Origin: Klenkia terrae | GTDB taxonomy: Bacteria; Actinomycetota; Actinomycetes; Mycobacteriales; Geodermatophilaceae | Assembly (NCBI RefSeq): GCF_900491935.1 | Contig: NZ_UEXK01000004.1 | Coordinates: 2,260,203-2,312,774 of the forward strand | Direction of reading: 5' to 3' | Length of the DNA: 52,572 nt | Notes under the pieces: model-generated | The model's input: only the letters and a program-made list of their open reading frames with translations | Databases searched by the model: none | What the model was told of the DNA's origin: nothing | Program-made: the position numbers and the translations under genes | Shown: piece by piece, positions 1-52,572 of the stretch | Layout: every line of letters begins with the position of its first letter | How positions within the stretch are numbered: the first letter of the stretch is position 1

Positions 1-59
1 TCTTCTGGCTGCTGCGGGGGATCCGGCTGGGGCTGCGGCGGGTACGGCGGCTGGCTCAC
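1..59 (-). CDS. N-terminus of a proline/glutamine-rich protein (partial, runs off left edge)
   Basis: Reading the reverse strand from a GTG at 59 gives about 19 codons, MSQPPYPPQPQPDPPQQPE, before the window ends. Such Pro/Gln/Tyr-rich N-termini are typical of small actinobacterial membrane proteins of the DUF4190 or RDD kind, but the body of the protein is outside the window, so no function is assigned. The start is supported by a TACGGT box exactly 7 nt upstream (67-72, reverse strand). The gene is divergent from cinA, and the two promoters share roughly 35 bp. Confidence 0.5.
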   Translation of the reverse strand, partial: MSQPPYPPQPQPDPPQQPE

Positions 60-66
60 GCGGGCC

Positions 67-72
67 ACCGTA
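67..72 (-). promoter_or_regulatory. -10 box of the proline-rich gene
   Basis: TACGGT on the reverse strand, 7 nt before the GTG at 59. It matches the TANNNT pattern seen ahead of many starts here and would give a leaderless mRNA. No clear -35 is seen. Confidence 0.45.
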
Positions 73-80
73 TCGGCGCC

Positions 81-86
81 TACTGT
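81..86 (+). promoter_or_regulatory. -10 box of cinA
   Basis: TACTGT 7 nt before the GTG at 94, consistent with a leaderless transcript starting at or next to the start codon. No clear -35 is seen. Confidence 0.5.
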
Positions 87-93
87 CGGCGCG

Positions 94-1383
94 GTGGGAG
101 CACGCGCAGGCATCGTCGTCACCGGGACCGAGGTCCTCACCGGCCGGGTCACCGACCGCAACGGACCGTGGCTGGCCGAGCAGCTCCGGCGCCTGGGCCT
201 GGACGTCGGCCAGGTGGTGGTGGTCGGCGACCGACCCGAGGACCTGCACTCGGCGCTGGCCTACCTGTCGGCGACCAACGACCTGGTGCTCACCTCCGGC
301 GGGCTGGGTCCGACCGCCGACGACCTGACCGCCCAGGTGGTCGGGGACTTCTGCGGGCGGGCGTCCGCGGTGGACGAGGAGCTGGCGGACCGGATCGGGG
401 CGATCGTCGACCGGCTGATGGCCCGCCGCGGCTGGGCCAGGGGTGGGCGGGACCAGGAAGCAGCGACCCGGGAGGGCACCCGCAAGCAGGCCCGGGTGCC
501 GGCCGGTGCGCTGGTGCTGGAGCCGGTGGGCACCGCGCCGGGTCTCGTCGTCCCGCCCGCGCAGGGCGACGGCCCGCCGGTCGTCGTGCTGCCCGGACCG
601 CCGACGGAGCTGCAGGCCATGTGGCCGGCCGCGCTGGCCGCCGCCCCGGTGCGCGCGGTGCTGGACCGGGCCGAGGAGCTGCGGCAGGACACCCTGCGGC
701 TGTGGGGCACCCCGGAGTTTGCGCTCGCCGCCACCCTGCGCCGGGTCGACGACCAGCTGGCCGGCCTGGAGATCACCACCTGCCTGCGGGACGGCGAGCT
801 CGAGATCGTCACCCGGTACGCCCCGGCGGCGGGCGCGGCCTACCAGCGGCTGGTCGACGCGGTGCGCGCCGACTTCGGCGGCACCCTGGTCAGCGAGGGC
901 CCTGACGGGGACACCCTGCTCGCCGCCGCCCTGGGGTCCCGCGGGCTGACCGTGGCCACCGCCGAGTCCTGCACCGGCGGCCAGCTGGTGGCCCGGCTGA
1001 TCGACCGGCCCGGTGCGTCGGCCTGGGTGCCCGGCGGGGTGGTCTCGTACTCGAACACCGCCAAGCAGGAGCTGCTCGGGGTGTCGGCGCAGACGCTGGC
1101 GACGGTCGGCGCGGTGAGCCCCGAGGTGGCCCGCCAGCTCGCCGACGGGGCGCGCAGCCGGTTCGGCGCCGACGTCGGCATCGGCGTCACCGGGATCGCC
1201 GGTCCGGGCGGGGGCAGCCCGGACAAGCCGGTGGGCACCGTGCACCTGTGCGCGGTCGGCCCGGACGGCGTCCTCACCCGCTCGCTGGTGGTCCCCGGGG
1301 ACCGGGCGGCCTTCCGGAAGCGGACCGTGACCGTGGGCATGCACCTGCTGCGCTCGCTGCTGCTGGGCGGCCCGCCCGCCTGA
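94..1383 (+). CDS. cinA: CinA-family protein (competence/damage-inducible; NMN amidohydrolase type)
   Basis: 429 aa, the usual length for a full two-domain CinA. The N-terminal MoaB/MogA-like (COG1058) domain covers roughly residues 1-170, with VVTGTEVLTG and LTSGGLGPTADD. The C-terminal CinA amidase domain begins near residue 270 and carries AESCTGG, GVVSYSN and GVTGIAGPGGGS. In characterised homologues the C-terminal domain deamidates nicotinamide mononucleotide (NAD salvage) and the N-terminal domain has ADP-ribose pyrophosphatase activity. Those activities are inferred here from the family. The GTG start at 94 is supported by the TACTGT box 7 nt upstream and places the conserved GIVVTGTE strand right at the N-terminus. 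A parS-type palindrome follows 2 nt after the stop. Confidence 0.92.
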   Translation: MGARAGIVVTGTEVLTGRVTDRNGPWLAEQLRRLGLDVGQVVVVGDRPEDLHSALAYLSATNDLVLTSGGLGPTADDLTAQVVGDFCGRASAVDEELADRIGAIVDRLMARRGWARGGRDQEAATREGTRKQARVPAGALVLEPVGTAPGLVVPPAQGDGPPVVVLPGPPTELQAMWPAALAAAPVRAVLDRAEELRQDTLRLWGTPEFALAATLRRVDDQLAGLEITTCLRDGELEIVTRYAPAAGAAYQRLVDAVRADFGGTLVSEGPDGDTLLAAALGSRGLTVATAESCTGGQLVARLIDRPGASAWVPGGVVSYSNTAKQELLGVSAQTLATVGAVSPEVARQLADGARSRFGADVGIGVTGIAGPGGGSPDKPVGTVHLCAVGPDGVLTRSLVVPGDRAAFRKRTVTVGMHLLRSLLLGGPPA

Positions 1384-1385
1384 CG

Positions 1386-1399
1386 GTTCCACGTGGAAC
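1386..1399. promoter_or_regulatory. parS-type ParB binding site (perfect 14-bp palindrome)
   Basis: GTTCCACGTGGAAC lies in the gap between cinA and the SRPBCC gene. It is identical to the 14-bp core of pseudomonad parS and differs from the usual streptomycete/mycobacterial parS (GTTTCACGTGAAAC) only by one symmetric base pair. A second perfect copy lies at 10140-10153. Confidence 0.72.
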
Positions 1400-1419
1400 G
1401 GAGCGGGCAGAGTGGGGCC

Positions 1420-1809
1420 ATGAGCTCCATGCGGCTGCACGCGACCGGTCCGGTCCACCCCGACGAGGCGTGGGACCGCTACCTGCACCCGGCCCGGTGG
1501 TCGGATTGGTCGCCGCAGATCCGCGGGGTCGACACCGACGCGGTGCGGATCGACCCCGGTGTCACCGGCCGGGTGCTGGGGCCGCTGGGCGTCTCGGCGC
1601 CGTTCGTGGTGGACGCGGTGGACGACGCGGCCCGCGAGTGGCTGTGGTCGGCCGACATCGGCGTGGGCACGATGCAGCTCATGCACTGGGTGCGCAGCGG
1701 CCCCGAGGGCGGGACGACGACCGGCCTGCGGGTGTCGGGCCCGTTCCCGCTGGTCGTCGGCTACGTCCCGCTGGCCGCGGCGGCCCTGCAGCGGCTGGTC
1801 CGCCGCTGA
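1420..1809 (+). CDS. SRPBCC (polyketide cyclase/START-like) family protein
   Basis: 129 aa from ATG 1420 (MSSMRLHATGPV). A GTG at 1393 in the same frame would add nine residues, but it lies inside the parS palindrome and is less likely. The pattern, an N-terminal helix with ...WDRYLHPARWSDWSPQIRGVD, a beta-sheet core and a C-terminal helix ending LQRLVRR, fits the helix-grip fold used for binding hydrophobic ligands. No catalytic residues can be assigned and the ligand is unknown. It sits alone between cinA and the acyl-CoA dehydrogenase and is probably a small cytosolic lipid- or metabolite-binding protein. Confidence 0.75.
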   Translation: MSSMRLHATGPVHPDEAWDRYLHPARWSDWSPQIRGVDTDAVRIDPGVTGRVLGPLGVSAPFVVDAVDDAAREWLWSADIGVGTMQLMHWVRSGPEGGTTTGLRVSGPFPLVVGYVPLAAAALQRLVRR

Positions 1810-1827
1810 CCCGTCGCTGACCCGCCG

Positions 1828-1833
1828 TACCGT
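1828..1833 (+). promoter_or_regulatory. -10 box of the AidB-like gene
   Basis: TACCGT 6 nt before the GTG at 1840; fits the TANNNT leaderless pattern. Confidence 0.5.
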
Positions 1834-1839
1834 CGCGGG

Positions 1840-3468
1840 GTGAGCAGCACCCACACGGTCACCAACCAGGTCCCGCCGCTCGTCGGGCACGACCCGATCG
1901 CGGGCGACACCGCGCTCGTCGAGGCCTGCCTGCGGCACGCCGACCCGCTGACCCTGGACTCCCTGGAGGACCTCGGCGCCCTGGCCGGTAGCGAGCAGGC
2001 CGCCGAGTGGGGGCGGCTGGCGAACGAGAACCCGCCGCGGCTGCGCACCCACGACCGCACCGGCCACCGCATCGACGAGGTGGAGTTCCACCCGGCCTGG
2101 CACGACCTGATGGGTGCCGCGGTCGGCCACGGGCTGGCCGGCACCCCGTGGGCGCTGGCCGAGGCCGGGGACGCCCACGCCCACGTGCGCCGCGCGGTGG
2201 GCTACCTGGGCTGGACCCAGGTCGAGGCCGGGCACGGCTGCCCGGTGACGATGACCTACGCCGTCGTCCCGGCGCTGCGCCGGGCCCCCGAGCTGGCCGT
2301 GGTGTTCGAGCCGGGGCTGACCTCGACGTCCTACGAGTTCGGCCTGGCCGACCCGCGGTCCAAGGCGGGCCTGGTCGCCGGCATGGGGATGACGGAGAAG
2401 CAGGGTGGCTCCGACGTGCGGGCCGGCACGACCAAGGCGGTCGCCCGGATCGACGGGACCTACCACCTGACAGGGCACAAGTGGTTCACCTCGGCGCCGA
2501 TGAGCGACCTGTTCCTGGTGCTGGCGCAGACCGAGGAGGGCGTCTCCTGCTTCCTGGTGCCGCGGATGCTGCCCGACGGCGAGCGCAACGTGTTCCGGCT
2601 GCAGCGGCTCAAGGACAAGCTCGGCGACCGCTCGAACGCCTCCTCGGAGGTCGAGTTCGACCGCACCGTCGGCTGGCTGGTGGGGGAGCCCGGGCGCGGG
2701 GTGCGGGCCATCCTGGAGATGGTCACCACCACCCGGCTGGACTGCGTGCTGGGCTCGGCGTCGACCGTGCGGGCCGCGCTGACCCAGGCGTTGCACCACG
2801 CCACCCACCGGTCGGCCTTCGGTGCCCGGCTGGTCGACCAGCCGCTCATGCAGAACGTGCTGGCCGACGTGGCGGTGGAGAGCGAGGCAGCGACCGCGCT
2901 GGCGATCCGGCTGGCCGCGGCCCAGGACGCCGGGGAGACCGACTTCCTGCGGCTGGCCGGGGCGGCGGCGAAGTTCCACGTCTGCAAGCGCACCCCCGCC
3001 GTCGTCGCCGAGGCGCTGGAGGTGCTCGGCGGGAACGGGTACGTCGAGGAGTCGGTGCTGCCCCGGCTGTACCGGCAGTCGCCGCTGAACTCGATCTGGG
3101 AGGGCAGCGGGAACGTGATCGCCCTGGACGTGCTGCGGGCGCTGGACCGGGAGTCGGCGTCGGTGGCCGCGGTGCTGGCCGAGGTCGAGGCCGCGGCCGG
3201 CGTCGACGACCGGTTCGACGCCGCGGTCGCCCGGCTGCAGGCCGAGCTCGCCGACCCGGCCGACCTGCCGCTGCGGGCCCGGCGGATCGCCGGTCTGCTC
3301 GCGCTGTGCCTGCAGGGCTCGCTGCTGCTGCAGCACTCGCCGGGGTCGGTGGCCGACGCGTTCTGCGCGACCCGGCTGGGTGGGGACTGGGGCTCGGTGC
3401 TGGGCACCCTGCCGGCCGGGACGGCGGTCACCGAGATCGTCGACCGCGCGGTGGTCGCGCCCGCCTGA
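1840..3468 (+). CDS. AidB-like acyl-CoA dehydrogenase family flavoprotein
   Basis: 542 aa, the length of the AidB branch rather than the roughly 380 aa of ordinary acyl-CoA dehydrogenases. It has the long N-terminal extension (VPPLVGHDPIAGD...), the FAD-binding MTEKQGGSDVRAGTTKA, the mid-domain HKWFTSAPMSD, and the C-terminal EVLGGNGYVEES...PLNSIWEGSGNVIALDVLRAL. All are AidB-subfamily hallmarks. In E. coli, AidB belongs to the adaptive response to alkylating agents and binds DNA and FAD, with only weak isovaleryl-CoA dehydrogenase activity. No ada or alk genes lie nearby, so the alkylation role is inference. The GTG start is supported by the TACCGT box 6 nt upstream. Confidence 0.88.
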   Translation: MSSTHTVTNQVPPLVGHDPIAGDTALVEACLRHADPLTLDSLEDLGALAGSEQAAEWGRLANENPPRLRTHDRTGHRIDEVEFHPAWHDLMGAAVGHGLAGTPWALAEAGDAHAHVRRAVGYLGWTQVEAGHGCPVTMTYAVVPALRRAPELAVVFEPGLTSTSYEFGLADPRSKAGLVAGMGMTEKQGGSDVRAGTTKAVARIDGTYHLTGHKWFTSAPMSDLFLVLAQTEEGVSCFLVPRMLPDGERNVFRLQRLKDKLGDRSNASSEVEFDRTVGWLVGEPGRGVRAILEMVTTTRLDCVLGSASTVRAALTQALHHATHRSAFGARLVDQPLMQNVLADVAVESEAATALAIRLAAAQDAGETDFLRLAGAAAKFHVCKRTPAVVAEALEVLGGNGYVEESVLPRLYRQSPLNSIWEGSGNVIALDVLRALDRESASVAAVLAEVEAAAGVDDRFDAAVARLQAELADPADLPLRARRIAGLLALCLQGSLLLQHSPGSVADAFCATRLGGDWGSVLGTLPAGTAVTEIVDRAVVAPA

Positions 3469-3487
3469 GGGTGGGAAACTCGGGGAG

Positions 3488-3964
3488 GTGACCGAGCGCA
3501 AGCCCGACGGGATGTCCGTCGAGACCTGGGTCGAGCACCAGATCCGTACGGCGGCCGAGCGCGGTGCGTTCGCCGACCTGCCCGGGTCGGGGAAGCCGCT
3601 GCCGAAGCGGGATGGTCCCGAGGACGCCTACGCCTGGGCGCTGGCCTGGGCCCGCCGCCAGGTGCCGGACGCCTCCTTCCTGCCGCCCTCCCTCGCGCTG
3701 GGCCGGGAGCGGGACGACCTGCCCGGACGGTTGGCGGCGCTGACGTCGGAGGAGCGGGTCCGGGCCGCCGTCCGGGAGTTCAACGACCGGGTGGCCGCCG
3801 CGTGGCGCACCCCGCTGGACGGCCCACCCCTGGTCGTGCGGATGCACGACGAGGAGGAGCGGGTGGCGGAGTGGTGGGCCAGCCGTCCGCCCGCACCGGA
3901 TCCGGAGCCGGCTCCCGAGCCCGAGCCGCCGGCTGCGCGGCGGTGGTGGCGGCGCCGGCGCTGA
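3488..3964 (+). CDS. DUF1992 (DnaJ-homologue subfamily C28-like) domain protein
   Basis: 158 aa. The conserved block VETWVEHQIRTAAERGAFADLPGSGKPLP, followed by ...YAWALAWARRQVPDASFLPPSLALGRERDDL and REFNDRVAAAWRTPLDGPPL, is diagnostic of DUF1992. The end is proline/glutamate-rich and then a basic tail (RRWWRRRR). The biochemical role of the family is unknown. GTG 3488 is chosen as start; an in-frame ATG at 3512 (MSVETW) is possible but would trim conserved N-terminal residues. A GAAACT hexamer lies 7 nt upstream, a weak match to the local -10 pattern. The gene follows the AidB-like gene by 19 bp on the same strand and could be co-transcribed. Confidence 0.85.
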   Translation: MTERKPDGMSVETWVEHQIRTAAERGAFADLPGSGKPLPKRDGPEDAYAWALAWARRQVPDASFLPPSLALGRERDDLPGRLAALTSEERVRAAVREFNDRVAAAWRTPLDGPPLVVRMHDEEERVAEWWASRPPAPDPEPAPEPEPPAARRWWRRRR

Positions 3965-4025
3965 ACGGCGGCGTTCCGACACGACGTGCACGGCCGTGGT
4001 CACCGGCTGTGCGGCCTGCCGGGTC

Positions 4026-4031
4026 TAGCGT
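4026..4031 (+). promoter_or_regulatory. -10 box of the GNAT gene
   Basis: TAGCGT 7 nt before ATG 4039, fitting the TANNNT leaderless pattern. Confidence 0.5.
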
Positions 4032-4038
4032 GGTGGGG

Positions 4039-4722
4039 ATGGCGATCGACGGCAGGTGGCGACCGGTGCCCCCGCGCGCCCTGCTGCCGGTGCCCGGGCC
4101 GAGCACCGGGACCGTCGTCCCGCCGCTGTTCACCCCCCGGCTGCGGTTGCGACCGGTCCGTCCCGCCGACGGCGACGACGTCGTCGCGCTGCACGGGGAC
4201 CCCGAGGTCATGCGCCACCTGGGCACCGGCCACCCGGTGCCCCCCGCCCGGGTGCGCGGGCTGGACCTGCCGCGGCTGCTGGCCGACCACGGGCCGGTGC
4301 CGCTGGGCTACTGGGCCGCGGAGGACCGGGCGACCGACGACTTCGTCGGCTGGTTCGAGCTGCGCCCGATGGTGACCGACCCGGTGGCCTCGGTCGAGCT
4401 GGGCTACCGGCTGCGGCGGGCCTGCTGGGGCCGCGGCCTGGCCACCGAGGGTGCCCGGGCGCTCGTGGACGCCGTGTTCGCCGGCACCGACACCGACGAG
4501 GTGGTCGCCACCACGATGGCGGTGAACACCGGGTCCCGGCGGGTGATGGAGAAGGTCGGCCTGAGCTGGCGCCGCACCTACACCGAGGAGCTGCCCGGCC
4601 CGCTGCCCGGCGCCGAGCACGGCGAGGTGGAGTACGTGCTCACCCGCGCGGACTGGCGCCCGCTGCGCCCGCAGCCCTTCCACCGCCGGCAGCCCCGGCG
4701 CTGGCCGGGCCGGCGTCCCTAG
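4039..4722 (+). CDS. GNAT N-acetyltransferase (RimJ/RimL type)
   Basis: 227 aa from ATG 4039. After a 30-residue proline-rich leader the protein reads TPRLRLRPVRPADGDDVVALHGDPEVMRHLG, the typical start of RimJ/RimL-type acetyltransferases. It continues with ELGYRLRRACWGRGLATEGARALVDAVF (acetyl-CoA binding segment, with GRGLAT in the pyrophosphate-loop position) and VNTGSRRVMEKVGLSWRRTY. The substrate cannot be inferred. The stop codon TAG overlaps the stop of the convergent NUDIX gene: the four bases 4719-4722 (CTAG) serve both. Confidence 0.85.
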   Translation: MAIDGRWRPVPPRALLPVPGPSTGTVVPPLFTPRLRLRPVRPADGDDVVALHGDPEVMRHLGTGHPVPPARVRGLDLPRLLADHGPVPLGYWAAEDRATDDFVGWFELRPMVTDPVASVELGYRLRRACWGRGLATEGARALVDAVFAGTDTDEVVATTMAVNTGSRRVMEKVGLSWRRTYTEELPGPLPGAEHGEVEYVLTRADWRPLRPQPFHRRQPRRWPGRRP

Positions 4723-5252
4723 CCCGCAGCCCGGTCCAGCAGGAGCAGCGCGAAGGCGGCCAGCGACGGCGCGTCGGTGAAGCCGCCGGCGCGGATGCGG
4801 GCGACCAGCTCGGTCTCGGGCACGAAGGCGTGCACCATGTCGGCCTCGGTGGCCTCCCTCGCGGTGGGGCCCTCGGTCAGCCCGGTGGCCAGCCACACGT
4901 CGAAGCCCTGGGTGGACAGCCCCGGCGAGGCGTCCAGGTGGCCGAGGTGGCGCAGGTCGGCGGCGCGCAGCCCGGTCTCCTCGGCCAGCTCGGCCCGGGC
5001 CAGCTGCTCCGGGGTGCCCCCGCCCCCGCGCGGCCAGGTGCCCTGCGGGAACTCCCAGCACCGCCGGTCGACCGGGTGGCGGTGCTGCTCGACCAGCCAG
5101 AACCCGTCGTCCTGCGCGGGCACGACCAGGGCGAAGTCGGGCTTCTCCACCACGCCGTAGATCCCGCTGCTGCCGTCGTCCAGGACGACGGTGTCCTCCC
5201 GGACCCGGGTCCAGGCGTTCCGGTACACCTCGCGGCTGCTGGTGGTGCGCAC
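4719..5252 (-). CDS. NUDIX hydrolase (ADP-ribose pyrophosphatase-like)
   Basis: 177 aa from GTG 5252 (VRTTSSREVYRNAW). The N-terminal pattern (EVYRNAWTRVREDTVVLDDGSSGIYGVVEKPDFALVV, then VEQHRHPVDRRCWEFPQGTW) is that of ADP-ribose pyrophosphatase-type NUDIX enzymes. The NUDIX box is GGGTPEQLARAELAEETGL, in which the usual Arg of REUxEExGU is Ala while the three metal-binding glutamates remain. It is the last gene of a reverse-strand operon after TetR and GAF-ANTAR, 20 bp downstream of the latter. The link to those regulators is not evident from sequence. Confidence 0.87.
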   Translation of the reverse strand: MRTTSSREVYRNAWTRVREDTVVLDDGSSGIYGVVEKPDFALVVPAQDDGFWLVEQHRHPVDRRCWEFPQGTWPRGGGGTPEQLARAELAEETGLRAADLRHLGHLDASPGLSTQGFDVWLATGLTEGPTAREATEADMVHAFVPETELVARIRAGGFTDAPSLAAFALLLLDRAAG

Positions 5253-5272
5253 CCGCCCAGCCTGCCAGCGGG

Positions 5273-5968
5273 TCAGGCGGGGGGCACCTCGCCGCGCAGC
5301 AGGCCCTCCGCCGCGGTCTCCAGGTCCTGGTCCAGCCGGAAGGCCCGGGCCCGGAGCACGGCCAGCGCCGCGGCGTTGCTGATGCCGTCCTGCCCGCTGA
5401 GCTGGGCGACGGCCAGCCACACCCGCTGCCGGGCCAGCACCGCCGGGCGGTGGAACCAGTCGGGCAGACCCAGCAGCCGGTGCTGCCCGCCCGACATGTC
5501 CGCGGCCAGCGCGTCGCCCACCAGCAGGGCCACCTCGGCGACGTCCTCGTCGGGCACGGCGGGGGCCTCGGCGTCGGTGCAGAACAGGTCCAGCGTGGTG
5601 ACGGCGGCCAGCGGCCCGCCGACCGGCACGGCGAGCACGCTGCGGTAGGCGGTGCGCGCCGCGAGCTGCGAGGCGTAGACCGGCCAGCGCTGCGCCAGCT
5701 CCGGTGCCGACACCGCCAGCGGACGCCGTCGCCGCTGCGCCTCCAGGCACGGGCCGTCACCGAGCGCGAACTGCATCTGCTCGGCGGCCACGGCCTGCGC
5801 GTCGCTGGCGCCCAGCGGCAACCGGCGGTCGGGGTCGAAGGCGTGGCTGAGCCCGGCGCCGTCCACCGGCAGCGCCGCGACGCAGGCCCGGGCCAGCCGC
5901 TCGGGCAGCAGCTCCGGGTCGCCGGGCCCGCGGTCCAGCTCGGCGACGAAGGCGGCGCCGGGGCTCAC
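5273..5968 (-). CDS. GAF and ANTAR domain-containing regulator
   Basis: 231 aa from GTG 5968. The GAF domain covers about residues 15-160 (DGAGLSHAFDPDRRLPLGASDAQAVAAEQMQFALGDGPCLEAQ; YRSVLAVPVGGPLAAVTTLDLF). The C-terminal 55 residues (RQRVWLAVAQLSG...AALAVLRARAFRLDQDLETAAEGLL) have the three-helix spacing of an ANTAR RNA-binding antiterminator domain, though weaker than the consensus. Such proteins sense a small molecule or redox state and prevent transcription termination. The start GTG overlaps the TetR stop (GTGA, 5965-5968), so the two are translationally coupled. Confidence 0.82.
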   Translation of the reverse strand: MSPGAAFVAELDRGPGDPELLPERLARACVAALPVDGAGLSHAFDPDRRLPLGASDAQAVAAEQMQFALGDGPCLEAQRRRRPLAVSAPELAQRWPVYASQLAARTAYRSVLAVPVGGPLAAVTTLDLFCTDAEAPAVPDEDVAEVALLVGDALAADMSGGQHRLLGLPDWFHRPAVLARQRVWLAVAQLSGQDGISNAAALAVLRARAFRLDQDLETAAEGLLRGEVPPA

Positions 5969-6600
5969 CGGGCCGGCGCGGGGTGCGGGGCGGGCTGCGC
6001 GTGCCGGGCGACGGCGAACACGTGGGCCAGGCGGACGGGCAGGACCTCGGCGAGCTGGTCCAGGCACAGCGGCGGCACGGCGCCGGCGATCAGGTGCTGG
6101 CGGTAGGTGTGCGCGTGCACCCGGGTGGTGGCCAGCAGGACGGCGGCGCCCAGCCGGGCGTCGGCGTCGGGCAGGTGGGCGGCGATGACCTCGGCCAGCT
6201 CGCCCTCGACCTGGTTGTGCAGGCTGCGCTCGTGCCGGTGCAGGGACGGGGTGGCCTCGATCTGGGTGGCCATCGCCAGGTTGCCGGGGTCGTCCAGGGA
6301 GCGCATGTAGCCGATCGACAGCTCGGTGAGGTGGGCGACCAGCGTCTGGTCCCACGACTCCTCACCCGCCTCCGCCGGCCGGGTGAGGGCGTCGGCGAAG
6401 GGCACCCGGTCCAGGAAGAACAGCGCTTCCTTGCTGGCCGCGTGGTTGAACAGGGTCTGCACGGCGACGTCGGCGGCCTCGGCGATCTGCTGCACCGTCG
6501 TGCGGTCGAAGCCCTGGGTCAGGAAGAGGTGACGGGCCGCGAGGACGATCTGCTGCCTGGTCCTGTCCCGCTTGCGGTCCCGCCAGGAGGTGTCGGTCAG
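5965..6600 (-). CDS. TetR-family transcriptional regulator
   Basis: About 211 aa. The N-terminal helix-turn-helix is clear: RQQIVLAARHLFLTQGFDRTTVQQIAEAADVAVQTLFNHAASKEALFF. The C-terminal ligand domain is unassigned. The start is uncertain. A strong GGAGGAGG Shine-Dalgarno lies 7 nt before a CTG at 6600, and no ATG/GTG/TTG exists near it. The next in-frame canonical start is ATG 6687, which would add 29 poorly conserved-looking residues and lacks a good ribosome site. CTG 6600 is preferred here. It probably controls its own operon (GAF-ANTAR, NUDIX) and perhaps the divergent NYN/PLD pair, but no clear palindromic operator was found in 6601-6813. Confidence 0.82.
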   Translation of the reverse strand: MTDTSWRDRKRDRTRQQIVLAARHLFLTQGFDRTTVQQIAEAADVAVQTLFNHAASKEALFFLDRVPFADALTRPAEAGEESWDQTLVAHLTELSIGYMRSLDDPGNLAMATQIEATPSLHRHERSLHNQVEGELAEVIAAHLPDADARLGAAVLLATTRVHAHTYRQHLIAGAVPPLCLDQLAEVLPVRLAHVFAVARHAQPAPHPAPAR

Positions 6601-6813
6601 GACCCCTCCTCCGTCGAAGCTGTGCGGACTGCGTGCATGAACTGTAAACCGCCGTCGGGTGTGCGCCCGGGAGACGGCTGCCACCATGACCGGGTGGACC
6701 CCACCGGCCGGCGCCGCTCCCGGCGCGCCACCTCCCCGGCCGGGCCCCCCTCCCGGGTGGCGCCGCCGGCCACCTCGGCGACGTCCGGGGGTGCGACCCG
6801 GCACACTGGCCCG

Positions 6814-7533
6814 GTGACCGCGACGGAGATCGAGAGCCCCGACCTCGGGTCCGGCCGGACCGCCGAGCCCACCGCCGAGCCCGAGCGGCAGGTCGTCCGC
6901 GACCGGCCCGCCCTGGACCTGCTGGTGTGGGACGCCCCGAACATCGACATGACCCTCGCGACGGTCATCGGGGCCCGCCCGACCGCGGCCTCGCGGCCGC
7001 GCTTCGACGCGATCGCCTCCTGGTTCGTGGGCGGTGCGGGAGAGGCCGGGCAGGGCGGTGCCGACGAGGTCGAGGCCTGCGTCTTCGCCAACGTGCCCCC
7101 GCAGCACGTGACCACGCTGCGCGGCTGGGTCGAGGCCCTGCGCAGCTTCGGGTACTCGGTCTTCGCCCGGCCCAAGAGCCGCCCCGACGACGACATCGAC
7201 CAGTCGATGCTCGACCACATCGAGGTCCGCGCGCACAGCCACTCGCTGCGCCGCCTGGTCGTCTTCTCCGGCGACGGCCGCAACTTCCGCGAGCCGCTGG
7301 AGGAGCTGGCGCGCACCGGCACCGACGTCGTGGTGGTCGCGTTCAGCGAGGTCGCCGGCTACGCCAGCAGCTCCGAGTTGCTGCACTTCGTCGACATCGA
7401 GGACGTGCCCGGGGCCTTCGCCGCCCCGCTGGACCGGGTCCGGCTGGACTCGCTGCCGGTCGAGGGTGCCTGGCTGCGCCCGACCAAGAGCCTGCGCGAC
7501 GCCGCGGCCGCCTACGGCCGGAAGACCGCGTGA
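6814..7533 (+). CDS. NYN domain (PIN-like, LabA/DUF88-type) protein
   Basis: 239 aa from GTG 6814. After a 35-residue charged leader comes LDLLVWDAPNIDMTLATVIG, the Asp/Asn motif of NYN nucleases. It is followed by the acidic segment DDDIDQSMLDHIEVRAH and LVVFSGDGRNFREPLEELARTGTDVVVVAF, where SGDGRNF supplies the last conserved Asp. NYN domains share the PIN nuclease fold and are predicted metal-dependent RNases; activity here is inferred. The last four bases are shared with the start of the PLD gene (GTGA), so the two products are translationally coupled and probably work together. A CACACT hexamer lies 6 nt before the start. Confidence 0.82.
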   Translation: MTATEIESPDLGSGRTAEPTAEPERQVVRDRPALDLLVWDAPNIDMTLATVIGARPTAASRPRFDAIASWFVGGAGEAGQGGADEVEACVFANVPPQHVTTLRGWVEALRSFGYSVFARPKSRPDDDIDQSMLDHIEVRAHSHSLRRLVVFSGDGRNFREPLEELARTGTDVVVVAFSEVAGYASSSELLHFVDIEDVPGAFAAPLDRVRLDSLPVEGAWLRPTKSLRDAAAAYGRKTA

Positions 7534-9083
7534 GCTCCGACGGGACCAGCACCACCGACCCGGACACCGACGGCTTCGCCGCCGTCGTCCCCAGTCCGCG
7601 GGAGCCGGTCGACCCGGCGCCGTGGCGCGGCAGCGTGCTCGAGCCGGGCGAGACCGTGTGGCGGGTCGAGCGGGCCCGCGAGCACGCGGTGTTCGTCGAC
7701 GCCGCCGACTACTTCGCCACCCTCAAGCAGGTCGTGCTGCGGGCGAAGCGGCAGGTGCTGTTCATCGGGTGGGACTTCGACCCGCGGATCCGGCTGGACC
7801 CGCGCACCCCGGGCCGGGGGCGCGACGACCGCGTCGGCCGGGTGCTCGAGGCCGCCGTCGAGGCCAACCCGGGCCTGTTCGTCGGCGTGCTGCAGTGGGA
7901 CCTGGGCATGCTCGAGGCCCTCGGCCGCGGTCTGGTGCCCATCGTGCTGCTCAACCGGCGCACGTCCGACCGGTTCCAGATGAAGGTCGACGCGCACCAC
8001 CCGCTGGGCGGGGCGCACCACCAGAAGATCGTGGTGGTCGACGACAGCCTCGCCTTCGCCGGCGGCATCGACGTCACCGCCGACCGCTGGGACGACTCCG
8101 ACCACGCCGACCGCAACCGGTACCGGCACCGGCCGCGCTCGCGCCGGTCGACCCAGCCGTGGCACGACGTCACCAGCATGGTGTCCGGTCCGGCGGCCAA
8201 GGCGCTCGGCGAGCTCGCCCGCCGTCGCTGGGCGGCCGGCACCGGCGAGCAGCTGGACCCCGTCGACGACGTCGAGCAGGAGTGGCCCGAGCAGGTCCCG
8301 GTGCTGCTGCGCGACGTGGACGTCGCCATCTCGCGCACCCGCCCGCAGCACCGCGAGTGGGAGCTGGTGCACGAGATCGAGGACCTGTGGCTGGCCATGA
8401 TCGCCAGCGCGACCACCGCGGTCTACATCGAGAGCCAGTACTTCGCCAACCGCCGGGTCGCCGAGGCCATCATCGCCCGGCTGGGCGAGGCCGACGGCCC
8501 CGAGTTCGTCGTGGTCAACCCCGAGACCGCCGACGGGTGGCTGGAGGAGAAGGCGATGGGCACCGCCCGCGCCAAGCTGCTGGCCCGGGTGCGGGAGGCC
8601 GACGTGCACGGCCGGTTCCGGCTCTACGTCCCGGTCACCGCCAGCCGGACGCCGATCTACGTGCACGCCAAGGTCTGCGTCGTCGACGACCGCCTGCTGC
8701 GGATCGGGTCCTCGAACCTGAACAACCGGTCGATGGGCCTGGACACCGAGTGCGACCTCACCATCGAGGCCGCCGCCGACGACCCCCGGCGAGACGAGAT
8801 CGCCGCCGCCGTCCTCGGCATGCGGGACCGCCTGCTCGCCGAGCACCTGGCCGTCGGTCCGGACGACGTCGCCGCCGCCGTGGCGGCCCACGACGGGTCG
8901 CTGCTCGCCGCGGTGGAGAGCCTGCGGACGACGACCGGCCGCTCGCTGCAGCCCTTCGAGATCCCGGAGCAGGGGCTGATCGACACCGTGCTGGCCGACA
9001 CCGAGCTGCTCGACCCGGAGCAGACCCCCAGCCGGACGCAGCGCGTCGTCGCCCGGGTGCAGCGGCGCGGTCACCACGGCTGA
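7530..9083 (+). CDS. Phospholipase D superfamily protein (two HKD motifs)
   Basis: 517 aa from GTG 7530. It has two complete HKD motifs, HHQKIVVVDDSLAFAGG near residue 160 and YVHAKVCVVDDRLLRIGSSNLNNRSMGLDTE near residue 380, each with the HxKxxxxD pattern. The layout (PLD-type N-terminus, roughly 200 residues between the motifs, C-terminal regulatory tail) resembles actinobacterial phospholipase D / cardiolipin synthase-like proteins annotated as PLD family. There are no transmembrane segments, which argues against a classical membrane cardiolipin synthase. Coupling to a NYN protein leaves a nuclease role possible, since the PLD superfamily also includes nucleases. Confidence 0.86.
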   Translation: MSSDGTSTTDPDTDGFAAVVPSPREPVDPAPWRGSVLEPGETVWRVERAREHAVFVDAADYFATLKQVVLRAKRQVLFIGWDFDPRIRLDPRTPGRGRDDRVGRVLEAAVEANPGLFVGVLQWDLGMLEALGRGLVPIVLLNRRTSDRFQMKVDAHHPLGGAHHQKIVVVDDSLAFAGGIDVTADRWDDSDHADRNRYRHRPRSRRSTQPWHDVTSMVSGPAAKALGELARRRWAAGTGEQLDPVDDVEQEWPEQVPVLLRDVDVAISRTRPQHREWELVHEIEDLWLAMIASATTAVYIESQYFANRRVAEAIIARLGEADGPEFVVVNPETADGWLEEKAMGTARAKLLARVREADVHGRFRLYVPVTASRTPIYVHAKVCVVDDRLLRIGSSNLNNRSMGLDTECDLTIEAAADDPRRDEIAAAVLGMRDRLLAEHLAVGPDDVAAAVAAHDGSLLAAVESLRTTTGRSLQPFEIPEQGLIDTVLADTELLDPEQTPSRTQRVVARVQRRGHHG

Positions 9084-9117
9084 GCCGCCCCTGACGCTGG
9101 GTTAGGGTGCCCTCACC

Positions 9118-10764
9118 ATGGACCCCCACCCCAGCACCCCGGGCGCGCTGCTCCGGCGCTCCCTCCGGCGGCACCCGCGCCGGCTCGGCTGGGCCACGGT
9201 CCTGCTGTCCCTGCACCAGACCTGCGAGGCCCTGGTCCCGGTCGCCATCGGCGTGACGATCGACCGGGCGGTGGCCACCGGGTCGCTGCCGGCGCTCGTG
9301 GCCTCCCTCGGCGCGACCGCCCTGCTCTTCGTCGTCCTGTCGCAGGCCTACCGCTACGGGGCCCGGCACGTGGTGACCGGCTGGTTCACCGAGACCCACC
9401 AGCTGCGGGTGGAGATCGCCGCGCGGGTGCTCGACCCGCACGGCCTGCGCGGCGCCCCGCCGACCGGCGAGCTGCTGAGCATCGCGACCAACGACGCGGA
9501 GAAGACCGGCCGGGTGATCGAGGCGGCCTCGCTGGTGGTCGCCGGCACGGCGGCGCTCACCGTCGCGGCGGTCAGCCTGCTCACGATCAGCGTGCCGCTG
9601 GGCATCGGGGTGCTGCTGGGTGCCCCGCTGCTGGTCGGCCTGCTGCAGCTGCTGTCGCCGTGGCTGACCCGGCGCACCGCCCCCCAGCAGGCGGACGTCG
9701 CCCGCACCGCCGGGCTGGCCACCGACCTGGTCCGGGGCGCCCGGGTGCTGCGCGGCATCGGGGCCGAGGACGCGGCCACCGCCCGGTACCGGCGCACCAG
9801 CGCGACCGCGCTGGCCTCGACCCTGCGGTCGGCCGGCGCGATCGGCACCTACCAGGGGACGACGGTGCTGGGCAGCGGCCTGTTCCTGCTCGCCGTGGCC
9901 GGGGTCGCCGGCGCCCTGGCGCTGGACGGCCAGCTCTCCGTCGGCCAGCTGGTCACCGTGGTCGGGCTGGCCCAGTTCCTCGCCGAGCCGGTCGGGCTGC
10001 TGGGCTTCGCAGGGCAGAAGGTGGCCGAGGCCCGCGCCTCGGCCGCCCGGGTGGTCGGCGTCCTCACCGCGGAGCCGCTGCCCCCCGCCGGCCGCGCACC
10101 CCGGCCCGGACCCGGCGCCCTCGCGTTGCCGGCGGCGGGGTTCCACGTGGAACCGGGCTCCCTGGTCGGCGTGGTCGCCCCCGACCCCGCCGACGCGGAG
10201 GACCTCGTCGGCTTGCTGGCCGGGCGGCGTCCGGTCCGCCCCGGTGAGCTGCTGCTCGACGACGAGGACGTCGCCGGGCTGGACCCCGCCGCGGTCCGGG
10301 CTCGGGTGCTGGTCGAGCCGCACGTCGTGGTGCTCTTCGAGGGCACGCTGCGCAGCGCCGTCGACCCTTCCGGCGACGCCGCCGACGACGAGCTGCTCGC
10401 CGCGCTGACCGCCGCGGGCGCCGCCGACCTCGCCGACCTGGAGCTGCCGGTCGCCGACCGCGGCCGGTCGCTGTCCGGCGGGCAGCGCCAGCGGGTGGGC
10501 CTGGCGAGGGCGCTGCTCCGCCGGCCGGCCGTGCTGGTGCTGCACGACCCGACGACGGCGGTCGACGCGGTCACCGAGGAGGAGATCGCCGCCGGGCTGA
10601 CCGGGCTGCGCCGCGGCCGGACGACGGTGCTGGTCACCAGCAGCCCCGCCTTGCTCGGTCGCTGCGACCGGGTGGTCGTGCTCCGCGGCGGCGTGGTGGA
10701 CGCGACCGGCACCCACGGCGAGCTCGCCGAACACCCGGACTACGCCGCGGCGGTGCTCCGGTGA
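9118..10764 (+). CDS. ABC exporter half-transporter with degenerate ATPase domain
   Basis: 548 aa: a six-helix exporter membrane domain (about residues 20-310) fused to a nucleotide-binding domain (about 335-545). The ATPase site is decayed. The Walker A position reads APDPADAED, with Ala360 where the lysine should be. Walker B ends VLVLHDP, with Pro478 replacing the catalytic Glu. The H-loop His is Ser508. The signature LSGGQRQR (452-459) is intact. It would therefore supply only the signature motif to its partner's ATP site. ATG 9118 is preceded by TAGGGT 9 nt upstream. A parS-type 16-bp palindrome is embedded just before the Walker A region. The end overlaps the next gene by GTGA. Confidence 0.9.
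   Translation: MDPHPSTPGALLRRSLRRHPRRLGWATVLLSLHQTCEALVPVAIGVTIDRAVATGSLPALVASLGATALLFVVLSQAYRYGARHVVTGWFTETHQLRVEIAARVLDPHGLRGAPPTGELLSIATNDAEKTGRVIEAASLVVAGTAALTVAAVSLLTISVPLGIGVLLGAPLLVGLLQLLSPWLTRRTAPQQADVARTAGLATDLVRGARVLRGIGAEDAATARYRRTSATALASTLRSAGAIGTYQGTTVLGSGLFLLAVAGVAGALALDGQLSVGQLVTVVGLAQFLAEPVGLLGFAGQKVAEARASAARVVGVLTAEPLPPAGRAPRPGPGALALPAAGFHVEPGSLVGVVAPDPADAEDLVGLLAGRRPVRPGELLLDDEDVAGLDPAAVRARVLVEPHVVVLFEGTLRSAVDPSGDAADDELLAALTAAGAADLADLELPVADRGRSLSGGQRQRVGLARALLRRPAVLVLHDPTTAVDAVTEEEIAAGLTGLRRGRTTVLVTSSPALLGRCDRVVVLRGGVVDATGTHGELAEHPDYAAAVLR
10139..10154. promoter_or_regulatory. parS-type ParB binding site inside a coding region (16-bp palindrome)
   Basis: GGTTCCACGTGGAACC is a perfect 16-bp palindrome containing the same 14-mer as 1386-1399. 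It encodes Gly-Phe-His-Val-Glu-Pro just ahead of the decayed Walker A loop of the ABC exporter. A location within a gene is common for chromosomal parS. Confidence 0.72.
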
Positions 10765-12476
10765 CCGACCAGCTGCTCCCGGTCGCCACCGGGCGCCGGG
10801 CCGGGCGGGTGGTGGCCGACGAGCTGCGCGCCCGGCCGCTGGCCGCGTCGCTGACCGCCCTCACGGCGGTCTGCGCGGCGGCGGCCGGGCTGATCGCCCC
10901 GACGGTGCTGGGCCGGCTGGTCGACGCGGTGGACCGCGGTGAGGGCACGATCTGGCCCTTCGTGTGGGCCCTGCTGGGCGCCGCGCTGCTGTCGGCCGTG
11001 CTGACCGGGCTGTCCGCGGTCCTCATCGCCCGGCTGGGCGAGACGGTGCTGGCCCGGCTGCGGGAGAAGGTGGTCGACCGGGCGCTGCACCTGCCCTCGG
11101 CCACCCTCGACCGGGTGCGCGGCGGCGACCTGCTGTCCCGGGTCGGCGACGACGTGGCCAAGGTGGCCGACGCGGTGACCAGCGCGCTGCCGCAGGTGGC
11201 CGGCGCCGGCTTGACGGTGCTGCTCACCCTGGTCGGCCTGGGTGCGCTGGACTGGCGGCTCGCGCTGGCCGGGATGGTCGCGCTGCCGCTCTACGTCACC
11301 GCGCTGCGCTGGTACCTGCCGCGGTCGGCCCCCCGGTACGCCGCCGAGCGGGTGGCGATGGGCGAGCGGTCGCAGGCGCTGGTCAGCTCGGTGCAGGGCG
11401 CGGACACCGTGCACGCCTACGCCGACGAGGCCCGGCACCGGGCGGTGGTCGACGACCGGTCCGCCTCGGCGCTGGGCATCACCCTCGGGGTCTTCCGGCT
11501 GTTCACCGACTTCGGCTGGCGGATGAACCGGGCCGAGTACCTGGGCCTGGCCGCCGTCCTCGGGGTCGGCTTCTTCCTCGTCCGCTCCGGCGACGTCACC
11601 GTCGGCGCGGTGACGACGGCGGCGCTGCTGTTCCACCGGCTGTTCGGCCCGCTGGGGCTGCTGCTGTTCACCTTCGACGACGTGCAGTCGGCCGGGGCGT
11701 CCCTGGTGCGGATGGTCGGCGTGGCCGACCTGCCCGATGCCGCCGCGGCGCCCCGGGTGCGCACGGCGGCCCGGCCGGCCGTGGAGCTGCGCGGCATCGG
11801 GCACTCCTACGGCGGCCCGCCGGTGCTGGTCGACGTCGACCTGGCGCTGGCCCCGGGGGAGCGGGTCGCCCTGGTCGGTGCGTCCGGCGCGGGCAAGACG
11901 ACGCTGGCCAGCGTGCTCGCCGGCGGGCTGGACCCGGCCGCCGGGCAGGTGCTGCTGGACGGCGAGCCGGTGGCCGACCTGCGCGCGCAGGTGGGCCTGG
12001 TCAGCCAGGAGGTGCACGTGTTCGCGGGGTCGCTGGCCGACGACGTCCGGCTGGCCCGGCCCGACGCCACCGACGCCGAGGTGGTCGCCGCGCTGGAGAC
12101 CGTGGGCGCCGGGTGGGCGACGGCGATGGGGCTGGACACCGTGGTGGGCGACGGCGGGCGCGAGCTCACCGCACCGCAGGCGCAGCAGCTGGCGCTGGCC
12201 CGGCTGGTGCTCGCCGACCCGCCGGTCGCCGTCCTGGACGAGGCCACCGCGGAGGCCGGCAGCGCGGGTGCCCGGGACCTGGAGGACGCCGCGCTGGCCG
12301 CCACCGCCGGCCGGACCACGCTGGTCGTGGCGCACCGGCTCACCCAGGCGGCGCGGGCCGACCGGGTGGTCGTGCTGGCCGCCGGCCGGGTGGTCGAGGA
12401 GGGCACCCACGCCGAGCTGGTCGAGGCCGGTGGCCGCTACGCCCGGCTCTGGACCGCCTGGAGCGCCCGCGGCTGA
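10761..12476 (+). CDS. ABC exporter half-transporter with intact Walker motifs but degenerate signature
   Basis: 571 aa: exporter membrane domain (about 25-320) plus nucleotide-binding domain (about 335-570). Walker A GASGAGKTT has Lys379, Walker B VAVLDEAT has Asp493-Glu494, and the H-loop is VVAHRLTQ; all are intact. The signature motif, normally LSGGQ, is LTAPQ (469-473). This is complementary to the preceding gene, which has a good signature but no Walker A. Together they form a heterodimer with a single competent ATP site. The start overlaps the previous stop (GTGA, 10761-10764). The substrate is unknown; drug, lipid or peptide export is possible. Confidence 0.9.
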   Translation: MTDQLLPVATGRRAGRVVADELRARPLAASLTALTAVCAAAAGLIAPTVLGRLVDAVDRGEGTIWPFVWALLGAALLSAVLTGLSAVLIARLGETVLARLREKVVDRALHLPSATLDRVRGGDLLSRVGDDVAKVADAVTSALPQVAGAGLTVLLTLVGLGALDWRLALAGMVALPLYVTALRWYLPRSAPRYAAERVAMGERSQALVSSVQGADTVHAYADEARHRAVVDDRSASALGITLGVFRLFTDFGWRMNRAEYLGLAAVLGVGFFLVRSGDVTVGAVTTAALLFHRLFGPLGLLLFTFDDVQSAGASLVRMVGVADLPDAAAAPRVRTAARPAVELRGIGHSYGGPPVLVDVDLALAPGERVALVGASGAGKTTLASVLAGGLDPAAGQVLLDGEPVADLRAQVGLVSQEVHVFAGSLADDVRLARPDATDAEVVAALETVGAGWATAMGLDTVVGDGGRELTAPQAQQLALARLVLADPPVAVLDEATAEAGSAGARDLEDAALAATAGRTTLVVAHRLTQAARADRVVVLAAGRVVEEGTHAELVEAGGRYARLWTAWSARG

Positions 12477-12499
12477 GCTGCGCCCGGTCGGTCAGCCGC
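12469..12499. terminator. Bidirectional hairpin holding both stop codons
   Basis: GCGGCTGA (12469-12476) pairs perfectly with TCAGCCGC (12492-12499). The left arm ends with the ABC stop TGA and the right arm begins with the M23 stop. It is a likely bidirectional terminator without a U tract. Confidence 0.5.
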
Positions 12500-13634
12500 A
12501 GGAGCCGACGGAGATGCCGTGCGCGGTGAGCCAGGGGACGGGGTTGCGGCGGTCGGCGTAGAGCCCGCCGTAGTGCGTCTCGACGTGCACGTGCGGGCCG
12601 GTGGACTGGCCGCGGTTGCCGACGGTGGCGATCTGCTGGCCGGCGGCAACCACCTGGCCGGCCCGGACGGTGAAGGTGTCCACGTGCCCGTAGAGGGTGA
12701 TCACGCCGTCCTGGTGCTGCAGGTAGACCGCCTGGCCGAACCCGTTGGCCGGCCCGGCGTCGAGCACCACGCCGTCCTCGGGGGCGTAGATCGGGGTGCC
12801 GATCGGCGCGGCGATGTCGATGCCCTGGTGCACCGTGCCCCAGCGGGAGCCGTAGCAGGAGGTGACCCGGCCCGAGACCAGCGACCCGGCGCCCACGGTG
12901 CTGACGGACACGGCGGCCACCGACGCCTCGGCGGCAGCGGCGGCCGCCTCGGCGGCGTCCTCGACGCCCTGGGCCTCCAGCAGCGCGGTCTGCGCCGCCA
13001 GCAGCTGGGCGTCCAGGTCGGCCTTCTGCGCGGTGACCGCGTCGTAGGACTCCTGGGCGGCGGCCACCTGCGCCTGGGCGGCGGCGTCGGACTCGGCCGC
13101 GGCGGTGGCCGCGGCGTCCAGCTGGACGACGGCCTCCTGCGCGGCGGTGTCGGCGGCCTGCTCCTGGTCGCGCACCTGCTCCACGGCGTCCAGGCGGTCA
13201 GCCCGGTCCTCGCCGAGCTGGGCCAGCGTCGCGGCCTGCTCCAGCACGTCCTCGGGGCTGTCGGCGTCCAGCAGCACGGCGGCGGTGCCGAAGGTCTGCG
13301 ACCCCATGAAGGCCTCGCGGCCCAGCGTCGCGACGTCGTCCTCGGCGAGCACGGTGGCCGCCTGCGCGTCGGCGAGGGCGGCGGCGGTGCCGGCGGCGGC
13401 CTGCTGGGCGGCGACCAGCTGCTCCTGCGCGACCCGGTCGGCGTCCGCGGCGGCCTCGGCCAGCACGGTCGAGCGGGCCAGCTCCTCCTCCGCGGCGGCG
13501 ACCAGCGCGGCCACCCGGTCCACCTCGGCCTGGGCGGCGGTGACCTGGCCCGGGTCGACCGGCGCGGCGTGCGCGGGGCCGGTGCCGAGGGTCAGCAGTG
13601 CCGCGAGGAGGACGACGAGCAGGGAGCGGCGCAC
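12492..13634 (-). CDS. Secreted M23-family peptidoglycan endopeptidase with coiled-coil
   Basis: 380 aa. Signal peptide MRRSLLVVLLAALLTLGTGPAHA is followed by a 200-residue Ala/Glu/Gln-rich coiled coil (about 30-240) like the NlpD/EnvC/RipA regulatory coils. The C-terminal LytM (M23) domain has zinc-ligand motifs HQGIDIAAPIGTP and GPHVHVE. The intact HxxxD and HxH motifs suggest an active metallo-endopeptidase cutting peptide cross-links, acting outside the membrane in growth or division. GTG 13634 is supported by a TAGCGT box 7 nt upstream. A Cys pair (TSCYGS, and SCG at the C-terminus) may form a disulphide. Confidence 0.9.
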   Translation of the reverse strand: MRRSLLVVLLAALLTLGTGPAHAAPVDPGQVTAAQAEVDRVAALVAAAEEELARSTVLAEAAADADRVAQEQLVAAQQAAAGTAAALADAQAATVLAEDDVATLGREAFMGSQTFGTAAVLLDADSPEDVLEQAATLAQLGEDRADRLDAVEQVRDQEQAADTAAQEAVVQLDAAATAAAESDAAAQAQVAAAQESYDAVTAQKADLDAQLLAAQTALLEAQGVEDAAEAAAAAAEASVAAVSVSTVGAGSLVSGRVTSCYGSRWGTVHQGIDIAAPIGTPIYAPEDGVVLDAGPANGFGQAVYLQHQDGVITLYGHVDTFTVRAGQVVAAGQQIATVGNRGQSTGPHVHVETHYGGLYADRRNPVPWLTAHGISVGSCG

Positions 13635-13641
13635 CGGATCG

Positions 13642-13647
13642 ACGCTA
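13642..13647 (-). promoter_or_regulatory. -10 box of the M23 gene
   Basis: TAGCGT on the reverse strand, 7 nt before GTG 13634; TANNNT leaderless pattern. Confidence 0.5.
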
Positions 13648-13695
13648 ACCGACGGTGACCCCCGATGTCACGGTCGGGTAACGGACCGATCCGTC

Positions 13696-14121
13696 TCAGC
13701 CGAGCCGGCTGCGCGGTCCGGGCATGGCCCCGGGCACGGCGACACCCGACGTGAGCTGGGCCCACACGTGCTTGCGGTCGTCGCCGACCGCGTAGCCGTG
13801 CTGCACCGAGAGCTGCGCCACCATCGGCAGGCCCATCCCGCCCAGCGCCGGGTCGCGGTCCACGGCCGGCACCGGCAGCCGGTCGACGGCCTCGTCGGAC
13901 AGGCTGAGGATCCACCCGTCGGCGGTGGCCACGATGACCGCCTCGACCGCGCCGCCGCCGTGCCGCAGCGCGTTGGAGGCCAGCTCCTCGAAGGCCAGCA
14001 GCAGTCCCTCCCGGGCGTCCTCGGTGGACGACGAGGTCAGCGACGGGTGCGCCAGCCGGGCCCGCAGGTCCATCCGCACCCGGGACGCGTCGTGCACGCT
14101 GGGGAGCTGCCACCGCCACAC
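13696..14121 (-). CDS. Anti-sigma-factor-type ATP-binding protein (HATPase_c, RsbW/SpoIIAB-like)
   Basis: 141 aa. A single GHKL ATPase domain with N box FEELASNALRHGGG and G boxes RDPALGGMGLPMVAQLS and HVWAQL. No phosphoacceptor His domain is present, so this is a stand-alone serine-kinase or anti-sigma type of the RsbW family common in actinobacteria. Likely partners are STAS anti-anti-sigma proteins such as the one at 18138-18557 and PP2C phosphatases such as 29284-31095, but no sigma factor gene lies in the window. GTG 14121 is the start; the gene is divergent from the dynamin-like gene with only 32 bp between. Confidence 0.82.
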   Translation of the reverse strand: MWRWQLPSVHDASRVRMDLRARLAHPSLTSSSTEDAREGLLLAFEELASNALRHGGGAVEAVIVATADGWILSLSDEAVDRLPVPAVDRDPALGGMGLPMVAQLSVQHGYAVGDDRKHVWAQLTSGVAVPGAMPGPRSRLG

Positions 14122-14153
14122 GTCGCCGGGGACGTCGGGGACCGGAGCGCTCG

Positions 14154-15683
14154 GTGGTGGACCAGGTGCAGGACTACCTGCTGCCGCGGCTGCAGGACCT
14201 GGACGCCCCGCTGCTGGCCGTCGTCGGCGGCTCCACCGGCGCCGGCAAGTCCACCCTGGTCAACAGCGTGCTGGGGGTCGAGGTGACCACCGCCGGCGTG
14301 CTCCGGCCGACCACCCGGACGCCGGTGCTGGTGTGCGCCCCGGGCGACCGGGCCGCGTTCGCCGACGGGCGGGTGCTGCCGGTGCAGGTGACCGTCAGCC
14401 CGGCGCTGCCGCCGGGGCTGGCCCTGGTCGACGCCCCGGACGTGGACAGCGTGGTGGAGACCAACCGCGACCTGGCCGGCCAGCTGCTGGCCGCCGCCGA
14501 CCTCTGGGTCTTCGTGACCACCGCGTCCCGGTACGCCGACGCGGTGCCCTGGGACCTGCTGCGCACCGCCGCCGACCGCGGCACCGCGCTGGCCGTCGTC
14601 CTGGACCGGGTGCCGCCGGAGGCGGTGGACGAGGTGGCCGGAGACCTGGCCGGGATGCTCGCCCGGGCCGGGCTCGCGGCGGCGACGCTGTGGGTGGTGC
14701 GAGAGGGTCCGCTGCAGGACGGGCGGTTGCCGGAGTCCGAGGTCGCCCCGCTGCGCGGTTGGCTGCACGGGTTGGCCGCGGACGCCGGGGCGCGGGCCGA
14801 GGTGGTCCGGCAGACCCTGGCCGGCGCGCTGGCGAGCCTGGACGACCGGGTCACCGGGATCGCCGCGGCCGGCGACGAGCAGGTCGCCGCGGCCGGTGCG
14901 CTGCGGTCCGCGGCCGACGCCGCCTACGACCGGGCCGCGACAGCCGTGGACGACGGCGTGCGCAGCGGCACCCTGCTGCGCGGTGAGGTGCTGGCCCGCT
15001 GGCAGGAGTTCGTCGGCACCGGGGAGTGGATGCGCTCGCTGCAGGCCGGCATCGGTCGGCTGCGCGACCGGCTGACCGCGGCGGTGACCGGCCGGGCGAC
15101 CCCGGCGGAGGACCTCACCGGCGCCCTGGAGTCCGGGGTGGAGCAGCTGCTGCGCGCGGCGGCCGAGACCGCCGCCGAGGACACCGTCACCGCCTGGCGG
15201 GGGCTGCCCGGCGGCGCGGCGCTGGTGGCCGGCCGGGAGAGGGAGCTGGCCACCGTGGGCCCGGACTTCGCCGAGGCCGCCGGCGCGACCGTGCGGGACT
15301 GGCAGGGCGCGGTGCTGGAGCTGGTGCGCGGCGAGGGCGCCGGCAAGCGCTCCCGGGCCCGGCTGCTGTCCTGGGGGGTCAACGGGGCCGGCACGGTGGT
15401 GATGGTCGCCGTCTTCGCCCAGACCGCCGGCCTGTCCGGCGCCGAGGTGGCCGTCGCCGGCGGCACGACCGTGGTGGGTCAGCGGGTGCTCGAGGCGGTG
15501 TTCGGCGACTCCGCCGTCCGGCAGCTGGCCGAGCGGGCCCGCCGGGACCTCGACGAGCGGACCGCCGCCCTGCTGGCCGGGGAGCGGGCCCGGTTCACCG
15601 CGCTGCTGGCCGACCTGGCCACCGCCGAGGACGTCGCGTCGGTCCGGGACGCCGCCGCCGAGCTGGCCCGCGCCCGTGGCTGA
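14154..15683 (+). CDS. Dynamin-like GTPase, first of a pair
   Basis: 509 aa. The P-loop GGSTGAGKST (Lys32) lies only 22 residues from the start. Switch and G3 follow as VLRPTTRTPVLV and LALVDAPDVDSV, and a G4-like VVLDRVP. A long helical middle is followed by a hydrophobic segment near 405-445 (GTVVMVAVFAQTAGLSGAEVAVAGGTTVV) and a helical C-terminus. The pair with the next gene resembles the adjacent dynamin-like genes of actinobacteria (Streptomyces DynA/DynB, which stabilise septation); that assignment is inference. Relatives usually have a longer N-terminus before the P-loop, and here it is cut short by the divergent gene. GTG 14154 is the first in-frame start. It overlaps the next gene by 8 bp. 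Confidence 0.78.
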   Translation: MVDQVQDYLLPRLQDLDAPLLAVVGGSTGAGKSTLVNSVLGVEVTTAGVLRPTTRTPVLVCAPGDRAAFADGRVLPVQVTVSPALPPGLALVDAPDVDSVVETNRDLAGQLLAAADLWVFVTTASRYADAVPWDLLRTAADRGTALAVVLDRVPPEAVDEVAGDLAGMLARAGLAAATLWVVREGPLQDGRLPESEVAPLRGWLHGLAADAGARAEVVRQTLAGALASLDDRVTGIAAAGDEQVAAAGALRSAADAAYDRAATAVDDGVRSGTLLRGEVLARWQEFVGTGEWMRSLQAGIGRLRDRLTAAVTGRATPAEDLTGALESGVEQLLRAAAETAAEDTVTAWRGLPGGAALVAGRERELATVGPDFAEAAGATVRDWQGAVLELVRGEGAGKRSRARLLSWGVNGAGTVVMVAVFAQTAGLSGAEVAVAGGTTVVGQRVLEAVFGDSAVRQLAERARRDLDERTAALLAGERARFTALLADLATAEDVASVRDAAAELARARG

Positions 15684-17229
15684 GCCGACGCTGGCCGACC
15701 GGCTCGGCGGGCTGCGCGAGGCCGTCGAGGTCGCCGAGGGCCGGCTGGCCGTGCCCGAGGTGGGCCGGGCGCGCACCCTGCTGGCCAAGGCCGGTGCGCG
15801 CCAGGCGCTCGGCGAGGCCACCGTGGTGGCGCTGGCCGGGGCCACCGGGAGCGGGAAGTCCACGCTGTTCAACGCGCTGTCCGGGGCCGAGGTCAGCACG
15901 CCGGGGGTGCGCCGTCCGACGACCGGGGTGGCCCACGCGACGGTGTGGGGACCGGCCCAGGACCCGCTGCTGGACTGGCTGGAGGTGCCCCGCCGGCACC
16001 GGCACGACGCCGACCCGGCTCTGGACGGCCTGGTGCTGCTCGACCTGCCCGACCACGACTCCGTGCGGCTGGAGCACCGGCTGGAGGTCGACCGGCTGGT
16101 GGAGCTGGTCGACGTCCTGGTCTGGGTGCTGGACCCCGAGAAGTACGCCGACGCCGCCGTCCACGACCGCTACCTGCGCCCGCTGGCCGGGCACGCCGGC
16201 ACCCTGCTGGTGGTGCTCAACCAGGCCGACCGCCTGCCGCCGGCCGACCTGGCCGCCTGCCGGGCCGACCTGCGCGGCCTGCTGGACGCCGAGGGTCTGG
16301 CCGACGCCGCGCTGCTGACCCTCAGCGGCCGCACCGGCGAGGGCCTGCCGGAGCTGCTGGCGCTGCTGGGCCGCCGGGTGGCCGAGCGCCGGGCGGCGAC
16401 CCAGCGGCTGACCGCCGACGTCCGCGGGGTCGCCCGGGCGCTGCAGGTGCACTGCGGTCCCGGCACCCGGACGGCGACCGACGACGCGGGCCTCACCCGG
16501 GCGCTGGCCGCCGCGGCCGGGGTGCCGGCGATCACCGCCGCCGTGGAGCGCTCGACGGTCAAGGCCGGGACGGCGGCGACCGGCTGGCCGGTGGTCCGCT
16601 GGCTGGGCAAGCTGCGCCCGGACCCGCTGCGCCGCCTGCACCTGGGCACCGGCGGGCGCAGCTCGCTGCCCGAGGTCGGGTCGGTGCAGGAGGCCGGGGT
16701 GGCCACCGCCGTCCGCCGGGCCCGGGACGCCGCGGGCGAGGGCCTTCCGCTGGCCTGGACCGACGACCTGCGCGCCACGTCGGAGGTGCACGCCGACCGG
16801 CTGGCCGACCGCCTGGACCGGGCCGTCTCCGGTACCGACCTGGGCTCCGAGCGCACTCCGCTGTGGCAGCGGGGGGTCGGCGCCCTGCAGTGGGCGGTGA
16901 CCGCGGCCGCGCTGGTCGGCGTGCTGTGGCTGCTCGGCCTGGTCGTGCTGGGCTGGCTGCAGCTCGACGACCTGGTGCCGCTGCCGCGGGTGGAGGGGCT
17001 GCCGGTGCCGACGCTGCTGCTGGTCGGCGGCCTGCTGGCCGGGTTGCTGCTGGCGGTGCTGGCCAGGCCGTTCATCGGCCTGCGGGCCAGACGCCGGGCC
17101 CGCCGCGCGAGGCGCCGGCTGGAGGAGGCGGTGGCCGGGGTGGCGCGGACCGAGGTCCTCGACCCCCTGGCCGGGACGGCGACCGCCCACGCCCGCTTCT
17201 GCGCCGCCGTCACCCGCGCCGCCGCCTGA
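15676..17229 (+). CDS. Dynamin-like/YfjP-type membrane GTPase, second of a pair
   Basis: 517 aa. P-loop GATGSGKSTLFNALSG near residue 55, G2 Thr in RRPTTGVAHA, G3 LLDLPDHDS, G4 LNQAD and SGRTGEGL. Two transmembrane helices lie near 415-440 and 455-475 (TAAALVGVLWLLGLVVLGW; TLLLVGGLLAGLLLAVLA), followed by a basic stretch, so it is membrane-anchored. GTG 15676 lies inside the end of the preceding GTPase gene (8-bp overlap), indicating translational coupling and probable complex formation. The arrangement of one membrane-anchored and one more soluble dynamin-like protein matches DynB/DynA-type pairs. A 22-bp inverted repeat lies just downstream. Confidence 0.82.
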   Translation: MAEPTLADRLGGLREAVEVAEGRLAVPEVGRARTLLAKAGARQALGEATVVALAGATGSGKSTLFNALSGAEVSTPGVRRPTTGVAHATVWGPAQDPLLDWLEVPRRHRHDADPALDGLVLLDLPDHDSVRLEHRLEVDRLVELVDVLVWVLDPEKYADAAVHDRYLRPLAGHAGTLLVVLNQADRLPPADLAACRADLRGLLDAEGLADAALLTLSGRTGEGLPELLALLGRRVAERRAATQRLTADVRGVARALQVHCGPGTRTATDDAGLTRALAAAAGVPAITAAVERSTVKAGTAATGWPVVRWLGKLRPDPLRRLHLGTGGRSSLPEVGSVQEAGVATAVRRARDAAGEGLPLAWTDDLRATSEVHADRLADRLDRAVSGTDLGSERTPLWQRGVGALQWAVTAAALVGVLWLLGLVVLGWLQLDDLVPLPRVEGLPVPTLLLVGGLLAGLLLAVLARPFIGLRARRRARRARRRLEEAVAGVARTEVLDPLAGTATAHARFCAAVTRAAA

Positions 17230-17255
17230 CCCACCCACCCACCCACCCCTCACCT

Positions 17256-17333
17256 GGCGGTGATCATGGGGTTGTGGCCGCTGGACACGCCGATCCGGCG
17301 CGTCGACCGGTCCACAACCCCATGATCACCGCC
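17256..17333. repeat. Long perfect inverted repeat between convergent genes (REP/terminator-like)
   Basis: The 22-bp arm at 17256-17277 (beginning GGCGGTGATCATGGGG) is the exact reverse complement of 17312-17333, with a 34-nt loop. Outside the arms, CCACCC repeats on the left (17231-17249) face TGGGTGGGTGG on the right (17337-17347), extending imperfect pairing to more than 40 bp per side. It lies between the stops of the GTPase gene and the PEP-mutase-family gene, so it can act as a bidirectional terminator. Its length and perfection exceed what termination needs and suggest a repetitive element. Confidence 0.8.
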
Positions 17334-17355
17334 GGATGGGTGGGTGGTGGGGAGG

Positions 17356-18129
17356 TCAGTTCAGGGGGCGGATGCCGGCCGGGAGGTTGCCGCCGCGGGT
17401 GGCCGAGAGGGCGAAGTCGGCGAAGGCGGTCAGCGCGAGCCGCTGGGTCCACGGGCCGAACGAGACCCGGGCGACGCCGAGCTGGGCCAGCCGGTCCTGC
17501 GGCAGCGAGCCGGGCACGTTGATCACCGACACCCGGCGCTCGCCGATGCCCTCCACCAGCTTCACCACGGTCGGCTCGTCGAGCAGGCCCGGCACGAACA
17601 CGCAGGCCGCACCGGCCTCCAGGAACGCCTTCCCGCGCTCGACCGCGTCGGCGACGACGTCGGCCTTCGGGCGGTCCCCGGCCTTGACGAAGGCGTCGGT
17701 GCGGGCGTTGAGCACGAACGGCACGCCCTCGGCCTCGCCGGCGGCGACCGCGGCGGCCACGGCGGCGACGGCCTGGTCCAGCGGCTTCATCTGGTCCTCG
17801 AGGTTCGCCCCGACGACGCCGACGCCGATCGCCTTGCGCACCGTCTCGCCGGCGTCGCCGTAGCCGGCCTCCAGGTCCGCCGACACGGGCACCTCCACGG
17901 CCGCCGCGATCCGGCCCACGGCCTCGATCATGGTGTCGACCGGGATGTTCTCCCCGTCGGCGTAGCCGTAGGACGCCGCGATCGAGTGGCTGGCGGTGGC
18001 CAGCGCCTTCGTGGCGGGCAGGCCGGCCACGACGGTCGCGGTGATCACGTCCCACACGTTCACCACGGTCAGCAGCTCGGGGGCGGTGTGCAGACGGAGC
18101 AGGGTCTCGGCCTTCTCGCGGTTGCTCAT
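17356..18129 (-). CDS. Isocitrate lyase/PEP mutase family protein
   Basis: 257 aa from ATG 18129. It has VNVWDVITATVVAGLPATKALATAS, then SADLEAGYGDA and GANLEDQM, then LNARTDAF, the barrel motifs of the small phosphoenolpyruvate mutase/carboxyphosphonoenolpyruvate mutase-like branch. The Cys of the isocitrate-lyase KKCGH motif is absent, so it is not a true isocitrate lyase. Metal-binding acidic residues (D/E of DLEAGYGD and NLED) are kept. The likely reaction is C-C or P-C bond lyase chemistry on an oxaloacetate-like or methylisocitrate-like substrate, not resolvable from sequence. The STAS gene lies 8 bp upstream on the same strand. Confidence 0.86.
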   Translation of the reverse strand: MSNREKAETLLRLHTAPELLTVVNVWDVITATVVAGLPATKALATASHSIAASYGYADGENIPVDTMIEAVGRIAAAVEVPVSADLEAGYGDAGETVRKAIGVGVVGANLEDQMKPLDQAVAAVAAAVAAGEAEGVPFVLNARTDAFVKAGDRPKADVVADAVERGKAFLEAGAACVFVPGLLDEPTVVKLVEGIGERRVSVINVPGSLPQDRLAQLGVARVSFGPWTQRLALTAFADFALSATRGGNLPAGIRPLN

Positions 18130-18137
18130 GGCCGCAG

Positions 18138-18557
18138 TCAAACCGACGGCGGCACCGCCGGCCCGGTGGGGTCCTCGGGCGGACGGGACTCCACCGGCAT
18201 CCCCGACACGTCCAGCCGCTGCAGCAGACCGGTCAGCTCCAGCGGTCCGGTGACCACCCGGCTCGTGGCCACCACACGCACCCGCTTGCCGGCGGCCTCG
18301 GGGTGCTGGCTGAGCCACACCAGCGCGGTCACCCCGGCCGAGCCGAAGAAGGACACGCCGGACAGGTCCACGACCAGGCGTTCCGGCGCCTGCCGCAGGG
18401 CCCCCAGCAGCGCCTGGTGCAGGGCGGGCCCGTGCGCGGAGTCCAGCGTCCCGGCCACCCGGGCCACCACCTCGCCGTCCCCGGCGTCCTCGGTGGTCAG
18501 CGTGAACGCGTCGTGGTCCCCCGCGTGACCGTGCACGGTCTCCATGCCCCAGCTCAT
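18138..18557 (-). CDS. STAS-domain anti-sigma factor antagonist
   Basis: 139 aa. The single STAS domain covers about residues 15-120: VVARVAGTLDSAHGPALHQALL, RLVVDLSGVSFFGSAGVTALVWL. The Ser in FFGSAG sits at the phosphorylation position of SpoIIAA/RsbV-type anti-anti-sigma factors. It would be phosphorylated by an RsbW-type kinase and reset by a PP2C phosphatase; both types are encoded elsewhere in the window. ATG 18557 is used; ATG 18545 is an alternative. It may be co-transcribed with the PEP-mutase-family gene 8 bp downstream, although no functional link is obvious. Confidence 0.84.
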   Translation of the reverse strand: MSWGMETVHGHAGDHDAFTLTTEDAGDGEVVARVAGTLDSAHGPALHQALLGALRQAPERLVVDLSGVSFFGSAGVTALVWLSQHPEAAGKRVRVVATSRVVTGPLELTGLLQRLDVSGMPVESRPPEDPTGPAVPPSV

Positions 18558-18597
18558 GATCAGGACGGCGGTCGGACAAACCTCCGCCGGGTCTCCC

Positions 18598-18603
18598 TAG
18601 GCT
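18598..18603 (+). promoter_or_regulatory. -10 box of the coiled-coil gene
   Basis: TAGGCT 6 nt before GTG 18610; the spacer GGGGAG also resembles a ribosome site too close to be used. Confidence 0.5.
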
Positions 18604-18609
18604 GGGGAG

Positions 18610-19557
18610 GTGGACTTCGACGAGGTCGCCGACGGGCTCTACGCCGCGCTGCCCGCGGACTTCATCGGCGCCCGCACCGACGCGGTCGCGCAGGCCAAGC
18701 GCACCGACAAGGGCCTGGCCCGCCGGCTGGGCGAGCTGGGCAAGCCGACGCTGGCCGCCTGGACGGTGAACCTGCTGGTGCGCGAGTCCGGCGACCAGGT
18801 GCAGGAGCTCGTCGAGCTCGGCGACCTGCTCCGCCGCGCCCAGGACGACCTGGACCCCGACCAGCTGCGCGCGCTGGACAAGCAGCGCCGGCAGGTGGTC
18901 CGCGCGGTCGCGCGGGAGGCCGCCAAGCTGGCCCGCCGCGCCGGGCACCCGGTGAGCGACCAGGTCGTCGTCCAGGTGGAGGAGACCCTCAAGGCCGCCG
19001 TGGCCGACCCGTCGGCCGCCGAGCAGGTGCTCGAGGGCCGGCTGACCGGGGCGCTCACCTACAACGGCCTGGGGACGCCGGAGCCCGTCGCGCCCACCGG
19101 GCGCCCGCCCCGCCGTCCGTCCGCGCCGTCCGCGCCGGCCGCACCGCCCCCGCCGCCGGTGGACCTGGACGCCGCCCGCACCGCCAAGGCCGAGCGGGCC
19201 GCGCGCCGGGAGGCCGAGGAGCAGCTGCGGACCGCCCGGGCCGAGCTGCGGTCGGCCCGGTCCGCGGTGGACGAGGCGGCGGGCGAGGCCGAGCAGGCCG
19301 CGACGGCGGCGAAGGAGGCGGCCCAGGCCGCGGACGCTGCCCGCCGGGCCCGCGAGGACGCCGACGGGCGGGTGGAGGAGCTGGAGACGGCCCTGGCCCA
19401 GGCCCGGGAGCGGGCCGAGCAGGCGGCCGACGAGGCCACCACCGCCGACCGCGAGGCCGAGCAGGCCGAGGCCGACCGGACCGCGGCCGACGAGGACCTG
19501 CAGCGCGCCGAGGCCGAGCGGGACGCCGCCCAGCAGCAGGTCGACGCCCTCAGCTGA
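18610..19557 (+). CDS. Coiled-coil protein of unknown function
   Basis: 315 aa. Residues 1-150 form an alpha-helical domain (VADGLYAALPADFIGARTDAVAQAKR...KPTLAAWTVNLLVRE), recognisable as a conserved actinobacterial hypothetical family. A Pro/Ala linker (about 155-180) leads to a 130-residue Ala/Glu/Arg-rich coiled coil to the C-terminus. No signal peptide or membrane segment is seen. The N-terminal part resembles proteins annotated only as hypothetical, so no function is assigned. GTG 18610 is supported by the upstream TAGGCT box. It converges on the HNH gene and is separated from it by a small hairpin. Confidence 0.8.
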   Translation: MDFDEVADGLYAALPADFIGARTDAVAQAKRTDKGLARRLGELGKPTLAAWTVNLLVRESGDQVQELVELGDLLRRAQDDLDPDQLRALDKQRRQVVRAVAREAAKLARRAGHPVSDQVVVQVEETLKAAVADPSAAEQVLEGRLTGALTYNGLGTPEPVAPTGRPPRRPSAPSAPAAPPPPPVDLDAARTAKAERAARREAEEQLRTARAELRSARSAVDEAAGEAEQAATAAKEAAQAADAARRAREDADGRVEELETALAQARERAEQAADEATTADREAEQAEADRTAADEDLQRAEAERDAAQQQVDALS

Positions 19558-19567
19558 CCGGCAGCAC

Positions 19568-19585
19568 CCCACCTACCGAGGTGGG
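19568..19585. terminator. Short hairpin between convergent genes
   Basis: CCCACCT (19568-19574) pairs with AGGTGGG (19579-19585) across an ACCG loop. It overlaps the last codons and stop of the HNH gene and follows the coiled-coil gene by 10 bp. Confidence 0.45.
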
Positions 19586-21030
19586 TAGCCGGTGATGATC
19601 TCGGTGCCGTCCTTGCGGTGGGTGCGCCATCGTCCCTGGACGGGGTCCCATTCCACGGCGTAGCCGTGGTGGACCTTGGTGTGGTGTCGTTCGCACAGCA
19701 GGGCGGTGTTCTCCACGCTGGTGTCGCCGTGGTCGGCGAGCCATTCCAGGACGTGGTGGGCGTCGCACCACCAGGTCGGGGCCGGGCAGCCGGCGAACAC
19801 GCACCCGCCGTCGCGGGCCTCGGCGGCCCTGCGGATATGGGCGGGGACCAGGCGTTGGGCGCGGCCGATGTTCAACGGCATCCCGTCGGGGCCGAAGAGC
19901 ACCCGGGTGATGATCGAGTCGCAGGTGATCTGCTGGACGACGGTGTTGGGCACGGTCTGGCCGGAGCCCAAGCGGGCGGCGCCGGTGACGGTCTGGTGGT
20001 CGAGCAGGTCCTCGGCGCTGATGGTGGCTGCGATGTGGGCGTGGTTGGTGCGCAGCATCGGAGTCGTCGCTGCAGCGAGGGCGTTGTCGGCGAGCTGGAC
20101 GAGGGCGTCGCCCATCTGCTGGGCGTGGGAGCGGTCGTCGCCGGCGATCCGGCCGGCTTGCTGGTGGGCCGTCAGCGCCGTGGTGACCTTCTCGAACCCC
20201 ACGGCGTCCAGCCGGCCGTGGATGCTGCCACCGCCGCCGTCGGCGTCCGGGGTCAGGTGCAGTTCGCGCTTCTTCGTGGGGTCGGGTTCGGGGCCGTCGG
20301 GGTCGATCCAGTCCAGGGCCCGCTTGACCATCGACGTCAGTGCATCGGGCGTGGGACCGATCGCGCAGCCGAGCAGGGCGGCATCCAGGCCTTCGTCGCC
20401 GTGCAGGTCCACACCCAGGTCGGCAGCAGCGGCCAGTCGGGCGGGGGTCGCCACCTTGGCCACGGTCGCGGTCTGGTCGGGGGTCACCCGGCCCTCGCCG
20501 GCGGCGGCGTCCCAACGCGGCAGCTGCTCCAGGGTGCGCCCGGCCCGCACGACCCGGCGTGCGGTCGCCGGGGACACGTTGAGGTGGCCGGGCAGCCAGG
20601 ACCGCATCGTCTTGTGCCCGTCGAACTCCGCAGCCTGCGCGTTCTCCGCTGCGCGGACGGCGTGGGCGAGGGCGGTGTCCACCACGTTGACCAGCTGCGC
20701 CAGCCCGCGCACCCGCGCCAGCAACGTCGGGGCGACCACACCCGGCCCACCCAGGGGCGCATCGGCATCGACCAGTCCGAGCGCACCGGCCAGCACCGCT
20801 GCGATCTCGTCGGGGACGGTCATCGACAGCTGCCGCGCGGCCTCCCGCTCCGCGGTGCGGACAGCCTTGTCGACAGCTGCCCTGGCCGGCGCGTCCTCGC
20901 GTTCGGCTTCCCGGGTCGCCGCCACCTCGGCGTCCAGCGCCGCCCACGCCTCGGAGACGGCCTCGGAGAACGTGGCGGTGCCGAACATGCCGGTGTCGGG
21001 GAAGGGGTCGACACCATCGTCGAGTCCCAA
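19573..21030 (-). CDS. DUF222/HNH endonuclease domain protein (13E12 repeat family)
   Basis: About 485 aa. The N-terminal DUF222 region (EAWAALDAEVAATREAE...LPRWDAAAGEGRVTPDQTATVAKVA) is followed by a C-terminal HNH domain: RDGGCVFAGCPAPTWWCDAHHVLEWLADHGDTSVENTALLCERHH. This is the 13E12 family found in many copies in mycobacteria and other actinobacteria; nuclease activity is inferred. TTG 21030 is chosen because GAGAGGGG lies 7 nt upstream; an ATG 42 nt downstream (MFGTATF) is an alternative. A perfect SOS-type box (21051-21066) sits just upstream, in line with mycobacterial 13E12 genes that belong to the LexA regulon. The upstream region holds a decayed arr gene, suggesting a recombination-prone spot. 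Confidence 0.88.
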   Translation of the reverse strand: MGLDDGVDPFPDTGMFGTATFSEAVSEAWAALDAEVAATREAEREDAPARAAVDKAVRTAEREAARQLSMTVPDEIAAVLAGALGLVDADAPLGGPGVVAPTLLARVRGLAQLVNVVDTALAHAVRAAENAQAAEFDGHKTMRSWLPGHLNVSPATARRVVRAGRTLEQLPRWDAAAGEGRVTPDQTATVAKVATPARLAAAADLGVDLHGDEGLDAALLGCAIGPTPDALTSMVKRALDWIDPDGPEPDPTKKRELHLTPDADGGGGSIHGRLDAVGFEKVTTALTAHQQAGRIAGDDRSHAQQMGDALVQLADNALAAATTPMLRTNHAHIAATISAEDLLDHQTVTGAARLGSGQTVPNTVVQQITCDSIITRVLFGPDGMPLNIGRAQRLVPAHIRRAAEARDGGCVFAGCPAPTWWCDAHHVLEWLADHGDTSVENTALLCERHHTKVHHGYAVEWDPVQGRWRTHRKDGTEIITGYPPR

Positions 21031-21050
21031 GGCTCGTCCCCTCTCCGTAG

Positions 21051-21066
21051 TCGAACACCTGTTCGA
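21051..21066. promoter_or_regulatory. SOS box (LexA operator)
   Basis: TCGAACACCTGTTCGA is a TCGAAC-N4-GTTCGA inverted repeat, the actinobacterial/Gram-positive LexA site. It lies 20 bp upstream of the TTG start of the HNH gene on the reverse strand. Confidence 0.75.
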
Positions 21067-21139
21067 TACCTTACTAGCTCGGCGGGCGGTCGACAAGACG
21101 AAGGTGCAGTTCAGAGCGCTGACCGGGCACCGATCCGCC

Positions 21140-21354
21140 ACGAGTGGACGACCGGATTGGCGGGTGTCGGTCCACGATCTTGGCGCTCGGATCCGTGCGC
21201 AGCGCAGCGAGCCGGGTCCGCCAGGCCGCCAGCGCCTCGGGGGTCAGCCGCGTCCAGCCCTCGACCTCGCGGACGACCAGCCCGGCGACGAGGTGGTCGC
21301 CCGGGCGCAGGGCCGCGGCCGTGCCGTGCCGTGGAAGAAGGGCTCGTTGTCCAC
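21140..21354 (-). pseudogene. arr: Remnant of rifampin ADP-ribosyltransferase (arr)
   Basis: From GTG 21354 the frame reads VDNEPFFHGTA, the Arr N-terminus with its HGT motif, then loses frame. Removing one copy of a 5-bp tandem duplication (GTGCCGTGCC, plus strand 21321-21330) restores HGTAAALRPGDHLVAGL. That runs directly into VVREVEGWTRLTPEALAAW and RTRLAALRTDPSAKIVD, the Arr C-terminus. The roughly 70-80 residues normally between GDHLxxG and the C-terminal VVxEVxxW are missing. An intact Arr is about 140 aa and inactivates rifamycins by ADP-ribosylation. Here both a frameshift and an internal deletion make it non-functional. The exact 3' limit is uncertain. Confidence 0.72.
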
Positions 21355-21488
21355 CTGGTGATCATCACCTGTCGAGGCGCAGACGGGAGCGCTGCCCGGC
21401 CGCGCGGGTCCGGCACCCCCGGGGCAGGATGTGACCGGCAGCACACGGCCGTCCGGGCCCGGTGCTGCACGAGGTCGGGAGACTCCGC

Positions 21489-23243
21489 ATGACCCAGACC
21501 GAGGACCGGACCGCACCGGACTCCACCACCGTCGCCGAGCCGGCGGAGCAGCAGTCCGACCTCGAGCTGGTCGAGGCCGCGATCGAGGCGCTGACCGGGG
21601 TGCTGCCGGTGGCGCTGAGCCCCACCCAGGGCATCGCCGCCGCGCGCCGGCTGGTCGGCACCGTCGTCCGGCAGCCCCGGGCGCTCACCCGCCGCGGGGT
21701 GGACCTGACCGCCCAGCTCGCCCGGGTCGCCGTGGGCACCTCGGGGATCGAGCCCGACCGCAAGGACGGCCGCTTCAAGGACCCGGCCTGGCAGGAGAAC
21801 CCGGTCTACAAGCGGCTGGGCCAGTCCTACCTGGCCTGGAACCGGGCCGTGCTCGGCGTCGTCGACGACCTGGAGCTCGACGAGAAGAGCAAGCTGCGCG
21901 CCCAGTTCCTGCTCCGGCTGCTCACCGAGGCCGTGGCGCCGACGAACACCCTGCTGGGCAACCCGGCCGCGCTCAAGCGGGCCCGCGAGACCCGCGGCCG
22001 CAGCCTGGTCGACGGCGCCCGGCACGCGCTGCACGACATCAAGGCCAACGGCGGCATGCCCTCGATGGTGGACAGCCGGCCGTTCGTGATCGGCGAGACG
22101 ATCGCGGCCACCCCCGGCAAGGTGGTCTGGTCCAACGAGATCGCCGAGCTGATCCAGTACGAGCCGACCACGCCGCAGGTGCACGCCCGGCCGATGCTGG
22201 TGCTGCCGCCGCAGATCAACAAGTACTACGTGCTGGACCTCGCCCCGGGCCGCAGCATGGTCGAGCACCTGGTCAGCCACGGCCACCAGGTCTTCATGCT
22301 CAGCTGGGCCAACCCGACCTCGGCCGACGCGGCGTGGGACTACGACTCCTACGCCCGGACGGCGCTGGAGGCCTCGGACGTCGTCCGGGACATCACCGGG
22401 TCCCCGGACATGAACATGCTCGGCGTCTGCGCCGGCGGGATCACCGGCGCCGGGCTGCTGGGCCACCTGGCCACCGCCGGCGACGACCGGTTCGCCAGCG
22501 TGACGTTCCTGGTCACCCTGATCGACTTCGAGGTGCCCTCGCAGGTGGGCACGTTCATCTCCGGGCCGGTGGTGGCCGCCGCGGGCCGCAAGAGCCGCTC
22601 GGACGGCGTGCTCAGCGGCCGGGAGCTGGCCCGGGTCTTCGCCTGGCTGCGGCCCAACGACCTGGTCTGGAACTACTGGGTCAACAACTACCTGATGGGC
22701 AAGAACCCGCCGGCCTTCGACGTGCTGGCCTGGAACGCCGACGCGGTCGACCTGCCCGCCGGCCTGCACGGGGACTTCATGGACATGGCGCAGAGCAACG
22801 CGCTGACCCACCCCGGCGAGCTGCGGGTGCTGGGCACCGCGGTGGACCTGGGCCGGGTGACCGCCGACGCCTACGTCGTCGGCGCGGTCACCGACCACAT
22901 CTGCCCGTGGCGCGCCTGCTACCCCACGGTCGACCTGCTCGGCGGCGACGTGCAGTTCGTGCTCAGCAGCCAGGGCCACATCCAGGCGCTGATCAACCCC
23001 TCGGGCAACCCGAAGGGCTCCTACCGGACGACGGACCCCGTCCCCGAGGGGGAAGCCGCCCCGAGCGCCGACGAGTGGCTGGAGCAGGCCACCGAGCACC
23101 AGGGCTCCTGGTGGGACCACTGGGTGGAGTGGCTCGAGCCGCGCAGCGGGCCGAAGCGGAAGGCGAAGAAGACCCTCGGCAGCACCGCGCACCCGGCCAC
23201 GCTGGACGCGCCGGGCAGCTACGTCCGCGGCGGCCACGCATGA
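21489..23243 (+). CDS. phaC: Poly(3-hydroxyalkanoate) synthase
   Basis: 584 aa. The PhaC core is clear: VDSRPFVIGETIAATPGKVVW, PMLVLPPQINKYYVLDL, HQVFMLSWANP. The nucleophile lies in GVCAGG (Cys314), with Asp469 in VVGAVTDHICPW and His497 in SSQGHIQALINP, giving the Cys-Asp-His triad of class I/II synthases. It polymerises hydroxyacyl-CoA into storage granules. An N-terminal extension of roughly 60 residues precedes the conserved region. ATG 21489 is preceded by GGGAGAC. The stop overlaps the start of the following hydrolase (ATGA), so synthesis and mobilisation are coupled in one operon. No phasin or phaA/B genes are in the window. Confidence 0.92.
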   Translation: MTQTEDRTAPDSTTVAEPAEQQSDLELVEAAIEALTGVLPVALSPTQGIAAARRLVGTVVRQPRALTRRGVDLTAQLARVAVGTSGIEPDRKDGRFKDPAWQENPVYKRLGQSYLAWNRAVLGVVDDLELDEKSKLRAQFLLRLLTEAVAPTNTLLGNPAALKRARETRGRSLVDGARHALHDIKANGGMPSMVDSRPFVIGETIAATPGKVVWSNEIAELIQYEPTTPQVHARPMLVLPPQINKYYVLDLAPGRSMVEHLVSHGHQVFMLSWANPTSADAAWDYDSYARTALEASDVVRDITGSPDMNMLGVCAGGITGAGLLGHLATAGDDRFASVTFLVTLIDFEVPSQVGTFISGPVVAAAGRKSRSDGVLSGRELARVFAWLRPNDLVWNYWVNNYLMGKNPPAFDVLAWNADAVDLPAGLHGDFMDMAQSNALTHPGELRVLGTAVDLGRVTADAYVVGAVTDHICPWRACYPTVDLLGGDVQFVLSSQGHIQALINPSGNPKGSYRTTDPVPEGEAAPSADEWLEQATEHQGSWWDHWVEWLEPRSGPKRKAKKTLGSTAHPATLDAPGSYVRGGHA

Positions 23244-24079
23244 CGGCGGGCACCGCGGCACCGCGGCAGCTGGACGTCGGCGGGTTCTCGCTGCGGGTCC
23301 GGGTCGACCACGCCGGGGCCGGGCACCCGCTGCTGCTGGTCAACGGCATCGGGGCGACCGGCGACCTGTTCGACACCTTCCGCGAGCACCTCGCCGACCG
23401 GGAGACGATCACCTTCGACGCCCCGGGCGTGGGCGGCAGCTCCACGCCGCACTACCCGCCGACGCTGCGGCGGCTCGCCGGCGTGGTCGCCGAGCTGGTC
23501 CGCGCGGTCGGGCACGAGCGGGTGGACGTGCTGGGCCTGTCCTGGGGCGGCGCGCTGGTCCAGGAGCTCGCCCGGAGGCACCCGGACGTCGTCCGGCGGC
23601 TGGTCCTGGCCGGCACCACCCCCGGCTGGGTGTCCCTGCCCGGCCGTCCGGCGGCGATCAGCATCCTGGCCTCGCCGATGCGCTACTACTCCCCGGGCTA
23701 CCTGACCCGGGTGGCCCCGACGCTGTACGGCGGCGGGATCCAGGACCACCCCGACCTGCTCGGCGAGCACGCCGCGCAGCGCTCGGCGCACCCGCCCACG
23801 CCCTACGGCTACCTGTGCCAGATCGCCGCGCTGCGCCGGTGGTCCAGCCTGCCGTGGCTGCACCGGCTGGAGATGCCGACGCTGGTGCTGGCCGGGGACG
23901 ACGACCCGATCATCCCGCTGGCCAACGCCCGGCTGATGGCCGCGCGGCTGCCGCGGGGCCGGCTGCACGTCGTCCGCGGCGGGGGGCACCTGTTCCTCTT
24001 CACCCACGCCGACGCGATGGCCGGCGTGGTCGAGACGTTCTTGGATCAGCAGAGCTCGGACGCCGATCAGGCGCCGTAG
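23240..24079 (+). CDS. Alpha/beta hydrolase, PHA depolymerase-like
   Basis: 279 aa from ATG 23240, overlapping the phaC stop by ATGA. The alpha/beta-hydrolase landmarks are LLLVNGIGATGDLF (oxyanion loop), nucleophile elbow GLSWGG, VLAGDDDPIIPLANARLMA (Asp) and GGGHLFLFTHAD (His). The sequence and position next to phaC match the intracellular PHA depolymerase family (PhaZ of the pseudomonad phaC-phaZ operon), which degrades stored polymer. Without a substrate test it could also be a generic esterase. The last 13 bp overlap the convergent nucleoside hydrolase gene. Confidence 0.85.
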   Translation: MTAGTAAPRQLDVGGFSLRVRVDHAGAGHPLLLVNGIGATGDLFDTFREHLADRETITFDAPGVGGSSTPHYPPTLRRLAGVVAELVRAVGHERVDVLGLSWGGALVQELARRHPDVVRRLVLAGTTPGWVSLPGRPAAISILASPMRYYSPGYLTRVAPTLYGGGIQDHPDLLGEHAAQRSAHPPTPYGYLCQIAALRRWSSLPWLHRLEMPTLVLAGDDDPIIPLANARLMAARLPRGRLHVVRGGGHLFLFTHADAMAGVVETFLDQQSSDADQAP

Positions 24080-25011
24080 GTCTCCAGCCGGCTGACCAGG
24101 AACTCCACCGCGGCCGCGCTGTCGACGGCCTCCGCGACCTCGACCCCGTGCTCGGCCACCGACCGGCGGTCGACCAGCGTCTGGCCGCGGGCCGCGCCGA
24201 GCGTGGTGCCGACGACGACGTCGCGGCGCACCGTGGTCAGCGTGCCCGGGACGATCGCCTCGGTCAGCGCCAGCGCGTCGTGCACCACCACGCCGTCGAT
24301 GCCGTAGCGGTCCCGGGCGGCGTCCACGTACTGGCGGAGCACCCCGGCGGCGGTGGCGCCGACGTGGCCGCCGCCGTCGCGGAAGCGGGCGATGCCGGTC
24401 TCGGTGAGCACGGTCGGCAGGGTGACGTCCAGGCCGACCATCGTCACCGGCAGGCCGGAGCCGAGCACCGCGGCGGCCGCCTCCGGGTCGGCCCAGGCGT
24501 TGAACTCGGCGGCCGCGGTGACGTTGCCGCCACGGGTGGCCGAGCCGCCCATCCAGACCACCCGGCCGATGCGGGCCGCGGCCTCGGGGAACACGTGCAG
24601 CAGCAGCGCGATGTTGGTCAGCGGGCCGATCGGGGCGACGGTCACGGTGCCCGGGTCGTGGGCCAGCAGCAGCTCGGCCAGCGCCACGACGGCCGGTCGC
24701 GGGTCCAGCGCGGCGGGGGAGGCGGGCAGCTCGACCCCGCCCAGCCCGGCGGCGCCGTGCACGTGGCCGGCCCGCTCGGGGATCGGGTGCACCAGCGGCC
24801 CGGCGGCACCGGCGGCGACCGGGACGTCGGAGCGGCCGGCCAGGTGCAGCACCCGCAGCGCGTTCTCCGTGGTCTGCGCCAGGCCGACGTTGCCGTGCAC
24901 CGCGGTGACCAGCTGCAGGTCCACCTCCGGGCTGGCCAGCGCGAGCAGGATCGCCAGGGCGTCGTCGATGCCGGGGTCGGTGTCGATCACGAGGGGGATG
25001 CGGGAGGCCAC
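24067..25011 (-). CDS. Nucleoside hydrolase (inosine/uridine-preferring family)
   Basis: 314 aa. The N-terminal metal and ribose-binding signature PLVIDTDPGIDDALAI is present, followed by GPLTNIALLL, VWMGGSATRGGNVTAAAEFNAWADPEAA and the C-terminal GVVVHDALAL with the last metal ligand Asp. It splits N-glycosidic bonds of ribonucleosides in purine/pyrimidine salvage; base preference cannot be read off. GTG 25011 is the start, with CAGGCT 7 nt upstream. It is divergent from the ArsR gene (32 bp apart), so the ArsR protein could regulate it, though no operator is evident. Confidence 0.9.
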   Translation of the reverse strand: MASRIPLVIDTDPGIDDALAILLALASPEVDLQLVTAVHGNVGLAQTTENALRVLHLAGRSDVPVAAGAAGPLVHPIPERAGHVHGAAGLGGVELPASPAALDPRPAVVALAELLLAHDPGTVTVAPIGPLTNIALLLHVFPEAAARIGRVVWMGGSATRGGNVTAAAEFNAWADPEAAAAVLGSGLPVTMVGLDVTLPTVLTETGIARFRDGGGHVGATAAGVLRQYVDAARDRYGIDGVVVHDALALTEAIVPGTLTTVRRDVVVGTTLGAARGQTLVDRRSVAEHGVEVAEAVDSAAAVEFLVSRLETYGA

Positions 25012-25030
25012 ACCGCGCAGCCTGCCGCAC

Positions 25031-25036
25031 TAGCAT
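25031..25036 (+). promoter_or_regulatory. -10 box of the ArsR gene
   Basis: TAGCAT 7 nt before GTG 25044; leaderless pattern. It overlaps the upstream region of the divergent nucleoside hydrolase. Confidence 0.5.
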
Positions 25037-25043
25037 CCCGGGT

Positions 25044-25376
25044 GTGCACCAGGGCATCGACGACTTCGCGATGCCCGACCCTGCCCAGGTCCGGGCCGCG
25101 ACCGACCTGCTGCGCATGCTCTCGGACCCCACCCGGTTCTCCGTGCTGTGGGCGCTGGCCCAGGGCGAGTCCAACGTGGCCTGCCTCGCCGAGCTGGCCG
25201 GCACCTCACCGACCGCGGTGAGCCAGCACCTGTCCAAGCTGCGGCTGGCCGGGCTGGTCCAGGGCCGCCGCGAGGGCACGTACGTCTACTACACGGTGGC
25301 CGAGGGGCCGCTGGGTGCGCTGCTGGTCCAGGCGCTGCGCTCGGTCGGCGCAGACCCCCGCACCGTCCGGCACTGA
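25044..25376 (+). CDS. ArsR/SmtB-family transcriptional regulator
   Basis: 110 aa. Winged helix-turn-helix: RAATDLLRMLSDPTRFSVLWALAQGESNVACLAELAGTSPTAVSQHLSKLRLAGLVQGRREGTYVYYTV. Only one Cys (VACLAEL) lies in the alpha-3 region, and no CxC pair is seen, so classical arsenic sensing is unlikely. His/Asp residues at the N-terminus (MHQGIDDF) and C-terminus could form an NmtR/CzrA-like metal site, but this is speculative. No metal transporter is adjacent; the divergent neighbour is the nucleoside hydrolase. Confidence 0.87.
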   Translation: MHQGIDDFAMPDPAQVRAATDLLRMLSDPTRFSVLWALAQGESNVACLAELAGTSPTAVSQHLSKLRLAGLVQGRREGTYVYYTVAEGPLGALLVQALRSVGADPRTVRH

Positions 25377-25656
25377 CCTCCCCCGTCACACCCGACACGC
25401 CCGCCCCACGCGGCGCGGCGCGAGGTCACCGACTCCGTTCCGGAAATCCACCTGCGTAAACGCCGCTGCAGGTCGACTTGTGGCCCGCCCAGTGGGCCGG
25501 TCGCCGGCCGGCGGGACGGCGTGCACAACGGTTCGGTCACGCGCGTCCCGGTGCGTGTCCGCGCGGCGTCGTCCCGCCCGTCCCACGGGTCACTCTTCTC
25601 CTTGTCCGCAGCTGCACCCGGCTGCGGCCCCGCTCCGAGCGAGGAAGGAGAAACCC

Positions 25657-26619
25657 GTGACCGACACGCTGCAGTACCCGGTCATCAGGCCCAGCAGCGC
25701 AGCTCGGCTCCGGGCCGCCGACGCCGCCGTCCGCGCCCCGTCGACGACCCCGCTGTCCCGGCTCACGTCGGCCGAGCGCGTCGCGCTGGCCCAGCGCGCC
25801 GTCGCCACCCATCAGGCCTTCCCGGTGGCCCGGCTCGTCCCGGCCCCGGTGGCCCGCCGGTCGCCGGCCCCCGTGCTGACCCTGGTGCGGCTGGTGGCCT
25901 GGATCCGCGCCGCCTACCGCGCGCTGGGTTCCTGGGGCGCCGGGCCCGGTGGCGAGAACCTCGCCTGGGGCCGGCCCGTCGTCCGCCCCGTCGTCCGCCC
26001 GGGCACCGTCCCCGTCGCCCGGCACCGTGCGCCGGACGACGACGACCCGGCCCCGATGCGTGAGCTGCCGCGGCCGTCCCCGGTCCGACCGGCCGGCTCG
26101 GCCCGCCTGCTCGTCCCCGCCGTCGTCCCCGGGCCGGTCCCGGCGTCCCGCCCTGCGGTCCGGGCGCGGCGTCGTGCGGTGGTGCGGGGCGTCGCCTGGA
26201 CGTCGGGCTCCTCGGGCACGCTGCGACCCAGCAGCGGGGTCCGTAGGTTGGCCAGGTGTTCACGACCCGTCCCGAGCTCACCGGCACCTTCGGCATGGTC
26301 GCCTCGACGCACTGGCTCGCCAGCTCGGCCGGGATGGCGACCCTCGAGGCCGGCGGGAACGCGTTCGACGCCGCCGTCGCCGCAGGCTTCGTGCTCCACG
26401 TCGTCGAGCCGCACCTCAACGGGCCCGGTGGCGAGGTCCCGATCGTCTTCGCCCGCGGCGGGAGCGGTGGGTTCGCGGGCCGGGCCGCCGTGCTCTCGGG
26501 CCAGGGGGTCGCCCCGGCCGCAGCCACCATCGAAGGATTCGAGGCACTCGGTCTCGAGCTGGTCCCCGGTACGGGCCTGCTCGCGGCCACCGTCCCCGGT
26601 GCCGTCGGTGCCTGGCTGA
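25657..26619 (+). CDS. Hypothetical basic protein; 3' end doubtful
   Basis: A strong ribosome site (GGAAGGAG) stands 6 nt before GTG 25657, and codons are typical of the region for about 180 codons: MTDTLQYPVIRPSSAARLRAADAAV..., VARLVPAPVARRSPAPVLTLVRLVAWIRAAYRALGSWG, then Pro/Arg-rich sequence. No family is recognised. The frame then runs on to 26619, overlapping the first 364 bp of the gamma-glutamyltransferase gene with rare codons (TCA, AGG, TGT), so the true end is probably near 26200-26250 and a frameshift may have removed its stop. The upstream gap 25377-25656 shows only a small hairpin (GGCCC/GGGCC near 25480-25500). Confidence 0.4.
   Translation: MTDTLQYPVIRPSSAARLRAADAAVRAPSTTPLSRLTSAERVALAQRAVATHQAFPVARLVPAPVARRSPAPVLTLVRLVAWIRAAYRALGSWGAGPGGENLAWGRPVVRPVVRPGTVPVARHRAPDDDDPAPMRELPRPSPVRPAGSARLLVPAVVPGPVPASRPAVRARRRAVVRGVAWTSGSSGTLRPSSGVRRLARCSRPVPSSPAPSAWSPRRTGSPARPGWRPSRPAGTRSTPPSPQASCSTSSSRTSTGPVARSRSSSPAAGAVGSRAGPPCSRARGSPRPQPPSKDSRHSVSSWSPVRACSRPPSPVPSVPG
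26244..26249 (+). promoter_or_regulatory. -10 box of the gamma-glutamyltransferase gene
   Basis: TAGGTT 6 nt before GTG 26256; leaderless pattern. Confidence 0.5.
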
Positions 26620-28088
26620 CCCTGCTCCGCGACCACGGCAGCCTGCCGCTGGACGCCGTCCTCCGCTTCGCCGTCGAGTACGCCGAGACCGGCCACCCCC
26701 TCTCCCCGCGGGTGGCAGCGACCGTCGACTCGGTCTCCGAGCACTTCACCACCCACTGGCCGACCTCGGCCGCCACCTGGCTCGCCGCCGACGGAGCTCC
26801 TCCGGTCGCCGGTCGCCTGTTCCGCAACCCTGTCCTCGCCTCCACCTACCGCCGGCTGCTCGACGCAGCGCGCGGACCCTCCCGGGAGGCGGGCATCGAT
26901 GCGGCGCTCGCGGCCTGGTACTCCGGATTCGTCGCCGATGCGATCGACGTGTTCTCCCGGCGCCCCGTGCGTGACGACTCCGGTCGTGACCACGCGGGCT
27001 TCCTCACCGGGCACGACCTCGCCAGCTGGCAGCCGACGTACGAGTCCCCGGTCACGACCGACTGGCGAGGGTGGGACGTCTCGAAGGCCGGGCCGTGGTC
27101 CCAGGGACCGGCACTGCTCCAGGCGATGGCGATGCTGGACGGACTCCCGGCGCTGGCACCGGGCGCAGGAGCTGGTCAGCAGGCACCACAGGCCGAGGTC
27201 GTCCACGCCACCGTCGAGGCGGTCAAGCTGGCCATGGGCGACCGCGAGGCCTGGTACGGGGACGTGCCCGACGTACCACTGCAGGACCTGCTCTCCCCTC
27301 GGTACGCAACCGAGCGGCGGGCGCTCGTCGGTGACACCGCAAGCCTGGAGCTGCGGCCCGGGTCACCCGACGGGCGCCCGCCCCGGCTGCCCCGGCACGT
27401 GACGGATCCGTCCGGGACCTACAGCACCGGCGCCGGCGTCGGTGAGCCCACCGTGGCCCGCACCGGCGAGCACATCACCGAGCCCGACGGCACCACCCGC
27501 GGCGACACCTGCCACGTCGACGTCGTCGACCGCTGGGGCAACATCGTCTCTGCCACCCCGTCCGGCGGCTGGCTGCAGAGCTCCCCGGTCATCCCCGAGC
27601 TGGGCTTCCCGCTCGGCACCCGGGCCCAGATGTTCTGGCTGGACCGGGACCTGCCCAACTCCCTCGCCCCGCGCAAGCGGCCGCGCACCACGCTGACCCC
27701 GACGCTGGCCCGCGAGCGCGAGACCGGCCGCTGGCTGGCCTTCGGCACCCCCGGCGGGGACCAGCAGGAGCAGTGGCAGCTGTGCTTCTGGCTGGCGCAC
27801 ACCCACCGCGGGCTGGACCTGCAGGCCGCGATCGACGCCCCGGCCTGGCACACCACCGCGTTCCCGTCGTCGTTCTACCCGCGCGAGACCAACGTGGGCG
27901 AGGTGGTCGTGGAGTCCCGGGTGGGGGAGTCGGTGATCGCCGACCTGCGCCGCCGCGGCCACACCGTCGTCGTCGCCGACCCGTGGTCGCTGGGCCGGCT
28001 GTCGGCGGTCAGCGCCGACCCGACCTCCGGGCTGCTCCGCGCGGCCGCCAACCCGCGCGGCATGCAGGGCTACGCCGTCGGCCGCTGA
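26256..28088 (+). CDS. Gamma-glutamyltransferase family protein
   Basis: 610 aa. Ntn-hydrolase layout: N-terminal FGMVASTHWLASSAGMATLEAGGNAFDAAVAAGFVLHVVEPHLNGPGGE, then the processing and catalytic Thr in RGDTCHVDVVDRWGNIVSAT, and GFPLGTRAQMFW..., LTPTLARERETGRWLAFGTPGGDQQEQWQ at the C-terminus. There is no N-terminal signal peptide, so it is predicted cytosolic, unlike secreted GGTs. It would hydrolyse or transfer gamma-glutamyl groups (glutathione or mycothiol-related amides; substrate unknown). Codon use in the first two thirds is visibly less biased (more GCA, GGA, GGT and CTC) than after about 27450, where it matches neighbours. Confidence 0.88.
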   Translation: MFTTRPELTGTFGMVASTHWLASSAGMATLEAGGNAFDAAVAAGFVLHVVEPHLNGPGGEVPIVFARGGSGGFAGRAAVLSGQGVAPAAATIEGFEALGLELVPGTGLLAATVPGAVGAWLTLLRDHGSLPLDAVLRFAVEYAETGHPLSPRVAATVDSVSEHFTTHWPTSAATWLAADGAPPVAGRLFRNPVLASTYRRLLDAARGPSREAGIDAALAAWYSGFVADAIDVFSRRPVRDDSGRDHAGFLTGHDLASWQPTYESPVTTDWRGWDVSKAGPWSQGPALLQAMAMLDGLPALAPGAGAGQQAPQAEVVHATVEAVKLAMGDREAWYGDVPDVPLQDLLSPRYATERRALVGDTASLELRPGSPDGRPPRLPRHVTDPSGTYSTGAGVGEPTVARTGEHITEPDGTTRGDTCHVDVVDRWGNIVSATPSGGWLQSSPVIPELGFPLGTRAQMFWLDRDLPNSLAPRKRPRTTLTPTLARERETGRWLAFGTPGGDQQEQWQLCFWLAHTHRGLDLQAAIDAPAWHTTAFPSSFYPRETNVGEVVVESRVGESVIADLRRRGHTVVVADPWSLGRLSAVSADPTSGLLRAAANPRGMQGYAVGR

Positions 28089-28112
28089 GCCGCGGCCCCG
28101 GGGTTCCTGCTC

Positions 28113-28164
28113 GATGTGACTCGTCGCGGTGTCCGGGGGCCAGGACCCGACGACGTGTCACATC
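28113..28164. terminator. Imperfect hairpin between convergent genes
   Basis: GATGTGAC at 28113 pairs with GTCACATC ending at 28164, and inner TCGTCGCGG pairs imperfectly with CCGACGACG. It lies between the GGT stop and the convergent maltokinase-cap gene and is a likely bidirectional terminator. Confidence 0.5.
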
Positions 28165-28177
28165 CGGCGCGCGGGGG

Positions 28178-28813
28178 TCAGCGGGCGAGGGCGAGGAGGA
28201 CCGGGGTGTCCTGGCCGGTCCAGGTGCCGCGCAGCACCGAACCGCCCACGGAGCCCTCCTCCGCGCCGCCCAGCACCCGCAGCAGCACCAGGTCCGCGGC
28301 GCCGGTGGCCAGCACCGTCGTCGTCCCGACCGTGCTGACGGCGACCTCGGCGTCCGACGGCGGCGGGCCGACGGTGCCCAGCGCGCCGTCGACGTGCACC
28401 CGGGCAGTGGGCTCCCGGACGACGGGGCCGCCCGGGGTCTGCAGCTCCAGCTCGGCCTGCGGGGTGCCGGTGAGCAGGGCCGCGGCGAGGGCGGCGGCGT
28501 ACACCGGGTCGGCCGGGCCGTCGTGGACGTAGCGGGTGCCCAGCACGGAGTGCTGCGTCGTCCCGACCAGCTCGGCGCCGTCCAGCGGCTGCGCGCGGTA
28601 GGTGAGCGGCACCTGCAGCACCGTGCCGTCGCCGGTGCGCAGCAGGAAGGTCTCGGTGCCCACCTCGCCGGCCGGGTCGTCGAACCGGTAGGCGCCCACC
28701 TGCTCCAGGGCGGAGGTGTCCAGGCCCTCCGCCCAGGGCTGGGTGGGCACCCAGGCCTGAAGCAGCTCCAGCTTGCCGGGGACGAGGGTGGCGCTGGGGT
28801 GGATGGTGGCCAT
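28178..28813 (-). CDS. Maltokinase N-terminal cap-like domain protein
   Basis: 211 aa from ATG 28813. MATIHPSATLVPGKLELLQAWVPTQPW...AYRFDDPAGEVGTETFLLRTGDGTVLQVPLTYRAQPLDGA, then GTTQHSVLGTRYVHDGPADPVY, matches the stand-alone cap-domain family (CG0192-like) related to the N-terminus of mycobacterial maltokinase Mak. The kinase domain itself is absent, so catalytic maltose phosphorylation is not expected; the role is unknown. The promoter box TAGCGT is 6 nt upstream and overlaps the stop of the rhodanese gene. Confidence 0.82.
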   Translation of the reverse strand: MATIHPSATLVPGKLELLQAWVPTQPWAEGLDTSALEQVGAYRFDDPAGEVGTETFLLRTGDGTVLQVPLTYRAQPLDGAELVGTTQHSVLGTRYVHDGPADPVYAAALAAALLTGTPQAELELQTPGGPVVREPTARVHVDGALGTVGPPPSDAEVAVSTVGTTTVLATGAADLVLLRVLGGAEEGSVGGSVLRGTWTGQDTPVLLALAR

Positions 28814-28819
28814 GCGGGG

Positions 28820-28825
28820 ACGCTA
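28820..28825 (-). promoter_or_regulatory. -10 box of the maltokinase-cap gene
   Basis: TAGCGT on the reverse strand, 6 nt before ATG 28813. Its first three bases are the TAG stop of the upstream rhodanese gene. Confidence 0.45.
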
Positions 28826-29224
28826 GCGCCGGACGTCGGCCGGGCCGCGGCCGACCGGGAACCCGGCGTCCCGCCAGGCGGCGAACCCACCGGCGAGGTC
28901 CCCGGCCCGGTGCAGGCCCACCGCCCGCAAGCTGGCCGCGGCCAGGCTGGAGCTGTAGCCCTCATGGCAGACCACGACGACCTCGACGTCCCACCCGGTG
29001 GCCTCGGGGATCCGGCTGCCCGAGGTGGGGTCCAGCCGCCACTCCAGCACGGTCCGGTCGATGACCAGGGCGCCGGGCAGCTCGCCCTGCTCGGCGCGCT
29101 GGGTCTCCGTCCGGGTGTCGACGACGAGCGCACCGCGGTCCAGGGCGGCCGCCGTGCCCGCCGGGTCGTAGCGGGTGAGCCCCACCCGGGCCCCGGCCAA
29201 GACGCTGTCCACCCCGTGCCCCAC
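28823..29224 (-). CDS. Rhodanese-like sulfurtransferase
   Basis: 133 aa, one rhodanese domain: ALVVDTRTETQRAEQGELPGALVIDRTVLEWRLDP, active-site loop VVVVCHEGYSSSLAAASLRAVGL (Cys in CHEGYSS), and AGGFAAWRDAGFPVGRG. The intact Cys and six-residue loop suggest real persulfide-transfer activity in the cytosol. GTG 29224 is preceded by CAGGAT 6 nt upstream. It lies divergent to the large PAS/GAF/PP2C gene and upstream of the maltokinase-cap gene on the same strand. Confidence 0.9.
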   Translation of the reverse strand: MGHGVDSVLAGARVGLTRYDPAGTAAALDRGALVVDTRTETQRAEQGELPGALVIDRTVLEWRLDPTSGSRIPEATGWDVEVVVVCHEGYSSSLAAASLRAVGLHRAGDLAGGFAAWRDAGFPVGRGPADVRR

Positions 29225-29283
29225 GCGCCCATCCTGCCCGTCGTGGTCGACGGTTGTCGGTGGGGACAGGCATGATCGGAGGC

Positions 29284-31095
29284 ATGGAGGGCCGCGATCT
29301 GCCGATGACGGCTCTGGTGCAGGAGTTGGCGGCAGAAGCCGCCGGCATCGGCAGCTTCGACTGGGACCTGGCCTCCGGACGCCTGGTGTGGGACGACCGC
29401 CTCGTCGAGATGTTCGGGTACGAGCGAGGTTCCTTCGGCGAGTCGCTCGCGGACTTCAACGCCCGGCTGCACCCCGATGACGTCCCCCGGGTGGCCGACG
29501 CGCTGCAGCAGACCATCGACACCGTCGGGGTGCTCGACGTCGAGTACCGGGTGCAGCTGCCCGACGGGCGCACCCGCTGGGTGGTCGGCCGTGGTCGGGC
29601 GGTGGCCGACGAGACCGGTCGCACCGCCCGGGTGCTCGGCGTCGCCTACGACACCACCCGCGAGCGGGACGCCGAGGCGCGCGTCTCCCGGGTGCTCGAG
29701 TCGATGTCGGCGGCCTTCTTCTCCCTCGACGCCGACTGGCGGTTCAGCTACGTCAACGCCGAGGCCGAGCGGGGGCTCGGCCGCGGCCGCGACGAGATGC
29801 TCGGCGGGGTGGTGTGGGAGCTGTTCCCGCTCGCGGTCGGCAGCGACTTCGAGCTGCACTACCGGCGGGCGGCCGAGACCGGGCAGCCGGGGGGGTTCGA
29901 CGCCTACTACCCGCCGCCGCTGGACGCCTGGGTCGAGGGGCGCGCGTGGCCGGGCCCCGACGGCCTCAGCGGGTACTTCCTCGACGTCACCGAGCGCCGC
30001 CGGGCGCAGGACCAGGTGGTCCGCAGCGCGGCCCGGCTGGCGATGATCGCCGAGGTGACCTCCGGGTTCGGCGCCATGCTGGCCGGCGACCTCACCCCGG
30101 CCCTGGCCCTCGACCAGCTGGCCCGGGCCGTGGTTCCCGTGCTCGGCGACTCCGCGACCTGCACGACCGGCGAGGTCCCCGCCGACGCGGTGTCCGGGGT
30201 GACGTTCCCGCTGGTGGCGCGGGGCCGGTCGGTGGGTGCGCTGTCGGTGCACCGCGGTGCCGACCGCCCGCCGATGGACGACGAGGACCTCGCGGCCGGC
30301 CGGGAGGTGGCCGACCGGGCCGCCCTCGCCCTGGACAGCGTGCGACTGTACGAGCAGCAGCGGCGGATCGCCGAGGAGCTGCAGCTGAGCCTGCTCACCG
30401 CCCCGCCGGCCACGCCGGGGGCCCGGATCGCCGTCCGTTACCTGCCGGCCGCGGAGGCCGCGCAGGTCGGCGGTGACTGGTACGACGCCTTCCGCCAGCC
30501 CGACGGCGGCACGATGGTGGTGATCGGCGACGTCGTCGGCCACGACACGGAGGCCGCCGCCGCCATGGGTCAGCTGCGCGGGCTGCTGCGCGGCATCGCG
30601 CACCGGTCGGGGTGGGGTCCGGCGGCGGTCCTGGCCGACCTGGACCGGGCGATCACCGGCCTGCAGGTGGACACGATGGGCACCGCGGCCATCGCCCGCC
30701 TGGAGCCGGCCGGCGAGGCCGGGGGCACCCGGGTGCGCTGGTCCAACGCCGGGCACCCGCCGATCATGGTGCTGCGGCCCGACGGCACGGTCCAGGAGCT
30801 GGCCACCGCGCGGGCCGACCTGATGCTGGGCGTCGACGACCGGGCACCGCGCACCGAGCACGAGCTGGTGGTCCAGCCCGGCGCCACCGTGCTGCTCTAC
30901 ACCGACGGCCTGGTCGAGAGCCGGCAGATGCCGTTGGACGACGGGTTGCCCCGGCTGACCGGCCTGCTCGCCGAGCTCGGCCCGGTGGGTCCGGGCCGGG
31001 AGGCGCTGGAGGCGTTCTGCGACGCGGTCGTGGCCCGGCTGCGCCCGGAGGACTCCGAGGACGACGTCGCGCTGGTCGCGCTGCGGCTGGACTGA
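29284..31095 (+). CDS. PAS-PAS-GAF-PP2C (SpoIIE-type) serine phosphatase
   Basis: 603 aa. PAS 1 (about 15-125: GIGSFDWDLASGRLVWDDRLVEMFGY, then DVEYRVQLPDGRTRWVVGRGR), PAS 2 (about 138-240: MSAAFFSLDADWRFSYVNAEAERGLGR), GAF (about 255-365), and a PP2C/SpoIIE domain (about 385-603) with metal-ligand motifs VGGDWYDAF, VIGDVVGHD, WSNAGHPPIMVL and LLYTDGLVE. Such phosphatases dephosphorylate STAS anti-anti-sigma factors in partner-switching pathways in response to signals at PAS/GAF domains. The next gene, 13 bp away and convergent, encodes an anti-sigma-type kinase. ATG 29284 is chosen because CATGAT lies 7 nt upstream; ATG 29272 or TTG 29254 are alternatives. Confidence 0.9.
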   Translation: MEGRDLPMTALVQELAAEAAGIGSFDWDLASGRLVWDDRLVEMFGYERGSFGESLADFNARLHPDDVPRVADALQQTIDTVGVLDVEYRVQLPDGRTRWVVGRGRAVADETGRTARVLGVAYDTTRERDAEARVSRVLESMSAAFFSLDADWRFSYVNAEAERGLGRGRDEMLGGVVWELFPLAVGSDFELHYRRAAETGQPGGFDAYYPPPLDAWVEGRAWPGPDGLSGYFLDVTERRRAQDQVVRSAARLAMIAEVTSGFGAMLAGDLTPALALDQLARAVVPVLGDSATCTTGEVPADAVSGVTFPLVARGRSVGALSVHRGADRPPMDDEDLAAGREVADRAALALDSVRLYEQQRRIAEELQLSLLTAPPATPGARIAVRYLPAAEAAQVGGDWYDAFRQPDGGTMVVIGDVVGHDTEAAAAMGQLRGLLRGIAHRSGWGPAAVLADLDRAITGLQVDTMGTAAIARLEPAGEAGGTRVRWSNAGHPPIMVLRPDGTVQELATARADLMLGVDDRAPRTEHELVVQPGATVLLYTDGLVESRQMPLDDGLPRLTGLLAELGPVGPGREALEAFCDAVVARLRPEDSEDDVALVALRLD

Positions 31096-31108
31096 GGCCG
31101 GCCGGGGC

Positions 31109-31552
31109 TCAGCGGGGGAGCAGGGCCCAGACGCTCTTGGCGGCGCCGTGGGTGTGCCAGCCGTGCGCGGTGGACATCTCGGCGATCAGGTACAGCCCCA
31201 GCCCGCCCTTGCTGGGGTCCCGCCCGATGGCCGGCGTCGGCGGTCGGACGGGCGCGGAGTCGCAGACCTCCACCAGCCAGGAGCGCCGGTGCGGGGCGAC
31301 CCGGGCGGTGACGTCGGCCCCGCCGTGCCGCAGGGCGTTGGAGGCCATCTCGTCGAAGGCGAGCACGACCCGGTCGACCAGCTCGGCGTCCTCGGCGGAG
31401 AGGTCGTCGCCCAGCTCGGCGGTCAGGTGACGGCGCAGCTGGGCCCGGACGCGGGGGAGCTCGGAGACCCGGGCCAGCGGCCACATCCACCCCGGTGGGG
31501 CGTCCGGGGGTGCGACGGACGGCCACACCGGGCTCGCCGTGTCGCGGTCCAC
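31109..31552 (-). CDS. Anti-sigma-factor-type ATP-binding protein (HATPase_c)
   Basis: 147 aa from GTG 31552, which has GAGAGGGA as ribosome site. Single GHKL domain: N box VVLAFDEMASNALRHGGADVTARV, G1/G2 RDPSKGGLGLYLIAEMSTAHGW, then KSVWALLPR. It is related to the protein at 13696-14121 and belongs to the RsbW-like family. Its convergent neighbour is the PP2C phosphatase, a natural partner in the same phosphorylation switch, though convergent genes need not be co-regulated. Confidence 0.85.
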   Translation of the reverse strand: MDRDTASPVWPSVAPPDAPPGWMWPLARVSELPRVRAQLRRHLTAELGDDLSAEDAELVDRVVLAFDEMASNALRHGGADVTARVAPHRRSWLVEVCDSAPVRPPTPAIGRDPSKGGLGLYLIAEMSTAHGWHTHGAAKSVWALLPR

Positions 31553-31626
31553 GCGGGTCCCTCTCGTCGTCGTCGCGGGGCGCCGGGGACGGCCCGGACC
31601 CCGACAGTCGACCACGACGACCTGGT

Positions 31627-31649
31627 GGGGGCACCTCCGGGGTGCCCCC
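31627..31649. terminator. Strong GC hairpin downstream of the DUF1697 gene
   Basis: GGGGGCACC (31627-31635) pairs perfectly with GGTGCCCCC (31641-31649), loop TCCGG, 4 bp after the DUF1697 stop on the reverse strand. There is no U tract. Confidence 0.6.
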
Positions 31650-31653
31650 GACC

Positions 31654-32208
31654 TCACCCCCCGGGGCGTCCGGCCAGCTCCGCGACCCGGGTGACCGTCG
31701 TCCAGTTGCGACCGGTGCCCGGCGCGCCGAGCAGGCGGTCCCACCGCCAGCTGCCGACCGGGGTGTCCAGGACGCCGTCGGGGAGCCACAGGTGCAGGTC
31801 GCGTCCCCGCAGCGCCCAGGCGCCCTCCCCGGGCCCGGCCACCGGGACCGCGGACACCGCGGCCGGGTCGGGGACGGCGGGCAGGAACGTGACCAGGTAG
31901 CGGGCCGGGTCCAGGTCGGCGCCGTCGGGCAGCGCGACCGGGCCGCTGTCCACGACGGCGGCCACCTCGGCGGCGGACCGGACGGCGACCGCCACGTCGT
32001 GCCCGAAGTCGGCCTGGATGCAGGCGTGCACGTCGGCGGCCAGCCCGTCCTCGACGAGGTCGGTGGTCAGCACGACGTTGCCGCTCTGCAGGTGCGTGGC
32101 GACGTCGGTGTACCCGCGGGCGGTGAGCGCCTCCCGCAGCGGGCCCATGCCGATCCGCTTGGCCCGGCCGACGTTGATGCCGCGGAGCAGGACGACGGAT
32201 CGGGCCAC
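31654..32208 (-). CDS. DUF1697 domain protein
   Basis: 184 aa from GTG 32208. The N-terminal VVLLRGINVGRAKRIGMGPLREALTARGYTDVATHLQSGNVVL is the diagnostic DUF1697 motif, followed by VRSAAEVAAVV and a C-terminal GAPGTGRNWTTVTRVAEL. The function of this family is unknown. TACCTT lies 7 nt upstream of the start. It is divergent from the reverse transcriptase gene; the 220 bp between the two starts has no other canonical gene. Confidence 0.86.
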   Translation of the reverse strand: MARSVVLLRGINVGRAKRIGMGPLREALTARGYTDVATHLQSGNVVLTTDLVEDGLAADVHACIQADFGHDVAVAVRSAAEVAAVVDSGPVALPDGADLDPARYLVTFLPAVPDPAAVSAVPVAGPGEGAWALRGRDLHLWLPDGVLDTPVGSWRWDRLLGAPGTGRNWTTVTRVAELAGRPGG

Positions 32209-32215
32209 GCCGCAG

Positions 32216-32221
32216 AAGGTA
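32216..32221 (-). promoter_or_regulatory. -10 box of the DUF1697 gene
   Basis: TACCTT on the reverse strand, 7 nt before GTG 32208; leaderless pattern. Confidence 0.5.
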
Positions 32222-32428
32222 GAGCCCGGCGGACGGGTCTGGGAAGGTGGCCGGCATGCGGTGGCGCGGGCTCGAGGACGCCGTGCCGCAGGTCGGGCCG
32301 GCAGCTCCGGGGATGCCCCGGGGACCGCACGCAGCCTCCACCACCACGCCTCCGGCGCGACGCAGCGCTCCGCGCAGCTCAGCGTCGGGACGACGGGACC
32401 GGTCGACCCGCGCCACCGCACGATCCAC
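32222..32428 (+). other. Candidate msr-msd (retron ncRNA) region upstream of the RT
   Basis: About 207 bp just ahead of the reverse transcriptase, where retrons place their structured RNA. Stems visible on the + strand are GAGCCCG (32222-32228) with CGGGCTC (32267-32273); CCGGGG (32307-32312) with CCCCGG (32316-32321); CGACGC with GCGTCG flanking 32370-32390; and possible long-range CGGGTC (32234-32239) with GACCCG (32405-32410). None is long enough to prove an msd stem. A 61-codon ORF (32247-32432) has odd composition and is probably not coding. Confidence 0.3.
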
Positions 32429-33802
32429 GTGAAACCACCCGGCACCCGCACCGCCCGCGCGCTGGCCGCCGCGTTCCTGGGCTCCCCGGAGTGGTCCGCG
32501 CCGGCGCTGGTCGAGCAGGGCCGGGTGGTGCTGGACCCGGCGCCGGACTGGCTGCCCGCCGTGGCGGCCGCCGCGGTCGCGGCCCACCGGGAGCCGCCGC
32601 GGGACGCTCCGCGGGAGCTGGCCGGGTTCCTCCTCGGCGTGCGGGAGGAGTTGCTCGACGCCCGGCCCCGGCTCGACGACGACGGCGAGCCGCTGCCCCG
32701 TCCCGCCGAGCCCCGGGTGCGGGCCTGGTTGCCGACCACCCCCCGGATGGGTCGCGCCCGCTGGCCGGTGCACCCGCTGCACGACCTGGCCGACGTCGCC
32801 GAGATGCTGGGCACCGACCTCGACCACCTCTCCTGGTACGCCGACCCGCAGGGTCGCCAGCGCACCGAGCCGGCCGGTCACCTGCAGCTCTACCGCCGCC
32901 GGTGGCTGCCCCGCCCGGGCCGGGTGCCCCGCCTGCTGGAGGTGCCGACCCCGCGGCTGCGCGCGGTGCAGCGGGTGCTGCTGGACCGGGTGCTCGCCCC
33001 GATCCCGCCGCACCCCGCCGCGCACGGGTTCGTCGCCGGCCGCTCCGCCCTGACCGGGGCGCGGCAGCACGTGGGTGCCGAGGAGCTGCTCACCCTGGAC
33101 CTGGCGGCGTTCTTCGCCACGGTCCGCGCCGGCCGGGTGTGGGCGACGCTGCGCTCGGCCGGCTACCCCGAGCCGGTGGCCTCCCTGCTGACCGGGCTGT
33201 GCACCACCTCGGCCACCCGGGACGACCTGGCGACCATGCCGCCGGGCGGCAGCGAGGGCGCCCGTGCCCACGTCCGGGCCGCGCTGGCCACCCCGCACCT
33301 GCCGCAGGGGGCGCCGACGTCCCCGCAGCTGGCCAACCTGGCCGCCCACCGGCTGGACCGGCGGCTGGCCGGGCTGGCCGCGGCGGCGGGCGCGGTCTAC
33401 ACCCGCTACGCCGACGACCTGACCTTCTCCGGCCGGCGCGGCACCGCCGCGCTGCGGCACCGGGTGGCGGTCGTCGTCGCCGACGAGGGGTTCGCGCTGC
33501 AGCCGGCCAAGACCCGGGTGCGCGGGCGCGGCGCCCGCCAGGCGGTCACCGGCGTCGTGGTCAACGAGCGCCCCTCGCTGCCCCGCGCCGAGCTCGACGC
33601 GCTCCGGGCCCGGCTGACCAACGCCGTCCGCCGCGGCCCGTCGGCGGCCGACCTCGCGGCGGTGGACGGCGACCGGCAGGCCCTGCGCCGGGAGCTGGCC
33701 GGCCGGGGGGCCTGGGTGACCCAGGTGCACCCCGTCCGCGGGGAGCGCCTGGCCGCCCTGCTGGCCGCCGTCGACTTCGCGGAGCCCGACACGGACCTGT
33801 GA
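32429..33802 (+). CDS. Retron-type reverse transcriptase
   Basis: 457 aa from GTG 32429. An N-terminal extension of about 140 residues includes LADVAEMLGTDLDHLSWYAD. Then come RT motifs: VPTPRLRAVQRVLLDRVLAPIPPHPAAHGFVAGRS, LTGARQH (208-214, the NAxxH position of retron RTs, with Gly for Asn), motif A LDLAAFFATV (Asp224), LPQGAPTSPQLANL (291-304), catalytic YTRYADDLTFSG (YADD at 327-330), and QAVTGVVVN (VTG at 373-375, retron region Y). The order and the AAHGFxxGRSxLTxAxxHVGA block resemble myxobacterial retron RTs such as that of Mx162. Catalytic residues are intact. No known retron effector lies in the same operon. Confidence 0.88.
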   Translation: MKPPGTRTARALAAAFLGSPEWSAPALVEQGRVVLDPAPDWLPAVAAAAVAAHREPPRDAPRELAGFLLGVREELLDARPRLDDDGEPLPRPAEPRVRAWLPTTPRMGRARWPVHPLHDLADVAEMLGTDLDHLSWYADPQGRQRTEPAGHLQLYRRRWLPRPGRVPRLLEVPTPRLRAVQRVLLDRVLAPIPPHPAAHGFVAGRSALTGARQHVGAEELLTLDLAAFFATVRAGRVWATLRSAGYPEPVASLLTGLCTTSATRDDLATMPPGGSEGARAHVRAALATPHLPQGAPTSPQLANLAAHRLDRRLAGLAAAAGAVYTRYADDLTFSGRRGTAALRHRVAVVVADEGFALQPAKTRVRGRGARQAVTGVVVNERPSLPRAELDALRARLTNAVRRGPSAADLAAVDGDRQALRRELAGRGAWVTQVHPVRGERLAALLAAVDFAEPDTDL

Positions 33803-33840
33803 CCTGGCTGTGACGCGGACCCGTCAGTCTCGGCACCGTC

Positions 33841-33861
33841 GCCGGTGCACCGGGCACCGGC
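33841..33861. terminator. Hairpin between the RT and the NCS2 permease
   Basis: GCCGGTGC (33841-33848) pairs perfectly with GCACCGGC (33854-33861), loop ACCGG, 39 bp after the RT stop. It could terminate RT transcription or be a 5'-UTR structure of the permease mRNA. Confidence 0.45.
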
Positions 33862-33882
33862 GGGAGCCAGGGGGAGCAGGAC

Positions 33883-35283
33883 ATGGCGACGACGAAGGCG
33901 ACCAAGGGCACGGGACGGCGGGACCCGGGCGACCCGGACGCGATGCCGCCGTGGGGCGTGGCGGTGCCGCTGGGCCTGCAGCACGTGCTGGCCATGTTCA
34001 CCTCGAACCTGACCCCGGCGATCCTGCTGGCCGGGGGCATCGGCGCGACCACCGGCGAGGCGGTGCTGCTGGTGCAGGCCGCGCTGCTGTGCGCGGGTCT
34101 GGCCACGCTGCTGCAGACCATCGGCATCGGCCCGGTCGGCAGCCGGTTGCCGCTGATGATGGGTTCGGGCTTCGCGTTCATCGCGGTCGCCGTCCCGCTG
34201 GCCGCCGAGCGCGGGCTGGACGCCGTGCTGGGCGGGGTGCTCGTCACCGCGCTGGTCCAGGTGGCGATCGGGCTGGGCATCCACAAGATCGCGTTCCTGT
34301 TCCCGCCGGTGGTGACCGGGACGATCATCCTGGTGATCGGCCTGGGGCTGCTGCCCAGCGGGATCAACCTGGCCGCCGGCGGGGTCGGCCGCGAGGGCTT
34401 CGGGTCCTGGACGAACTTCGGGGTCGCCGGGCTGGTGCTCGTGCTGACCGTGGTGCTCAACCAGTTCGCCCGCGGGCTGGCCAAGGCCGCGTCGGTGCTC
34501 ATCGCCGTCGTCGTGGGCTACCTGGTGGCCATCCCGGCCGGCCTGCTGGACCTGTCGGGCGTCGGTGACCGGCCGGTGCTGGCCTTCCCGTCGCCGTTCG
34601 CGTTCGGCGTCTCGTTCGAGGTGGTGGCCATCGCGTCGATGGCGATCGTCGGCGTGGTGAACATGGTCGACTCGGTGGGCACGGTGCACGCGGTCACCGA
34701 GGGCGGCGCGGGTCGGCCGGCCACCCGGCGCGAGCTGCGCGGCGGCATCCTGGCCGAGGGCGGGTCCGCCGTCCTGGGCGGGGTGTTCGGGGCGCTGCCG
34801 ACCACGATGTTCAGCCAGAACATCGGCCTGGTCGCGCTCACCAAGCAGATGAGCCGGCACGTGGTGACCATCGGCGCCTGCGTGCTGGTCGGCCTGGCGC
34901 TGCTGCCCCAGCTGGCCGCGGTGCTCGCCGCCGTCCCGCCGGCGGTGCTCGGCGGCGGTGTGCTGGTGCTGTTCGGGATGGTCTGCGCGATCGGCATCGA
35001 GCTGCTGAGCAAGGACGGCCTGGACACCCGCGCGCTGCTCATCGTGGCCATGTCGGTCGCCCTGGGCCGGGGCATCGCGGCCGCCCCGGACGCGATCGCC
35101 GGCATCGCGGGGGAGTGGGGTGCGCTGTTCAGCTCGGGGATCGTGGTCTCCGCGGTGGTGGCCATCGTGCTCAACCTGGTGCTGCCCGGGCGCCCGGTGC
35201 CCGCGCCCGAGGTGCCGTCCCCGGCCGAGCCCTTCGTCGAGGCGGCCGTCGAGGAGCGCGCCGAGGAGCGCACCGAGCGCTGA
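33883..35283 (+). CDS. NCS2-family nucleobase (xanthine/uracil) permease
   Basis: 466 aa with 12-14 hydrophobic segments. The NCS2 signature QNIGLVALTKQMSRH lies about residue 308, and GSGFAFIAVAV and FPPVVTGTIILVIGLGLLPSGI are also family-typical. Proton-coupled uptake of purine or pyrimidine bases is known for the family. The SRH ending of the signature is more usual in xanthine/urate transporters than in uracil transporters. The C-terminal tail is acidic (EEAxEERAEERTER). ATG 33883 has GGGGGAGC upstream at proper spacing. The DNA is typical of the region. Confidence 0.9.
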   Translation: MATTKATKGTGRRDPGDPDAMPPWGVAVPLGLQHVLAMFTSNLTPAILLAGGIGATTGEAVLLVQAALLCAGLATLLQTIGIGPVGSRLPLMMGSGFAFIAVAVPLAAERGLDAVLGGVLVTALVQVAIGLGIHKIAFLFPPVVTGTIILVIGLGLLPSGINLAAGGVGREGFGSWTNFGVAGLVLVLTVVLNQFARGLAKAASVLIAVVVGYLVAIPAGLLDLSGVGDRPVLAFPSPFAFGVSFEVVAIASMAIVGVVNMVDSVGTVHAVTEGGAGRPATRRELRGGILAEGGSAVLGGVFGALPTTMFSQNIGLVALTKQMSRHVVTIGACVLVGLALLPQLAAVLAAVPPAVLGGGVLVLFGMVCAIGIELLSKDGLDTRALLIVAMSVALGRGIAAAPDAIAGIAGEWGALFSSGIVVSAVVAIVLNLVLPGRPVPAPEVPSPAEPFVEAAVEERAEERTER

Positions 35284-35317
35284 GCCGCACAGGGGGGCGC
35301 CCTACGCTGCTGCGACG

Positions 35318-36004
35318 ATGGCGAAGAACGGGCTGCTCGAGGTGCACGACCTCTCCGTGGGCTACGGCGGGGAGCCGGTCTGCGCGCCGGTCACGGTCAG
35401 CGTGCAGGCCGGCACGGCGCTGGGCGTGATCGGCCCGAACGGGGCCGGCAAGTCCACCGTGCTGCAGACCGTCGTCGGCCTGCTGCCGGCGCTGGGCGGC
35501 ACGGTGCAGCTCGAGGGGCGGGACGTCGACGAGCGCGAGGCCGGCTTCCGCCGGGCCGTGGCCACCGTGCTGGACGACGACGCCTTCTTCCCCTCCCTCA
35601 CCGGCGCCGAGCACCTGCTGCTGACCGCCCGCGGGCACGGGGTCGCCGACGCCGAGCAGGTCGTCGCCGAGGAGATCGAGGAGTTCGGCCTGGCCGAGCG
35701 GGCGCACGCGCTGCCCTCCGCGCTGTCCTCGGGCCAGCGTCGCCGGCTCGCGCTGGCCGCCGCGTTCGTCCGGCCGGCCCGGCTGCTGGTGCTCGACGAG
35801 CCCGAGCGCCGGCTGGACGCCCAGATGCGCCGGCGGCTGGCCGCCCGCCTGGCCGCCGACGTCGCCGAGGGGCTGACCGTGGTGTTCGCCAGCCACGACC
35901 CGGAGTTCCTGGCCACCGTCGCCCGCCGGGTGCTGGTGGTCGACGACGACCAGTGCACCGTCGTGTCGCCGAAGGCGGCCGTCGCGGCGCTGCACGAGGG
36001 ATGA
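35318..36004 (+). CDS. ABC transporter ATP-binding protein
   Basis: 228 aa from ATG 35318. Walker A GPNGAGKST, Q-loop replaced (VATVLDDDAFFPSLTG), signature LSSGQRRR, Walker B LLVLDEP, H-loop ASHD. The compact single domain and its overlap with the next gene (ATGA) make it the ATPase of a two-component DUF6297-type ABC system. TACGCT lies 9 nt upstream of the start. The lack of Gln at the Q-loop is common in this subgroup. Substrate and direction of transport are unknown; export or membrane-protein functions are usual for related ABC-2-like systems. Confidence 0.88.
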   Translation: MAKNGLLEVHDLSVGYGGEPVCAPVTVSVQAGTALGVIGPNGAGKSTVLQTVVGLLPALGGTVQLEGRDVDEREAGFRRAVATVLDDDAFFPSLTGAEHLLLTARGHGVADAEQVVAEEIEEFGLAERAHALPSALSSGQRRRLALAAAFVRPARLLVLDEPERRLDAQMRRRLAARLAADVAEGLTVVFASHDPEFLATVARRVLVVDDDQCTVVSPKAAVAALHEG

Positions 36005-37524
36005 ACGCCGACCCGACCCTGGAGCTCTCGGGTGCGGGGGTCCGCCGGTTCACCCGCCGGGCCACCGCGGAGCGCGCCGACACCAGCTGGCTGACCCTCG
36101 GCGGGGACGTGCTGTCCGCGCTCACCACCGCGGCGGTCGTCGTCGCGGTGTTCGGCGGGGCGTTCGCCTCGCTGCGGGAGCGGATCGCGGCCCGCCCGGA
36201 GACCGGGTCGGCCGTGCTGCCCGGCGAGCTGACCGCGCTGGTCGCCGCGGTGCTGGTCACCGCGGCCGTCGTCGCGCTGCTGTCCCGGCTGGGCCCGGTC
36301 AGCGCCACCCCGGCCACCGCCGCGTGGTGGTTGCCGCTGCCGGCCGGACGGCGTGGCCTGCTGCGCGGCGAGCTGCGCAAGGTCGGCCTGGTCGCCGTGG
36401 TGGCCGCGGTCGTCGTCGCGCTGCCGGTGGTGCTGGCCGCGCCGCAGGCGCCCAGCGTGCCGGAGGTGTCGGTCACCGTCGCCGGGGCGGCGCTGCTGGC
36501 CCTGGCCGTCGTCGGTGGGCTGGTCGTGCTGCAGGCGGGCGGGCGGACCGGCTGGGTGGCGCCGGTGACCGGGGCGCTGGCCACCGTGGTGGTCGTCGTC
36601 CCCGCGGTGGGCGGGACGCTGGTGGACGGCTGGGACTGGGTGCCCTCGGCGCCCGACGTCCCGTTGCCGCTGCTGATCGGCGTCCCCGCGGTGCTGGCCG
36701 TCGCCGGCCTCGTGGCCGCCGACCGGGTGAGCGACCGGCTGGCCGCCGGCGCCCTGCGCGAGCGGGGGACGGCGGTGTTCGTGGCCTCGGCGTCCGCGCT
36801 GTCCTTGGACACCCGTGAGCTGGGCCGGGCGCTGGGCACCCCGGTGCACCCGCCGCGGCGGCAGCGGAGCTGGTCCTGGGTGAAGGAGCCCTGGCAGGCC
36901 GTGGTGGCCGGGGACCTGGCCGTGTTCTCCCGCTCGCCGTGGCGGTGGGGTCAGCTGGCCATCGGCACCGCGCTGCCGGTGCTGGCGGCCCGCACCCGCG
37001 GGCTGGGCGAGGTGCCCGGCCTGGTCGCCGTCGCCGTGGTGATCGGCTGGGGGCTGGCCGCGGTCGCCCTCGGTGAACCCAGTCGGCGGGCGCACGGGTC
37101 ACCGGCCGCCGACCGGGCGATGCCGCTGAGCTCGCAGGACGTGGTGCGCGCCCGGGCGATCGTGCCGCTGGCCGGCATGGCACTGGTCTGCGGGGTGTCG
37201 GCGGGTGTGGTCGGGCTGGGCTGGGAGTGGGCGGTGCTGGGCGTGCTGACGGCCCCGGCCTGGGCCGGGGCCGCCGTGCGCGGGGGGTACCGGCCCGAGC
37301 TCGACTGGTCGGGCCCGGTGCTCTCCTCGCCGATGGGGGCGGTGCCCACCAGCGTCGGGGTCACCCTGGTCCGCGGGCTCGACCTCGGCGTGCTGGGCAC
37401 CATCCCGTTCATCGTCGCGCTGCTGCTCGGCGAGGCCCCGCAGCTGCTCCAGGGCATCGCGCTCGTCGTGGCCGCCGGGCTGGGTGCGCTCGCGGTCGGG
37501 ACGGCGCAGCGCCGCAGCAGCTGA
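36001..37524 (+). CDS. DUF6297-family ABC permease-like membrane protein
   Basis: 507 aa with about 12 transmembrane segments and a central soluble loop (LGTPVHPPRRQRSWSWVKEPWQAVVAGDLAVFSRSPWRWGQL). This layout is that of DUF6297 proteins, which are encoded next to an ABC ATPase in actinobacteria. ATG 36001 overlaps the stop of the ATPase gene (ATGA), so the two are translationally coupled and form one transporter. No substrate is known for the family. The gene ends inside a terminator hairpin shared with the convergent quinone oxidoreductase. Confidence 0.83.
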   Translation: MNADPTLELSGAGVRRFTRRATAERADTSWLTLGGDVLSALTTAAVVVAVFGGAFASLRERIAARPETGSAVLPGELTALVAAVLVTAAVVALLSRLGPVSATPATAAWWLPLPAGRRGLLRGELRKVGLVAVVAAVVVALPVVLAAPQAPSVPEVSVTVAGAALLALAVVGGLVVLQAGGRTGWVAPVTGALATVVVVVPAVGGTLVDGWDWVPSAPDVPLPLLIGVPAVLAVAGLVAADRVSDRLAAGALRERGTAVFVASASALSLDTRELGRALGTPVHPPRRQRSWSWVKEPWQAVVAGDLAVFSRSPWRWGQLAIGTALPVLAARTRGLGEVPGLVAVAVVIGWGLAAVALGEPSRRAHGSPAADRAMPLSSQDVVRARAIVPLAGMALVCGVSAGVVGLGWEWAVLGVLTAPAWAGAAVRGGYRPELDWSGPVLSSPMGAVPTSVGVTLVRGLDLGVLGTIPFIVALLLGEAPQLLQGIALVVAAGLGALAVGTAQRRSS

Positions 37525-37537
37525 CCACCCGGTCAGC
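37520..37537. terminator. Bidirectional hairpin holding both stop codons
   Basis: GCTGACC (37520-37526) pairs with GGTCAGC (37531-37537), loop ACCC. The stop of the DUF6297 gene (37522-37524) is in the left arm and the stop of the oxidoreductase (37533-37535) in the right arm. Confidence 0.5.
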
Positions 37538-38462
37538 CGCCCACCAGGACGACGACCTTGCCGGGCAGTGCGCCGGCGCCCGCGCGGGCGTGCACCTCGG
37601 CCAGCTGGGCCAGCGGCACCCGCTCGGCCACGTCGACCTGCAGCTCGCCGCTGTCCACCCGGGCCACCAGCTCGGCGAGCTGGGCGGCGTCGCTGCGGAC
37701 GAAGACGTCGACGCCGCGCACGCCGCGGGCCTCGTCGGAGGGCGCGGGCATCCAGACCGTGGTGGCCACGACGGCACCCCCGTCGCGGACCAGCCCGGCG
37801 AGGGCGGCCAGCTGCTCGGGCTCGACCGGGGCCAGGTTGAGGGCCAGGTCCACCGGCTCGGTGCGGGGGGTCGCGGCGGGGTCCACCACCTCGGCGGCGC
37901 CGAGGGCGAGGAGGGCCTCCCGGTGGCGGGGCGCGGCGACGGCGACGACGTGCGCGCCCGCCGCCGCGGCCAGCTGGACGGCGTACCGGCCCACCGCCCC
38001 GCCCGCGCCGACGACCAGCACCCGACGGCCGGCGGTCAGCCCGCCGTGGTCGAACAGCGACTGCCACGCGGTGAGCGCGACCATCGGCAGCGCGGCGGCG
38101 TCGGCGAGCGGGATGGTGGTCGGCGCGGCGACCAGGACGTCGGCCGGGGCCAAAACGAACTCGGCGGCGGCGCCGTCGGCGATCATCGGCAGGAAGCCGA
38201 CGACCGGGTCGCCCACCGCGAGGCCCTCGACCCCGGGGCCCAGCGCGTCGACGGTGCCGGCGACCTCGACGCCGGGGACGTGCGGCAGTGCGACCGGGAA
38301 CGGCCCCTGCATCGCGCCGGCCCGGATGGTCGCGTCGATGCCGTTGAAGGTGGTGGCGGCGACGCGGACGCGGACCTCGCCCGCCCCGGGCCGAGGGGTG
38401 TCGACGTCGTCGCTGCGCAGGACCTGCGGGTCGCCGAACTCGTGGAAACGGACTGCCTTCAT
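37533..38462 (-). CDS. Zinc-independent quinone oxidoreductase (MDR superfamily, NADPH type)
   Basis: 309 aa from ATG 38462 (MKAVRFHEFGDPQVL). GroES-like N-terminal half, then VLVVGAGGAVGRYAVQLAAAAGAHVVAVA as NAD(P)-binding Rossmann fold, and a C-terminal LVxRVDSGELQVDVAERVPLAQLAEVHARAGAGALPGKVVVLV. Zinc-ligand Cys/His residues of alcohol dehydrogenases are missing, so it belongs to the quinone oxidoreductase/zeta-crystallin branch. It is divergent from a MarR gene. The promoter region has two matching inverted operator sites, the arrangement expected of a redox- or electrophile-responsive MarR switch. Confidence 0.9.
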   Translation of the reverse strand: MKAVRFHEFGDPQVLRSDDVDTPRPGAGEVRVRVAATTFNGIDATIRAGAMQGPFPVALPHVPGVEVAGTVDALGPGVEGLAVGDPVVGFLPMIADGAAAEFVLAPADVLVAAPTTIPLADAAALPMVALTAWQSLFDHGGLTAGRRVLVVGAGGAVGRYAVQLAAAAGAHVVAVAAPRHREALLALGAAEVVDPAATPRTEPVDLALNLAPVEPEQLAALAGLVRDGGAVVATTVWMPAPSDEARGVRGVDVFVRSDAAQLAELVARVDSGELQVDVAERVPLAQLAEVHARAGAGALPGKVVVLVGG

Positions 38463-38482
38463 GGTGTTCCTCCTGGGTAGGT

Positions 38483-38532
38483 GCTTCGAACTCGTAACAC
38501 TGGCGACCGTAGAGGTGTTCCGAGTTCGAAGC
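38483..38532. promoter_or_regulatory. Paired MarR operator in the divergent promoter region
   Basis: GCTTCGAACTCGTAACAC (38483-38500) and its inverted copy GTGTTCCGAGTTCGAAGC (38515-38532) match at 17 of 18 bases, each containing TTCGAA. One copy sits near each of the two divergent genes, so a MarR dimer at each could control both. Confidence 0.72.
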
Positions 38533-38542
38533 AAGTGCCCGG

Positions 38543-38548
38543 TAGGCT
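38543..38548 (+). promoter_or_regulatory. -10 box of the MarR gene
   Basis: TAGGCT 7 nt before GTG 38556. The rightward operator copy covers the -35 region. Confidence 0.5.
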
Positions 38549-38555
38549 CGGTGCC

Positions 38556-39038
38556 GTGACGAGCCCGGACCACCTCGCGCCCGAGCAGCTGCAGACGTAC
38601 TTCGCCCTCATGGAGACCGCGAGCCTGCTGCAGTACGCGGTGGAGCAGCAGCTGCGCGCCGACGGCGACCTGAGCTGGGTGCAGTTCCAGGTGCTGGCCG
38701 GGCTGGTGCTCGGCCCCGAGCCCAGCCAGCGGATGACCGACATCGCCGACCGGGTCGTCTACAGCCGCAGCGGGGTGACCTACCAGGCGACCGTGCTGGA
38801 GAAGCGCGGCCTGGTGGCGCGCAGCGCGGACCCCGCCGACGACCGCGGCACGGTGGTCAGCGCGACCCCGGCCGGCCGGGCGCTGATCGACCGCGTGCTG
38901 CCCGGGCACGAGGCCGTCGTCCGGGCGGCGTTGCTGGACCTGCTGCCCGCCGAGGACGCCCCGGTCCTGACCCGGCTGCTGCTGCGCCTGCGGGACCGGA
39001 TGCGCCAGGCCCCGCCCCGCTCCGCCCGCCGCCGCTGA
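38556..39038 (+). CDS. MarR-family transcriptional regulator
   Basis: 160 aa from GTG 38556. Winged helix: LSWVQFQVLAGLVLGPEPSQRMTDIADRVVYSRSGVTYQATVLEKRGLVARSADPADDRGTVVSATPAGRALID. The D-x-R wing motif (PADDRG) is typical of MarR. There is no obvious redox Cys, so ligand sensing is more likely than oxidation. It is divergent from the quinone oxidoreductase; matched operators between them indicate autoregulation and control of that enzyme. Confidence 0.9.
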   Translation: MTSPDHLAPEQLQTYFALMETASLLQYAVEQQLRADGDLSWVQFQVLAGLVLGPEPSQRMTDIADRVVYSRSGVTYQATVLEKRGLVARSADPADDRGTVVSATPAGRALIDRVLPGHEAVVRAALLDLLPAEDAPVLTRLLLRLRDRMRQAPPRSARRR

Positions 39039-39056
39039 CCGCTGCAGTCGCAGGGT

Positions 39057-39130
39057 GGGTGGACCCAGCGGGGCGCCCCTCCCTCCAGGTCCTGCCCTGG
39101 GGGAAGGGGCGGCGCGACGGGTGGACCCAG
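39057..39130. repeat. 74-bp intergenic element bounded by 12-bp direct repeats
   Basis: GGGTGGACCCAG occurs at 39057-39068 and again at 39119-39130. Between them lie the palindrome GGGGCGCCCC (39070-39079) and a CCAGG/CCTGG hairpin near 39085-39100. It is between MarR and a small membrane protein gene and looks like a short structured repeat. Confidence 0.45.
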
Positions 39131-39164
39131 GGTGCAGCCCGCACGGCGGTGCCAGGATGGCGCG

Positions 39165-39545
39165 GTGGTCGACCTGACTGCCCCGGACGCGGGCACCCGC
39201 CGTCGGCGCCTGGGCGTGCCGGCGAGCTGGGTGCTGCTCGTGCTCGGCGGGCTGCTCGTGGGCGCGCTGGCCTGGTACCCGGTCCTCTTCGCCTGGTTGC
39301 TGGGTCTGGTGGTCGCCGGGGAGCTGGGGTGGGTGGCCGTCGATCCGACGCTCGTGGACGACGGCATCGGCGTCGTCGTCTGGGCCACTGGCGTGCTCTG
39401 GTTCGTGCTGCTGGGGGTCGCCGGGCCGTTGACCTGGGCGATGCGCCGGGTGAGCAGCCTGCCTGCGCGGACCTGGTGGCCGGTGTCGGTGGCCCTCTGG
39501 GTGACCCCGTTCGCGGTCGCCCTGCTGAGGTCCGAGCTGGGTTGA
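39165..39545 (+). CDS. Small membrane protein of unknown function
   Basis: 126 aa from GTG 39165, with CAGGAT 6 nt upstream. Four hydrophobic segments: WVLLVLGGLLVGALAWYPVLFAWLLGLVVA, GIGVVVWATGVLWFVLLGVAG, and WWPVSVALWVTPFAVALL. There is a short charged N-terminus and no conserved motif I recognise. Orientation and spacing from MarR (126 bp) suggest its own transcript. Confidence 0.7.
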   Translation: MVDLTAPDAGTRRRRLGVPASWVLLVLGGLLVGALAWYPVLFAWLLGLVVAGELGWVAVDPTLVDDGIGVVVWATGVLWFVLLGVAGPLTWAMRRVSSLPARTWWPVSVALWVTPFAVALLRSELG

Positions 39546-39561
39546 GTGCGCCGCGGCGGTC

Positions 39562-40092
39562 TCAGGCCAGGCCGGCCTGGATCTCTCGGGTGAGGACGCC
39601 CAGCGCGCCGGAGGTCAGCAGCCCCGCCCCCAGCGGACCGGACCGGTCCGTCCCCGCGGCCGGCAGTGTGCGCAGGGCGGCGCGCACCTCGTCGGGGAGG
39701 TGCGCGAGCTGCCAGCGCACCTCGGCGGGCCCGGCGTCCGGGTCGTCGGGGTGCGCGAGCGCGACGGCCCGGGCGGCGTAGGCCGCGGCGCCCAGCGCGT
39801 GCGCGCCCATGTGCGCGACCCCGGAGGCCTGCGCGGCGGACCGGGCGGCGGCCGCACCGGCCGGCGAGGTGGCCGAGGCAGCGGCCCGGCCGGCCTCGAA
39901 GCGGCGCTTGATCTCCCCGGCGGTGCCCAGCTCGCCGCGGGCGAAGGCGCGCGTCCGGGCGACGGCGTCCCGGGCCCGGTCGTCGTGGGGCGCCTCGGAC
40001 TCGATGAGCGGCAGCACCCGCTCGGCGCAGTCCGCGGCCCACGCCGCCACGGTCCGCCGGTCGGCCTCGCTCAACGCCTGGGGTGAGGGCAC
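39562..40092 (-). CDS. Imm5-like putative immunity-protein fold
   Basis: 176 aa. LSEADRRTVAAWAADCAERVLPLIESEAPHDDRARDAVARTRAFARGELGTAGEIKRRF, with AHMGAHALGAAAYAARAVALA and VRWQLAHLPDEVRAAL, matches the helical family annotated as putative immunity protein (Imm5-like), earlier mislabelled exonuclease SbcC in actinobacteria. In polymorphic-toxin loci such proteins neutralise toxins, but no toxin gene is adjacent, so this may be an orphan or have another role. GTG 40092 is preceded by CAGGGT 6 nt upstream. Confidence 0.72.
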   Translation of the reverse strand: MPSPQALSEADRRTVAAWAADCAERVLPLIESEAPHDDRARDAVARTRAFARGELGTAGEIKRRFEAGRAAASATSPAGAAAARSAAQASGVAHMGAHALGAAAYAARAVALAHPDDPDAGPAEVRWQLAHLPDEVRAALRTLPAAGTDRSGPLGAGLLTSGALGVLTREIQAGLA

Positions 40093-40117
40093 CGGGTCAC
40101 CCTGGCACGGGCCGCGT

Positions 40118-40174
40118 CGAGTGCGGAGCTGGGCCGGTCATCCGCGACCGGTGGGCGGCCTGGCTCCGCACTCG
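40118..40174. terminator. Compound hairpin after the ykoEDC operon
   Basis: CGAGTGCGGAGC (40118-40129) pairs perfectly with GCTCCGCACTCG (40163-40174), with an inner CCGGTC/GACCGG stem. It lies 14 bp after the ykoC stop on the reverse strand. Confidence 0.65.
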
Positions 40175-40187
40175 GTGAGCGGGTGCG

Positions 40188-40949
40188 TCAGCCGCCGACG
40201 AAGACCGGGTCCCAGACGCCGCTGAGCACGCTCGCGGTGACGGCGACCGCGCACACCGCCACCGTGCCGACGACGAACCAGGCATCCCGGGCGTGCAGCA
40301 CCGACCCGCGGGCGTTCGTGCGGGTCACCCCGGAGTCGAACCCGCGGGCGTCCATCGCCGTGGCCAGCCGCCCGGCCCGCCGGACGGCGCCGACCAGCAG
40401 CGTGAAGCCGATCCCGGCGACCAGCCGGACCCGGGCGACCGGGTTGCGGCCGGCCTCGACCCCGCGGGTCCGTCGGGCCAGCCGCACCGACTCGAACTCG
40501 GCGACCAGCAGCGGCACGAGACGCAGCGCGGCCAGCGCCCCGACGGCGAACCGGGCCGGGAACCGCCAGTGCACGGTGAGCGCGTCGGCCAGCCGCACCG
40601 GGTCGGTCGACGCCACCAGGAACACCCCGGGCAGCGCCAAGCCGACCACCCGCAGCGCCAGGCCGAGCGCGTACACCGCGCCGGACTCGCCCAGCAGCAG
40701 GTTCACCAGTCCGACCGTGCCCGCGCCGATCAGCAGCGGCCACGTCCGCAGCCACAGCGTCCGCGGGTTCGTCAGCCCGGCGGCGGGCAGCAGGCACAGC
40801 TCGGCGAGCACCACCACCGACGGGGTGACGACGTCCAGGCTGGTCAGCAGCACCACGGTGACCACGGCGATCGCGGTCAGCTGGGCGACCGGGTTGACCC
40901 GGGACAGCGGCACGTCCGGCGCGGGCCCCAGGGCCAGGGACGCCGTCAC
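40188..40949 (-). CDS. ykoC: ECF transporter T component (YkoC-like)
   Basis: 253 aa, 5-6 transmembrane segments. EcfT coupling motifs are SVRLARRTRGVEAG (ArRtRG) and TAMDARGFDSG, which contact the ATPases. GTG 40949 overlaps the ykoD stop (GTGA). With the YkoD ATPase and YkoE substrate-binding component it forms an energy-coupling-factor importer. The TPP riboswitch ahead of the operon indicates import of thiamine or its hydroxymethylpyrimidine precursor, as proposed for the Bacillus subtilis ykoFEDC operon. Confidence 0.87.
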   Translation of the reverse strand: MTASLALGPAPDVPLSRVNPVAQLTAIAVVTVVLLTSLDVVTPSVVVLAELCLLPAAGLTNPRTLWLRTWPLLIGAGTVGLVNLLLGESGAVYALGLALRVVGLALPGVFLVASTDPVRLADALTVHWRFPARFAVGALAALRLVPLLVAEFESVRLARRTRGVEAGRNPVARVRLVAGIGFTLLVGAVRRAGRLATAMDARGFDSGVTRTNARGSVLHARDAWFVVGTVAVCAVAVTASVLSGVWDPVFVGG

Positions 40950-42229
40950 GACAACCGCTCCTCGGCGTCGGCCAGGACGTCGACCAGGTCCCGGTCGTGG
41001 GTGACCACGCAGACCGCGCAGCCGGCGGCGCGCTGCTCGGCGAGCAGGGTGACCAGTTCGCGCCAGGTGGCGGCGTCCTGGCCGAAGGTGGGCTCGTCGA
41101 GCACCAACGCCTGCGGGGACGTCGCCAGCGCGGTGGCCACCGACAGCCGGCGCTGCTGGCCGCCGGACAGCGTGAACGGGTTGGCGTCGGCGAACGGGGT
41201 CAGACCGAGGCGCTCGAGCAGCTCCTCAGCCCGTACTCGCGCGGCGTTGGACCCGGAGCCCGAGCGCAGCGGACCCAGCTCCAGCTCGTCGCGCAGCCGG
41301 CCGGTGAGGAACTGGTGCTCGGGCTGCTGGAAGACCGTGCCGATCCGGGTGACCAGCTCCCCGGCCCGCCAGCGGTAGGGCTCCCGCACCCCGCGGGCGG
41401 CGAGCTCCTCGGCCGCGCGCACCCGGCCGGTCGTGGGTGCCCGCAGCCCGGCCAGCAGCAGGGCCAGCGTGGACTTGCCGGTGCCGTTCGCGCCGGTCAG
41501 CGCGGTGACCGAGGCGCCCGGGAGGGCCATGTCGGTCGGCGGCAGGGCGGGTGTCGTCGTCCCCCGGTAGGTGAAGCCGGCGGCCTCGGCGACGACCCGG
41601 GGGGCGCCGGACCCGGGAGCCACCGGCAGCACCAGACCTGCCGTCCGCAGCTGCGGCGTCCAGTCCGGGCCGTGCGCGACCAGCCCGCCGTCGACGACCT
41701 CGACCACCCGGTCCACCAGCGGCAGCCAGGGCGCGGCGTCGTGGTCGACGACCAGCAGCGTCGTCGACCGGTCGGCGACCGCGCGGGCCACCGCCTCCCG
41801 GACGACGTCCGAGCCTGCCGGGTCCAGCTGGGCGGTCGGCTCGTCCAGCAGCAGCAACCCGGGTCGGCGGGCCAGCGCCCCGGCCAGCACCAGCCGCTGC
41901 TTCTCCCCGCCGGACAGCGCCTGGGTGGCCCGGTCCCGGGCGTAGCGCCAGCCGACGGCGGCCAGCGCGTCGTCCACCCGTGGCCAGATCTGCTCGCGCG
42001 GCAGGCCGGCGTTCTCCAGTCCGAAGGCGACGTCGTCCCCGGCGCGGGTCATCACCAGCTGGCTGTCCGGGTCCTGCAGCAGCAGGCCCAGCCGGTCGCG
42101 GGCCTCGGCGGGGGAGCGGCCGTCCACGGTCAGCTCGCCGGTGACCTCGGCGGCCTCGGGATCCAGCAGCCCGGCCAGGACCGCGAACAGCGTGGACTTG
42201 CCCGCGCCCGACCGGCCGGTGACCAGCAC
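40946..42229 (-). CDS. ykoD: ECF transporter double ATPase (YkoD-like); start codon not canonical
   Basis: At least 427 aa with two ABC domains. Domain 1 has GRSGAGKST, LSGGEKQR and LLLLDEPTAQLD; domain 2 has GANGTGKST, LSGGQQRR and LVLDEPTFGQD. Both appear active. GTG 42229 is the first ATG/GTG/TTG in the frame, but it lies only eight residues before the Walker A lysine and would delete the first strands. The open frame continues upstream to about 42341 and encodes homologous sequence (AVRARGLAVRHASRLASALTDVDLDVAPGERV). The real start is therefore non-canonical, or the gene is expressed by frameshift from ykoE, or there is a sequence error. Confidence 0.85.
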   Translation of the reverse strand: MLVTGRSGAGKSTLFAVLAGLLDPEAAEVTGELTVDGRSPAEARDRLGLLLQDPDSQLVMTRAGDDVAFGLENAGLPREQIWPRVDDALAAVGWRYARDRATQALSGGEKQRLVLAGALARRPGLLLLDEPTAQLDPAGSDVVREAVARAVADRSTTLLVVDHDAAPWLPLVDRVVEVVDGGLVAHGPDWTPQLRTAGLVLPVAPGSGAPRVVAEAAGFTYRGTTTPALPPTDMALPGASVTALTGANGTGKSTLALLLAGLRAPTTGRVRAAEELAARGVREPYRWRAGELVTRIGTVFQQPEHQFLTGRLRDELELGPLRSGSGSNAARVRAEELLERLGLTPFADANPFTLSGGQQRRLSVATALATSPQALVLDEPTFGQDAATWRELVTLLAEQRAAGCAVCVVTHDRDLVDVLADAEERLS

Positions 42230-42338
42230 GCGCTCGCCGGGCGCGACGTCCAGGTCGACGTCGGTCAGCGCCGAGGCGAGGCGGGAGGCGTGCCGGACGG
42301 CGAGCCCGCGCGCCCGGACGGCGGACGGGCCGCCGTGG

Positions 42339-42956
42339 CTAGACGCGGCTGCGCCCGGAGGCGAAGGAGCTCAGCGCGCCGGTGCGGGCCAGGGCCTTCA
42401 CCAGCAGCAGCCCGACCACACCGGCCAGCAGCACGCTGCTGATCACGGTGAAGACGGTGTAGGGCACCTTGTAGGCCCAGAAGCCCAGGTCGGCGTAGTA
42501 GACGGTGTTGTCCAGGATCGACGTGGACAGCCCGGCGGTGACCCCGGCGAGCACGGCGGTGCCCCAGCCGAAGGACCGGTACCGGGTCAGCAGGAAGCCG
42601 ATCTCGCCGCCCAGGCCCTGGATCAAGCCGTAGACGATGATGATGCCGCCGTAGGGCGAGCCCAGCAGCAGGCTGACCGCGGCGGCGAGCCCGGAGGCGA
42701 AGATCGCGGCGCCGGGCTTGCGGACCAGCAGGCCGGCGACCACCCCGGGCATCAGGTAGACGCCGTTGAGCACCGCGGCCAGCGGCGGGAAGAAGTCCAG
42801 CGGCGCGGCCAGCACGCCGAAGACCAGGTTCCAGGCCCAGAAGACGACGCCGAACGCGACGCCCAGGACGGCGGTCGTGACGATGTCGACGGTGCGCCAG
42901 GAACGGCGCGGCGCCTGCCCGGTGGCAGCGGTCGGACGGGTGACCTCAGCGGTCAT
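42339..42956 (-). CDS. ykoE: ECF transporter substrate-binding (S) component, YkoE family
   Basis: 205 aa from ATG 42956. Five to six transmembrane segments with the YkoE pattern: VDIVTTAVLGVAFGVVFWAWNLVFG, VYLMPGVVAGLLVRKPGAAIFASGLAAAVSLLLGSPYG, IQGLGGEIGFLLTRYR, ILDNTVYYADLGFW. It binds the substrate of the ECF importer. The TPP riboswitch ends 13 bp before the start, and the GGAGAG ribosome site lies between, so TPP binding probably blocks translation initiation of the whole operon. Confidence 0.9.
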   Translation of the reverse strand: MTAEVTRPTAATGQAPRRSWRTVDIVTTAVLGVAFGVVFWAWNLVFGVLAAPLDFFPPLAAVLNGVYLMPGVVAGLLVRKPGAAIFASGLAAAVSLLLGSPYGGIIIVYGLIQGLGGEIGFLLTRYRSFGWGTAVLAGVTAGLSTSILDNTVYYADLGFWAYKVPYTVFTVISSVLLAGVVGLLLVKALARTGALSSFASGRSRV

Positions 42957-42969
42957 GGTGCTCTCTCCA

Positions 42970-43053
42970 GACTCCCTACGCCGGCATGACCCGGTTCAGG
43001 TTCGAGGGTCTGCGGTTGCCCGCACTCTCAGCGCCTCGTGGCGCTCCCCTGTC
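42970..43053 (-). promoter_or_regulatory. TPP (thi-box) riboswitch
   Basis: On the reverse strand the aptamer shows CAGGGGAGCG, GCGCTGAGAGTGCGG, CAGACCCTCGAACCTGA, and ATGCCGGCGTAGGGAGT in order, with the CTGAGA, GAACCTGA and CGTAGGGA landmarks of thiamine pyrophosphate riboswitches. It directly precedes ykoE and its ribosome site. Confidence 0.93.
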
Positions 43054-43075
43054 GGTGTGTTCTGTTGTGCCGGGG

Positions 43076-43081
43076 ACTGTA
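43076..43081 (-). promoter_or_regulatory. -10 box of the ykoEDC operon
   Basis: TACAGT on the reverse strand, about 22 nt ahead of the riboswitch, giving a transcript that starts just before the aptamer. Confidence 0.4.
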
Positions 43082-43105
43082 CGCACGCCCGCTTTCCGCC
43101 GCAGA

Positions 43106-43165
43106 GGGTCACCCCCCGGTCATCGGGTCGCGCCGCGACGCGACCCTCTGACTGCCCGGTGACCC
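43106..43165. repeat. 60-bp palindromic repeat, copy 1
   Basis: Starts GGGTCACC and ends GGTGACCC. The inner arms ATCGGGTCGCG and CGCGACCC flank a short centre. It matches copy 2 (44268-44327) at 54 of 60 positions in the same orientation. It supplies the last codons and stop of the AbiEi-type gene. Confidence 0.85.
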
Positions 43166-44164
43166 GCTGCCGGGGTCACGGGGGCGCGGCGCGAACACCG
43201 CGCGGTAGCGGCGCGGGCCGGGCACCGGGTGCGCCAGCATCCCGAGCAACCGGTCGACGGCCCTCGCCCAGGCCCGCGGTTCCAGGTCCTCCTCGGCCAC
43301 CCGCCAGAACCGCAGGCCGGCGGCGGTCAGCTTCTCGGCCCGTCGCTTCTCCTCCCAGACCTTCTGCTCCGCCGTCCGGTCGTGCCACGGCTCGCGGGTC
43401 TTGACCCGTCCGTCGGTCTCCTGGACGACGCCCGCCTCCTCCCAGAGCCCGTCGGGGTAGAACCGGTCCCCGTCCAGGTCGATGCGCATGCCCCGGCGGG
43501 GCAGCGGGACCCGCGACGTGAGCAGCGCCAGCCGGTGCCTGCTCTCCAGCGGCGACTCCACGTGCTCGACGGCGAGGTCGGCCAGCCGGCGGGCGTCCGC
43601 CGCGTGCGCCCACCCGGTCGCCGCTGCGGCGGCGGCGCCCAGCAGCTCGGGGGTGACCAGCTCGGGCAGCCGGTGCAGCGCGGCATCGGCGGCGACGACC
43701 GCGTCGGTCAGCGGCAGGGTGCGGGCGAGGTCGACCAGGGTGCGCGGCAGCGTCGTCACCGGGATGCCGCGTCGACGGGTGACGTCGCCGTCGGGCAGCG
43801 GTGCGCGGTGGATGCGGTACCCCTCACCGGCGCGGTTCTGCGTCGGGTCGAGCAGGACGACGGTGCCGTCGAGGGAGCGCGGGAGGGGCAGCTCGTACAC
43901 CGTCGCCGCGCTGTGCCGCCCGACGACGGCACCCGGTCGCTGCAGCGCGAGCACCACGGCGACCGTCTCCAGGAGGTGGCGGCCGGCGCCGTCCAGACCC
44001 GCGAGGTGGGAGGCCTCGGCCAGGACGCCGCGCCGCAGCCGGACCCACTCGCCGCGACGGAGCTGTCGGCGCACCTCCGCGTCGGTGATCCCGGCCCGTC
44101 GCAGGTCGGCGGTGATGATCAGCCCCATCCGTCGAGAGCGGAGCTCGTCCAGGAGAGGGTGCAC
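43109..44164 (-). CDS. AbiEi-antitoxin-like / PD-(D/E)XK endonuclease-like (DUF559-type) protein
   Basis: 351 aa from GTG 44164. N-terminal winged-helix: HPLLDELRSRRMGLIITADLRRAGITDAEVRRQLRRGEWVRLRRGVL, the type IV toxin-antitoxin AbiEi antitoxin domain. A middle region follows (GIPVTTLPRTLVDLARTLPLTDAVVAADAAL). The C-terminal part (ESPLESRHRLALL, RIDLDGDRFYPDGLWEEAGVVQETDGRVK, VWEEKRRAEKLTAAGLRFWRV) has the pattern of a Vsr/DUF559-like nuclease fold, common in a large actinobacterial family. No AbiEii toxin is adjacent. The C-terminal 19 codons derive from a 60-bp repeat, so the original C-terminus may be altered. ATG 44128 is an alternative start. Confidence 0.8.
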   Translation of the reverse strand: MHPLLDELRSRRMGLIITADLRRAGITDAEVRRQLRRGEWVRLRRGVLAEASHLAGLDGAGRHLLETVAVVLALQRPGAVVGRHSAATVYELPLPRSLDGTVVLLDPTQNRAGEGYRIHRAPLPDGDVTRRRGIPVTTLPRTLVDLARTLPLTDAVVAADAALHRLPELVTPELLGAAAAAATGWAHAADARRLADLAVEHVESPLESRHRLALLTSRVPLPRRGMRIDLDGDRFYPDGLWEEAGVVQETDGRVKTREPWHDRTAEQKVWEEKRRAEKLTAAGLRFWRVAEEDLEPRAWARAVDRLLGMLAHPVPGPRRYRAVFAPRPRDPGSGSPGSQRVASRRDPMTGG

Positions 44165-44267
44165 ACCGGGACCGTGCGCTGGGAGCGGGTCCGGCGTCGG
44201 TCGTCGTCCACACCCGGCGGGGCCGTCCACAGATCGGCGTGCGGCATGGACACCGGCGCATCCGTGC

Positions 44268-44327
44268 GGGTCACCCCACGGTCATCGGGTCGCGCCACGA
44301 CGCGACCCGATGACCGCCAGGTGACCC
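44268..44327. repeat. 60-bp palindromic repeat, copy 2
   Basis: Same element as 43106-43165 with six substitutions. The inner arms CGGTCATCGGGTCGCG and CGCGACCCGATGACCG are perfectly complementary here, and the outer GGGTCACC/GGTGACCC arms also pair, so nearly the whole unit is one hairpin. It lies upstream of the AbiEi-type gene and of the FabG-like gene. Confidence 0.85.
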
Positions 44328-44412
44328 AGGAGGACGCCCGGCCCGTGCCGCCGTCCCGCCCGGCTGGTAGAGATCAGCGGAGACGTACTCACCGGTAGTG
44401 AAGGAGCAGGCA

Positions 44413-45171
44413 ATGGCGCAGGCACAGCGGACGGCGATCGTGACGGGGGCTGCCCGCGGGATCGGGGCGGCCATCGCCACCCGGTTGGCGGCCGACGGCA
44501 TGTCCGTCGCGGTGCTCGACCTGGACGAGGGCGCCTGCGCCGGCACGGTGGAGAAGATCAAGGCCGCCGGCGGCGACGCCATCGCGGTGGGCGCGAACGT
44601 GGCCGACGAGGCCGGCGTGGCCGCGGCGGTGGACCTGGTGGCCGAGGAGCTCGGCGGGCCGACCGTGCTGGTGAACAACGCCGGCATCACCCGCGACAAC
44701 CTGCTGTTCAAGATGAGCGTCGAGGACTGGGACGCCGTCATGAACGTCCACCTGCGCGGCGCGTTCCTGATGAGCAAGGCCGCCCAGAAGCACATGGTCG
44801 CCGCCGAGTTCGGCCGGATCGTGAACCTGTCCAGCGTCTCGGCGCTGGGCAACCGCGGCCAGGTCAACTACTCCGCGGCCAAGGCCGGCATGCAGGGGTT
44901 CACCAAGACCCTGGCCATCGAGCTGGGCCGCTACAACGTCACCGCCAACGCGATCGCCCCCGGGTTCATCGAGACCGAGATGACCGCGGCGACCGCCGAG
45001 CGCGTCGGCGTCCCCTTCGAGGACTTCAAGGCCATGGCCGCCAAGCAGATCCCGGTGGCCCGGGTCGGCCAGCCCGAGGACATCGCGCACACCGTGTCCT
45101 TCCTGGCCAGCGAGGGTGCCGGGTTCGTCTCCGGCCAGGTCATCTACGTCGCCGGCGGGCCCCGGGACTGA
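44413..45171 (+). CDS. FabG-like 3-oxoacyl-ACP reductase (SDR family)
   Basis: 252 aa from ATG 44413, with GAAGGAG 6 nt upstream. Classical SDR: TGAARGIGAAIA (cofactor loop), NNAG, catalytic Ser and YxxxK in LSSVSALGNRGQVNYSAAKAG, and PGFIETEM. VLDLDEG after the second strand, with the acidic residue, suggests NAD(H) rather than NADP(H). The length and IAPGF...GRVGQPEDIA pattern fit the FabG4/PhaB-like beta-ketoacyl reductases. The product could supply hydroxyacyl units in fatty-acid or PHA metabolism, but it is far from phaC. It is followed by a 12-bp-stem terminator. Confidence 0.9.
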   Translation: MAQAQRTAIVTGAARGIGAAIATRLAADGMSVAVLDLDEGACAGTVEKIKAAGGDAIAVGANVADEAGVAAAVDLVAEELGGPTVLVNNAGITRDNLLFKMSVEDWDAVMNVHLRGAFLMSKAAQKHMVAAEFGRIVNLSSVSALGNRGQVNYSAAKAGMQGFTKTLAIELGRYNVTANAIAPGFIETEMTAATAERVGVPFEDFKAMAAKQIPVARVGQPEDIAHTVSFLASEGAGFVSGQVIYVAGGPRD

Positions 45172-45186
45172 TCCCGCGGCCCGATC

Positions 45187-45218
45187 CGGGCCGTCCGCGA
45201 TGGTTGGCGGACGGCCCG
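45187..45218 (+). terminator. Perfect 12-bp-stem hairpin after the FabG-like gene
   Basis: CGGGCCGTCCGC (45187-45198) and GCGGACGGCCCG (45207-45218), 8-nt loop, starting 16 bp after the stop. Confidence 0.7.
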
Positions 45219-45260
45219 GCGAGGTAGTTCTCCTGGGCATCGCACGTCGCGCTGGAGCCC

Positions 45261-45300
45261 ACGGCCGGCCGTGCCCGCGGGCGCTCGTGAGCCCGCGGCA
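45261..45300. repeat. Cluster of short palindromes in the leader of the methyltransferase gene
   Basis: ACGGCCGGCCGT (45261-45272) is a perfect 12-bp palindrome, directly followed by the palindrome GCCCGCGGGC (45273-45282), whose right part can also pair with GCCCGC (45291-45296). Confidence 0.4.
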
Positions 45301-45341
45301 TCCGCCCAGGGCTCCGTGCCCGCTGCGCCCCGGGAGCCTCC

Positions 45342-46061
45342 CTGCCCTTCGACTGCACCGCCGAGTCCCAGCACTTCGCCTGCTCCACCGACCTCGTCCT
45401 CCGTCAGTACGCCCGCGAGCTGGGCTGGGCCCGTGACGGGGTGGTCGAGCTGGGCACCGGCGACGCCTCGGCGGTCGCGGGGGTGGTCGCGGGCCTCCCC
45501 GGGCTGACCGTGCGCTCGTGGGACGTCGACGCCGACTCGGTGTCCGCGGCCCGGGCCGTCGTCGCCGAGCGCGGCGTGGCCGACCGCTACACCGTCGAGC
45601 ACGGCGACTTCTTCGCCGGTGCGGCCGGGTCGCCGGCCCGCACCGTGATCACCAACCCGCCCTACCTGCCCGCCCCGGACGGCGACCTGGAGCTGCCCGG
45701 GCTGTGGGGCGGGCCCGACGGCAACGCGCTGCTCGTCCGGCTGCTCGGCGGCCCGTGGGAGAACGTGGTGGCCGCGGTGGCCAGCTACGCCGACCCGGTG
45801 GGCACGCTCGAGGCGGCCGCCGACGCCGGCTACCGGGTGACCAGCTTCCTGGCCATGCCGCTGGAGCTGGGCCGGTACAGCCGCGAGCCCAAGGTGCTCG
45901 ACCGGATCCGCGACCTGGTCGCGGCCGACCGGGGCTGGGCCGACGACGACTCCTACATGGTCGCCGTCGCCCTCTTCACCCGGTCGCCGCTGCTGCGGGT
46001 GGACCGCTCGGCCGAGCTGGCCGGCGCGCTGCAGCTAGGCGTCCCCGCCCTGGCCGCCTGA
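45342..46061 (+). CDS. SAM-dependent methyltransferase with NPPY motif; start uncertain
   Basis: About 239 aa if started at CTG 45342. SAM motif I is VVELGTGDASAVAGVVAGL, with an acidic residue after strand 2 (SWDVDADSV), and the catalytic loop ITNPPYLPAP is like that of HemK/PrmC-type glutamine and adenine N-methyltransferases. The first ATG/GTG/TTG in frame is GTG 45441, which would begin inside motif I. Upstream codons read LPFDCTAESQHFACSTDLVLRQYARELGWARDG and look coding. CTG 45342 has GGGAG 5 nt before it and is proposed as start. The end overlaps the convergent GNAT gene by 27 bp. Confidence 0.78.
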   Translation: MPFDCTAESQHFACSTDLVLRQYARELGWARDGVVELGTGDASAVAGVVAGLPGLTVRSWDVDADSVSAARAVVAERGVADRYTVEHGDFFAGAAGSPARTVITNPPYLPAPDGDLELPGLWGGPDGNALLVRLLGGPWENVVAAVASYADPVGTLEAAADAGYRVTSFLAMPLELGRYSREPKVLDRIRDLVAADRGWADDDSYMVAVALFTRSPLLRVDRSAELAGALQLGVPALAA

Positions 46062-46655
46062 GGCCGGGCGGCGCACCATCGCCCAGGCCGGGAGCTCGTG
46101 GTCGACCGCCGTCCGGGTGGCATGGGTGACCGCGAACCCCTGCCGCTGGCCCCAGGTCACCGCCAGCCGGGTGTAGGCGGTCAGCGCGGCCGGCACGCCC
46201 TCGGCGTCGCAGCGCTCGAGCACCGGCCGGCAGACCTCGGCGGCCAGGCCGGCGTGCCGCTGCTCGGCCAGGGTGCCCACGGCCACCAGGCGCCAGTGCG
46301 GCTCCTCGGGCAGGCCCTGCTCGGCCAGGCGCTCGCTGGCCAGCACGACCGGCTGGCGGCTGCCCAGCATCCGCGGCAGGTCCCGGTCCAGCACGGTCTG
46401 CAGGTCGGCGGCGATCGGCGGCGGGGACGGCGGGGCCCAGACGGCCACGCTGGCGCCGTCCTCCGTCGTCCAGACCGAGTCGGTGTCCAGCGCCTGCAGG
46501 ACGGCGAGCTCGCACCAGCGGTGCAGCCGCTGGGACCGGCCGTCCTCGGGCAGCGCCCAGGACGACCAGCGGTAGTCGGCCCAGGCGCGGGCCAGCGTCG
46601 CCGAGATGCGGGGGACGTCGGGTCGGCGGGCCGGGCGGACGACGGGTGCGCTCAC
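46035..46655 (-). CDS. GNAT-family N-acetyltransferase
   Basis: 206 aa from GTG 46655. MSAPVVRPARRPDVPRISATLARAWADYRWSSW begins the domain; the acetyl-CoA segment is WRLVAVGTLAEQRHAGLAAEVCRPVLERCDAEGVPAALTAYT, with a variant QRHAGLA pyrophosphate loop, and LAVTWGQRQGFAVTHATR follows. The lack of the usual R/Q-x-x-G-x-G/A makes acetyl-CoA binding likely but not certain. The substrate is unknown. Confidence 0.82.
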   Translation of the reverse strand: MSAPVVRPARRPDVPRISATLARAWADYRWSSWALPEDGRSQRLHRWCELAVLQALDTDSVWTTEDGASVAVWAPPSPPPIAADLQTVLDRDLPRMLGSRQPVVLASERLAEQGLPEEPHWRLVAVGTLAEQRHAGLAAEVCRPVLERCDAEGVPAALTAYTRLAVTWGQRQGFAVTHATRTAVDHELPAWAMVRRPASGGQGGDA

Positions 46656-46686
46656 CGGCCCACCCCACCACAGTGCGCCGGCCGGC

Positions 46687-47184
46687 TCAGGGGCGCATGA
46701 CCAGGATGGAGCTGGTCGCGGTGGCCAGCAGCCGGTCGGCGCCGTCGGTCAGCCGGGCCTCGGCCAGCGCGGTCCGCCCGCCGAGGTGGGTCACGGTCCC
46801 GGTGCAGCGGACCCGGCCGGTGGTCGTCGTCATCGCGCGCAGGAACTTCACCGTGAGGTCCAGGCTGGTGTAGCCGACCCCGGCGGGCAGCATCGAGTGC
46901 ACGGCGCAGCCGGTCGCGGAGTCGAGGATCGTGGCGTAGACCCCGCCGTGCACCGAGCCGATCGGGTTGTAGTGGAACTCGGCCGGGTCGAGGGTGAACA
47001 CGACCTTTCCGGGCTCGACCGACTCCAGGCCCATGCCCAGCGTCGCCGCGATCGGCGCGGCCGGGAGGCGACCCTCGGCGATCCCGCGCAGCACGTCGAT
47101 GCCGGCGCTGGTCATCACCTCGGCCGCGGAGACGGCGGGGTCCCCCCAAGCGTAGGTGCGCTCACGGGTGGGTTCGGTTGTCAT
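46687..47184 (-). CDS. PaaI-type hotdog thioesterase
   Basis: 165 aa. Hotdog fold with FHYNPIGSVHGGVYATILDSATGCAVHSMLPAGVGYTSLDLTVKFLRAM, where HGGVYATILDSA is the PaaI thioesterase active-site helix and Asp is the probable catalytic residue. It hydrolyses acyl-CoA, often aromatic. ATG 47184 has TAGGTT 6 nt upstream. It is divergent from the GntR/ACC deaminase operon, and the 29-bp palindromic operator of that operon lies about 48 bp from this start, so co-regulation is possible. Confidence 0.88.
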   Translation of the reverse strand: MTTEPTRERTYAWGDPAVSAAEVMTSAGIDVLRGIAEGRLPAAPIAATLGMGLESVEPGKVVFTLDPAEFHYNPIGSVHGGVYATILDSATGCAVHSMLPAGVGYTSLDLTVKFLRAMTTTTGRVRCTGTVTHLGGRTALAEARLTDGADRLLATATSSILVMRP

Positions 47185-47190
47185 ACCGAC

Positions 47191-47196
47191 AACCTA
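47191..47196 (-). promoter_or_regulatory. -10 box of the thioesterase gene
   Basis: TAGGTT on the reverse strand, 6 nt before ATG 47184; leaderless pattern. Confidence 0.5.
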
Positions 47197-47221
47197 GCGG
47201 GTGTGCCGATATGGCCGGGCC

Positions 47222-47260
47222 TTGACAGATGCACAACTGACATCTGAGATGTCAGTTGTG
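47222..47260 (+). promoter_or_regulatory. Promoter and palindromic operator of the GntR-acdS operon
   Basis: -35 TTGACA (47222-47227), 17-bp spacer, -10 TGAGAT (47245-47250), then 7 nt to GTG 47258. A perfect 29-bp palindrome (47232-47260; arms of 14 bp around a central G, left arm CACAACTGACATCT) covers the -10 box and the start codon. It is most likely the operator of the GntR protein. Confidence 0.78.
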
Positions 47261-47899
47261 ACCACGCCTCGGGTGCTGCTGCGCGACCAGGCCCTCGTGC
47301 GCCTGCGCGAGGCGATCGTGACCGGCGAGCTGCCCCCGGGCGGGGTGGTGAAGGACGCCGAGCTGGCCGGCCGGCTCGGGCTGTCCGTCGCCCCGGTGCG
47401 CACCGCGCTGGCCCGGCTGGCCGACGAGGGGCTGGTGGAGTCCAAGCCGCAGAGCCACACCCGGGTGACCGCCGTCGTCCCCGCGGTGGTGCACGACGCG
47501 GCGGTCGTCGTCCGGGCGATGCACGAGCTCGCCGTCGCCACCGCCGTCCCCGCCGTGACCGCCGACGACGTCGCGGCGATGCGCGCGGCCAACCAGCGGT
47601 TCGCCGACGCGGTCCGGGCCGGCGACGTCGACGCGGCGCTGGACGCCGACGACGAGCTGCACGACGTGCTGGTCGACCGCTGCGGCAACGGTGCGGTGCG
47701 GGCCACCGTGGACCGCTTCACCCCCGTCGTCCGCCGGCTCGAGCGGTTGCGCTTCGCCGCTGCGCACGGGTCGGACTCCGTCGACCTGCACGACCAGCTG
47801 ATCACCGCGTGCGAGCACCACGACGTCGAGGCCGCCGTCGGCACCACCACCGCCATCTGGACGGCGCTGCTGTCCGAACTGACCGAGGAGACCCCGTGA
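47258..47899 (+). CDS. GntR-family (FCD/FadR-type) regulator of ACC deaminase
   Basis: 213 aa from GTG 47258; ATG 47249 in frame is the alternative but lies inside the operator and upstream of the expected transcription start. Helix-turn-helix: [47 protein letters not shown]. The FCD effector domain follows, with acidic/His metal-site candidates in [16 protein letters not shown] and [14 protein letters not shown]. The stop overlaps the start of acdS (GTGA). It is therefore the likely direct regulator of ACC deaminase and of itself, with ACC or a related amino acid as possible effector. Confidence 0.9.
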
Positions 47900-48918
47900 C
47901 GACGCTCGACGACTTCCCCCGCACCAGCCTGCTGTTCGGCCCCTCGCCGGTGCACCGCCTGGACCGGCTGACCGAGCACCTGGGCGGCGCCGCCGTCTGG
48001 GCGAAGCGGGAGGACTGCAACTCCGGCATCGCCTACGGCGGCAACAAGACCCGCAAGCTCGAGTACCTCGTCGCCGAGGCGCTCGCGCAGGGCTGCGACA
48101 CCCTGGTCTCGATCGGCGGCGTGCAGAGCAACCACACCCGCCAGGTCGCCGCGGTCGCCGCGCACCTGGGGCTGTCCTGCGTGCTCATCCAGGAGAGCTG
48201 GGTCGACTGGCCCGACGCGGTCTACGACAAGGTCGGCAACATCCTGATCTCCCGGCTCGCCGGCGCCGACGTCCGGCTGGTCAAGGCTGGGTTCGGCATC
48301 GGGTTCAAGGAGAGCTGGGAGACCGCGCTGGCCGAGATCGAGGCCCGCGGCGGGAAGCCCTACGCCATCCCGGCCGGCGCCTCCGACCACCCGCTGGGCG
48401 GGCACGGCTTCGCCAACTGGGCCCGCGAGGTGGCGCAGCAGGAGCAGGAGCTGGGCGTCTTCTTCGACACCGTCGTCGTCTGCTCGGTGACCGGCTCGAC
48501 CCAGGCCGGCATGGTCGCCGGCTTCGCCAAGCTCGAGGAGGACGGCGCCCGCCCGCGCCGGGTGCTGGGCATCGACGCCTCCGCCAAGCCCACCGAGACC
48601 CGCGACCAGGTGCTGCGGATCGCCCGGCGCACCGCTGCCGCGATCGGCGTGCAGCGCGAGCTGACCCTGGACGACGTCGAGCTCGACGAGCGCTTCCACG
48701 CCGGCATCTACGGCATCCCGGACGACGTCACCCTGCGCGCCATGGAGACCGCCGCCCGCACCGAGGGCATGGTCACCGACCCGGTCTACGAGGGGAAGTC
48801 GATGGCCGCCACGATCGAGCTGGTCCGCTCCGGCGAGATCTCCCGCAACTCGACCGTGCTCTACGCCCACCTCGGCGGCCAGCCCGCCCTGAACGGGTAC
48901 AGCGCCCTCTTCAGCTGA
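47896..48918 (+). CDS. acdS: 1-Aminocyclopropane-1-carboxylate (ACC) deaminase
   Basis: 340 aa from GTG 47896, overlapping the GntR stop. PLP enzyme of fold type II. Lys51 in NKTRKLEY binds PLP and Ser78 in GVQSNHTRQ matches the catalytic Ser of characterised enzymes. VYEGKSM near residue 298 carries the Tyr-Glu pair that separates true ACC deaminase from D-cysteine desulfhydrase. It converts ACC, the plant ethylene precursor, to 2-oxobutanoate and ammonia, so it can use a plant-derived nitrogen source and lower ethylene. Regulation by an overlapping GntR gene is visible. Confidence 0.93.
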
Positions 48919-48931
48919 GCCACATGGGCGG

Positions 48932-48937
48932 TACCGT
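48932..48937 (+). promoter_or_regulatory. -10 box of the nagA-nagB-GntR operon
   Basis: TACCGT 6 nt before ATG 48944, so the operon starts its own leaderless transcript downstream of acdS. Confidence 0.5.
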
Positions 48938-48943
48938 CCGGTC

Positions 48944-50116
48944 ATGACCAGTGCTCGGGAGCGTGGCGGCGGTGCCGTCCTGCGCGGACGGTTGGTCACC
49001 GGCGGATCGGTCGTCGAGGACGGCGGGGGCGCCGTCCTCGACGACCGGATCGGGTACGCGGGACCGGCGGCGGGCTTCGCCGGCGACCTCCCGCCGGCCG
49101 CCCCCGACCGGCTGCTGCTGCCCGGCCTGGTCGACCTGCACTGCCACGGCGGCGGCGGGCACGGCTTCCCGGACGGCGACACCGCCGGGGTCCGGGCCGC
49201 CGCCGCGCACCACCGCCGCGGCGGGACGACGACGCTGGTCGCCAGCCTGGTCTCCGCACCGACGGAGATCCTGCTGGCCCGGCTGGACGTGCTCGCGCCG
49301 CTGGTCCGCGCCGGCGAGCTGGCCGGGGTGCACCTGGAGGGCCCGTTCCTGTCGGCCGCCCGGTGCGGCGCGCAGGACCCGGCCGCCCTGCTGCCCGGCG
49401 ACCCCGCGCTGCTGCGCCGGTTGCTGGCCGCGGGCGTCGTGGTCTCGGTGACGCTGGCCCCGGAGACCGCGCACGCCGACGAGCTGGTCGCCGTCCTCCG
49501 GGAGCACGGCGCGCTGCCCAGCTTCGGGCACACCGACGCCTCCGCGGCGACGACCACCGCTGCCGTCCGGTCGGCTGCCCGGACCGGGCGGGTGTCGGCC
49601 ACCCACCTGTTCAACGGCATGCCGCCGATGCTGTCCCGCGCCCCGGGACCGGTCGCCGCCTGCCTGGCAGCGGCCGGTCGCGGCGAGCTGGTGGTCGAGC
49701 TGGTCGCCGACGGTGTGCACCTGGCGCCGGAGACCGTGGCCGCCGTGTTCGACCTGGTCGGTCCCGCGCAGGTCGCGCTGGTCAGCGATGCGATGGCCGC
49801 GGCCGGCATGCCCGACGGCGGGTACCGGCTCGGCGGGCTGCCGGTCACCGTCTCCGGCGGGGTCGCCCGGCTGACCACCGGGGGAGCCATCGCGGGCGGC
49901 ACCTCCCGGCTGCTGGACGTCGTCCGCTGCACGGTGGCCGCCGGTGTCCCGCTCGCCGACGTGGTGCTGGCCGCGACGCAGACCCCGGCGGACCTGCTGG
50001 GCCGCACCGACGTCGGTCGGCTGGTCGCCGGTGCCCGTGCCGACGTGCTGGTGACCGATCCCGACCTCGCGCCCGTGGCGGTCCTCGCCGCGGGCACCCA
50101 CCTGCTGGAGGACTGA
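48944..50116 (+). CDS. nagA: N-acetylglucosamine-6-phosphate deacetylase
   Basis: 390 aa. Amidohydrolase: LLLPGLVDLHCHGGGGHGF (metal HxH), GVHLEGPFL (Glu ligand), SFGHTDAS and SATHLFNGMPPM (His ligands and substrate), and LVSDAMAAAG (catalytic Asp). It removes acetate from GlcNAc-6-P, the first intracellular step of amino-sugar and chitin use. The operon continues with nagB 3 bp later and a GntR regulator. No PTS transporter for GlcNAc lies in the window. Confidence 0.93.
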   Translation: MTSARERGGGAVLRGRLVTGGSVVEDGGGAVLDDRIGYAGPAAGFAGDLPPAAPDRLLLPGLVDLHCHGGGGHGFPDGDTAGVRAAAAHHRRGGTTTLVASLVSAPTEILLARLDVLAPLVRAGELAGVHLEGPFLSAARCGAQDPAALLPGDPALLRRLLAAGVVVSVTLAPETAHADELVAVLREHGALPSFGHTDASAATTTAAVRSAARTGRVSATHLFNGMPPMLSRAPGPVAACLAAAGRGELVVELVADGVHLAPETVAAVFDLVGPAQVALVSDAMAAAGMPDGGYRLGGLPVTVSGGVARLTTGGAIAGGTSRLLDVVRCTVAAGVPLADVVLAATQTPADLLGRTDVGRLVAGARADVLVTDPDLAPVAVLAAGTHLLED

Positions 50117-50119
50117 CCG

Positions 50120-50908
50120 TTGGAGCTCGTGCTGCTGCCCACCCCCGAGGACTGCGGGCGGGTCGTCGCCGACGCGGTGATCGCGTCGGTCACCGCCGCG
50201 CAGGCCGCCGGCGGGCCGGGCGCGCTGGGGCTGGCCACCGGGTCCTCCCCGCTGCGGGCCTACCGGGAGATGCAGGCCCGGCACCGCGCCGGCAGCTGGA
50301 CGACGGCCGGCGTCCGGGCGTTCCTGCTCGACGAGTACGTGGGCCTGCCGGCCGGGCACCCGGAGTCCTACCGGGAGGTGATCCGCCGGGAGTGCACCGA
50401 CGAGCTCGGCCTCGAGGTGCACGGTCCCGACGGGTCCGCCGACGACCCGATGCAGGCCGCCCTGGACTACGAGGCACAGCTGGAGGCGGCCGGGCCGGTC
50501 GCCGTCCAGGTGCTCGGCATCGGGGCCAACGGGCACGTCGGGTTCAACGAGCCGGGCTCCTCGCTGGCCAGCCGGACCCGGGTCAAGACGCTCACCGAGC
50601 GCACCCGGTCGGACAACGCCCGGTTCTTCGGGGACGACGTCGAGGCCGTGCCGCGGCACGTCATCACCCAGGGCCTGGCCACCATCGGCCGGGCCCGGCA
50701 CCTGGTGCTGGTGGCCACCGGGGAGTCCAAGGCGGCCGCGGTCGCCGACGCCGTCGAGGGACCGGTCAGCGCCTCCTGCCCCGGGTCGGTGCTGCAGCTG
50801 CACCCGCACGTGACGGTGGTCGTCGACGAGGCCGCCGGTTCGCAGCTGGCCCGGGCCGAGTACTACCGCTACGTCCTGGCGCACAAGCTGGCGGCGCAGG
50901 GCTGGTGA
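50120..50908 (+). CDS. nagB: Glucosamine-6-phosphate deaminase
   Basis: 262 aa from TTG 50120, 3 bp after the nagA stop. LGLATGSSPLRAYREM (phosphate loop), FLLDEYVGLPAGHPESYREVI, QVLGIGANGHVGFNEPGSSLASRTRVKTL (Asp/His/Glu catalytic region) and VITQGLATIGRARHLVLVATGESKA are diagnostic. It converts GlcN-6-P to fructose-6-P and ammonia, the second step after NagA. Confidence 0.94.
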   Translation: MELVLLPTPEDCGRVVADAVIASVTAAQAAGGPGALGLATGSSPLRAYREMQARHRAGSWTTAGVRAFLLDEYVGLPAGHPESYREVIRRECTDELGLEVHGPDGSADDPMQAALDYEAQLEAAGPVAVQVLGIGANGHVGFNEPGSSLASRTRVKTLTERTRSDNARFFGDDVEAVPRHVITQGLATIGRARHLVLVATGESKAAAVADAVEGPVSASCPGSVLQLHPHVTVVVDEAAGSQLARAEYYRYVLAHKLAAQGW

Positions 50909-50912
50909 CACG

Positions 50913-51644
50913 ATGAGCGCCGTGCCCGGGCCGCTGATCCAGGACGGGCCGGTGCCCAAGCACGAGCAGCTGCGCGGGCGGTTGACCGAGTTGGCCGCCC
51001 GCCTCCCGGCCGGCACGCCGCTCCCCGGCGAGCGGCAGCTGTGCGTCGAGCACGGGGTCAGCCGGATCACCGTCCGGGAGGCGATCGGCCAGCTGGTCAG
51101 CGAGGGCGTCCTGGTCCGGGTCCGCGGCAAGGGCACGTTCGTCGCCGAGCGGCCGGCCCGGTCCCGCCTGCACCTGGCCTCCTTCCACGAGGACATGCGG
51201 CGGTTGGGGCTGGCGGCGTCCACCGTCGTGCTGGACGTGGTCCGAGCCGTGCCGCCGCCGGTGACCCGGCGGGGGCTGGAGCTGCCGGCCGGGGCGCCGG
51301 CCTGGCACGTCCGCCGGCTGCGGCTGGCCGACGGCCAGCCGATGTCGGTCGACGACGGCTGGTACGTCGCCGACCTGCTGCCCGATCTCGGGGAGCGCGA
51401 CCTCACCGGGTCGCTCTACACGCTGCTCGCCGACGAGTACGACTGCCCGGTCGACCGGGCAGAGCAGACCGTCCGCGCCGCGGAGGTCGACCGGGACACC
51501 GGGGTGCACCTGGGGGTGGCCCCGGGTCGGTCGGTGCTGGTGTTCGACCGGGTCTCCTCCAGCCGCGGACGGCCGGTGGAGCACGCGATCTCCACCTACC
51601 GCGGTGACCGCTACGAGGTGCAGATGGCGGTCGGGCTCAGCTGA
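50913..51644 (+). CDS. GntR/HutC-family (UTRA) regulator of amino-sugar catabolism
   Basis: 243 aa from ATG 50913, 4 bp after nagB. GntR winged helix: KHEQLRGRLTELAARLPAGTPLPGERQLCVEHGVSRITVREAIGQLVSEGVLVRVRGKGTFVA. The UTRA effector domain follows from about residue 90 (RLHLASFHEDMRRLGLAAST...DLTGSLYTLLADEYDCPVDRAEQTV). Position and type match DasR/NagR, which sense GlcN-6-P or GlcNAc-6-P. No canonical DasR site (TGGTCTAGACCA-like) is seen upstream of nagA, so its targets are unproven. A parS-like sequence overlaps the stop codon. Confidence 0.88.
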   Translation: MSAVPGPLIQDGPVPKHEQLRGRLTELAARLPAGTPLPGERQLCVEHGVSRITVREAIGQLVSEGVLVRVRGKGTFVAERPARSRLHLASFHEDMRRLGLAASTVVLDVVRAVPPPVTRRGLELPAGAPAWHVRRLRLADGQPMSVDDGWYVADLLPDLGERDLTGSLYTLLADEYDCPVDRAEQTVRAAEVDRDTGVHLGVAPGRSVLVFDRVSSSRGRPVEHAISTYRGDRYEVQMAVGLS

Positions 51645-51656
51645 TCCACGTGGAAC
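51643..51656. promoter_or_regulatory. parS-like site (13 of 14 match)
   Basis: GATCCACGTGGAAC differs from the 14-mer palindromes at 1386 and 10140 at one position. It overlaps the stop of the GntR gene and may bind ParB weakly. Confidence 0.45.
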
Positions 51657-51672
51657 ATCCGGGCACGCCGGC

Positions 51673-51702
51673 GGCCCGGTCGTCGCGGACGACGACCGGG
51701 CC
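51673..51702. terminator. Perfect 12-bp-stem bidirectional terminator
   Basis: GGCCCGGTCGTC (51673-51684) pairs with GACGACCGGGCC (51691-51702), loop GCGGAC, between the convergent GntR and chaplin-like genes. Confidence 0.7.
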
Positions 51703-51716
51703 GGGGCGCGTGCTGC

Positions 51717-52572
51717 CTAGCGGGTGCGGCGGGCGGTGAGGCTGAGGATCAGCCCCATGGCCAGGGCGAGCAGACCGGCGAGCAGCGGGGTGCCGAGGTC
51801 ACTGCCGGTGTAGGCCAGCGAGGTCTCGTCGGACTGGGCGTCGGCCTGCGCGCCGGTGATGACCGGGGTGCCGTGCAGGGCGACCGGGGTGATGCCGAGC
51901 GGGGTGTCGGTGCGGGGGCCCTGCGGGTCCTCGGTGGCCGTCGGCGGGGTCACCGGGGGGACCGGGGTGGTCGGCGGGGTGGTGGTCGGGCCGCAGGCGG
52001 CGGAGGCGTTGCCGAGCAGGCTGATGGCGTTGCCGCAGGCGGTGACCGGGACGTCGACGTCGATGCCGCCGCCGGGGCCGCCGGTGCCGGTGGTGGCCGG
52101 GGAGCAGGTGGCCGAGGCGTTGCCGAGCAGGCCGATCGCGGTGCCGCAGACGGTCACGGGGACGTCGACGTCGAGGCCACCACCGGTGCCGGTGGGCGGG
52201 GGGCCCGTGCTGCCGGTGCCGGGGCCGGTGCCGGTGCCGGTGGTGGGCGGGGTGCAGGTGCCGGTGGCGGTGCCCAGGACGCCGATGCCGTTGCCGCAGG
52301 CGGTGACGGGGGCGTCGGCGTCGATCAGGGTGTCGGTCGCGCTGTTGCCCGTCGTGCCGGTGCCGGTGGTGCCGGTGGTCGGGGTGACCGAGCCGGTGCC
52401 GTTGCCGATGACGCCGATGCCGTTGCCGCCGACGAGGACGGGGGCATCGACGTCGGCCAGGTCAGCGCCGTCGGCCGGGGCGGCCGGGGTGGCCGGGGTG
52501 GGCGTGGCGCAGGTGCCTGTCCCGTCGCCCAGGACGCCGACCCCGTTGCCGCACGCGGTGACGGGGTCGGCC
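51717..52572 (-). CDS. Chaplin-repeat cell-wall-anchored surface protein (partial, 5' end outside window)
   Basis: The reverse frame is open from 51717 to the window edge, about 284 residues. It contains five chaplin-like units of the form APVTACGNGIGVLGxATGTC (Cys-Gly-Asn, hydrophobic strand, second Cys) separated by Thr/Gly/Pro linkers. One unit (VLVGGNGIGVIGNGTGSV) lacks both cysteines. The C-terminus has LAYTG, a 20-residue hydrophobic segment (LLAGLLALAMGLILSL) and TARRTR: a sortase signal of the LAxTG class used by sortase E, as in long chaplins. Chaplins self-assemble into amyloid-like hydrophobic surface layers. GTG 52157 is only an internal Val. The N-terminus and signal peptide lie to the right. 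Confidence 0.82.
   Translation of the reverse strand, partial: ADPVTACGNGVGVLGDGTGTCATPTPATPAAPADGADLADVDAPVLVGGNGIGVIGNGTGSVTPTTGTTGTGTTGNSATDTLIDADAPVTACGNGIGVLGTATGTCTPPTTGTGTGPGTGSTGPPPTGTGGGLDVDVPVTVCGTAIGLLGNASATCSPATTGTGGPGGGIDVDVPVTACGNAISLLGNASAACGPTTTPPTTPVPPVTPPTATEDPQGPRTDTPLGITPVALHGTPVITGAQADAQSDETSLAYTGSDLGTPLLAGLLALAMGLILSLTARRTR

Follow-up and report, generated by a model that had tools for sequence, protein, structure and literature searches.

The retron locus and its reverse transcriptase

The window, i.e., the whole stretch of 52,572 nucleotides of Klenkia terrae DNA that was analysed, carries a gene for a retron-type reverse transcriptase (RT) flanked by a divergent gene for a DUF1697 protein (31654-32208) and by a gene for an NCS2-type permease (33883-35283); the features of the locus are collected in Table 1. 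The RT frame is open from its GTG codon to the stop codon at 33800-33802, and the protein contains Asp224, the YADD motif at residues 327-330, VTG at 373-375 and, at 209-214, the sequence TGARQH, a variant of the NAXXH motif. A first-pass annotation, made from the letters of the DNA, had placed all these motifs at the same residues and had called the protein an intact, retron-type RT, and on these points it was right. In an alignment of 36 RTs (that of the window and 35 relatives) D224, H214 and YADD are invariant; VTG is less constant, many relatives having LAG, LTG or a comparable triplet in its place, and the first position (N) of NAXXH is variable too. In the window region X reads GARQH, with A and H kept; judged by YADD, NAXXH in region X and VTG in region Y, the protein is a retron RT in which the N of region X is replaced. 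PMC6868368 describes NAXXH variants, e.g., in Mx65, and PMC4244168 also contains variants of this type.

The Pfam model RVT_1 matches this RT with 59.4 bits, its single match in the genome. Of the PADLOC models, RT_other (489.5 bits) and RT_outgroup (482.7 bits) match it over nearly its full length, followed by RT_XIII with 275.9 bits. The protein groups with retron RTs and not with those of group II introns; its separation from the RTs of diversity-generating retroelements (DGR) was judged from model matches alone, and no DGR model was found among the family-model matches. The replaced N of region X could be taken to mean that this is no retron at all, but a relic in decay or an RT of group II, DGR or Abi type that has been domesticated. 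Nevertheless, the retron models score 483-490 bits, far above the group II maturase model TIGR04416 (47.4 bits) and the Drt2 model (27.7 bits, cut-off 390); the frame is intact and its dN/dS lies below 1 (0.37, 0.45 and 0.72 against L003, L002 and L004, respectively); published retrons share the variation in NAXXH, and an msr-msd RNA is present, as described below. We consider this reading extremely improbable.

The protein has a stretch of about 110 N-terminal residues that precedes the usual retron region and is seen across the lineage. A PDB profile search with this region (25 sequences, 87 positions) gave nothing significant, with a best E value of 0.5, and no consistent match to Pfam was detected. 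By sequence, the best solved relatives are Ec86 and other solved retron RTs (E 4.5e-30), with which it has the catalytic and VTG regions in common; it differs from the Ec86-type chain in having approx. 105 more residues before the matched region (query position 163 versus chain position 58). Ec86 works together with an effector.

Table 1. Features of the retron locus, in window coordinates.
Feature	Position	Strand	Remark
Putative -10-like element GAAGGT (degenerate TANNNT), just 5' of a1	32243..32248	+	predicted
a1 arm of the inverted repeat; the ncRNA starts here	32257..32270	+	perfect 14-nt repeat; compensatory changes in relatives
Inner a1 stem TCGA	32272..32275	+	pairs with TCGA 32403-32406 after one bulged C
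Predicted priming (branch) guanosine, in A-G-G	32276	+	first base past the inner stem
msr stem-loop 1	32279..32303	+	helix 2 of the 18-sequence alignment; 8/8 pairs changed on both sides in some sequence
msr stem-loop 2, near-invariant CTCCGGGG/CCCCGGGG hairpin	32305..32323	+	99.3% of cells paired (18 sequences), 99.4% (81)
msd stem-loop	32351..32389	+	helices 4-5 of the 18-sequence and 6-8 of the 81-sequence alignment; double changes
a2 arm, TCGA + 14-nt repeat	32403..32420	+	copying expected to start opposite 32402
ncRNA extent by covariance model R1	32264..32414	+	111.1 bits; window within the training set
Retron reverse transcriptase	32429..33802	+	457 aa, GTG start, intact ORF
RT N-terminal region, ~110 aa	32429..32758	+	common to the lineage; no known family
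Final RT codons (DTDL*)	33788..33802	+	matched in three congeneric genomes at their empty sites; here lies the junction of the unit gained or lost

A structured RNA upstream of the reverse transcriptase

The gap 5' of the RT gene measures 220 nt (32209-32428), and not 207 bp as had been annotated. In it, 32257-32270 and 32407-32420 form a perfect inverted repeat of 14 nt, whose arms lie 136 nt apart and bound an RNA of 164 nt that ends 8 nt 5' of the RT; when this stretch was resampled 1000 times under a first-order Markov model, no resample reached a repeat of this length. The first-pass annotation, which had recognised no msr-msd here, overlooked this repeat. The folding energy of the upstream stretch as a single sequence is not unusual when compared with shuffles (z = -0.29); the case for the RNA is a comparative one. 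Inverted repeats with different letters occur at the corresponding place in many relatives: TGCGGTGGTGGG in L003, GTGCGGTGGCTGA in L006, ACTGCGGGCGA in L009, GTTCCCGGGGGA in Curtobacterium, GTGCGCGGTGGGGCGGGCAG in other Geodermatophilaceae and CCGGATGCTCCAA in an acidobacterium. A simple scan for perfect repeats misses many of the relatives' loci, where the best repeat was elsewhere or absent; therefore, a covariance model is the fairer test.

The upstream sequences of 18 actinobacterial loci share a consensus fold of 35 pairs, which consists of the a1/a2 stem, a variable hairpin, the near-invariant CTCCGGGG hairpin and a long msd hairpin. In this alignment 92.2% of the cells are paired and 23 pairs show changes on both sides, with a covariation of 0.449 versus 0.144 in shuffled alignments and 0.09-0.12 when the partners were slid. 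In the inner stem, formed by alignment columns 27-30 with 159-162, the column pair 27/162 is paired in 18/18 sequences and changed on both sides in nine of them. A larger alignment of 81 sequences, obtained from 83 chosen sources of which L060 and L120 fell below threshold, gave 94.8% paired cells, double changes in 31/35 pairs and a covariation of 0.604 versus 0.171, values to be read knowing that this alignment, having been fitted to the model, is biased in its favour. The RT is thus directly preceded by a structured ncRNA closed by an a1/a2 stem, as expected of a retron.

At the presumed priming site, the 81 sequences read GA|GG in 23 cases, AG|GA in 18, AA|GC in 10 and CA|GC in 5, and otherwise in the remaining 25; we read AG|GA as what may be the GA|GG motif shifted by one step. 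The priming motif of retrons is given in PMC6868368 as NAGC, with the examples TAGC, CAGC (Mx162) and GAGC (Mx65). From these motifs and the reading of the site, G32276 is predicted as the likely branch point and 32402 as the likely first copied base. Upstream of the RNA, 79 sequences were compared, i.e., the 81 less L136 and L219, whose model match is truncated. In 62 of them the DNA 5-32 nt 5' of the model match contains a TANNNT element; in a control stretch farther upstream, at 53-80 nt, this holds for 6. From this placement, the transcript would be expected to start at about a1. The window and its five closest relatives, from Klenkia and Goekera, have nAGGGT or GAAGGT in place of a consensus TANNNT, and expression is for this reason a prediction in them.

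A search of the window with the 4227 families of Rfam gave no match to the upstream RNA at the gathering score, and none within 32200-32440 at E<=1. The single Rfam match in the window is a TPP riboswitch elsewhere (42956-43060, minus strand, 68.3 bits); it is followed by called genes on the same strand at 42339-42956 and 40188-42229 that look like a transport cluster.

Distribution and relatives of the retron

The covariance model built from the 18 actinobacterial sequences (R1) was used for the search across RT homologues that the first-pass annotation had proposed. At E<=0.02 it matched 60 of the 72 loci that were fetched by RT similarity, and 46 of these 60 lie outside the training set. 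The same annotation had named, as the outcome that would speak against a retron, a lack of conserved upstream RNA in homologues together with placement of the RT among group II or DGR enzymes; this outcome did not occur, the DGR part of the comparison again resting on model matches. The R1 matches include loci of Acidobacteriota, Planctomycetota, Verrucomicrobiota, Myxococcota and a Burkholderia, so that the ncRNA accompanies relatives of the window RT in six phyla; it also lies beside two plasmid-borne RTs, in Tsukamurella and Dietzia. The 12 misses are eight type-XIII-like loci, L008, which lacks upstream DNA, L059 and L075, which fall just outside the lineage clade in the tree, and L068, a lineage member that is a true miss. 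All 81 aligned matches are on the RT strand, and 76 of them end within -60..200 nt of the estimated RT start.

Within the bacterial family of the window, R1 matched 37 of 40 loci, the three misses being two other RTs and L122, a lineage member and a true miss. In the family of an Archangium MAG it matched 8 of 18 loci: all eight given lineage members match, as opposed to 0/6 Mx162-/Mx65-like loci and 0/4 other loci. In the 4.8-Mb genome of the window a single match was found, that of the table. Among 108 genomes of the window's family, at least 29 have a match, a lower bound because stricter filters drop weak matches; all 29 are among the 48 of 112 family genomes with an RT match, and no match was detected in those of the 108 that lack an RT. 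An RNA with a conserved fold thus goes with this RT lineage, and in the window it stands before an intact RT.

Some further loci deserve mention. On the Dietzia plasmid pII (L227, 2866-4298) a lineage retron with its ncRNA lies between merA and a transposase. Three family genomes (G073, G100 and G104) have partial RT matches and an ncRNA that still scores well, so the ncRNA may outlive a broken RT, the partial matches being counted regardless of contig ends. G080 and G064 each have a second, distant RT (L150 and L151) that is approx. 39% identical over part of its length and is without this ncRNA.

In a tree of 79 RTs, made with a quick method that gives one support value, the lineage of the window comprises 58 rows (support 98), and the Mx162-/Mx65-like RTs fall in a separate clade of 17 rows (support 97). 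The RTs of Klenkia and Goekera and one RT of genus g8 fall in a clade with one of Kineosporiaceae and with those of Microbacteriaceae and Micrococcaceae (15 rows, support 99); 8 rows from other genera of Geodermatophilaceae lie apart from it (support 100). This split points to horizontal transfer of the lineage RTs.

The first-pass annotation had likened the RT to the myxobacterial Mx162 type. RTs of 485 and 427 residues are taken by us to correspond to Mx162 and Mx65; this assignment goes by RT length, and ATG starts were picked to give those lengths (one of the three 485-aa-type RTs has 484 residues). Two genomes of the Archangium-MAG family, G142 and G154, have a 485-aa-type RT, a 427-aa RT and a third RT of 442-443 residues, which is 41-42% identical to the window RT over nearly its whole length. 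The best PADLOC model is RT_XIII for the 485-aa RT (510 bits) and the 427-aa RT (432 bits), and RT_other for the third (557 bits), as it is for all seven lineage members that were scanned. Mx162 and Mx65 resemble the lineage in having a related RT domain and an N-terminal extension, and they reside beside it in these genomes; however, they match RT_XIII best, are R1-negative, and the type-XIII-like lineages share a neighbour gene. Kinship with this PADLOC type XIII group was rejected for the window RT (RT_XIII 275.9 versus RT_other 489.5 bits, a separate clade in the tree, and no R1 match in the six Mx162-/Mx65-like loci), and the likeness first annotated does not stand.

By its best model matches, the lineage belongs to the PADLOC groups RT_other (PDLC02949) and RT_outgroup (PDLC03740), whose models match the window RT best and near full length, and for which the library offers RT models only. 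In the literature searched, as far as its accessible text goes, neither an ncRNA nor a function is described for this group. Likewise, no description of this RNA or of a lineage without effector was found in the accessible text of that literature, and the novelty of both is provisional. Actinobacterial retrons are mentioned in PMC6868368, and sequences from actinobacteria were among those covered by a survey of bacterial RTs (PMC4244168). The DRT systems, such as DRT2, are alike in combining an RT with an ncRNA, and in DRT2 the RNA serves as the template from which an effector gene arises de novo (PMC12483538); in contrast, the window RT is of the retron type and its RNA has the anatomy of a retron.

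A retron lineage without a conserved neighbour gene

No PADLOC match was found in the DUF1697 or permease neighbour, and no effector fused to or beside the RT, as in the tripartite retron types I-XIII, was detected; the earlier statement that no known effector adjoins the RT is borne out. Shared neighbours were searched among 106 lineage loci, grouped into 26 RT lineages at 60% identity and considering four genes on each side, a span to which an effector encoded elsewhere is invisible. The set leaves out L002 and L003, whose records are those of L115 and L113, and also L008, L059, L070, L077, L081, L150, L151, L183 and L228, and keeps both L004 and L116, which are the same record. The two best clusters occur in 6 of the 26 lineages, at scattered places and on either strand, and one of them looks like ABC transporter ATPases. 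In 21 hand-chosen type-XIII-like loci (11 lineages), which served as a control with the same script, a shared neighbour was found in 9 of the 11. A second set was drawn from 32 loci, with each of the 26 lineages represented once and six loci added, and comprised 112 neighbours, with proteins of 60-1200 residues within two genes and 2.5 kb. Among these neighbours no Pfam family was found in more than three; PADLOC gave matches to 36 families at E<=1e-10, and none of the 25 listed occurs in more than two neighbours. The 'neighbour' of L118 is itself the second fragment of a broken RT and in our reading accounts for most of the RT models among these matches. Within the genes compared, the lineage has no conserved neighbour, and no effector was detected at its locus. 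As a separate observation, eight type-XIII-like loci (L062, L064, L065, L066, L071, L073, L079 and L220) share a gene for a protein of 500-620 residues directly upstream, which is perhaps the partner of these retrons.

The flanking genes themselves could be proposed as effectors, since both adjoin the retron in the five intact loci of the genus that were compared. Nevertheless, in 3/3 RT-less congeners the DUF1697 and permease genes persist next to each other, with the matches 115-120 nt apart instead of 1674, and outside the genus neither the DUF1697 nor the permease cluster was found beside an RT, in a comparison that left uncounted 14 loci without an RT in simple gene calling. We regard an effector role of either gene as most improbable.

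By eye, the empty sites join just 5' of the last RT codons GACACGGACCTGTGA, which these sites nearly share; from these junctions, the unit gained or lost is of approx. 1.55 kb (about 32230-33787) and contains the ncRNA, the RT and little else. Support for a grouping of the three empty sites is weak (80/66), and G079, the most divergent of the genomes, has the retron; its loss within Klenkia is therefore possible. A second comparison of this kind was made in genus g3, where the retron has uvrC on one side and uvrA on the other: with G038 and G024 set against G039, the shared block has its 5' limit about 22 nt before a1, and the 3' limit, readable in G024 alone, is near the RT stop. No clean empty site was found in this genus, and the RT-less genome G025 has other DNA at that place. 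In genus g9, the retron is found on one or the other side of the same 194-aa gene, depending on the species (L130 and L138 versus L131 and L136), as if it had moved within a neighbourhood. In the window, the RT stop overlaps a direct repeat, CTGTGAC-N4-CTGTGAC (33797-33814), which is kept in five occupied and three empty sites and is possibly an operator of the permease gene.

From these results, it is highly probable that the locus is a two-component retron, formed by an msr-msd RNA (approx. 32257-32420) and the RT (32429-33802), as a unit without an effector gene; the simple RT-plus-ncRNA retron, one of the readings offered by the first-pass annotation, is thus supported. A promoter just 5' of a1 would drive the unit. 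By analogy with known retrons, the RT would bind the ncRNA and would prime from the 2'-OH of about G32276, copying from 32402 back through the msd hairpin, and RNase H would trim the template; the product would be a branched complex of msDNA, RNA and RT, with perhaps 60-80 nt of DNA. As to what this complex does, the role that we find the most likely, and advance tentatively, is that of a self-contained unit that would act against phages or sense nucleic acids, with either the msDNA itself or the N-terminal domain of the RT standing in for the effector.

A different possibility is a tripartite retron whose effector lies elsewhere in the genome or farther along the locus, or is a housekeeping protein of the host (e.g., a nuclease) restrained by the msDNA-RT complex. 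According to PMC12548924, retrons typically consist of an RT, an ncRNA and a toxic effector, and retrons with intervening genes exist, having first been seen as lone RTs. The neighbour tests span, as mentioned above, four genes on each side. However, the unit comes and goes alone and is found in unrelated contexts in six phyla, where an effector acting in trans would have to follow it. To our knowledge, the effectors of characterised retrons are adjacent or fused, and a distant effector seems to us rather unlikely.

The two-component retron could also make msDNA and have no part in defence, as a regulatory msDNA or a neutral, selfish retroelement. The neighbours are ordinary genes and none is widely shared, the RT is patchily present (in the 48 of 112 family genomes, several of which show no more than partial matches), and the dN/dS values given above indicate that it evolves fairly fast. 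No link to phage defence appeared in the tests run, in which the neighbours resembled ordinary genes and the viral relatives were distant: of 348 relatives found in viral contigs, the best 80 are 24-35% identical, with matches from residue 87 on, and none of six phage records covers 80% of the query. Carriage by phages was rejected on these results. On the other hand, such turnover is also typical of defence genes, and the catalytic residues, the RNA fold and the linkage of RNA and RT have been kept over long distances. We judge a function outside defence to be possible, and about as doubtful as a distant effector.

Retrons are explained today by an msDNA that restrains a toxic effector, and a lineage with an RT and an msr-msd RNA that extends over six phyla with no linked effector does not fit this account. 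It may represent a widespread autonomous class of two-component retrons, present in at least six phyla and on plasmids, in which the active part would be either the msDNA itself or the N-terminal domain, as an effector or sensor of a new kind; we propose this with a confidence that stays somewhat below even. The unit is small and well bounded, and suits experiments on what msDNA does alone. The work also gives an RNA model for these retrons, which are absent from Rfam, and adds a third kind of retron in myxobacteria beside the Mx162-like and Mx65-like ones. The new pairs of RT and ncRNA come from GC-rich hosts and could serve genome editing.

Follow-up and report, generated by a model that had tools for sequence, protein, structure and literature searches.

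A cassette of about 1.55 kb in Klenkia is, with high confidence (a probability of roughly 0.87), a solitary retron: a template RNA at positions 32257-32420 of the plus strand, followed after 8 bases by the gene for its reverse transcriptase (RT). All positions refer to the window, the 52.6-kb stretch of DNA that was analysed. Judged from its sequence, the window element is a retron by every feature that computation can test, and its neighbourhood places it outside the effector-defined types. The lineage to which it belongs is one of solitary, untyped retrons (PADLOC models RT_other and RT_outgroup). Current retron theory has three parts: an RT, an RNA, and a guarded toxin. In this lineage, the RT and RNA are under visible constraint and are single-copy in the sampled genomes, and no toxin gene recurs beside them. 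Solitary myxobacterial retrons have long been known, and thus the kind is not new. What adds interest is how broad the lineage is, that its RNA is defined, and that clean empty sites occur naturally, from which the minimal unit can be read as a single 1.55-kb cassette. The role of effector-less retrons is an old question that is now made open to direct experiment. Moreover, the lineage supplies msr-msd parts from high-GC hosts, which might be tested in actinobacteria as tools for making DNA.

The RT is a 457-residue protein encoded by an intact open reading frame with a GTG start (32429-33802, plus strand). It matches Pfam RVT_1 at 59.4 bits (cut-off 29.6) and is the sole RVT_1 match in a profile search of the whole 4.8-Mb Klenkia genome; among named proteins, its nearest relatives come from Klenkia (82 and 78%). 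The protein carries the retron-type signature, namely, YADD, the X-region (N)AxxH, and the Y-region VTG. Across a 34-row family alignment, YADD 327-330, D224, H214, and G375 are invariant, and V373, T374, and A211 are nearly so. The X-region is GAxxH, in which G replaces the N of NAxxH, and variation of this kind is known (PMC6868368). The initial annotation had placed YADD, Asp224, VTG (373-375), and a variant NAxxH motif correctly, and its account of the flanks is likewise borne out: a divergent DUF1697 gene (PF08002; 31654-32208, minus strand) on one side and, downstream of the RT, an NCS2/xanthine-uracil permease gene (PF00860; 33883-35283, plus strand). Both genes lie outside the retron unit and are present at empty sites too. 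An AlphaFold2 model of the RT (pLDDT 93.5) matches retron RTs best; they take the top 18 rows in Foldseek and the top 14 in VIA.

PADLOC scores the window RT at 489.5 bits with RT_other (PDLC02949) and at 482.7 bits with RT_outgroup (PDLC03740), and the same two models rank first and second in 10 of 10 relatives tested. These models are RT profiles only, with no named type or effector. Next come retron types XIII, III-A, X, XI, and XII, at 276 down to 163 bits, with Ec107-like and II-A models among them. They differ from the present system in that they score more than 200 bits below the best model, and here there is neither a fused protease or TIR domain nor a recurrent neighbour.

Support for the template RNA comes from comparison among relatives. 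Long invariant blocks upstream of the RT are common to Klenkia genomes. Iterating nhmmer from six upstream seeds over loci L028-L137 gave 92 hits, nearly all immediately 5' of an RT. A structure-blind alignment of 24 sequences picked from these hits yielded a single consensus fold of 36 pairs, 22 of them with compensatory double changes. The covariance model (R1) built from that consensus matched 88 of 97 sources at E <=0.01, with one match each; 23 of the 88 matched sequences had been used in training. This search across homologues, which the initial annotation had suggested, reverses that annotation's statement that no msr-msd was recognisable upstream: 32257-32420 is a conserved msr-msd-like RNA of 164 nt. 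The model scores it at 125.6 bits (E 3e-18), its one match in the window, a sequence that is itself among the training sequences. The nine misses were the three empty sites (L047-L049), a locus with a different RT (L045), and five loci with family-like RTs (L088, L103, L117, L121, and L123).

In the 88-row alignment, which was fitted to the model structure and so flatters pair counts, 33 of 36 pairs change on both sides and 95.8% of cells are paired; the 24-sequence alignment was not so fitted. Covariation in the 88 rows is 0.596, compared with 0.166 in shuffles and 0.067-0.085 with slid partners. In a second set of 48 sources, the model matched all six Myxococcus family members (L142-L147) and all ten class loci with a family RT (L182 and L184-L192). 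It also matched L098 and L134-L137, and L133 weakly (E 0.0005). At E up to 1, there was no match at 24 other Myxococcus RT loci (L148-L171) or at L193 and L194. Three extra matches in the second set (E 0.09-0.64) all lay on the opposite strand of true hits.

It is covariation and conservation, not stability, that argue for an msr-msd RNA. The folding energy of 32257-32420 is unremarkable for GC-rich DNA (z -1.83; 8 of 200 shuffles fold as well), and thermodynamic stability by itself, not being decisive, was set aside as proof. Folding five Klenkia sequences with RNAalifold gave a different inner structure, which the 24-sequence consensus superseded. The RNA family is absent from Rfam, whose models gave no family near the RT in the window and, at E up to 10, one chance hit only. 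Among the 88 matches, one inverted case was noticed: in L064, a Solirubrobacterales metagenome assembly, the RNA (5752-5924, minus strand) lies upstream of the RT (6001-7296, plus strand) in inverted orientation.

The predicted anatomy is that of a retron: in a structured RNA beside the RT, the msr lies 5' of the msd, the a1 and a2 ends are complementary, and a conserved G directly follows a1. The msr has two hairpins and the msd one long hairpin, in line with the definition in PMC6868368, by which msr hairpins number one to three, of 7-10 bp each, and the msd is a long hairpin. All RNA features lie on the plus strand. The a1 arm (32257-32275) forms 16 pairs with the a2 arm (32403-32420), and the same covariation supports both arms: at 16 of 16 pairs of this stem (helices 1 and 2), double-sided changes occur somewhere in the family. 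The first base past a1, G32276 in the context GAGG, is the predicted priming (branching) guanosine. Its column is G in 85 of the 86 sequences with a base there and a gap in 2 of 88; in known retrons the priming G is reported at the same place, directly after a1 (PMC6868368). CAGC at 32302-32305 was also considered as the priming site. It is conserved in Klenkia, but many relatives differ (consensus CCTCTCC), and thus the G after the a1 stem was chosen instead. At two loci noted alongside the Myxococcus family members (L084 and L143), the predicted priming G sits in the context CCCAGCGGG.

The first msr hairpin (32280-32302) appears as a single hairpin of at least 5 bp in all 87 sequences tested (1 of 88 was too short), with a median z of -2.43 against plain shuffles and z < -1 in 76 of the 87. 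The second (32305-32323) has an 8-bp stem and a 3-base loop (CUCCGGGG AUG CCCCGGGG). Both pairing and covariation support it, with 99.7% of cells paired and double changes at 5 of 8 pairs in the 88-row alignment; the RT-binding core of Ec86 is reported with the same shape (PMC6868368). The msd hairpin (32351-32389) has a two-part stem and an apical GCGCTCCGCGC; its helices 4 and 5 show double changes at 12 of 12 pairs, and in the window the pair 32364/32376 is A-A. The apical loop is fairly constant across phyla (CTCCG in 31 of 88 and CTTCG in 9 of 88; alignment A4, columns 153-185), and the msDNA tip itself may be recognised by something. Finally, the 3' tail of the msd (32390-32402) is the predicted start of reverse transcription, opposite G32402, and all 88 sequences have a G immediately 5' of a2. 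The msd hairpin base lies a median of 75 nt (range 51-94) from the priming G. Between the hairpin base and a2 there are 51-57 nt (median 53, with 52 for the window sequence), from which we infer an msDNA of about 52-65 nt.

The notion, by analogy with the retron paradigm, is that the RT would grip msr hairpin 2 and the 2'-OH of G32276 would prime DNA synthesis opposite G32402. The RT would then copy at least 52 nt, back to the msd hairpin base, this predicted stop being a guess from the position of that base. It would stay bound to the branched msDNA of about 52-65 nt. We strongly infer that the cassette can make branched msDNA of this kind.

The boundaries of the unit come from natural empty sites. 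The whole unit of about 1.55 kb (32226-33796, plus strand; edges good to about 15 bp) is missing at the corresponding site of three related genomes (G001, G002, and G007), in which the DUF1697 and NCS2 genes adjoin with nothing between them. In blastn comparisons of the window with two of these sites (G001 and G007), the alignment ends at 32209 or 32238 and restarts at 33787 or 33788. Thus, the occupied and empty sites differ by the RNA and RT and nothing else, and the last RT codons and stop fall in sequence common to the empty sites. Four other Klenkia-genus genomes (G003-G006) carry the RT at the same place with the same neighbours; a fifth (G008) has, on a short contig, the RNA and a fragment of the RT next to a partial DUF1697 match. 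A second, different RT also occurs in one of these genomes (L045; G005:C12:17985-18635), with no match to the family RNA.

Flanking genes give no sign of a constant partner. Clustering of 5,753 flank open reading frames from 98 loci produced no family fixed beside the RT beyond genus-level synteny; members of the two largest clusters, from 16 and 8 loci, occur on either strand and at widely varying distances. The nearest downstream gene is on the RT strand at 38 of 84 loci, and both on that strand and within 100 bp at 20 of 84. Flank genes were called by a crude script, and the statement that there is no effector covers the nearest neighbours only: downstream frames at 83 of 84 loci (L116 was left out) and upstream frames at 54 of 84, the 30 left out mostly overlapping the RNA or RT, although at least those of L079 and L126 were omitted despite no such overlap. 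Among the 83 downstream neighbours, any one Pfam domain or PADLOC model is present in at most 2 genes; among the 54 upstream neighbours, the maximum is 3 genes for a Pfam domain and 1 for a PADLOC model. Specifically, the downstream PADLOC matches (E 1e-5) are mad3, mad8, ATPase-Toprim_I-B, and AriA, two each, and single matches to PDC-M05B, mad2, C3a156, a CARF model, PDC-S07, and a second AriA model; the upstream singles are AbiEi, ZorB, mad1, and mad2. Single candidate-defence neighbours, for example, PDC-M05B at 8e-65, do not recur. Two candidates were examined and rejected. ATPase-Toprim_I-B, the sole retron-effector model matched, hits ABC-transporter genes at two Arthrobacter agilis loci (L069 and L073), on the strand opposite the RT, and the ABC ATPase two genes downstream of the window RT (mad3, 2.5e-26) is a plain ABC transporter in conserved Klenkia synteny. 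At the nearest neighbours, then, we found neither an adjacent nor a fused effector of the sort that marks tripartite anti-phage retrons (types I-XIII). The initial annotation had noted that neither neighbour of the RT was a known effector, and had offered a simple RT-plus-RNA retron as one explanation; the conserved msr-msd, empty sites that lack the RNA and RT only, and the want of a recurrent partner uphold that explanation.

How widely the pair travels together was assessed in 296 evenly sampled genomes from the window's class, in which the RNA model and the RT profile were searched separately. The RNA occurs in 11 genomes and the RT (E 1e-20) in 13, the 11 all falling within the 13. In each of the 11, a single RNA copy is present and the RT adjoins it (ten by tblastn, G208 by coordinates); the two RT-only genomes (G169 and G355) hold distant RTs. 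Of the window's own genome and those close to it, 60 in all, 20 have an RT match, some of these being other or fragmentary RTs. In a tree of 129 RTs (139 entries less 10 whose matches were short or interrupted), the rows labelled RNA-bearing, 101 in number, fall nearly together, with 5 label changes compared with 25.7 in shuffles; two label changes are forced by well-supported branches, and L133 was labelled RNA-lacking, before its weak RNA match. By record title, and among loci drawn from the best 80 of the RT scan, RNA-bearing members span at least six phyla (Actinomycetota, Myxococcota, Acidobacteriota, Planctomycetota, Pseudomonadota, and Gemmatimonadota), several being metagenome assemblies. 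In one genome (G148:C4:394666-395764) the RT is in two pieces and the adjoining RNA still scores 127 bits; in another (G208:C79:106383-107471) the RT has one in-frame TAG and the RNA still scores 63 bits. Damaged RTs beside well-scoring RNAs hint that the protein decays first.

The initial annotation likened the RT to the Mx162 type, a comparison that holds in part. Six of 13 Myxococcus genomes (G060, G061, and G063-G066) carry a member of the lineage with the same RNA, beside other retron-like RTs. However, those other Myxococcus RTs, none matched by name to Mx162 or Mx65, form a separate clade, and 0 of their 24 loci match the RNA model. The myxobacterial retrons Mx162, Mx65, Sa163, and Ne144 (Retron-Mxa1, -Mxa2, -Sau1, and -Nex2) resemble the present system in their extended N-terminus and RNA-RT cassette and, from the text of PMC6868368, in a priming G in AG context. 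The same text gives the Mx162 msr as 71 nt, compared with 75 nt here from the priming G to the msd hairpin base, and discusses vertical inheritance of myxobacterial retrons. The predicted msd here is about 52-65 nt, whereas that of Mx162 is 162; Mx65, at 65, is nearer in length.

Given that no neighbouring gene is conserved, the output of the system may come from the RT itself, through its N-terminal helical domain, or from a host protein whose gene lies elsewhere, a step of which we are less confident. We suppose an accessory role, probably stress- or phage-related; the patchy distribution makes defence or stress a reasonable guess. As to function, a domesticated RT with a new role, the other option in the initial annotation, is possible.

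A minority possibility worth keeping in view is that this is a conventional retron of three parts, with a toxic effector that is encoded at another place in the genome and acts in trans; nothing but the genomic layout would then be unusual. Retrons typically comprise an RT, an RNA, and a toxic effector (PMC12548924), several solved retrons are complexes with an effector, and the intact, conserved RT and RNA and their patchy presence are in keeping with such a partner. However, retron types are defined by effector and operon structure, that is, by neighbours (PMC12548924), and here a given domain is present in at most 2 of the 83 downstream and 3 of the 54 upstream nearest genes, and the cassette alone distinguishes occupied from empty sites.

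Somewhat more doubtful is that the solitary retron is a single-protein system, with the N-terminal helical domain as effector or sensor, restrained by the RT-msDNA. This domain (approximately residues 1-110; 32429-32758, plus strand) lies outside the RT core: the VIA rows align mostly from residue 103-121 on, and one of the first 14 from residue 56. Folded alone, it is predicted to form four confident helices (pLDDT 90.1). It has no clear fold match, and of 29 members compared with Pfam, 28 gave no family and one a chance-level hit only. The 314-residue chain of Ec86 (Eco1), a retron solved in complex with its effector, does not cover it. At 86 loci (L064 set aside), the distance from the end of the RNA to RT core residue 122, counting any leader ahead of the start codon, corresponds to a median of 126 codons (range 17-181), and thus an N-terminal region is usual in the lineage. 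PADLOC, in addition, lists single-gene types XI and XII. Against this, only short N-terminal motifs are well conserved, none resembling an enzyme active site, and extended N-termini, their function unknown, are reported for myxobacterial RTs (PMC6868368) and may simply bind RNA. The bolder form, an effector-less single-protein lineage across at least six bacterial phyla in which this domain is a new built-in effector or sensor under a conserved small msDNA, strikes us as a shade more doubtful again.

That the cassette is instead a near-neutral or selfish retroelement, with msDNA as its only product, is unlikely. Its solitary state, patchy presence, damaged RTs in two genomes, and empty sites would suit such an element, but the RNA is single-copy in each of the 11 positive genomes, its covariation is heavy, and dN is below dS for the RT (NG86: dN 0.12-0.20, dS 0.30-0.45; crude for GC-rich DNA). 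The RT matches 4 of 72,556 plasmid records (E 1e-30; three replicons of about 1 Mb and one chromosome-like) and 5 of 50,697 phage records (E 1e-10; distant RTs only), all at 27-33% identity; matches so few and distant give no sign of spreading. As far as seen, the retron lineage is chromosomal. One Tsukamurella record named 'plasmid 5' (L197; NZ_LR134447.1) has polA and rpsA around a retron-like RT, and thus looks like a chromosome; ordinary genes lie on both sides of this RT, with a gap of about 220 bases upstream.

That the element is no retron at all, but a group II intron-like, DGR, or other RT beside an unrelated RNA, is very improbable: the RT fold is common to all these classes, but the best PADLOC RT models reach 490, 483, and 276 bits, the group II maturase model TIGR04416 reaches 47.4 bits of 300, no Rfam intron occurs in the window and no group II or other Rfam RNA near the RT, and the RNA anatomy is that of a retron. 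The initial annotation held that a retron would be refuted by a lack of conserved upstream RNA together with an RT placed among group II or DGR enzymes; what emerged was the opposite, a conserved RNA and an RT whose modelled fold matches retron RTs first.

Two minor features of the window deserve mention. A direct repeat, CTGTGACC..GGCTGTGACG, at 33797-33815 spans the RT stop codon and is kept in occupied and empty Klenkia sites; perhaps it is a promoter or operator element of the NCS2 gene that overlaps the last RT codons and stop. Farther downstream, a TPP riboswitch (RF00059, 68.3 bits) lies at 42956-43060 on the minus strand.
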